From IMG/VR virus record IMGVR_UViG_3300030450_000576, positions 1 to 28,449 of that record: DNA of 28,449 bases. The stretch is one strand, 5' to 3'. Shown here piece after piece: positions 1-28,449 of this stretch. A program made the position numbers and the translations under genes. Source of the DNA: a virus. The notes beneath the pieces were generated by a model that worked only from the letters and a program-made list of their open reading frames with translations, was not told the origin of the DNA and made no database searches. Within the stretch, counting starts at the first letter, position 1, and each line of letters starts with the position of its first letter.

Positions 1-99
1 AAAAGCGTTATCATATTTAATAGGTCGTTCAATTGCAAGTAAAGGAATTAAGTCATCAAGCCATATTTCAAAAGCGTGGTTGAAGTTAAGAAAGACATA
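1..99. repeat. Left copy of 99-nt terminal direct repeat
   Basis: These 99 bases are identical to 28351-28449. The repeat lies inside an open reading frame that continues in frame when the two ends are joined, so it marks where a circular or circularly permuted molecule was opened. An odd length such as 99 fits a k-mer overlap left by an assembler better than a true packaging repeat. Confidence 0.97.
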
Positions 100-178
100 T
101 ATTAAAGGATTAAAAAAAGCACTTGCAAAAGACATTGAAGCAGATATAAAAAGGCAACAAAAAAATAATACGAAATGA
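1..178 (+). CDS. HK97 gp10-like neck/tail-completion protein, C-terminal part (junction gene)
   Basis: This is the 3' part of the gene that starts at 27986. Base 1 is the third base of codon 122, and the frame stays open to a TGA at 176-178. Across the circle the protein is 180 residues. The segment here is very basic and ends in a lysine-rich helix; it includes IGRSIASKGIKSS, which resembles the C-terminal part of HK97 gp10-like proteins that help join head and tail. The stop overlaps the ATG of the next gene at 175 (ATGA), so the two are translationally coupled. The gp10 assignment is from pattern and genome position, not from a search. Confidence 0.75.
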   Translation, partial: KALSYLIGRSIASKGIKSSSHISKAWLKLRKTYIKGLKKALAKDIEADIKRQQKNNTK

Positions 179-1626
179 TACAGATAATTCAGAAACCAAA
201 ATATCAATTATTAGCAGCAGGACAGGACATAATTTTTACAGTTAAAGATGACGTTGTAATAGCAAACGAAACAAAGATTAAATTTATTGCTGAGATCTAT
301 ATAAGTCAATTAACAGCGAACCTAATATCAACTACTAATTTAGCAGCTACATTAAAGGTTGTGCCTAACAATAAGGGTGTAGGGATATTTGATTTAAGAC
401 CTATTATAGAAAGTTATGTTAGCCCTGAACAGCAAGGCGGTGTAGTTACAGCAAACAATAGTGCAAATTTTAGTAGTTATAAAACAACTCCTTATTCAGA
501 CACTACCCCACACCCAATACATTTAATAGATAAATTTTCAACTAATAGAAATTGCATAAGATACTTTGCTGTTAAATTTAAGGTTCAGTATTTAGGTGCA
601 GATAGTACAGCAGAAAATACAGTAGCAATAGCAAATACCAACAACCCTGAAACAGACAATTTTTTAGCATATAATGGAGTATTACAAAATGAAGATGTTT
701 TAAGATTAGACTCTAGCGGCAATTATGGTTATCCTTTAGACGCTAATAATTTTATTATGAACGATACTGACGCAAAGTTTTTAACTAACGCACCAACAAC
801 ACAGTATCTTAAAAACACAGACTATCATACACTTGCTTTCTTCACATCTTACAATGCTGACTTTAGAGTAGGTACGACAAGCACAGGAAACTACGCAGTA
901 CATTATATCAAAGCTAAATTCTATAACAGCGCAGGTGCACAATTAGGATCGGATATAGACACAACTTGTACTCCTTCAAACGGTGGTAAGCGTGGCTATT
1001 TTAATGACAGTAATCAAAAACTACAATTCTTTGGTTGTGGAATGGGTAATTTTAAAAACTACGGACTATCAGGCACATACACAGCAGCAGCATATTATAC
1101 TGTACAAGCATTTGACGATACAGACACAGGTATTAGTCAAGTGTATAGATTTGATATTATTACAGACGATTGCAAAGGGTTTGAAAACATTAGACTAACA
1201 TGGCTTAACCGTCATGGTGTTTGGGATTACTACAGCTTTAAAAAGAAGTCAACAAGAACAGTAAGCACAAATAGAGTAACGTATGAGCAGATAACAGGAA
1301 CATGGAATGAAAGTAGATTTAAATTACATGGACATCAGGGTGGCACAAAGACGTTTAAAGCAGGTGCTAAAGAGATGTTAAAACTTAACACAGATTATAT
1401 AAGTGAATCTGAAGCTATATGGATAGAAGAACTATTTACAAGCCCTGAAGTCTATATATTAAACGGTTATCAAAACGACACAGCAAATGCATATATAAGA
1501 CGATATATTGAACCTGTTGTAGTTAGAACAACTAGCTATATAAGACAAACTAAAGCAAATGATAAGTTGTTACAATATACGTTAGACATAGAAAGATCGA
1601 AAGAAAGAGTAATACAAAAAGCATAA
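175..1626 (+). CDS. Predicted tail structural protein (483 aa)
   Basis: I do not recognise a named family with certainty. The protein is beta-rich, with many Thr, Asn and Tyr, no signal peptide and no membrane segment, as expected for a virion protein. The C-terminal third (about residues 340-483) is better ordered, with WLNRHGVWDYYSF and later a SEAIWIEELFTSPEVYIL segment, a pattern I associate with tail proteins of Bacteroidetes phages. It sits between the neck protein and the 933-residue tail protein. ATGA coupling at the start and a 1-base overlap (TAATG) at the end put it in one operon with the tail genes. It may be a distal-tail or baseplate component; that is inference from position. 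Confidence 0.6.
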   Translation: MIQIIQKPKYQLLAAGQDIIFTVKDDVVIANETKIKFIAEIYISQLTANLISTTNLAATLKVVPNNKGVGIFDLRPIIESYVSPEQQGGVVTANNSANFSSYKTTPYSDTTPHPIHLIDKFSTNRNCIRYFAVKFKVQYLGADSTAENTVAIANTNNPETDNFLAYNGVLQNEDVLRLDSSGNYGYPLDANNFIMNDTDAKFLTNAPTTQYLKNTDYHTLAFFTSYNADFRVGTTSTGNYAVHYIKAKFYNSAGAQLGSDIDTTCTPSNGGKRGYFNDSNQKLQFFGCGMGNFKNYGLSGTYTAAAYYTVQAFDDTDTGISQVYRFDIITDDCKGFENIRLTWLNRHGVWDYYSFKKKSTRTVSTNRVTYEQITGTWNESRFKLHGHQGGTKTFKAGAKEMLKLNTDYISESEAIWIEELFTSPEVYILNGYQNDTANAYIRRYIEPVVVRTTSYIRQTKANDKLLQYTLDIERSKERVIQKA

Positions 1627-4427
1627 TGAGTGTACAATTAATCTTATACCCACAAAAATATGAAGGTAGTTATAGCTCTACTACTACCCAACAAGTAAAC
1701 GAATACGTTGCAGATAACGTTTTATTTCAAGGTGTTACAGCTACAAGCGTACACAATACAACATCTACTAACCCAACACAACATGCAGTTATAAATAACC
1801 CCGCTACACAAAGTTGGAAAAGATTTAGAACAAATGGTGGTAGTTGGGGAACACCGACACAGCCAACAATATCAGGGGGTGCATTGGTTCTTGACTCAGA
1901 CACAACAATTTCGCAAAGTGGTGTATATCAGCTTATTACAAACTTAACAATAGGGCAAGATTATGAAATTAAGGTTACTATAAGCCAAGCAGCATCAGGT
2001 GCTAACGCATTTGTATTTTTACATACTACCCCACATACATGGGTAGACACAAGTTCAACAACAAAATTTACAGTTGGATCTTCTACACAAATCAATTTGG
2101 GTTCAACAGCAAGTACAGGCATACTAACATCAACCTTTACAGCACAACATACAAGCGAAGTTATAATTGTCACATACCAAAACGATACAGGGGCAGCAAT
2201 AAAGATTAGTAAGGTAAGTATTAAAGAGAATGTAAATACAGCACCACAAGTACAAGGTGCATTTTCTGACGGGCAAGTTATTTGTGACTTATACGATGAC
2301 TCAACTATACCATTAACTTTAAGCGTTGACAACTTTAAAAACGCAGCAGAAAAAGTGCAAAGCTATTCAAAGAGTTTTAACCTACCTGCTACAAAAAGAA
2401 ACAATAAAATCTTTACGCACTTATTTGAAGTAACGACAAGTCAAGACGCATACAGCTTCAACCCTTATATTAAGACACAAGCTATTTTAAAAGAAGATAG
2501 CTATTCTATATTTGAAGGTTATTTGAGGTTAATAGAGATAGTAAATAAAAGCGGTGAAATATCATACAATGTTAATTTATATAGCGAAGCAATAAGTCTA
2601 AAAGAAACGCTAGACTCAAGAACATTCAGCGATCTAGATTTTACAGAGTTAGAACACGACTACCATAGAACTAATATACAGGGTAGTTGGACAAACGCTT
2701 TACCTTTAAGAGCAGCTTTAACAGACACATATGGTGGCTTTGCAGGAACAACAGGTGCTTCAACAACAGGTGTTTTAAAATACCCTTTTTGTGATTGGAC
2801 AGGTACATTAGAACTAGATAATACGACAAGCCCACCTACATTAGAAACATCTTCATTACAAGACGTATTTAGACCATGGATTCAAATAAAGTATTTAATT
2901 GACAGGATCTTTTATGACGCAGGTTTTCAATACACTTCTAATTTATTTAACACAGATGATTTTAAACGTTTGTTTATGGACTTCAATTGGGGTTCGGCAA
3001 ACGCACCAACAGAAAATACAGGCGGTATTGCTTTGGCAGAGTATAATAGACATTTAGCAGGTTCTAATAATACAGCAGGGAGTAGTTATACAAACTTACA
3101 ATTAAACGCAATATCATTTAACAATCAAGGTGTATATGACACCACTAATTTTAAATTTGTATCACCCGAAGACACAACAGACTTTACCATTCAAACATAT
3201 GCTTTTAGAATAGAGTATTCTTCATCAGCAACGTTTAGTTTACGTTGGGTGCATAAAGATAGTAGCGGTAACGTATTAGAAGAAATAGACGTGCAAACAC
3301 AAACATTTAGTAGTGCAGGAACGTACACATATTCAGGTGGTTTTACTAGAAACTTAATGTCTAATGAAACACTAGAAGTGCAATTTAAAAAGAGTGCAGG
3401 AACAGTTAGTCAATTTGATACATCTGCAACATCAAGTGGTAGTTCAACAGCTACAGTATATGCTTATTTTGCCCGTAAACCGATAACATCATCAGAGTTA
3501 CTAAACAATGAAAGGGGCAAATTAAAACAATGGGAGTTTTTAAAGGGCATATTTACTATGTTTAATTTAGTAGCTATACAAGACAAAGACAACCCAAAGA
3601 CGTTACAAATAGAACCATACAACGATATATTCTTAGAACCTTCTAATGTAGGTTTAACATCAGTACAACACGATTGGACTAATAAGGTTGATATATCAGA
3701 GATAAAACTACAGCCATTAAAGGATCTAAAAAGACGTACTTTATTTACTTATGCAAAAGATAAAGACGACTATGCTTTAAAGACTTACAACACAGCTATG
3801 GGTGGTGATTATTTGTATGGAACTAAAATATATGACGCAACTAATTTAACTATATTAGAAGGTGAGAAAGAAATAAAAGCGACACCATTTGCACCTACAG
3901 TTATAAAACCCGTAATAGAAGGATTTACCACAGACATGACTGTGCCTGCTATTTACAAATGCGAGGGTGATGAATGCGAAAGTTTTTCAAACGCACCTAG
4001 AATACTATATGACGTAACACATACTTCAACAGTCTATATTACAGGCGGTCAATATAGTTTACCTGCACAAAACGGTGTATCAGGTGTAGCTACACATCAA
4101 ACTATTTGTCAGTTTGCACATTTAACTACTGTACCTACTGTATTAGACACTATAGATTTTAACTTCGGTGAATGTGCTTTAATTAACCCTGTTGGAAGTG
4201 GGGGGTTACCTGTAAACAATTTATTTAACACATATTGGCTTCCTTATTATGAGGAACTATATAACCCTGACACAAGAATAATGAAGTTGAAAGTATATTT
4301 AACACCTGCGGACATTAACACATTTAATTTTTACGATACTATTATCATTAAAAACAGAGAATATAGAGTAAACAAAATTGACTATAAAGCAGGTGAATTA
4401 GCTAAAGTAGAATTTATATTGATATAA
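1626..4427 (+). CDS. Large tail-tip/baseplate protein with carbohydrate-binding-like domain (933 aa)
   Basis: This is the largest protein of the genome. Residues about 60-205 form a repeated beta-sandwich-like region (ISQSGVYQLITNLTIGQDY, then KISKVSIKEN) that looks like a carbohydrate-binding module. From about residue 215 comes a part seen in Bacteroidetes phage tail proteins: DDSTIPLTLSVDNF, then SKSFNLPATKRNNKIF, then a hub-like region. The C-terminus (residues about 905-933) ends in a short ordered beta region with YRVNKIDYKAGELAKVEFIL. The probable role is tail tip or baseplate, including binding of host surface glycans. The start overlaps the previous stop by 1 base and the end overlaps the next ATG. 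The glycan role is inferred from the domain look and needs a structure prediction. Confidence 0.62.
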   Translation: MSVQLILYPQKYEGSYSSTTTQQVNEYVADNVLFQGVTATSVHNTTSTNPTQHAVINNPATQSWKRFRTNGGSWGTPTQPTISGGALVLDSDTTISQSGVYQLITNLTIGQDYEIKVTISQAASGANAFVFLHTTPHTWVDTSSTTKFTVGSSTQINLGSTASTGILTSTFTAQHTSEVIIVTYQNDTGAAIKISKVSIKENVNTAPQVQGAFSDGQVICDLYDDSTIPLTLSVDNFKNAAEKVQSYSKSFNLPATKRNNKIFTHLFEVTTSQDAYSFNPYIKTQAILKEDSYSIFEGYLRLIEIVNKSGEISYNVNLYSEAISLKETLDSRTFSDLDFTELEHDYHRTNIQGSWTNALPLRAALTDTYGGFAGTTGASTTGVLKYPFCDWTGTLELDNTTSPPTLETSSLQDVFRPWIQIKYLIDRIFYDAGFQYTSNLFNTDDFKRLFMDFNWGSANAPTENTGGIALAEYNRHLAGSNNTAGSSYTNLQLNAISFNNQGVYDTTNFKFVSPEDTTDFTIQTYAFRIEYSSSATFSLRWVHKDSSGNVLEEIDVQTQTFSSAGTYTYSGGFTRNLMSNETLEVQFKKSAGTVSQFDTSATSSGSSTATVYAYFARKPITSSELLNNERGKLKQWEFLKGIFTMFNLVAIQDKDNPKTLQIEPYNDIFLEPSNVGLTSVQHDWTNKVDISEIKLQPLKDLKRRTLFTYAKDKDDYALKTYNTAMGGDYLYGTKIYDATNLTILEGEKEIKATPFAPTVIKPVIEGFTTDMTVPAIYKCEGDECESFSNAPRILYDVTHTSTVYITGGQYSLPAQNGVSGVATHQTICQFAHLTTVPTVLDTIDFNFGECALINPVGSGGLPVNNLFNTYWLPYYEELYNPDTRIMKLKVYLTPADINTFNFYDTIIIKNREYRVNKIDYKAGELAKVEFILI

Positions 4428-5269
4428 TGAATTTTTTAAAAGGACATAAAATAAAGCCAAAGAAAATAAACGGCATAGAGGTTATATTTACAGACGGCAC
4501 AAATGAAGTACGAGCAAATCAACTTACTTGCGAAGCATACGGCTATGTATGGGATCAACATTCAGGTACTTGTAAAATAACCACTAACTCATTAAGCGTA
4601 CAAAATAGTTTTAAAAATGCAGACAATACTAAATTCGGAAAGAATAATACTGTAGAATCAGGAACAAATAACAGTGTATTATTAGGCAGCAGTAATAAAA
4701 CAAAAGGAAAAAACACAAACGTATTCATAACAGGAGAGCAAAACGAAATAGGTAAGGGCTTAAATAATACATCTATAATAGGTGGCAAAATGGGTAAAGC
4801 ATTAACACAAGGGCAAGTATTAATTGGTGGGGGATCGTTTAACACCGCAGCAGGATTAATACAAATGTCATTTGTTCAACTATCAAATAAAACGACAGAC
4901 GCAACATTAACCTCTTTAACAGCACAGGGAGTCGGAACAAACTATATAGAGTTACAAAATAATAGTATTGTTGGATATGAAGCACATATAGTAGCTTTAT
5001 GTTCAGGGGGTTCAAGTGGTACAGCAGGACAATATATGTACTATGTACTAAAAGGGGCAGTAAAAGTAGATAACGGATACAACGCTACATTTACCCAAGC
5101 AATAAGCACAAGTGCTAACGGTAGTTTATCTTTAAGCACAACACCTGTTATGGCAACAACAACAGATCCTTATATGACAATCAAAGTAGTTGGTTCAGCA
5201 AACGTAAATATAGGTTGGGCGGCTAGTGTTCAGTTATACGAAAACAAATTAAATACTTTAACATTCTAA
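4427..5269 (+). CDS. Tail fibre/spike protein with YadA-head-like Asn/Gly repeats (280 aa)
   Basis: The N-terminal part has TCEAYGYVWDQHSGTCKI (about residues 33-50), a Cys-bounded motif of phage fibre proteins. Residues about 60-135 are a run of short repeats with N and G at regular steps (FGKNNTVESGTNNSVLLGSS, NTNVFITG, NNTSIIGG), like the left-handed beta-roll heads of trimeric autotransporter adhesins. The rest is a beta-rich globular domain. The likely role is a trimeric fibre that touches the host. It follows the tail-tip gene with TAATG coupling. Receptor binding is inferred; no intramolecular chaperone or enzyme motif is visible. Confidence 0.62.
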   Translation: MNFLKGHKIKPKKINGIEVIFTDGTNEVRANQLTCEAYGYVWDQHSGTCKITTNSLSVQNSFKNADNTKFGKNNTVESGTNNSVLLGSSNKTKGKNTNVFITGEQNEIGKGLNNTSIIGGKMGKALTQGQVLIGGGSFNTAAGLIQMSFVQLSNKTTDATLTSLTAQGVGTNYIELQNNSIVGYEAHIVALCSGGSSGTAGQYMYYVLKGAVKVDNGYNATFTQAISTSANGSLSLSTTPVMATTTDPYMTIKVVGSANVNIGWAASVQLYENKLNTLTF

Positions 5270-5279
5270 ACAAAGAAAT

Positions 5280-6887
5280 ATGGCAGATATAAATTTTAAC
5301 GTAAACGCAAAGGTAGCAGGAGCTAAAAAAGTATTAGGCGATTTTGCTAGCGGAATAGACTCTAAACTTGGAGTTTTAGCAGCTAAATTTCCATTAATGG
5401 CTAAAGGTGTTAGAATGTTTGGTATTGCAGGAAAAGTTGCTTTTAAAATGATAGCAACAGGAATTGCAGCGACAGGTATAGGGGCATTAGTTTTAGCAGT
5501 AGTTGGCTTAATATCATACTTTAAAAGAACACAAGAAGGTGCTGACAAACTTGCTAGAGTTATGGCAGGATTTGGTGCAGCAGTTGCAGTTATAACAGAC
5601 AGATTTTCAGCATTTGGAAAAGTAGTTGTTGACGCATTTAGTAACCCTAAGCAAGCTATCAAGGATTTATGGGAGTCTTTAAAACGTAACATAGTAAATA
5701 GAGTAACAGGAATAATTGACATGTTTGGTAGTCTAGGTAAAGTAATAAAAGGAGCATTTACTCTTGATTTAGATTCAATAAAAGAAGGTGCGTCAGAAGC
5801 AGCAACAGCTATGGTTCAAATAACGACAGGACTAGACGAACAACAGCAATCAAAAGTAGGTGATTTCTTTAAAAGCGTAACACAAGAAATAAAAGAGGAA
5901 TCGAAAGCTGCAAGTGAATTAGCAGGGGAATTACAAAAAGTACGTAACGCAGAGCTTGAGATGATTACAGCAAAAGCAGAAATGCGAAAAGCTGTAGCAG
6001 AAGCAAGGTTGGACGCTATGGACGAAACTAAAACACAGCAAGAAAGAATAGACGCTTTAAATAAAGTTAAAGAAATAGAATTAGCACACACGCAAGAATT
6101 AATTAAGATACAAGAGGACAAGATTGCAGCTATGGGAGCAGAAATTGCTTTAGGGAACTCATTGCACGCAGAATTTGTTGAACACGAAAACGCAAAAGCA
6201 GCTTTAATTGATTTAAACACAAAGTCTATAATGACACAAAAAAGACTACAAGGTGAGGTAGAAGCATTAACAATAGAAATGGAAGGAGAAGCAAACAAAC
6301 GTAGGGCTTTAGAATTAAAAGCAAAGAAGATATTAGATGAAGAAGAACTAGCAGCAGCATTACTATTATCAGACGAAAAGCTAAAAATATATTTAACTGA
6401 AGTAGCAGAAAAAAAGAAAGCAGATGAAAAAGCAGCAAAAGAAAAAGAGAAACTAGACGCAACAGTTGAAAAAACTAGACAAGGTTTAATCAAACAAGGC
6501 TTTGGTTTAGCTAAAGACATGGCAGGAGAAAATGCAGCAGCTTCTAAAGCATTTGCAGTCGCAGAAACTATCTACAGTACACAACGTGCTATAATGGCAG
6601 CCACAGCAGATGAAGAAATCCCCTATCCTTTACGAATCGCTAACGCTATTGGTGCAGGTATTATGGGGGCAGCATCAGTAGCTAAAATACTTTCAACAGA
6701 TCCAAATAGTGCTTCAGCAAGTGGTTCAGCACCAACAGCACCAACAGCAGAAGCTAGACCAATAAGTGGTGCGTTTAGTTTAGGTGAAGGAACAGAACCT
6801 GAGCCTATGAAAGCTTTTGTTGTAGCAGACGAGATGACAGACAGCCAAGCACAACTATCAGATATAAGACGTAGAGCAACTATTTAA
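5280..6887 (+). CDS. Tail tape measure protein (535 aa)
   Basis: It sets tail length and carries membrane-active segments for DNA entry. Residues about 20-160 hold Gly/Ala-rich hydrophobic segments (GIAATGIGALVLAVVGLISYF near 58-78) and amphipathic helices. Residues about 190-410 are a long charged coiled coil rich in Ala, Glu and Lys. The C-terminal part has the tape-measure signature FAVAETIYSTQRAIMAA followed by PYPLRIANAIGAGIMGAASV. At 1.5 angstrom per helical residue, 535 residues suggest a tail of about 80 nm, short for a siphovirus. The ATG at 5280 lies 10 bases after the previous stop. Unusually, the tail assembly chaperone is not directly upstream but about 6 kb away across the junction. 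Confidence 0.85.
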   Translation: MADINFNVNAKVAGAKKVLGDFASGIDSKLGVLAAKFPLMAKGVRMFGIAGKVAFKMIATGIAATGIGALVLAVVGLISYFKRTQEGADKLARVMAGFGAAVAVITDRFSAFGKVVVDAFSNPKQAIKDLWESLKRNIVNRVTGIIDMFGSLGKVIKGAFTLDLDSIKEGASEAATAMVQITTGLDEQQQSKVGDFFKSVTQEIKEESKAASELAGELQKVRNAELEMITAKAEMRKAVAEARLDAMDETKTQQERIDALNKVKEIELAHTQELIKIQEDKIAAMGAEIALGNSLHAEFVEHENAKAALIDLNTKSIMTQKRLQGEVEALTIEMEGEANKRRALELKAKKILDEEELAAALLLSDEKLKIYLTEVAEKKKADEKAAKEKEKLDATVEKTRQGLIKQGFGLAKDMAGENAAASKAFAVAETIYSTQRAIMAATADEEIPYPLRIANAIGAGIMGAASVAKILSTDPNSASASGSAPTAPTAEARPISGAFSLGEGTEPEPMKAFVVADEMTDSQAQLSDIRRRATI

Positions 6888-6906
6888 AATCAAACAATAA
6901 AAAAAA

Positions 6907-6925
6907 TTATATATACTTTACTATG
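6907..6925 (+). promoter_or_regulatory. Putative phage late promoter/initiation motif, copy 1
   Basis: TTATATATACTTTACTATG ends in the ATG of the protease gene. It shares 16 of 19 positions with the sites at 10142 and 26189. TATATACT would be a -10-like box so close to the ATG that transcripts would be leaderless or nearly so. An AAAC lies 15 bases upstream of the motif. Promoter function is inference. Confidence 0.5.
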
Positions 6926-7813
6926 GAAAATACTACTAAAATAACAGAACTTGTAATTAGCGAAGAAAACGAAGAACTATCAATAGACGCAATAAGCTTG
7001 GTAAGTAGCCCTGCGATTGAGGTTGATTTTATATTCTTTGGAAAAGAAAAAAACAATTTAACCTTTTCAAAGGTTGACGAAGAAAAAAGAATGCTAATTA
7101 GCCCTGCTTTAATACCTGACAAATCTATATTTCGCTACGATCCGAATACAGATAGTGAATACTATGTATATTTTTCTAAAGAAACAGTTAGGCGTGCTAG
7201 TGAGTTATACTTAAAACATAACAACCACCATAAAGCTACATATCAACACCAAGATAGAGTAGCAGGAGTTTTAACAATAGAAAGTTGGATAAAAGAAGGT
7301 AAACAAGACAAGTCTAATTTATATGGCTTTGATTTACCAATTGGAACATGGTTTGTTAAGATGAAAATAGAAAACGATGAACTATGGGATAGAATTAAAA
7401 GTGGTGAGTTGCGTGGATTAAGTATAGAAGGATATTTTGTTGACAAGCTTGAAAAAATGTCTAAACCTGTTTATACAGATAAACAGATCTTACAAGAACT
7501 AGCTGAAATGTTAAATTTAAAAAGCTATTCAGATTATCCTAAAGGCGCAAGTCAAAATGCAGAAAGGGCTTTAATAGAAAATGAAAAGTTAGGAAGAAAA
7601 GCAACAGCAACAGGTTTACAAAAAGGACGCAGAATAGCGTCTAAGAGTGGCTTAAGCTTAAAGAGTATCAAAAACATTTTTAATTACCTTAAAAACGCTA
7701 AAAAGAGCAATACAGAGGATTGGAACGACTACGGAACAATAGCATACAACTTATATGGCGGTGATGTAATGTATCGTTGGTGTAAAAAGGTTATTGAAAA
7801 TCAAACAACTTAA
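6923..7813 (+). CDS. XkdF-like prohead serine protease with extra C-terminal domain (296 aa)
   Basis: Predicted capsid maturation protease. Residues about 55-175 match the XkdF-type phage serine protease: an ATYQHQDRVAGVLTIESWI segment with the likely catalytic His109, then IGTWFVKMKI and a GLSIEG turn with the likely nucleophile Ser167. Residues about 202-296 form a second domain (YPKGASQNAERALIENEKLG, then DWNDYGTIAYNLYGGD followed by WCKKV). I recognise this as a C-terminal extension of Bacteroidetes phage head proteases, of unknown function. The gene begins the head module, directly after a conserved promoter-like motif, and is followed by scaffold and capsid genes, the usual order for maturation proteases. 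Confidence 0.82.
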   Translation: MENTTKITELVISEENEELSIDAISLVSSPAIEVDFIFFGKEKNNLTFSKVDEEKRMLISPALIPDKSIFRYDPNTDSEYYVYFSKETVRRASELYLKHNNHHKATYQHQDRVAGVLTIESWIKEGKQDKSNLYGFDLPIGTWFVKMKIENDELWDRIKSGELRGLSIEGYFVDKLEKMSKPVYTDKQILQELAEMLNLKSYSDYPKGASQNAERALIENEKLGRKATATGLQKGRRIASKSGLSLKSIKNIFNYLKNAKKSNTEDWNDYGTIAYNLYGGDVMYRWCKKVIENQTT

Positions 7814-7863
7814 TAATTACTATATACATATACATATAACCTTCAAAAAAAATAATTACTATT

Positions 7864-8556
7864 ATGGACTTAAAAACACGTATAAAAGTAGCACTAGGCA
7901 TTGAGCCTGAAACAGAACAAATTAAATTAGAGTATCAAGCAAAATTAGTTGACGGAACAATTATTGTATCTACAGCAGACGAATTAGTTGCAGGGATCGA
8001 CATCTCAATTCTTACTGAAGACGGAACGACTATGCCACTTCCAAAAGGAAAGTACGAAACCGAAGACGGTGTAGGTTTTAGCGTTGAAGAAGACGGTATA
8101 GTTGCAGAAATTTACGAAGACGAAGCAGTTGAAGAAGAAGAAGAAGTAGTTGAAGAAGTTGCAGAAGTTGAAGAAGAAGAAATGACAATAGAAGATGCGC
8201 AGCCTAAAAAAGTTAAAAGAACTGAAGAGTATGAATTTGACAAAGAAGGACTTATCACAGAAATAGGTGCTGTTGTTAAAGAACTTTTAGCAGAAGTAAA
8301 GAATGATCTTGAAAGATTAGACGCAGAATTAAAAGACATGAAAGGTGAAAACGAAGACCTTAAAAACGAAGTAGAATTATCTGAAACAGAAAAAGCAGAA
8401 CTACAAGCACAAGTTGTCGAGTTATCAAAAGAACCTGCGGACAAACCTGTTGAAGTTAACAAATTTAAAGACGTAAAAAAACCAAAACTTTCTAACAAGA
8501 ATTATAACGAGTTAACAAAGAAAGAAAAGTATTGGTACAATATAGAAAATAGATAA
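7864..8556 (+). CDS. Scaffold-like head protein (230 aa)
   Basis: The position between protease and major capsid gene and the composition point to a capsid scaffold. Residues about 20-90 are a small beta domain (LVDGTIIVSTADELVAGIDI, then GTTMPLPKGKYETEDG), which is followed by a very acidic Glu-rich linker (about 88-110). Residues about 130-190 are a heptad-rich coiled coil, and the C-terminal tail is basic (KKPKLSNKNYNELTKKEKYW), as expected for a capsid-binding end. A 50-base AT-rich gap precedes it. It is not similar to a protein I can name; the function is inferred from context and domain pattern. Confidence 0.72.
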   Translation: MDLKTRIKVALGIEPETEQIKLEYQAKLVDGTIIVSTADELVAGIDISILTEDGTTMPLPKGKYETEDGVGFSVEEDGIVAEIYEDEAVEEEEEVVEEVAEVEEEEMTIEDAQPKKVKRTEEYEFDKEGLITEIGAVVKELLAEVKNDLERLDAELKDMKGENEDLKNEVELSETEKAELQAQVVELSKEPADKPVEVNKFKDVKKPKLSNKNYNELTKKEKYWYNIENR

Positions 8557-8582
8557 AAATAATTAATTAAAAAAAAAGAAAA

Positions 8583-9440
8583 ATGGCATTAACTATTACA
8601 TCAAGCAGCTATAACGGAACTCACGCAGGTGCATACGTTTCAGCAGCTTTAAAAACAGCAGCTTCTTTGGACTACATGACTATTAGAGATAGTGTAAACC
8701 ATAAAGAAGTGATTAACAAAGTAGCAGGTGCAAATTTAGTAAAAGACGCAACATGTGACTTTAACGAAAATTCAGCTACATTAACTTTAACAGAATCGGT
8801 TTTATTTGTAGAGCCGTTCCAAATTAACATAGACGTTTGTAAAAAAACTATGTTAGCAGATTGGTCTTACCACCAACAAGATGACTTCATGGCATATGCT
8901 ATGAGTTATTTATCTGACTCAATCGCAGACAGTATTGAACACAGTATATGGCAAGGAACTACAGGAACATCAGGACAATTTGACAAAATAAGCACTTCAG
9001 GCATGGTTTCATCTTCAGCTTCAGGTGCTTATACATCAGCTAACATTATTGCTAACTTACAAACTTTAGCGGCTGACATTCCTGCTAACGTGTACGGCAA
9101 AGAAGATCTGTACATCTATATGAACAAAAAGACTTATAGAAAGTATATAGCAGCAATTTCTGCTTTATCTGCTTTTCCTTTTAATCACATGGGGCAATAT
9201 ACACCAGAATTTGAAGGATTAAAAATTGCAATTGCACCTGGTGTTGCAGACACTCATATGTGGGCAGGTGAGAAAGGAAACGCATTCTTTGGAACTTCAA
9301 CAGGAATCGACATGGATTATACTTCAGTTAAAGTTTTAGACATGGAAAATCTTGACGGAAGTAACAATGTAAGAATGGTTGCAAAGTGGACGGCAGGTTG
9401 TCAAGTAGGCGTTGCATCAGACTTTACACATCAAGGATAA
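8583..9440 (+). CDS. Major capsid protein, HK97-fold type (285 aa)
   Basis: Forms the icosahedral shell. The length and layout fit an HK97-fold capsid protein of Bacteroidetes phages: an N-terminal arm, a VLFVEPFQINIDVCKKT strand region (about 76-92), a long helix region (DFMAYAMSYLSDSIADSIE, about 101-119) resembling the spine helix, and a C-terminal A-domain-like part (YIYMNKKTYRKYIAAISAL, then VKVLDMENLDGSNNVRMVAKW). There is no obvious N-terminal delta domain, in line with a separate scaffold gene upstream. The ATG lies behind a purely A-rich leader, common at strongly expressed Bacteroidetes genes. A stable RNA hairpin follows the gene. Confidence 0.85.
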   Translation: MALTITSSSYNGTHAGAYVSAALKTAASLDYMTIRDSVNHKEVINKVAGANLVKDATCDFNENSATLTLTESVLFVEPFQINIDVCKKTMLADWSYHQQDDFMAYAMSYLSDSIADSIEHSIWQGTTGTSGQFDKISTSGMVSSSASGAYTSANIIANLQTLAADIPANVYGKEDLYIYMNKKTYRKYIAAISALSAFPFNHMGQYTPEFEGLKIAIAPGVADTHMWAGEKGNAFFGTSTGIDMDYTSVKVLDMENLDGSNNVRMVAKWTAGCQVGVASDFTHQG

Positions 9441-9457
9441 TAATAACACAGCAATAG

Positions 9458-9477
9458 GATAGGGGGCGACCCCTATC
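9458..9477 (+). promoter_or_regulatory. GC-rich RNA hairpin with GCGA tetraloop between capsid and tail-tube genes
   Basis: GATAGGGG (9458-9465) pairs perfectly with CCCCTATC (9470-9477), closing a GCGA loop of the GNRA class. No T-run follows, so it is not a classic intrinsic terminator. It may stabilise or process the capsid mRNA, or partly terminate it, giving more capsid than tail-tube message. The stem stands out in this AT-rich genome. Confidence 0.7.
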
Positions 9478-9503
9478 TAAATGCTACAAAAATAAAAACT
9501 ACT

Positions 9504-10067
9504 ATGGCTTGTAATTTAACTAAGGGAAGGAACATAACATGTCGTGACGGAATAGGCGGGATAAAAGCAGTTTATTTTGTACAACATGATGAATTAACTT
9601 CGTATGTAGCAGCTAGTGGTGAAGTAACAGACTTGGATTTAGGTTCAGGTGACGATATTTATAAATACACTTTAAAGCGTGGAACAGGCAGTGTAACAGA
9701 AACCGTAACAGGATCTAGCGAAAATGGAACTGTATTCTATACACACGCTTGTAATATCAAACTACACGATTTAACAAAAGAAGACCAAAATGAGATTAAG
9801 CTTTTAGCACAACAAAGACTTGTTGTTTTTGCTGAACTCAATCAACTTTCTTCAGGCGGTAAAAATAAAATCGTTGCTATGGGATTAGACAACGGTATGG
9901 AATTAACAACAGCAACAAATACATCAGGGGTAAGTCTAGGGGATATGTCAGGTTATGACATCAACCTAGAGTCGCAAGAAAATTCTCCGATGCAGTTAGT
10001 GGCTGACTATACAACTACTCCATTCGACAATGGTGCTTTCACTTTCAACGCAGTTGTAACGAGTTAA
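9504..10067 (+). CDS. Major tail tube-like structural protein (187 aa)
   Basis: It begins MACNLTKGRNITCRDGIGGI and continues KAVYFV, a start I recognise from a widespread structural family of Bacteroidetes phages, usually encoded near the capsid gene. The body is beta-rich (YKYTLKRGTGSVTETVTGSS, then NGTVFYTHACNIKL, then LGDMSGYDINLE), as expected for a tail-tube fold. It is the only good candidate for the tube subunit in this genome, which fits one copy next to the major capsid gene. It is placed between a stable hairpin upstream and an intrinsic terminator downstream, so it is probably strongly expressed. The tube role is family knowledge plus inference. Confidence 0.75.
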   Translation: MACNLTKGRNITCRDGIGGIKAVYFVQHDELTSYVAASGEVTDLDLGSGDDIYKYTLKRGTGSVTETVTGSSENGTVFYTHACNIKLHDLTKEDQNEIKLLAQQRLVVFAELNQLSSGGKNKIVAMGLDNGMELTTATNTSGVSLGDMSGYDINLESQENSPMQLVADYTTTPFDNGAFTFNAVVTS

Positions 10068-10090
10068 CAAATAGATTATATCTAATAATT

Positions 10091-10116
10091 AAAGGGTGTT
10101 TTTACACCCTTTTTTT
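10091..10116 (+). terminator. Intrinsic terminator after tail tube gene
   Basis: AAAGGGTGT (10091-10099) and ACACCCTTT (10104-10112) form a perfect 9-bp stem with a TTTT loop, followed by further Ts. It ends the head operon that starts at 6923. A promoter-like motif starts 26 bases downstream. Confidence 0.9.
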
Positions 10117-10141
10117 ATTGGAGTACAAACAAAACAAACTT

Positions 10142-10160
10142 TTTTATATACTCTAGTATG
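10142..10160 (+). promoter_or_regulatory. Putative phage late promoter/initiation motif, copy 2
   Basis: TTTTATATACTCTAGTATG ends in the ATG of the gene at 10158. It matches the 6907 and 26189 sites at 16 of 19 positions. Its place directly after an intrinsic terminator supports a restart of transcription here. An AAAC lies 15 bases upstream of the motif, as at copy 1. Confidence 0.55.
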
Positions 10161-10655
10161 TTACACATAACTTACGGATCTAACGCAACCTTTTATGTCA
10201 CTACGGAAGAAAAAAGAATTGATACTTCGGTTGCTTCGGCACGTGTTAGACTTCTTTTTAAGTTTATAAACGATATGACAGGCGCAACTAAATATGCATA
10301 TGGAACAAGCACATCACATAATGACGCAAATAGAATCTATCAACGTTATACGTCAGTCTTGATCCAACACAACACAAGCGAAGACGTATTTACAGGCAAA
10401 GTTAATTTCAAACCTTATGGCTATTGGAAATATGAGGTATACGAAGTTAGCTTTAATGGTTCTGTACCTACTTTAACAGCAGCTACAGCACCTATAAACG
10501 AATCAGACGTAGCTAACGACACTTCAGGAGTACACGGAGTAGTTAAGGGCAAGGTAGAAGAAGGGAAACTTTACGTAACTGAAACGTCAGGATCAGAGCA
10601 AGTAAGATACACAGAACATACAGAAACAACAACAAATTATTTATACACAAATTAA
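10158..10655 (+). CDS. Conserved virion-associated protein, unknown function (165 aa)
   Basis: I cannot name it. It is beta-rich, with VFTGKVNFKPYGYWKYEVYEV (about residues 76-96), and later GKVEEGKLYVTE, a repeated pattern I associate with small structural proteins of Bacteroidetes phages. No signal peptide or membrane segment is visible. It is the first gene after the terminator and starts a group of small genes that leads to the portal gene, so it is probably a late virion or assembly protein. Its ATG is the end of a promoter-like 19-nt motif, which supports this start. Confidence 0.6.
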   Translation: MLHITYGSNATFYVTTEEKRIDTSVASARVRLLFKFINDMTGATKYAYGTSTSHNDANRIYQRYTSVLIQHNTSEDVFTGKVNFKPYGYWKYEVYEVSFNGSVPTLTAATAPINESDVANDTSGVHGVVKGKVEEGKLYVTETSGSEQVRYTEHTETTTNYLYTN

Positions 10656-10667
10656 AAAAGACAAATT

Positions 10668-10967
10668 ATGAGTTTAGTAGATAGCAGCAATACATTATTA
10701 AGGGAACAACTAGGCAAAGGAAAAGTAGATATTTTTACTACAGATGTTATGTCAACAAAAGACTATTATTGCGTTTATTTTCCTGTTGCTTCAGTTATTT
10801 CAGCTATAACAATAGGCAATGCAAGTGGGGCGGCAGACACTAACCCTAACAAGCTTCACACCACTATCCCTGCAGGAACAACATTGTTTATGCGAATTAC
10901 AGGCATAACACTTTCGAGTGGTATTGGAATTGGCTATATGGAATCTGACGAAAGAACAGGACAATAA
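10668..10967 (+). CDS. Small predicted structural protein (99 aa)
   Basis: Family unknown. The central part reads VYFPVASVISAITIGNASG (about 25-43), followed by a second beta-rich half (PAGTTLFMRITGITLSSGIG), typical of short phage virion proteins such as decoration or fibre-associated subunits. It lies 12 bases after the previous stop, and its stop overlaps the next ATG (TAATG), so it belongs to the same late operon. The function is not known; the structural role is inferred from position and composition only. Confidence 0.5.
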   Translation: MSLVDSSNTLLREQLGKGKVDIFTTDVMSTKDYYCVYFPVASVISAITIGNASGAADTNPNKLHTTIPAGTTLFMRITGITLSSGIGIGYMESDERTGQ

Positions 10968-11710
10968 TGCTAAAAATAGGCAATAGTTTAAGTCTTTCAG
11001 CAGCAAAGACAACCTACTCTAATGACTTTTCATTATCATTTGACGGAACAAATGACTATGTTAATTTAGATGCAGCAGCAGCTTCATTTACAACAGCTAC
11101 AACAGAAGGTACAGTTGCTATATGGGCTAAAAGCTTAACTACATCAGGATCAAAAACATTATTTAGAGCAGTAGCAGATAGCAATAATGAATTCTTTATC
11201 TTTTGGCATAATTCATCAGATGAGTGGCGTTTTACTTATAAGGCAGGTGGAACAGGAAAGAAAGTACAGTATTCAGCAGGAACAACTGATTCAGATAACG
11301 CATGGCATTTATTTGTTATGACATGGAGTGCTGACGGTGACGTTTTAAAAGCATACGTTGACGCAACACAAGTTGGTAGTGACGTTGCTAGTTTAGGAAC
11401 TTGGAGTGGTGATATAGCAGCAGTTGACGTAGGGCAGAACACATCTGACGGTGCATATTACAAAGGACTTTTAGATGAATTTGCTGTATGGAATGAACCC
11501 CTAACAGCAGCAGAAATTACAGCTATATATAATGGCGGTAGATCTTCAATAGATTTAACGTCTAACTATGGTAATTATACAAGCGCAGCTAATTTAAAAG
11601 GTTATTGGCGTTTTAACGAGGGTACAGGAACAACAGCAATAGATCATTCACAAAATAATCTAGTAGGTACATTAACAAATGGAACAGCCTATTCAACAAC
11701 TACAATATAA
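10967..11710 (+). CDS. LamG/concanavalin A-like jelly-roll protein (247 aa)
   Basis: Residues about 15-195 form a LamG-like fold: it opens with YSNDFSLSFDGTNDYVNL, then GTVAIWAKSL, WHLFVMTWSADGDVLKAYVD, and the typical end LDEFAVWNEPLTAAEITAIYNG. A short tail (LKGYWRFNEGTGTTAIDHS) is the start of another such unit. Proteins of this fold bind glycans and are frequent in phage decoration and adhesion proteins. Here it stands alone in the late operon, 1-base coupled to both neighbours, upstream of the portal. It may decorate the head or bind host or environmental polysaccharide; nothing in the sequence decides this. Confidence 0.78.
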   Translation: MLKIGNSLSLSAAKTTYSNDFSLSFDGTNDYVNLDAAAASFTTATTEGTVAIWAKSLTTSGSKTLFRAVADSNNEFFIFWHNSSDEWRFTYKAGGTGKKVQYSAGTTDSDNAWHLFVMTWSADGDVLKAYVDATQVGSDVASLGTWSGDIAAVDVGQNTSDGAYYKGLLDEFAVWNEPLTAAEITAIYNGGRSSIDLTSNYGNYTSAANLKGYWRFNEGTGTTAIDHSQNNLVGTLTNGTAYSTTTI

Positions 11711-11934
11711 TGACAAACTACGTTATAATAAGAGCAGATGAGGTTGAAAATATAGACTTTACACAAGTTTTAGAAAATTCAGCAGAAACATTAAGATTTT
11801 CGCTAGATTTTACATTGACGTTTGTTAAATACGAAGGTGAACAACCTTCATTTTTAGCAGGAAAGACAGAATACACTAACGCAGAAATGCTAGTAATACT
11901 TGCCGCTGAAGATTGGTCGGCAGAAGAAGAATAA
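11710..11934 (+). CDS. Small acidic protein, unknown (74 aa)
   Basis: Not recognised. It is acidic, with a predicted alternation of short strands and one helix (NAEMLVILAAEDWSAEEE at the end). The ATG overlaps the stop of the LamG gene and the portal gene follows 2 bases after its stop, so it is translated as part of the late operon. It may be a structural or assembly accessory. No motif supports a more exact role. Confidence 0.45.
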   Translation: MTNYVIIRADEVENIDFTQVLENSAETLRFSLDFTLTFVKYEGEQPSFLAGKTEYTNAEMLVILAAEDWSAEEE

Positions 11935-11936
11935 AT

Positions 11937-13778
11937 ATGGATAATATATTAAACATAAATTTAGAAAGTTCAACGTCACCAAAAATTATTGAAAATCAAT
12001 ACAAAGATTGGATTGAATATGGAACTGAGGACTATCGCAACCTGTTCCCACAATTTTTAATTGACTTATATTACAATTCAAGTACACACGCTGCAATAGT
12101 TAATGCAACAGCAGATATGATTGCAGGTGAAAGTATTATAGTTGAAGAGTCAGAAAATTTAGATGCTTATGTAAATCTTAAAAAGTTTATAGCTAACGCA
12201 AATTCTAAAGAGGATCTTCACACAGTATTTAAAAAATGCGCATTTGATTTAAAGTTACATGGTAGTTTTGCACTTAACGTTATTTGGAGTAAAGACAAAT
12301 TAAATATCAGTGAAATTTATCACGTGCCTATGGAACGTATTAGAGCAGGTAAACCTAACGCAATGGGCAGGGTGGATAAGTACTATATTTCAGCAGACTG
12401 GAGCAACGTAAGAAAAAATAAACCTGTGCCTGTACCAGCTTTTAATATGAACGATAGAACATCAGCAAGTCAAATTTTAGTTGAAGGATTATACAGCCCT
12501 AATATGGAAATCTATAACACTCCAGACTATGTATCAGGTTGTAATTGGGCATTAATAGATCAGAAAGTGTCTGAATTTCATCTAAACAACATACAGCATG
12601 GATTTTCAGGTAGCTATTTTATCAGCTTTGCGAATGGTGTGCCTACTGCCGAAGAAAGACTAGAGATAGAAAGAAGCATAACAAAAAAATTCACTGGCAC
12701 AAAAGCAGCAGGTAGGTTCATACTGACATTTAGTGATGATAAGAACAGAACACCTGAAATAACACCAATAGATCAATCAAACGCAGATAAACAATATCTA
12801 GCTTTACAAGAGTTGCTTGTTCAAAACATACTTACAGCACACAGGGTTACAAGCCCTATGTTAATGGGTATTCGTAGCGATAGTGGATTAGGAAACAACG
12901 CACAAGAGATGATAGAAGCATACGAAATATATAGCAATAGCGTTGTTAGGCCATTTCAAGAATTACTTTTAAAATGTTTTAAAAAGATCTTAGAGGTAAA
13001 TGAAATCAATCTACCTATATCAATACAACAATTTAAACCTGTTTCTACAAGGTGGAGTTTAGATACATTAAAAGAAATTCTTACACAAGATGAGATAAGA
13101 GAGGAAATTGGATTAGAGCCATTACAAGACACAGAAGAAACATTAAAAGAAGAAGAAGAAGACAAAAAGTATGAAATGTCAGAAGAAGATTCAGTTAAAC
13201 TAGAACAAGAAATTATAAATTATATTAATTCTTTAGACTATGATAACGAAACTGACTTTGAAGAAGATCACGAACTAGTAGAAGAAGAACAAGTAGAAAA
13301 TGAAGAAGAAGATAGGTTGAGATATGAAGAATTTGTTTCAGCTTCAGGTAAACAAGCCCGTTCAAGATATGATAGGCAATTATTTAAACTACGTTATGTA
13401 TATCGTGGTGGATCAATTAAAGACAATTCAAGAGATTTTTGCAGAAACCTTATAGGCAGTCATTATGGTAGTTTATTTACTAGAGAAGACATAGCAGGAA
13501 TGAGAGGGCAAAATGAGGGTTTTGGATCTTACAACGTTTTAAAATATAAAGGTTCATACAACTGCCGCCACTATTGGTTAAGGCGTGTTTATGTATTAAA
13601 GAAAGCACCTAGAAGAATGGTTATTGACGGAAAAGAGTATAAAAAAGGTGACTATTTACCAAAAGAATTAAAAAATTATTATCCTAGAAACAAGGGCTAT
13701 GTACCACAAGACGCAGGAGTGCCTGTGTTAGATAATGTAGAAAGCGCAGGATCTAGAGTAAATGCAAAAGTAAAATAA
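11937..13778 (+). CDS. Portal protein with C-terminal Cys/His domain (613 aa)
   Basis: Residues 1-400 are a phage portal: NSSTHAAIVNATADMIAGE, LHGSFALNVIW, IYHVPMERIRAG, a long helix after NNAQEMIEAYEIYSNSVVRPF and a wing region. An acidic linker (about 398-460, many Glu) joins a second domain at 475-613 with SRDFC (498-502), REDIAGM and YNCRHYW (541-547). I recognise this tail domain from other Bacteroidetes phage portals but not its function. I prefer the ATG at 11937, 2 bases after the previous stop, over a TTG 24 bases upstream that would overlap that gene. Its position downstream of capsid and tail tube genes, away from terminase, is unusual. Confidence 0.83.
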   Translation: MDNILNINLESSTSPKIIENQYKDWIEYGTEDYRNLFPQFLIDLYYNSSTHAAIVNATADMIAGESIIVEESENLDAYVNLKKFIANANSKEDLHTVFKKCAFDLKLHGSFALNVIWSKDKLNISEIYHVPMERIRAGKPNAMGRVDKYYISADWSNVRKNKPVPVPAFNMNDRTSASQILVEGLYSPNMEIYNTPDYVSGCNWALIDQKVSEFHLNNIQHGFSGSYFISFANGVPTAEERLEIERSITKKFTGTKAAGRFILTFSDDKNRTPEITPIDQSNADKQYLALQELLVQNILTAHRVTSPMLMGIRSDSGLGNNAQEMIEAYEIYSNSVVRPFQELLLKCFKKILEVNEINLPISIQQFKPVSTRWSLDTLKEILTQDEIREEIGLEPLQDTEETLKEEEEDKKYEMSEEDSVKLEQEIINYINSLDYDNETDFEEDHELVEEEQVENEEEDRLRYEEFVSASGKQARSRYDRQLFKLRYVYRGGSIKDNSRDFCRNLIGSHYGSLFTREDIAGMRGQNEGFGSYNVLKYKGSYNCRHYWLRRVYVLKKAPRRMVIDGKEYKKGDYLPKELKNYYPRNKGYVPQDAGVPVLDNVESAGSRVNAKVK

Positions 13779-14344
13779 TGGCAAACTACGTTTTATTCAT
13801 ATCAGAAAACAGACTGAAAGATAGCACAGCAATAGGTGGTAATGTTGATGTTGAGTACATACTGCCCTATATAAAAGTAGCACAAAAAAAGTACATTGAA
13901 ACTAAACTAGGAACAGACTTGTTTGCTAAACTACAATCAGATATTACGGCAGGATCTTTGTCAGGTGCTTATCAAACTTTAGTTGACGACTACATTCAAG
14001 ACGCTTTAACACATTGGAGTTTTTATGAAGCTTTGCCATTTTTACGTTATAAAGTAATGAATAATAATGTTGTTTCAAAGACAGCAGAAAACGCAACAGC
14101 ATTAAGTAGAGAAGAAGCACAAGACTTACGTGAAGAAATAAGAAACACAGCAGAATTTTATACAGAAAGACTTATAGACTATATAAAAAATAATACTGCT
14201 GACTACCCTGAATATAGTACGAACAGCGGTGCAGACGTTAGCCCTGATAAAAACGCTTTCTATTCAGGAATGAATTTGGAAAGAAATCAAAACGACAGGC
14301 GAGAAATAACATTAGATGATTTTCTTACACCTGATTTAAAATAA
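13778..14344 (+). CDS. Head-tail adaptor, DUF6712-like (188 aa)
   Basis: Likely a connector ring protein that binds the portal. Residues about 25-100 show the pattern of this Bacteroidetes phage family: ILPYIKVAQKKYIETKLGTDLFAKL, then LVDDYIQDALTHWSFYEALPFLRYKV. It is mostly helical, with a disordered C-terminus (ERNQNDRREITLDDFLTPDLK). Its start overlaps the portal stop by 1 base (TAATG), the usual place for an adaptor. The family link is recognised by pattern; the function of the family as adaptor is from related phages. Confidence 0.72.
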   Translation: MANYVLFISENRLKDSTAIGGNVDVEYILPYIKVAQKKYIETKLGTDLFAKLQSDITAGSLSGAYQTLVDDYIQDALTHWSFYEALPFLRYKVMNNNVVSKTAENATALSREEAQDLREEIRNTAEFYTERLIDYIKNNTADYPEYSTNSGADVSPDKNAFYSGMNLERNQNDRREITLDDFLTPDLK

Positions 14345-14466
14345 TGAAACGAGGAACATACAAACCTAAACCAAAAAACGAAAAAGCATTGAAGAACTTT
14401 TTACAAGAAAAACCAAAGAAAAATGAGAGAAGTAAAAGACACGCTATTAGTAGGTGTAGCAAATAG
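14344..14466 (+). CDS. Small basic protein, unknown (40 aa)
   Basis: A short lysine-rich reading frame (MKRGTYKPKPKNEKALKNFL, ending HAISRCSK). The ATG overlaps the last base of the adaptor stop (TAATG) and the 3' end overlaps the start of the next small gene by 44 bases, so it is coupled to its neighbours. Peptides of this kind, rich in Lys and Pro, are often seen just before holin genes in Bacteroidetes phages. No function can be given. Confidence 0.45.
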   Translation: MKRGTYKPKPKNEKALKNFLQEKPKKNERSKRHAISRCSK

Positions 14467-14587
14467 TACAGCAATAGGCATGAATCTAACTGAATGTAAT
14501 GAATACCTTACATTTGCATCTTTATCTTTGGCAATTATTTATACAATTTATAAATTTTTTAGGTTTGAAAAAAAGAAAACTAAATAG
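14423..14587 (+). CDS. Small membrane protein, possible holin (54 aa)
   Basis: A short protein with a Gly/Ala-containing N-terminal half (LLVGVANSTAIGMNLTECNE), one clear membrane segment (about residues 29-46, LTFASLSLAIIYTIYKFF) and a strongly basic tail (RFEKKKTK). This layout fits a class III-like holin or a lysis accessory. It overlaps the genes on both sides and lies 106 bases before the M15 endolysin gene. The holin role is inferred from size, topology and position; a second holin candidate lies on the other side of the endolysin. Confidence 0.55.
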   Translation: MREVKDTLLVGVANSTAIGMNLTECNEYLTFASLSLAIIYTIYKFFRFEKKKTK

Positions 14588-14693
14588 TAAAAACCCACGC
14601 TATCTTCCTAAAGAAGAAAAGAAAGAAATAAAAGAAAGAAGGTTAATTATAGACTTGTTATTTGCACAAGTTTATGCAGTATTTTATAAATAA
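14565..14693 (+). CDS. Small basic protein, unknown (42 aa)
   Basis: The frame is open from 14499 (ATG within the preceding gene, 64 residues), but a TTG at 14565 giving 42 residues overlaps the previous stop by only 23 bases and is more plausible. The product is basic at first (KKRKLNSKNPRYLPKEEKK) and hydrophobic at the end (LLFAQVYAVFY). The stop overlaps the ATG of the endolysin gene (TAATG), which supports translation. The start is uncertain and the function unknown. Confidence 0.4.
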   Translation: MKKRKLNSKNPRYLPKEEKKEIKERRLIIDLLFAQVYAVFYK

Positions 14694-15064
14694 TGGCTTT
14701 CACATATTTCGCAATTACAGAATTTGACAGCCCTGACGAAGCAGGATCGGGCTTTGAAATGAACAAACATTTTGTTGAACTTTTAGATCAGGCAAGAGGA
14801 ATAGCAGGTTGCCCGTTTAGAGTGTCAAGTGGTTACAGAACACAAGAGCATAATAAAAAAGTAGGGGGTGTTTCTGACTCAGCACATTGTAAAGGGTTAG
14901 CAGTAGATTTATTATATAAAAACAACAACGAATTATATTTGATATTAAATGCTTTAATGAAGGTCGGAATGACTAGGTTTGGCATTTCTTTCAAATCAAA
15001 CTTTATTCATGTAGATATGGATATTTCCAAAGTTCAAAAAACTATTTGGACTTACAATTATTAA
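14693..15064 (+). CDS. M15-family peptidase endolysin (123 aa)
   Basis: A zinc D-Ala-D-Ala-type carboxypeptidase (peptidase M15A) that would cut the peptide part of peptidoglycan during lysis. It covers the whole compact domain: SGYRT at 46-50, SAHCKGLAVD with His65 and Asp72, and FIHVD with His106 as the third zinc ligand and Asp108 nearby. There is no signal peptide or separate wall-binding domain, so export would need a holin. Candidate holin genes lie on both sides. The ATG overlaps the previous stop. Confidence 0.88.
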   Translation: MAFTYFAITEFDSPDEAGSGFEMNKHFVELLDQARGIAGCPFRVSSGYRTQEHNKKVGGVSDSAHCKGLAVDLLYKNNNELYLILNALMKVGMTRFGISFKSNFIHVDMDISKVQKTIWTYNY

Positions 15065-15080
15065 TCAAAAATTTTATGTT

Positions 15081-15272
15081 ATGAGACAGTTTTTAATTTC
15101 ACAGATGCTTAAATCAAAAAAGTTTTGGTATGCAATATCATCAGTATGCGTACCTGCTATTGTAACTTATTTAGGCGTTGACGAAACAACAGCAACTAAT
15201 CTTTATTACGCACTACTTACCCTAGTATTAGGGCAGGGAATTGCGGACATGGGCAAGAATGCCACAAAGTAA
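15081..15272 (+). CDS. Putative holin, two membrane segments (63 aa)
   Basis: Short protein with two predicted membrane segments, at about 15-33 (FWYAISSVCVPAIVTYLGV) and 40-57 (NLYYALLTLVLGQGIADM), joined by an acidic turn (DETT). The N-terminus is basic (LKSKKF). The pattern is typical of small membrane proteins next to endolysins in Bacteroidetes phages and fits a class II holin. It follows the M15 gene by 16 bases and its 3' end overlaps the next gene by 14 bases. The function is inferred from topology and position. Confidence 0.65.
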   Translation: MRQFLISQMLKSKKFWYAISSVCVPAIVTYLGVDETTATNLYYALLTLVLGQGIADMGKNATK

Positions 15273-15978
15273 TCGTTATAGGTTAAAACCTAACGAAATA
15301 GAAACGATCCAACGTATGCGACAGGGCTTGAGGAATGTGTTAGTTGTAGGTGACTTGCATGAACCTTTTTGCCTTGACGCCTATTTGGATTTTGTTTTAG
15401 AACAACAAAGCATACATAACTGTTCAGAAATTGTCTTTATAGGTGACATTATTGACAACCATTATTCAAGCTATCATGAAACATCAGCAGACGGCATGGG
15501 TGGTTTAGATGAATTAGAGTTAGCAATAAAAAGAATAGCTAGGTGGTACAATGCATTCCCTTTTGCTACTGTAATAATTGGCAACCATGACAGAATGATT
15601 ATGCGTAAAGCACAAACAAGTGCTATACCTTCTAAATGGATAAGATCTTACAAAGAAGTTTTAAATGTACCTAATTGGAACTTTGTAGAACGTTACGAGT
15701 TAGACGGTGTACAATATATTCATGGTGAAGGCGGTACAGCTAGGGCTAAATGTCGTGCAGATATGATGAACACAGTACAAGGGCATTTACATACACAATC
15801 TTATTGCGAACATTACGTAGGCAAGAACTTTAGAGTGTTTGGCATGCAGGTGGGTTGCGGTATAGATCACGAATCCTATGCTATGGCCTATGCAAAGTAT
15901 GGAAAAAAACCAGCTATTGGAGTTGGAATAGTTAAAAACTATGGTACATTACCCTTAAATGTACTTATGCCTTTATAA
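15259..15978 (+). CDS. Calcineurin-like metallophosphoesterase (239 aa)
   Basis: All core motifs of the family are present: GDLH at 31-34, GDIID at 62-66, GNHD at 108-111, HGE at 155-157 and GHLH at 175-178, which together bind two metal ions. It should hydrolyse phosphodiesters or phosphomonoesters; the substrate cannot be read from sequence. I choose the ATG at 15259; a TTG at 15241 would add six residues. It overlaps the holin gene by 14 bases and is the last gene before the non-coding region, an unusual place for a phosphoesterase. It could act on nucleic acid ends or on small nucleotides such as signalling molecules; this is open. Confidence 0.85.
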   Translation: MPQSNRYRLKPNEIETIQRMRQGLRNVLVVGDLHEPFCLDAYLDFVLEQQSIHNCSEIVFIGDIIDNHYSSYHETSADGMGGLDELELAIKRIARWYNAFPFATVIIGNHDRMIMRKAQTSAIPSKWIRSYKEVLNVPNWNFVERYELDGVQYIHGEGGTARAKCRADMMNTVQGHLHTQSYCEHYVGKNFRVFGMQVGCGIDHESYAMAYAKYGKKPAIGVGIVKNYGTLPLNVLMPL

Positions 15979-16074
15979 TAACATACCCCCCGTGCGTTTT
16001 AACGCATTATCTTTATAATTTAATATCAACATACTATACAAGCATTAAAAACGCTTAAAAATCACTTATATATA

Positions 16075-16108
16075 GTTATTAAAAATTAATAGTTAATAAC
16101 TTATTAAC
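16075..16108. promoter_or_regulatory. Three linked inverted half-sites (GTTAATAA/TTATTAAC)
   Basis: GTTATTAA (16075-16082) is the inverse complement of TTAATAAC (16093-16100), and GTTAATAA (16092-16099) is the inverse complement of TTATTAAC (16101-16108), with one C between, making a 17-base palindrome. They end 8 bases before the -33 box of the early promoter. They could be an operator for a dimeric regulator or part of an origin. Confidence 0.5.
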
Positions 16109-16116
16109 GAAAAAGC

Positions 16117-16147
16117 TTTGTTTTTATTAAAAAGTTTTTTACTTTTA
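16117..16147 (+). promoter_or_regulatory. Bacteroidetes-type primary sigma promoter (early)
   Basis: TTTG at 16117-16120, a 19-base spacer, then TACTTTTA at 16140-16147, against the Bacteroidetes consensus TTTG and TAnnTTTG. Transcription would start near 16151-16154 and read into the early genes after a leader of about 35 bases. It suggests that early genes use the host sigma factor. Confidence 0.7.
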
Positions 16148-16186
16148 CCGAGTAATTAATCAAATTAATAATTTAAAACAAAAAAA

Positions 16187-16384
16187 ATGGATAAAATGAA
16201 TTTAAAAGAACTTATTAAATTAAAAAGCGAACTTGAAGAAGATTTAGTACAACATTATAGAAGGCAAGCTGAAGCAGATGAGGAAGGAAATTTAGACAAA
16301 AGAAATATGTTATCTTTATATATTAGTGACTTATATAGAGAGAAAGAAGAAGTTGAAAATTTAATAAAATTACAAATCAAATAA
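16187..16384 (+). CDS. Small helical early protein, unknown (65 aa)
   Basis: First gene behind the early promoter. The product is highly charged and looks fully helical (LKELIKLKSELEEDLVQHY, then LSLYISDLYREKEEVENLIK), fitting a small coiled-coil protein. No known domain is visible. First early genes of phages often act on host processes, but that is only a positional hint here. The A-rich leader directly before the ATG supports the start. Confidence 0.55.
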   Translation: MDKMNLKELIKLKSELEEDLVQHYRRQAEADEEGNLDKRNMLSLYISDLYREKEEVENLIKLQIK

Positions 16385-16416
16385 AAAAAGCCCTGCTAAA
16401 ACAGGCACTTAAAACA

Positions 16417-16635
16417 ATGGACTTAAAAGAATTTTTTAGAAACTTAGATCCAACACCTGGTAAACTTAACCACTTAAAAACAGTTGTTAAAAGTCAGAAA
16501 AAAAGAATAAACGATTTAGAGCAACGTAATGTAAGGCATAGAAGATCTTTAACTGAAGCATATAAAGAGATAGCGGAATTGAGAGAGAAAGATAAACAAA
16601 CGTCTAATAGAGTAGCAGCTAAATACAATAAATAA
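16417..16635 (+). CDS. Small basic coiled-coil protein, unknown (72 aa)
   Basis: Begins with LKEFFRNLDPTPGKLNHL, then a long basic helix with heptad character (KKRINDLEQRNVRHRRSLTE onward to about residue 60). No recognised family. It lies 32 bases after the previous gene, with a weak CCTG/CAGG hairpin between, and 1 base before the next gene. It may be a dimeric nucleic-acid-binding or regulatory protein, but no motif proves this. Confidence 0.5.
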   Translation: MDLKEFFRNLDPTPGKLNHLKTVVKSQKKRINDLEQRNVRHRRSLTEAYKEIAELREKDKQTSNRVAAKYNK

Positions 16636-16636
16636 A

Positions 16637-16915
16637 ATGAAAACAGAAAAATTTAAAGTAGATAACGCTGAATGGTGGTTAGATGACGAAGAAGAAGAAG
16701 TTGTATTATGTAACATATTAACTGACGAGGAATACAGACTTGACGCAAATTTATTTGTAAAAGAATTATGGACAAACAGAAGCATAGATCCTACGGAAGT
16801 TGATTGTTTGGGCGAAAGGTGTATATTAGAATTAGAAGGTGACGACTATAATATATATGACGAATGGAGTATTCAAGAAATAGCAGAAGTATTTTACTAT
16901 AAATATAAAAGATAA
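16637..16915 (+). CDS. Small acidic protein, unknown (92 aa)
   Basis: Not recognised. Very acidic, with an early NAEWWLDDEEEEVVLCNI stretch and two further acidic patches, and two Cys residues in one turn (VDCLGERC). Acidic small early phage proteins often mimic DNA or bind host proteins, but nothing specific is seen here. The ATG overlaps the region directly after the previous TAA, and the stop overlaps the next ATG (TAATG), so it is within the early operon. Confidence 0.5.
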   Translation: MKTEKFKVDNAEWWLDDEEEEVVLCNILTDEEYRLDANLFVKELWTNRSIDPTEVDCLGERCILELEGDDYNIYDEWSIQEIAEVFYYKYKR

Positions 16916-17151
16916 TGGCAAAGAAAAAAGAAACAAAACCCGATTTAAATATGCTTCCTGAAGAAGAACATATACATAAACGTTTACACGACATAAATAC
17001 AATGTATTGTAATGACGGTGAATTAACGTTGTATGGGCGTGATGAATACGGTAAAGAATTCACGTTGAACATGTGTCTTTATGAAGCAATAAATTGGTTT
17101 GATAAAGAGTATTTTAAAAAAAAATTAATTAAACATATAAAGGAATTATGA
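16915..17151 (+). CDS. Small early protein, unknown (78 aa)
   Basis: Not recognised. A basic N-terminus (MAKKKETKPD) leads to a small mixed alpha/beta domain (MYCNDGELTLYGRDEYGKEF, then LYEAINWFDKEYFKKKLIKH). No metal or nucleotide motif is visible. Coupled at both ends: TAATG at its start and a 4-base ATGA overlap at its end. Confidence 0.48.
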   Translation: MAKKKETKPDLNMLPEEEHIHKRLHDINTMYCNDGELTLYGRDEYGKEFTLNMCLYEAINWFDKEYFKKKLIKHIKEL

Positions 17152-17414
17152 AAGTTTATAATTTAGAAAGTGCAAAAGGAAACAAAATTGCGAATCAATT
17201 TGAAATATATACTGACAAAGGTAGGTATTTTCAAAGCTACAATTCAATAATAGTATTTATAAATAAAAAAGGGCAAGTGTATCTTGACGAATACTATTGG
17301 GATTATTCTACAACGACAGGAAAATATAGAAATATATTTTTAAGAGATAGTGGAATAAAAGAAACAAGAGAAAAAATAAAAAAAGGGATTTACAAACTTA
17401 AAAATCTAAATTAG
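17148..17414 (+). CDS. Small conserved phage protein of SYNS/WDYSTTT type (88 aa)
   Basis: Residues about 30-75 carry a pattern I know from small uncharacterised phage proteins: SYNSIIVFINKKGQVYLD, then WDYSTTTGKYRNIFL, then a basic helix. The function of that group is unknown. It starts with an ATGA overlap with the previous gene. A short AT palindrome covers its stop codon (17402-17418), and a 62-base gap follows, so the transcript may be controlled or processed here. Confidence 0.55.
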   Translation: MKVYNLESAKGNKIANQFEIYTDKGRYFQSYNSIIVFINKKGQVYLDEYYWDYSTTTGKYRNIFLRDSGIKETREKIKKGIYKLKNLN

Positions 17415-17418
17415 ATTT
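17402..17418. promoter_or_regulatory. AT-rich palindrome over a stop codon
   Basis: AAATCTAA and TTAGATTT flank a single A, a perfect 17-base inverted repeat containing the TAG at 17412-17414. A T-rich stretch follows. It may be a weak terminator or a binding site ahead of the SSB-like gene. The stem contains only two G-C pairs, so chance is possible. Confidence 0.3.
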
Positions 17419-17476
17419 ATTATTTTTAAACATATTTATTAACTTAATAGCTTGTGGCTTAACCACTAAAATTAAA

Positions 17477-17911
17477 ATGACAAGTACAGCAAAAACCAGT
17501 AACATTAAAAAAGTAGTAAACATTAAAGAATATGAAGGTAAATATGGCAAGACTTTATACCACGATCTTGAAATGGAAAACGGTGACAAAATTAATATTG
17601 GTAAAAAGAAAGAACAACAAGAAGGTTGGGAACTTACATACGACATTGTAGAGGTTGGTCAACAAGAATACAACAAAGCAAGAGCAGTAGCACCTGAAGG
17701 ATTTACACCTAAAACATTTACACCTAAACCACAGGGCAAGTCTGATAACGTACAGCTTATGATCGTTAAACAAAGTTGTTTAAAGTGTGCAGTTGAAAAT
17801 GATAAGACTGGCGACAGAAGTCAGATCATAGATGATGCTCAATACTTTGTTGATTGGGTTATAGATAACTGTTGTGATAAAAAGGATAATAAAAACGATA
17901 TGCCATTTTAA
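17477..17911 (+). CDS. Single-stranded DNA-binding-like protein (144 aa)
   Basis: Residues about 8-60 look like a small OB fold (KKVVNIKEYEGKYGKTLYHD, then GDKINIGKKKEQQEGWELTY). A basic, Pro-rich linker follows (about 70-92), then a helical segment (LMIVKQSCLKCAVE, YFVDWVIDNC), and the protein ends DMPF, like the acidic C-terminal tip of SSB proteins (D-D-I-P-F type) that recruits replication partners. It begins the replication genes. It is shorter and more divergent than bacterial SSB, so the call rests on layout and the tip. Confidence 0.62.
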   Translation: MTSTAKTSNIKKVVNIKEYEGKYGKTLYHDLEMENGDKINIGKKKEQQEGWELTYDIVEVGQQEYNKARAVAPEGFTPKTFTPKPQGKSDNVQLMIVKQSCLKCAVENDKTGDRSQIIDDAQYFVDWVIDNCCDKKDNKNDMPF

Positions 17912-17912
17912 T

Positions 17913-18437
17913 ATGAAAAATATACGTATAGATATTACAGACAAAGAAGTAGTAGAAAACATATGCGATATTGCAACTCGGGTGAGTGGATTGCGTAAAG
18001 GTATATTGAGCAGCCCTACAAGATTACAACGCATTCACTTACCTAGAATGGTTGCAAGTAACATATGCCTTATTGAAAAAGGTATTCACTACAATACTAT
18101 TGCCGAAGTAATTAACAGAGATCGTAGCAGCATATATCACTACGAAAGGTATCATGAAGTATATTATTCTAATTGGGATGTATATAGGCGTTTATTTAAT
18201 AAAGTTTACAATGCCTATACTGACGGCAAAAAATCGCAATTAAAAGATATTGATTTAAAAGATATTTTAAGAAAAGCAGGAATACACAACAGAAAAGATT
18301 ACAAAGTATATATTGATGTTGTTGTAGGTGAAGCGTCATTTAGGTTGCGTTCTACATATAAACACTTTACACAAGATGTAGAGAATATAAAGAAAGCATT
18401 AAAAGATTATGTACACGATTTATATATAAATTTATGA
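17913..18437 (+). CDS. DnaA domain IV-like DNA-binding protein (174 aa)
   Basis: Residues about 35-85 resemble the C-terminal DNA-binding domain of DnaA: RLQRIHLPRMVASNICLIEK, then a helix-turn-helix NTIAEVINRDRSSIYHYER where DnaA has its R-D-H-S/T signature. There is no ATPase domain. The C-terminal half (about 95-174) is helical and unknown. It probably binds the phage origin or recruits host replication proteins. I take the ATG at 17913, 1 base after the previous stop, over a GTG at 17874 inside that gene. The next gene overlaps its end by 4 bases. Confidence 0.68.
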   Translation: MKNIRIDITDKEVVENICDIATRVSGLRKGILSSPTRLQRIHLPRMVASNICLIEKGIHYNTIAEVINRDRSSIYHYERYHEVYYSNWDVYRRLFNKVYNAYTDGKKSQLKDIDLKDILRKAGIHNRKDYKVYIDVVVGEASFRLRSTYKHFTQDVENIKKALKDYVHDLYINL

Positions 18438-19096
18438 AGCATTTATTAAGCAGTAGTGCGTTTATAGTAGTTAATAAGTCATTAGCTAAAGAAATTGGTT
18501 TAAATGCAACTATTATATTGTCAGATCTTATAAGCAAAGAGCAGTATTTTATAGAAAATGGAACTATTAACAACGGTTGGTTTTTTAATACAGCTTTAAA
18601 TATAGAGAAAGACACAACACTAACACACTACCAACAAAAGAAAGCAATTGAAACTTTAGAAAATATGCACTTTATAGAAACTAAACTAAAAGGGTTGCCC
18701 GCTAAACTACATTTTAAGATACTCGAAAAGAACATTTTAAGGTATTTTAATACTTGTTCTAAAGAAACTTTAAAACTTGATTTAAAGAAAGTCGAATCAA
18801 ATAATAATAAAGAAATAAGAATAAATAATAAAGATATATTTAAAGGAAAGTTTGGCGAAGAAGTTAGTAATTTAAGTGCAGAAATAGGTATGAGTATTGA
18901 AGAAGCAAATAATTTCTTATCTTATTGGACTGAATTAAACAGATCGGGAACTAAAATGCGTTTTGAATTACAAAAAACCTGGGAAACTAAAAGACGGTTA
19001 CAGACGTGGCTTAAAAATTCAAAGAAGTTTAACAAAAGCACGTCAAAGATTGATAAACAACTTGACGAATACTTAAAAGGAAAAGAACTATTATGA
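18434..19096 (+). CDS. Winged-helix replication initiation protein (220 aa)
   Basis: Residues 1-100 match phage replisome-organiser proteins: VNKSLAKEIGLNATIILSDL, then GWFFNTALNIEKDTTLTHYQ and a wing ending FIETKLKGLPAKLHFKI. A variable linker (about 110-140) leads to a helical C-terminal domain (LSYWTELNRSGTKMRFELQK, then WETKRRLQTWLK) like those that load helicase. With the DnaA-like gene before it, it probably starts phage replication by bringing in the host helicase, because no phage helicase or primase is encoded. Coupled by ATGA overlaps on both sides. Confidence 0.72.
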   Translation: MKHLLSSSAFIVVNKSLAKEIGLNATIILSDLISKEQYFIENGTINNGWFFNTALNIEKDTTLTHYQQKKAIETLENMHFIETKLKGLPAKLHFKILEKNILRYFNTCSKETLKLDLKKVESNNNKEIRINNKDIFKGKFGEEVSNLSAEIGMSIEEANNFLSYWTELNRSGTKMRFELQKTWETKRRLQTWLKNSKKFNKSTSKIDKQLDEYLKGKELL

Positions 19097-19443
19097 GTGA
19101 CACAGAATTTGTAAAAGCAGTATATGATTTAATTGCTAAAACCTCTATTGAATTAGGTTATTCAACAGACGGTAAGACAATGGCAAGTTTAGCAAAGATA
19201 TTTGCAAACGATATACAGACTGACAAAATGTTTAAAAACATGGACTTTGAAGACATACAAAAATCGTTTTCTATTGGAGTTAGACATAGTAAAGAACAAC
19301 AATTCTTAAACATAAGCACATTCTATCGGTGGGTTAGAAGTCACAAACAACGTATGAATGAAGCATATTATAGCGTCCATGTTTTACATCAAGATCCTAA
19401 AACAATTCCACATTATAAACCTAAACAAAAACTATTAAAATGA
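19093..19443 (+). CDS. Hypothetical replication-region protein (116 aa)
   Basis: Mostly helical, with SLAKIFANDIQTDKMFKNM, then IQKSFSIGVRHSKEQQFLNI and STFYRWVRSHKQRMNEAYY. No metal or nucleotide motif is visible. It lies directly after the winged-helix replication gene with a 4-base overlap, the place where a helicase loader or its partner is often found, but I cannot show this from the residues. Confidence 0.5.
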   Translation: MSDTEFVKAVYDLIAKTSIELGYSTDGKTMASLAKIFANDIQTDKMFKNMDFEDIQKSFSIGVRHSKEQQFLNISTFYRWVRSHKQRMNEAYYSVHVLHQDPKTIPHYKPKQKLLK

Positions 19444-19625
19444 GTACAATACAAGCACTATTAATGATTTTATTTTCAATGTCGGCAGGTTTTTTACTTG
19501 CAACTATTATAGTATTTAAGATTTTACAAAAGAAAATGAAAGCATTAGAAGATGAGTTGGATGCGAAGAATAGACAAATAGAAAAAATCTTTAACCAAAA
19601 ATTTTACAATGACATTACTAACTAA
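19440..19625 (+). CDS. Single-pass membrane protein with coiled coil (61 aa)
   Basis: One membrane segment at about 6-27 (ALLMILFSMSAGFLLATIIVF), then a charged coiled coil (LQKKMKALEDELDAKNRQIEKI). This topology is like the inner-membrane part of an i-spanin, but the gene lies among replication genes rather than lysis genes and no partner lipoprotein is seen. It could also anchor a replication factor to the membrane. It overlaps both neighbours (4 and 17 bases). Confidence 0.5.
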   Translation: MSTIQALLMILFSMSAGFLLATIIVFKILQKKMKALEDELDAKNRQIEKIFNQKFYNDITN

Positions 19626-19923
19626 CAAACTACAAGACAAAGTAAGAAGCATACTAATGGAAAAACCTGAAGCAAGAGATTGCGACAGAATACTTACAGC
19701 TATAATTTGGTATGAAGAAGCTAAAGATGCAACCATAGTATGGCATTTAAACACTTTCTTTAGAAATTATGTTGACGGAAAACTAACACTTGCAGATAGT
19801 ATAACAAGAGCAAGAAGAAAGCTACAAGAAGAAGATAAAACACTACGAGGTAAAAATTGGTATAAACGTAAAGGCAGATCAGAAGAAGTAAGGCAAGAAA
19901 TAATAGACTATAAATATCAATGA
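19609..19923 (+). CDS. Conserved phage protein, unknown (104 aa)
   Basis: Helical and basic at the C-terminus. It contains KVRSILMEKPEARDCDRILT, AIIWYEEA and ITRARRKLQEEDKTLRGKNW, a combination I associate with small proteins near NinG or replication genes in Bacteroidetes phages. Function unknown; the RARRKLQEE segment could contact nucleic acid. It is linked to the NinG gene by a 4-base overlap. Confidence 0.58.
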   Translation: MTLLTNKLQDKVRSILMEKPEARDCDRILTAIIWYEEAKDATIVWHLNTFFRNYVDGKLTLADSITRARRKLQEEDKTLRGKNWYKRKGRSEEVRQEIIDYKYQ

Positions 19924-20336
19924 AAAAAAAGACTATTTCTAAACTTAAAAAGGATCTTGACAAATGGTTTAGTCTTTATATTAGACTACGCAATTCAACA
20001 GAAACAGGGCTTTGCCAATGTTTCACGTGTGGCAAAGTTGGGCATTATAAAAAAGGTGGTATGCAGTGCGGTCACTTTCAAAGTAGAAGACATTTAGCAA
20101 CTAGGTGGCATGACATTAATTGTCAAGTGCAGTGTGTTAAATGCAATATGTTTGAACAGGGTGAGCAGTTTAAATTTGCCCTTAATTTAGACGCAACGTA
20201 TGGATTTGAAACAGCCGAAGAAATGCAGTATTTAGCAACCACAACAGTTAAAATCACTAGATCTGAATACGAGGAACAAATAAGTTGTTATAAATTACTT
20301 GTTAATAAAATAAAAAAACAAAAGGGTTTAGAGTAA
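19920..20336 (+). CDS. ninG: NinG/Rap recombination protein (138 aa)
   Basis: Matches lambda NinG (Rap), a protein that binds and cuts recombination intermediates such as Holliday junctions and D-loops. Seen here: a zinc site CQCFTC (32-37), MQCGHFQSRR (48-57), an HNH-like middle (TRWHDINCQVQCVKCNMFEQ, 61-80) and a helical C-terminus. It is shorter than lambda NinG. With the SSB-like protein it suggests recombination-dependent replication or joint resolution before packaging. The ATG overlaps the previous gene by 4 bases. Confidence 0.85.
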   Translation: MKKKTISKLKKDLDKWFSLYIRLRNSTETGLCQCFTCGKVGHYKKGGMQCGHFQSRRHLATRWHDINCQVQCVKCNMFEQGEQFKFALNLDATYGFETAEEMQYLATTTVKITRSEYEEQISCYKLLVNKIKKQKGLE

Positions 20337-20358
20337 AAAAATTGTATAGCTTAGGCAA

Positions 20359-20715
20359 ATGCAAGTACCAATATGTTTAAGTACACATCACAGCGTTATC
20401 GTATTAAACTACATTGATATACTTTTGGAATTTATTGAAGATATATCAACCATTGAAAGCTTTACTAATTTTAAAGATGTACTAGACATTATAATTGAAT
20501 ACAATAACAATTATAAAAAAGACATAGGCACAGGAAACTTCCACGACTTTTTAATGATTATACCTGTACAAGTATCAGTTATGACAAATGGATATTTGGC
20601 AGCCTTAGAAAACGATAACAACCGTAAAAAAGTAAGGGCATATAGGTATTTAATTTCAGAACAAACACAGGATCTTATAGAACAACTAAAGGAATTAAAA
20701 ACCGAATATGAATAA
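20359..20715 (+). CDS. Hypothetical helical protein (118 aa)
   Basis: Not recognised. All-helical, with a hydrophobic N-terminal half (VIVLNYIDILLEFIEDISTI) and a C-terminal charged helix (LISEQTQDLIEQLKELKTEY). No catalytic motif. It overlaps the sigma-like gene by 8 bases, so the two are probably made together; it could be a partner or regulator of that factor, but that is only positional. Confidence 0.45.
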   Translation: MQVPICLSTHHSVIVLNYIDILLEFIEDISTIESFTNFKDVLDIIIEYNNNYKKDIGTGNFHDFLMIIPVQVSVMTNGYLAALENDNNRKKVRAYRYLISEQTQDLIEQLKELKTEYE

Positions 20716-21271
20716 AATATATATAATAGTAGGTGAATGCAGAGCAGATTTTGTTAAAATATGCAAAAGATTTACAAAAGACATAAACGAAATAGATGAA
20801 GCAGTACAAGAAACTATGCTGAATTTTTTAAAAATGAATCCTGATACATTAAAAAAGATTTATGAAAAAGACGGTAGAACAGGCATAATAAGATACGCAA
20901 CAGTAATACTACGCAGAAGTTTTACAAGTAAAACAAGCCCATACTATTACAAATATAAAATGTACTATACAAAAATAAAATCAGCAGCATCAAGAGCAAC
21001 ATATGACATTATGAAGACAGGCGAAGTATCAAACAAAATGAACCTTTACAATATACCTGAAGATGAAAACCCATATATATGGAAGAAATTAGAAAAGATA
21101 GACGTTGAACTTGAAAAGATGTATTGGTATGATGCTGAATTATTTAAACTATACTACTATGAAGATAACACATTAGATAGTCTAGCTAAAAAAACAGGCA
21201 TAAGTAGAAACAGTATATTCAGCACAATAGACAAAGTAAGAAAAGAACTAAAAGACATTTTAAATGACTAG
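20708..21271 (+). CDS. Sigma-70-like factor (187 aa)
   Basis: Region 2-like helices at about 12-45 (FVKICKRFTKDINEIDEAVQ, then ETMLNFLKMN) and a region 4-like helix-turn-helix at about 140-187 (YDAELFKLYYYEDNTLDSLA, then KKTGISRNSIFSTIDKVRKE) give the overall look of a small sigma factor of the ECF type. The -10 melting part is divergent. It may redirect host RNA polymerase to phage promoters such as the TATATACT motif sites, or act as an anti-host regulator. The binding to RNA polymerase is inference. It overlaps genes on both sides. Confidence 0.65.
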   Translation: MNKIYIIVGECRADFVKICKRFTKDINEIDEAVQETMLNFLKMNPDTLKKIYEKDGRTGIIRYATVILRRSFTSKTSPYYYKYKMYYTKIKSAASRATYDIMKTGEVSNKMNLYNIPEDENPYIWKKLEKIDVELEKMYWYDAELFKLYYYEDNTLDSLAKKTGISRNSIFSTIDKVRKELKDILND

Positions 21272-21689
21272 GTTTTTAGTACCACAAGACATATATAAAG
21301 AACGCATAACTATATGCAAAGGGTGTGACTATTACTTTAAGCTTACAGGATCTTGTAAAGTTTGCGGCTGTTTTATGCGTATTAAAGCACGAATCGCACC
21401 ACAAAGTTGTCCAAAGGGTTATTGGCAAAAGACAACAGATATAGAACCAATGGTTGAGGGATCTGAAACGGAAGGCAAACAACATTTAGAACAAGAACTA
21501 ATTAAAATATATCCTGACTTTAAAGACGGTAAAGCTAAAGACGTAGAAACAAAAACAAAGATGATAGAAATATACAACGCATATTTTGGTGGTGGATATA
21601 AAACAACAACGAACTGTCCTAGCTGTCTGCATACAGTTTATAATTCATTAAAATACTTATATGACAAAATTACAAGACAGAAGCTATAA
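21264..21689 (+). CDS. Zinc-knuckle phage protein (141 aa)
   Basis: The N-terminal 50 residues carry a four-cysteine zinc site: CKGC (18-21), CKVCGC (31-36) and Cys49, with the order ITICKGCDYY, CGCFMRIKARI and SCPKGYW seen in small phage proteins of Bacteroidetes. The C-terminal half holds YNAYFGGGYKTTTNCPSCLH, another Cys pair. Function unknown; it may bind nucleic acid or RNA polymerase, given its 8-base overlap with the sigma-like gene. Confidence 0.6.
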   Translation: MTRFLVPQDIYKERITICKGCDYYFKLTGSCKVCGCFMRIKARIAPQSCPKGYWQKTTDIEPMVEGSETEGKQHLEQELIKIYPDFKDGKAKDVETKTKMIEIYNAYFGGGYKTTTNCPSCLHTVYNSLKYLYDKITRQKL

Positions 21690-21852
21690 AACAATTAAGT
21701 GGGTTTTAAAACAGCATATTAAGAATAACAAGAGGACTTTATGGACTTATAAAGACAATGAATTTAAATGTATCTATAAAAATTATGATGTTGCAGATGT
21801 TATATATACCCCAGGACAATTATTAGATAAAATAGAAAGCAATGAGATTTAA
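21661..21852 (+). CDS. Small basic protein, unknown (63 aa)
   Basis: Not recognised. A basic protein with IKWVLKQHIKNNKRTLWTYK in the middle and a mixed alpha/beta look. It overlaps the previous gene by 29 bases and the next by 11, in an array of tightly packed small genes. No motif to suggest a role. Confidence 0.42.
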   Translation: MTKLQDRSYKTIKWVLKQHIKNNKRTLWTYKDNEFKCIYKNYDVADVIYTPGQLLDKIESNEI

Positions 21853-22078
21853 ATGCAAATGTAAAGACATAATAAAAGAAATTAAAAAAGCAACAATAAA
21901 AGTTATAGACGGAAAAATACGAACAGCAGAAGCATTATGCGATTGCGGTGAGTATATGGAAGAAGTAGAAGAAAAATTTACAGGTTTCCCAACGATACAC
22001 AGAAAAGAGCCAACGCACAGTATGAGTGGATTAGTAGCAAAGGCAAACGAATCAATAAAGAGAAATGAAAAGAAGTAA
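21842..22078 (+). CDS. Small zinc-ribbon-like protein (78 aa)
   Basis: A CKC pair at residues 5-7 and CDC at about 33-35 make a likely four-cysteine zinc site with an insert of strands (KKATIKVIDGKIRTAEALCD). The C-terminal half is basic and disordered (SGLVAKANESIKRNEKK). The role is unknown; proteins of this size often bind RNA or DNA. Overlaps the next gene by 14 bases. Confidence 0.5.
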   Translation: MRFKCKCKDIIKEIKKATIKVIDGKIRTAEALCDCGEYMEEVEEKFTGFPTIHRKEPTHSMSGLVAKANESIKRNEKK

Positions 22079-22295
22079 CAAACAAAACAACTATTATTGG
22101 AAATGTATAGTTATGCCATTATGCCAACATACAGGTTACCATAAATTTGAAATGCACGAAATACTAAGTCATAGATTTATAGCAGATCGTAGCAAAGCGT
22201 TAGACACAAAAGAGTTTACTAATTATTGTGAAGAAGTACGTATATGGGCAATGACTGAACTTGACGTATTTTTACCACTACCAAATGAATGTTAA
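22065..22295 (+). CDS. Conserved phage protein of the recombination-region type (76 aa)
   Basis: RSNKQNNYYWKCIVMPLCQH, then FEMHEILSHRFI, LDTKEFTNYCEEVRIWAM and a LPLPNE end form a pattern I know from small phage proteins near NinB or NinG type genes. The proposed link to recombination is through neighbourhood only. It is the last gene of the packed early array; an 18-base AT repeat region separates it from the modification genes. Confidence 0.6.
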   Translation: MKRSNKQNNYYWKCIVMPLCQHTGYHKFEMHEILSHRFIADRSKALDTKEFTNYCEEVRIWAMTELDVFLPLPNEC

Positions 22296-22313
22296 TTAAA
22301 TATATATATTATT

Positions 22314-22886
22314 ATGAAAGTACCTATTAATCAATTACATACAAACGTTAATAATCCAAGAGTGATTAAAAACGATAAATTTAAAAAACTTGTTGAATCA
22401 ATAAAAGAGTTTCCAGAAATGTTAAACCTACGCCCCATAGTTGTAGACGAAGACATGACTATATTAGGTGGAAATATGCGACACAAAGCGTGTATAGAAG
22501 CAGGATTAAAAGAAGTGCCTATTAAAATAGCAAAAGGATTAACTGAAGATCAAAAACTAGAGTTTATTATAAAAGACAACGCAAGTTTTGGCGAGTGGGA
22601 TTGGAGTATGTTAGGAAACGAGTGGGATAATATAAAACTTGGTGAATGGGGGTTAGATGTTTGGCAACCTGAACAAGAAGTTGACTACGGAGTTTTAAAC
22701 GATCTTGATTTAGACGATGAACTTGAAGATATGGAAGACAATGTTAAAAAAGGCATACTAATAGATTTTACTTCAGAAGATATAGAAGAAGCAAGAGAAC
22801 TATTAGCAAAATTTAGAAAAGCTAACGCATATATAGGTGGACTATTAATAGAAAAGCTAAAAGAAACTAAAATATGTACAAAATAA
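22314..22886 (+). CDS. ParB-like protein of the modification cassette (190 aa)
   Basis: Residues 1-75 are a ParB N-terminal-like domain: VPINQLHTNVNNPRVI, KLVESIKEFP, NLRPIVVDEDMTILGGNMRH, then EAGLKEVPI. The GGNMRHKA segment (52-59) replaces the GERR motif of chromosomal ParB. This phage type is often fused to DNA methylases; here the methylase is absent, and an acidic part (about 118-145) and a small helical end follow. It could bind nucleotide or guide the two enzymes downstream to DNA. There is no ParA and no parS-like array, so partition is unlikely. An AT-repeat (TATATATATTATTATG) precedes the ATG; the end overlaps the next gene by 13 bases. Confidence 0.72.
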   Translation: MKVPINQLHTNVNNPRVIKNDKFKKLVESIKEFPEMLNLRPIVVDEDMTILGGNMRHKACIEAGLKEVPIKIAKGLTEDQKLEFIIKDNASFGEWDWSMLGNEWDNIKLGEWGLDVWQPEQEVDYGVLNDLDLDDELEDMEDNVKKGILIDFTSEDIEEARELLAKFRKANAYIGGLLIEKLKETKICTK

Positions 22887-23677
22887 TCATACCGTCATAT
22901 AAAAGGGTAGACACATTAATTAAAAAAACATTAAAATCATTATATAAAACAGATATTATAAAAGACATATATGTGTTTGTAGCTGATAAAGAAGAATATG
23001 AAATTTATAAAACAAAATTAAAAGATTTTTCTGATATAAAGGTAATTATTGGTGTACGAGGCATACCAAACCAAAGAAATTATATACAGAAATTTTTTAA
23101 AATAGATGATTTTTTAGTTTTTATAGATGATGACATTGCTCATATTAGAGGTTTAGACGCTAACAACAAAATTGTAAAAGCAAATAAATTACACGAATTT
23201 ATTTTAAAAGCATTTGAACAAACAAAAAAAATAGGTTTTAAAATGTGGGGTGTAAATTCTAACACTAGTATTTTTGAAATGAAACAAAAGCTATCTGCTG
23301 GACTTATATATATTGTTGGAAATTTTTATGGGTTAATAAACAATGTTGATATATTAGTAGATGAAGGTAAAGAAATAAAAGCTAGACAAAATTACGAAGC
23401 AGGAAAAGAAAGTCATGAAAGAGCATTAAAAATGTATAAAAAATATGGCGGTGTTTTAAAATATAGATGTATTGGAGTGGATAGCAATTATTGGGGTGAA
23501 AAAGGTGGACATCAAATTAGTAGAAATAATAAAGGTGAAAAAGAAGCAACATTATATTTACATGATAAATATAAACAAATTACCAAAATAAGAAAAGTTA
23601 AAGGTATATATGATTTACAAATTAAACCTAACACAAAAGTATTTAACACAAATATAATTCAAAATGAAAACAATTAA
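22874..23677 (+). CDS. GT-A glycosyltransferase, TET/JBP-associated type (267 aa)
   Basis: A GT-A fold: IIIPSYKRVDTLIKKTLKSL (4-23), GIPNQRNY (63-70) and the metal/nucleotide-sugar motif FIDDD (83-87), then an acidic candidate base in KESHERALKMYKKYG (178-192). There is no membrane anchor, so it would act in the cytoplasm. Beside a TET/JBP-type dioxygenase, the likely job is to put a sugar on hydroxymethylated bases in phage DNA. The gene is visibly more AT-rich than its neighbours and prefers GAT and AAT over GAC and AAC, which suggests recent transfer. It overlaps both neighbours (13 and 14 bases). The sugar and the target base are unknown. Confidence 0.78.
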   Translation: MYKIIIPSYKRVDTLIKKTLKSLYKTDIIKDIYVFVADKEEYEIYKTKLKDFSDIKVIIGVRGIPNQRNYIQKFFKIDDFLVFIDDDIAHIRGLDANNKIVKANKLHEFILKAFEQTKKIGFKMWGVNSNTSIFEMKQKLSAGLIYIVGNFYGLINNVDILVDEGKEIKARQNYEAGKESHERALKMYKKYGGVLKYRCIGVDSNYWGEKGGHQISRNNKGEKEATLYLHDKYKQITKIRKVKGIYDLQIKPNTKVFNTNIIQNENN

Positions 23678-24440
23678 ACTACAACAAGTAGAGCATAACA
23701 TAAAGATCGGTAAAAAGTGCGAATACATTGAACCTAACGTAAAAGAAGAATGTTTATTAGAAGTAGACGGTGAAATAATTGGTTTCTATATACCTGATTT
23801 AAATAAACACGATAAAAAACTTGTACAGCTTATTTCTATTGCTAATAAAGAGTTTAGAAGTAAAAACGTACCAAAAAGCGCCATGAATAGAACTAGTGGC
23901 GAAAGAGGAAAAACCGAGAAAATTCAGCAATACTCTACAATTTTAGGAAGCGTAGCACCACGCCCACATATGCGTAGAGACTATCCAAGCATTTGCGCAA
24001 CGCATAAAGTAAAATCAGCACAGATCTTTATAAAAGCAATGTTAGGCGCAGCATTACAAAGTGAAAAGATAATTAAAAAGCTTACACCACACATATATAA
24101 TAAACAAGTTGAACTATTTAAAGACGTAAACAAAAAATGGCGTTTTGGAAACTTATTTACAAGTAGCATATCTAATTATAATATATCAGCACCGTTTCAT
24201 AGAGATACAGGCAACATAGAAGGCGCAGTAAACGTAATAATAACAAAAAGACATAATTCAAAAGGTGGTAGTTTAAATGTACCTGATTATAATGCAACAT
24301 TTGAACAAGCAGATAATTCAATGCTAGTTTATCCTGCATGGAAAAACATACATGGAGTTACACCTATTAAACCTATGCAAGAAAATGGATATAGAAACAG
24401 TTTAATCTTTTACCCATTAAAAGCATTTAAAGGAATATAA
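23664..24440 (+). CDS. TET/JBP-like Fe(II)/2-oxoglutarate DNA base dioxygenase (258 aa)
   Basis: The double-stranded beta-helix core is complete: NYNISAPFHRDTGN with His179 and Asp181 as iron ligands, a KGGSLNVPDYNATF strand pair, YPAWKNIHGVTPI with His230 as third ligand, and GYRNSLIFY with Arg244 for 2-oxoglutarate. The D-to-H gap of 49 and H-to-R gap of 14 residues are near those of JBP1 as I remember it. Such enzymes oxidise the 5-methyl group of thymine or 5-methylcytosine in DNA. The N-terminal part (about 1-150) holds RPHMRRDYPSICATHKVKSA, which may contact DNA. It ends 1 base before the terminase small gene. DNA as substrate is inferred from family and the neighbouring glycosyltransferase. 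Confidence 0.8.
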   Translation: MKTIKLQQVEHNIKIGKKCEYIEPNVKEECLLEVDGEIIGFYIPDLNKHDKKLVQLISIANKEFRSKNVPKSAMNRTSGERGKTEKIQQYSTILGSVAPRPHMRRDYPSICATHKVKSAQIFIKAMLGAALQSEKIIKKLTPHIYNKQVELFKDVNKKWRFGNLFTSSISNYNISAPFHRDTGNIEGAVNVIITKRHNSKGGSLNVPDYNATFEQADNSMLVYPAWKNIHGVTPIKPMQENGYRNSLIFYPLKAFKGI

Positions 24441-24441
24441 A

Positions 24442-24795
24442 ATGGACAAAAATAGACACATAAAAAAAGAAGCAGTATTAGAAGCGTTAGAAAAATCTTT
24501 AGGTATAGTAACAACAGCCGTTAAGTCAGTAGGCATAGCAAGATCGACTTTTTACAAATGGATTAATGAAGATGAGGACTTTGCGCAGAAAGTAAAAGAC
24601 ATTGAGAACATTACATTAGATTTTGCTGAAAGCAAGTTACACGAACAAATAAATGATAACAATACGTCAGCAACTATCTTTTATTTAAAAACTAAAGGAA
24701 AGAAGCGTGGATATATTGAGAAGTCAGAACTAGACTTAACATCAGGCGATGAACCTGTAAAGATTAATGTAAACATAAATGGCACAGACTATTGA
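24442..24795 (+). CDS. terS: Terminase small subunit (117 aa)
   Basis: Recognises phage DNA and starts packaging with TerL. The N-terminal half is a helix-turn-helix (AVLEALEKSLGIVTTAVKSV, then GIARSTFYKWINEDEDF), and the middle has ITLDFAESKLHEQI, NNTSATIFYLKTKGKKRGYI, which is typical of phage small terminases. The C-terminus overlaps the TerL gene by 17 bases. It directly follows the modification genes, so packaging and modification genes may be expressed together. Confidence 0.82.
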   Translation: MDKNRHIKKEAVLEALEKSLGIVTTAVKSVGIARSTFYKWINEDEDFAQKVKDIENITLDFAESKLHEQINDNNTSATIFYLKTKGKKRGYIEKSELDLTSGDEPVKINVNINGTDY

Positions 24796-26095
24796 AACAA
24801 GCTTTACAAGAACACAAGGACAAGCAATAGCATACTTATTTGATAAACACACAACAGAAGTTTTGTTTGGTGGCGCAGCAGGTGGTGGAAAGTCTTTTAT
24901 AGGTTGCGCATGGTTAATACTATCTTGCCTTAAATACCCAAAGACACGTTATTTAATGGGTAGAAGTAAGTTAGACAATTTAAAGAAAACTACTTTAAAC
25001 ACTTTCTTTGAGGTATGCGAGTTATGGGGATTAAAAGCAGGTAAACATTACAGCTTTAACGGTGGTTCAAACATAATAACGTTTTATAACAAAAGTGAGA
25101 TATTATTGAAAGACTTGTATCAATACCCAGCAGATCCAAACTTTGACACTTTAGGATCGTTAGAAATTACAGGCTGCTTTGTTGACGAAGCAAACCAAAT
25201 AACAGAAAAGTGTAAAAACATATTAAGTAGTAGAATTAGATTTAAATTAGATAAGTATAAAATTACACCTAAACTACTTTTAACTTGCAACCCTGCAAAG
25301 AATTGGACATATACACAATTCTATCAACCTAATAAAAAAGGTGATATAAAAGAACATAGAAAGTTTATACAATCGCTTGTAGATGATAATGAATATATTG
25401 GTAGGCATTATAAAGAACAATTAGAAAAGCTTGACGAAATAAGTAAACAAAGACTATTATTTGGTAATTGGGAATATGAAGCAACAACAGATAACTTAAT
25501 AGAGTATGACGCTATAATTAATTTATTTAATCAAAAAGGAGTAACAGGTGATAAATATATTAGCGTAGATGTAGCACGATTTGGTACAGATAAAACAGTC
25601 ATAGTATTATGGAACGGATTACAAATTGAAAAGATTATAAGCATAGACAAGTCATCTATAAACGAAGTAGTGGACGAAGTAAGAAAAGTACAAAGAGATT
25701 ATGCTGTAAACCTTAAAAACATTATTGTTGACTCTGACGGAGTAGGGGGTGGCGCACAAGACTATTTACGCTGTACGCCTTTTCAAAATAACGCAAGACC
25801 ACTTAAAAAAGAAAACTATCAAAACTTAAAGACGCAATGCTATTACAAATTAGCTGACTTAATAAACAAAGCGCAAATAGGCATAAGTTGTAACGATATA
25901 CATATTAAAAAGTGTATTATAGAAGAACTAGAGCAAGTAAGATCTAAAAACGCTGATAAAGATAATAAGATACAGATACAAGCAAAAGACACAATTAAAA
26001 CTATATTAGGTAGGTCACCTGACTATTCAGACGCTATAATGATGAGAATGTTTTTTGAAATTGATACAAACTATGGAAAGTATTTTATACAATAA
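24779..26095 (+). CDS. terL: Terminase large subunit (438 aa)
   Basis: DNA packaging motor and nuclease. ATPase: Walker A GGAAGGGKS (31-39), Walker B FVDEA (134-138) and coupling motif LLTCNP (167-172). Nuclease of RNase H type: ISVDVARFGTDKT with Asp264 and Asp271, NIIVDSDGVGGG with Asp318 or Asp320, and RSPDYSDAI with Asp418. The length is usual for the family. It ends the segment that starts with the modification genes; a 109-base gap and a promoter-like motif follow. Circularly permuted ends of the assembly would fit headful packaging. Confidence 0.95.
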   Translation: MAQTIETSFTRTQGQAIAYLFDKHTTEVLFGGAAGGGKSFIGCAWLILSCLKYPKTRYLMGRSKLDNLKKTTLNTFFEVCELWGLKAGKHYSFNGGSNIITFYNKSEILLKDLYQYPADPNFDTLGSLEITGCFVDEANQITEKCKNILSSRIRFKLDKYKITPKLLLTCNPAKNWTYTQFYQPNKKGDIKEHRKFIQSLVDDNEYIGRHYKEQLEKLDEISKQRLLFGNWEYEATTDNLIEYDAIINLFNQKGVTGDKYISVDVARFGTDKTVIVLWNGLQIEKIISIDKSSINEVVDEVRKVQRDYAVNLKNIIVDSDGVGGGAQDYLRCTPFQNNARPLKKENYQNLKTQCYYKLADLINKAQIGISCNDIHIKKCIIEELEQVRSKNADKDNKIQIQAKDTIKTILGRSPDYSDAIMMRMFFEIDTNYGKYFIQ

Positions 26096-26188
26096 AAAAG
26101 AAAGGTCACTACTAAGTAGCAACCAATCTATAGAAATCAAACTAACCTAAAACGCAGCAAATATACAATTTTAAACTAAATACACAAA

Positions 26189-26207
26189 TTATATATACTA
26201 TATTATG
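26189..26207 (+). promoter_or_regulatory. Putative phage late promoter/initiation motif, copy 3
   Basis: TTATATATACTATATTATG ends in the ATG of the tail chaperone gene. It is the third copy of the motif, 16 of 19 positions shared, in a 109-base gap after the terminase gene. An AAAC lies 16 bases upstream of the motif. Upstream, at 26104-26124, is an imperfect hairpin (GGT, CTAC pairing with GTAG, ACC) that could end the previous transcript. Confidence 0.5.
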
Positions 26208-26852
26208 AACGTCAATATAAACAAAGACGGAAAGAAGCACAAGTATAAAATCAACGAATGGAAAGATTTGACACTTGAAAAATGGGCAGAAGTAATTGCT
26301 ATAAATAAAGGTAGTAACGTTCAAGAAGCAGTTGAAAACATTAGGTTAATTTCTGACATACCTAAAAAGTTGATTGAGCAGTTAACGATTAAAGATGTAG
26401 CGTTCATATTAGAAAAGGCAACAGTATTACAAGAAGAAGGAAAACTAAAAAATAAGATAACAATGAATGGCATAAAATATGGCTTTCACCCTAACCTTTC
26501 TGAAATTAGTATCGGTGAGTATGCAGACATTGAGCAATACGTTACAAATGGATTAGAAGAAAATATGCACAATATAATCGCAGTGCTTTATAGACCTATA
26601 GTAAAAGAAGATAAAGACAACTATACAATAACCGCTTATGATAGTGACAAGTTTGAAGAAAGGGCAGAGATCTTTAAACAGATGAAAGCAAAAGACGTCA
26701 ATTCAGCGTTGGTTTTTTTTTGGACTTTAGGGAACGAACTACTGACTATTTTGCCGCAGTTTTTGGAAAATCTACAGAAGGGGTTAGAAACGAAAATGCA
26801 GGAGATAGTGCCGAAAATCAATTTGCTAAAAAATGGGGTTTCTACTCAATAA
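26205..26852 (+). CDS. Tail assembly chaperone, zero-frame product (215 aa)
   Basis: Corresponds in role to lambda gpG: binds the tape measure protein during tail building and is not kept in the virion. Seen here: YKINEWKDLTLEKWAEVIAI, then KKLIEQLTIKDVAFILEKA, NGIKYGFHPNLSEISIGEYA and LYRPIVKEDKDNY, a pattern of Bacteroidetes phage chaperones. The frame crosses a T-run at 26713-26721. Ribosomes that stay in frame end at 26852; ribosomes that slip -1 enter the frame ending at 26992 and make a 262-residue protein. Unlike most phages, the tape measure gene is about 7 kb downstream. Confidence 0.75.
   Translation: MNVNINKDGKKHKYKINEWKDLTLEKWAEVIAINKGSNVQEAVENIRLISDIPKKLIEQLTIKDVAFILEKATVLQEEGKLKNKITMNGIKYGFHPNLSEISIGEYADIEQYVTNGLEENMHNIIAVLYRPIVKEDKDNYTITAYDSDKFEERAEIFKQMKAKDVNSALVFFWTLGNELLTILPQFLENLQKGLETKMQEIVPKINLLKNGVSTQ
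26714..26720 (+). promoter_or_regulatory. Programmed -1 frameshift site (T TTT TTT)
   Basis: In the chaperone frame the codons are GTT TTT TTT TGG, so T TTT TTT is a full X XXY YYZ slippery heptamer. The -1 frame is open from 26678 to the stop at 26990-26992. A nine-T run, the position near the chaperone C-terminus and the gene family together support real frameshifting. I see no strong pseudoknot downstream. Confidence 0.7.
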
Positions 26853-26992
26853 TGCACAAACTTTGTAATGGCAATATAATTAATTTAAATAAAATAACAG
26901 ACTTGCTTTTATACGAGTGCTTAACATGGTTATCTTACGAAGCAGATTTAAATGAAATACAAAACGTAAAATTACAAAATGATAAGATATAA
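26720..26992 (+). CDS. Tail assembly chaperone, -1 frame extension (90 aa)
   Basis: This frame has no ATG near its 5' end; it opens with TTG directly on the slippery site. It encodes LDFRERTTDYFAAVFGKS, an acidic linker and a helical domain NQFAKKWGFYSIMHKLCNGN, then LLLYECLTWLSYEADLNEI, like the T-domain of Bacteroidetes phage chaperones. Fused to the first 172 residues of the zero-frame product it gives 262 residues, comparable to lambda gpGT. Its 3' end overlaps the next gene by 14 bases. Independent TTG initiation is possible but less likely. Confidence 0.7.
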   Translation: MDFRERTTDYFAAVFGKSTEGVRNENAGDSAENQFAKKWGFYSIMHKLCNGNIINLNKITDLLLYECLTWLSYEADLNEIQNVKLQNDKI

Positions 26993-27473
26993 AAATTATA
27001 ACAATGTCATAGATACTCTTAAACAATGGGGTACGAATCATTATCAAATACAGAAAGTATCAAGCGGAGATATACACGAATTTGATTTGGAAAAGAACAA
27101 TTTATTTCCTCTTATGCACATTAACTTTGTTTCAGTTGACGCAGAAGCAAGTAGAATGACATTTAACTTTCAAGTATTTATATGTGATTTAGTAAACGAA
27201 GATGAGAGCAACGAACAAGAAGTATTGTCAGATACGTTAAGTATATGCACAGATTTAATCGCAACATTTAAGTCAGGTGAAAGTCTTTATTTATCAAGTG
27301 TGGATCATGGAGAAGAAGCAAGGTATTTTGTTGAAGAAGATTTTTTCTTAGAGCCATTTACAGAACGATTTGATAACGCAGTAACAGGGTTCGTATTTGA
27401 GTTACCAATTATAATAGAGCAACCATACGACACTTGTAATATACCACAACCCACAACCCACATAATACAATGA
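26979..27473 (+). CDS. Tail terminator-like structural protein (164 aa)
   Basis: Layout and pattern of a small alpha/beta neck protein: YNNVIDTLKQWGTNHYQIQK, LFPLMHINFVSVDAEASRMT, FNFQVFICDLVNEDES, then EPFTERFDNAVTGFVFELPI and YDTCNIP. I associate the last part with tail-completion or terminator proteins of Bacteroidetes phages, as in lambda gpU or SPP1 gp17. It lies between chaperone and gp10-like neck genes, as expected. It overlaps the chaperone extension by 14 bases and the next small frame by 4. Confidence 0.62.
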   Translation: MIRYKNYNNVIDTLKQWGTNHYQIQKVSSGDIHEFDLEKNNLFPLMHINFVSVDAEASRMTFNFQVFICDLVNEDESNEQEVLSDTLSICTDLIATFKSGESLYLSSVDHGEEARYFVEEDFFLEPFTERFDNAVTGFVFELPIIIEQPYDTCNIPQPTTHIIQ

Positions 27474-27535
27474 CATTTAGGATAGGTAGATATAAAATAA
27501 AAATAGGATTTTTTAAAATAACAATAAACATTTAA
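27470..27535 (+). CDS. Possible 21-residue basic peptide
   Basis: An ATG overlaps the preceding stop (ATGA) and a short frame (MTFRIGRYKIKIGFFKITIN, then I) ends 1 base before the next ATG. It is highly basic with alternating hydrophobic residues. The exact fit between two genes suggests either a real peptide or a ribosome bridge to keep coupling. Very short, so it may be chance. Confidence 0.3.
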   Translation: MTFRIGRYKIKIGFFKITINI

Positions 27536-27536
27536 T

Positions 27537-27986
27537 ATGGCAGATTTAACAACAACAATTACAGAGAACGTTACAATAAATGGTAGCGTTAGAGGTTCAA
27601 CAAATTCACTTACAGTAACAGGCATTATAGATGTCTTTGAAAGAGTGGTTACTTGCACAGCATTACAGACAACTACTGTGGCAACATTTGCTACTAACGT
27701 TTACGATAGTGTTGGTGCTATTGACACACAAGGGGCTAAGTATATACGTCTAACAAACTTGTCTTCAGATCAAGCTATTGAATTAGCAGTAGTAGGTGCA
27801 GCGACTTTATATCAAGTGCATATATCAGCAGGACATTCGCACATTATTTGTAGAACAGATGACGGTATGTTAGCAGAAGCAGACACTAGCCCTTCATTTG
27901 GAACAATGGCAGACATAGCAAGTTTACAAGTAAAACCAACAGCAGGTTCAGATGTAAGCGTTGAAATCTTTGTTGCTAGTGCATAA
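27537..27986 (+). CDS. Small predicted virion protein (149 aa)
   Basis: Beta-rich, Thr-rich, without Lys-rich patches. It begins MADLTTTITENVTINGSVRG, and later KYIRLTNLSSDQAIELAVVG and a C-terminal AGSDVSVEIFVASA strand. I know this pattern from small structural proteins of marine phages; the exact role is unknown. It lies between the terminator-like protein and the gp10-like protein, and its stop overlaps the next ATG (TAATG). It may be a tail or decoration subunit. Confidence 0.58.
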   Translation: MADLTTTITENVTINGSVRGSTNSLTVTGIIDVFERVVTCTALQTTTVATFATNVYDSVGAIDTQGAKYIRLTNLSSDQAIELAVVGAATLYQVHISAGHSHIICRTDDGMLAEADTSPSFGTMADIASLQVKPTAGSDVSVEIFVASA

Positions 27987-28449
27987 TGGCTAGAGAAAGC
28001 ACCGTACATCAAAGACGCTTTTTAAGAGGGTTTGGAAAACAATTAGTAGCCGAAGCCAAAAAGGCTTTAGGCGGTAGAGGTTCAGGCTCACTTGCAGGAT
28101 CTATAAAGGCTAAAGGTGTATATAAGACAAAGACATTAAGTCTTACTTTGGTAGGTGCAAAGCACAACGAGTTTATAAATCAAGGTGTAAGCGGTAGATT
28201 TAAAACACAGACTTACAAAGATGAAAAAGGAAACAAGAAAAACAGTAGTTTTAAATTTAAAAAAGAAGTTGTTAATCTTGGTGCTATGCGTAAATTTATT
28301 AGCAGGAATAACATCAAAGCAAGAGATGAGTTAGGTAGATATATAAGTACAAAAGCGTTATCATATTTAATAGGTCGTTCAATTGCAAGTAAAGGAATTA
28401 AGTCATCAAGCCATATTTCAAAAGCGTGGTTGAAGTTAAGAAAGACATA
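27986..28449 (+). CDS. HK97 gp10-like neck/tail-completion protein, N-terminal part (junction gene)
   Basis: The frame is open to the right edge and, because the last 99 bases equal the first 99, continues to the TGA at 176-178; the complete protein has 180 residues. The N-terminus (MARESTVHQRRFLRGFGKQL) is basic, followed by SGSLAGSIKAKGVYKTKTLS and HNEFINQGVSGRFK, which fits HK97 gp10-like proteins. It lies in the tail-completion group after the terminator-like gene. The gene crosses the ends, so neither end of this window is a biological end. Confidence 0.78.
   Translation, partial: MARESTVHQRRFLRGFGKQLVAEAKKALGGRGSGSLAGSIKAKGVYKTKTLSLTLVGAKHNEFINQGVSGRFKTQTYKDEKGNKKNSSFKFKKEVVNLGAMRKFISRNNIKARDELGRYISTKALSYLIGRSIASKGIKSSSHISKAWLKLRKT
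28351..28449. repeat. Right copy of 99-nt terminal direct repeat
   Basis: Identical to bases 1-99. Removing one copy gives a 28,350-bp circle. It is coding sequence of the gp10-like neck gene, which argues against a non-coding packaging or attachment site. Confidence 0.97.

Follow-up and report, generated by a model that had tools for sequence, protein, structure and literature searches.

The 2021 study of Burke et al. is said to describe phage gene clusters in which a TET enzyme is accompanied by a C5 methyltransferase and a TAGT. For actinophages, operons of the order ParB-TET-(aGPT-PPlase/ADDT)-kinase-terminase are outlined in a passage of the CaiB genome paper, whose authors cite Iyer et al. 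2013 (PMC9302106). The DNA of phages ViI and M6 contains a hypermodified thymidine derived from 5-hydroxymethyldeoxyuridine (5hmdU), and glucosylated 5hmdU had not been reported from phages as of 2019 (PMC6449724). Here we analysed a viral sequence of 28,449 bases (IMG/VR record IMGVR_UViG_3300030450_000576, positions 1 to 28,449; hereafter, the window). Its three-gene cassette probably belongs to the known TET-based systems by which phages hypermodify their DNA; what is new is that it has no C5 methyltransferase and that its capping gene is exchangeable. We give a probability of roughly 60% to the reading that the cassette performs post-replicative DNA base hypermodification, with a thymine-hydroxylating enzyme and a swappable capping enzyme.

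An exact 99-bp direct repeat was found at both termini of the window, and therefore the genome is complete, with a size of about 28.35 kb; its G+C content is 33%. The first-pass annotation, made from the letters alone, had described three overlapping genes with the functions of a ParB-like protein, a GT-A glycosyltransferase and a TET/JBP dioxygenase. All three genes were located, and they overlap one another just upstream of the terminase genes (Table 1). The assignments and the hypermodification reading were backed by profiles, structure and synteny, and the Pfam matches of all three genes exceed the curated cut-offs. A ParB profile made from 16 relatives matched ParB/Spo0J/Noc structures (down to 2.6e-9), and the likeness is to their N-terminal domain. 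No close DNA relative of the window was found in the annotated phage collection. A short NinB/Orf-like ORF (76 aa) lies at window positions 22065-22295; its family match covers the C-terminal part only, and it is kept in the related loci L007 and L058. The metallophosphoesterase gene at 15241-15978 shows 73-80% identity in most relatives having it, which exceeds most other genes compared.

Table 1. Cassette and adjoining terminase genes of the window
Feature	Position	Strand	Evidence
ParB-like protein, 190 aa, ParB_N domain and GGNMRHKA box, fixed 5' cassette member	22314..22886	+	Pfam ParB_N 1.4e-7
TAGT-family GT-A glycosyltransferase, 267 aa, exchangeable slot gene	22874..23677	+	Pfam TAGT PF20691 1.5e-11; AF2 model
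TET/JBP-family Fe(II)/2OG dioxygenase, 258 aa, fixed 3' member	23664..24440	+	Pfam Tet_JBP PF12851 7.3e-11; AF2 model
Small terminase subunit, directly 3' of cassette	24442..24795	+	PHROGs terminase small subunit 3.3e-9
Large terminase subunit	24779..26095	+	PHROGs 7.9e-33; Pfam Terminase_6N

The dioxygenase scored 42.0 bits against PF12851 (Tet_JBP), for which the curated cut-off is 34.9. The HxD...H iron triad (H179, D181 and H230) and the 2OG-binding R244, pointed out in the first-pass annotation, were invariant in an alignment of 47 relatives. An AlphaFold2 model calculated with this 47-sequence alignment had a mean pLDDT of 93, and its predicted double-stranded beta-helix fold is closest to the TET enzymes. 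The best structure matches were TET2 (Z 19.2), NgTet1 (18.2), CcTet (17.1) and CMD1 (16.6), followed at lower scores by FTO (Z 14.8) and AlkB-type enzymes, so that the top match was not a 2OG oxygenase acting outside nucleic acids. The matches of the model included no JBP catalytic structure. When the single protein was searched against PDB sequences, TET2 matched weakly (E 0.15), and the family profile improved this value to 0.0044. N184 aligns with the Asn in the HxD loop of TET2. Eight residues past the 2OG arginine, TET2 has His1904, which is a base contact; the window dioxygenase family has Leu at this position (L252 in the window), and the same Leu is present in actinophage TETs adjoining ADDT or aGPT-PPlase genes. 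The label of phrog_6059, queuine tRNA-ribosyltransferase, is repeated in RefSeq phage records, yet this group matches TET/JBP enzymes.

The slot glycosyltransferase of the window scored 45.1 bits against the TAGT profile PF20691 (cut-off, 27.5). Its AlphaFold2 model (pLDDT 83) has a predicted GT-A fold and matched GalNAc-T with a Z of 15.5. R68, N69 and D86, which belong to the previously noticed PNQRN and FIDDD motifs, were kept in a 27-member alignment. A sequence search with the glycosyltransferase profile matched no PDB chain. In S-CBWM1, genes annotated as phosphatase and glucose-1-phosphate thymidylyltransferase adjoin the TET and TAGT genes of that phage.

The complete window genome has no PF00145 (C5 methyltransferase) domain, and PHROGs scans of 40 window ORFs revealed no methyltransferase domain, in agreement with the earlier remark that none was visible. 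Matches of 'DNA methyltransferase' PHROGs to the window ParB gene and the head-protease gene were rejected, as they fall in non-methyltransferase domains. The same annotation had assumed that most phage TET systems carry a C5 methyltransferase, and this did not hold in the records scanned: PF00145 was detected in 2 of 50 and 6 of 39 cassette records (8 of 89 in total), in each case at a site away from the cassette itself, and none of seven other isolated TET phages had it. Six cassette genomes are complete, namely the window, G009, G028, G082 and G025, which have terminal repeats, and the isolate MED4-184; among them only G025 has PF00145. Absence counts for less in the remaining records, many of which are fragmentary. 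The MED4-184 gene CPAG_00033 (L002:15790-16431) is annotated as a DNA methylase, and only a ParB_N domain, below the cut-off, was detected in it. PF00303, the thymidylate synthase family including the phage dUMP and dCMP hydroxymethylases, was absent from all 46 records scanned (the window and 45 others). Because no hydroxymethylase of the thymidylate synthase type is found in these records, a 5-hydroxymethyl group has no visible origin in them other than the TET enzyme acting on DNA.

Relatives of the dioxygenase were detected in at least 533 viral contigs of IMG/VR and in only four cases, all on MAG contigs, in a bacterial and archaeal collection of about 85,000 species genomes, and therefore the gene belongs essentially to phages. 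Bacterial genomes very rarely contain TET genes. Scans with the single TET proteins of S-CBWM1 and Cr30 returned only themselves. In about 125 loci that were read, the usual order is ParB-slot-TET-terminase. A terminase homologue of the window type lies within 1.5 kb downstream of TET in 74 of the 100 loci with enough sequence, and most of the other 26 have a different small gene there, which in some cases looks terminase-like by eye.

The contents of the slot between ParB and TET could be read in 120 loci, near-copies counted. A GT-A glycosyltransferase, from one of several subfamilies, occupied the slot in 65 loci, and an FkbM methyltransferase in 22. Sets containing ADDT (amino acid:DNA transferase, family PF18724, of which M6 gp51 is another member) were present in 11 loci, where ADDT was accompanied by a kinase and sometimes also by a PLP enzyme. 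Seven loci had a P-loop kinase alone, and four had a kinase with an ADDT-like protein (338 aa) of the same PHROG as the ADDT of L053. The slot was empty in seven loci and had other contents in four. The ADDT and PLP proteins of L053 match mainly Ackermannviridae (the ViI group) and similar Vibrio phages, the ADDT also mycobacteriophages. Matches of the slot kinases to phrog_800 are weak (E 2.8e-5 to 3.5e-4), and the M6 member of this group, gp54, is a 5-hmdU DNA kinase by Pfam. Since profile comparison of the slot kinases with the M6 enzyme gave an hhalign probability of 10.6%, the link between them depends on these weak PHROGs matches. phrog_800 itself is labelled terminase small subunit although it contains M6 gp54, and this label is repeated in RefSeq phage records. 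In the window, where the glycosyltransferase holds the slot and the rest was covered by PHROGs scans, no ADDT/aGPT-PPlase or 5-hmdU kinase gene was found; these genes occurred only in slots of relatives.

Several slots hold additional genes. A sulfotransferase (L050:1684-2247; Pfam Sulfotransfer_2, 4.1e-16) lies between the slot glycosyltransferase and TET in one locus, and, to our knowledge, DNA bearing a sulfated sugar would be without precedent. Slots of the ADDT type also contain a glutamine amidotransferase, a GNAT acetyltransferase and a Rossmann-type, possibly FAD, protein (L104:5776-6369, L110:5498-5902, L136:6702-7514). The slot at L062:1047-2664 combines a glycosyltransferase with a nucleotidyltransferase-like and a HAD/kinase-like gene, and the gene at L042:8560-9282 encodes a DXD-type sugar-binding glycosyltransferase. 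Further slot genes are located at L099:2162-3067 and L138:9075-10004.

The exchange of the slot gene is seen most directly by comparing the window with the locus L003. The two DNAs are mostly 95-100% identical across ParB, TET, the small terminase and most of the large terminase gene, with one indel of roughly 10 residues in TET, whereas the identity falls to 40-54% in the slot. The alignment breaks off at the slot gene's start codon and recovers at that of TET. The encoded glycosyltransferases, which belong to different subfamilies, have 22% of their residues in common. Similarly, the TETs of L084, with a kinase slot, and L091, with a glycosyltransferase slot, are 98% identical, and the same pattern was found in L039/L094, L008/L009, L032/L088, L021/L024 and L028/L036. 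The converse case is L018, which has the window glycosyltransferase at 80% identity but matches the window at only 62% in ParB and about 70% in TET. Of the 268 pairs whose TETs are 80-99.9% identical, 197 differ in slot content. A tree of 125 TET rows shows at least 28 changes of slot class, or 59 when finer labels are used; many branches of this tree are weakly supported, and the pairwise comparisons are independent of it. Most of the sequences are metagenome contigs, in which assembly chimaeras could imitate gene exchange. We consider such an origin very improbable, as both alleles recur across samples (the window glycosyltransferase in L018, the L003 type in seven loci), the switch points lie at start codons in independent pairs, and the isolate MED4-184 has a third slot gene. 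The sequence pattern suggests that different capping genes entered precisely and that homologous recombination between the common flanks then shuffles them. This exchange, and not the absence of a methyltransferase, is the surprising part of the system. The first-pass annotation, whose observations were confirmed and whose interpretation was partly supported and mostly right in direction, had a single sequence at hand, and the swapping between near-identical phages, the most unusual feature, was beyond its reach.

From the genes and their arrangement we infer the thymine substrate, the sugar step, the ParB role and the protective effect. The TET/JBP enzyme would hydroxylate the 5-methyl group of a pyrimidine already present in phage DNA, most likely that of thymine to yield 5-hydroxymethyluracil, and the GT-A enzyme would add a sugar to this hydroxyl, giving a base-J-like glycosylated 5-hydroxymethyluracil. 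The ParB-like protein may help to guide the enzymes to phage DNA, possibly in connection with packaging, and the modification would shield the DNA from host nucleases. An exchange confined to the slot gene would let the phages alter the chemistry of the modification.

The earlier annotation had offered thymine and host-methylated cytosine as substrates, and the neighbouring genes now tip the balance to thymine, leaving cytosine less favoured. TETs with glycosyltransferase slots and with thymidine-type slots are intermixed on the tree, which, together with the near-identity of the L084 and L091 TETs, suggests one TET product common to kinase and glycosyltransferase slots. Thymine is favoured because thymidine-pathway genes, ADDT and PLP, fill the same slot beside closely related TETs, because most records have no enzyme making 5-methylcytosine (5mC), and because Leu replaces the TET2 His1904, as in the actinophage TETs beside ADDT/aGPT-PPlase. 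If instead the TET enzyme oxidised 5mC laid by a host C5 methyltransferase and the transferase glycosylated the resulting 5-hydroxymethylcytosine, most of these phages would need methylation by the host. The 5mC could come from a host methylase, the eight cassette records with a C5 methyltransferase and the N184 alignment are in line with such a substrate, and the weak kinase link lessens the argument for thymine. The structural neighbours of the dioxygenase are enzymes studied mainly with 5mC DNA, and Burke et al. 2021 reportedly found that the phage TETs they assayed act on 5mC. In T-even phages, the TAGT relatives have hydroxymethylcytosine derivatives as their substrates (PMC13390438). Weighing both sides, we regard oxidation of host-laid 5mC as unlikely.

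The position of the cassette immediately upstream of the terminase in most loci, and before the terminase in actinophages as well, could also mean that the bulk phage genome is not the target of the enzymes and that they act, for example, on host DNA, RNA or a few packaging sites, with the modification being a regulatory or packaging mark instead of protection. A ParB-like partner could provide site-specificity for such a mark. On the other hand, the rapid turnover of slot chemistry looks like escape from recognition, which would be needless for a fixed packaging signal, and we judge these other targets to be less probable still than host-laid 5mC.

Taking the protective thymine modification as the preferred reading, we would offer even odds on a wider picture. 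Widespread small, largely marine-looking phages would combine a fixed ParB and a thymine-hydroxylating TET with a single capping gene swapped at start-codon precision, including glycosyltransferases of several subfamilies, FkbM, a DNA-base kinase and amino-acid transfer sets. One recombination would change the chemistry of the whole genome, and the window product would be base-J-like glycosylated 5-hydroxymethyluracil, which is not described from phages in the literature consulted. If this is true, phages diversify their DNA armour quickly, with a constant enzyme putting the handle on finished DNA and an exchangeable gene setting the cap, and the slots are a source of many candidate DNA-tailoring enzymes. 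Because near-identical phages differ in one gene, they form a clean natural experiment, and because this layout or a related one is available in isolated phages (MED4-184, Prince, Tonitrus and Prairie), the central claim is testable now.

Among the known systems, kinetoplastid base J, made by JBP1/2 and JGT, has the same predicted chemistry, thymine hydroxylation in DNA followed by sugar transfer, and a phage thymine hydroxylase, if confirmed, would be the bacterial-virus counterpart of the JBP step. Unlike JBP, the window enzyme has a single Tet_JBP domain by Pfam, and no J-binding domain was detected in its 258 residues. As in the Burke-type clusters, the TET/JBP dioxygenase of the window adjoins a TAGT-family glycosyltransferase, but the C5 methyltransferase is missing, the slot gene is exchangeable and thymine is the likelier substrate. 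ViI and M6, whose ADDT and PLP homologues occur in slots of the window-cassette relatives, make 5hmdU before its entry into DNA, whereas the window type has no hydroxymethylase and its TET would make 5hmdU in DNA. The actinophages Prince, Tonitrus and Prairie have the same gene kinds (ParB, TET, glycosyltransferase and deacetylase in Prairie), at the same position before the terminase in Prince and Tonitrus, and Prince gp2 carries the GenBank annotation 'thymidine hydroxylase'. The actinophage TETs are only about 25-34% identical to that of the window, and the tailoring genes are mostly behind TET in actinophages but between ParB and TET in the window type. Closer are the Prochlorococcus phages MED4-184, P-HS2 and MED4-117, all three with TETs 50% identical to that of the window, and the cultured MED4-184 has the same ParB-slot-TET-terminase order, with an FkbM methyltransferase instead of a glycosyltransferase in the slot.
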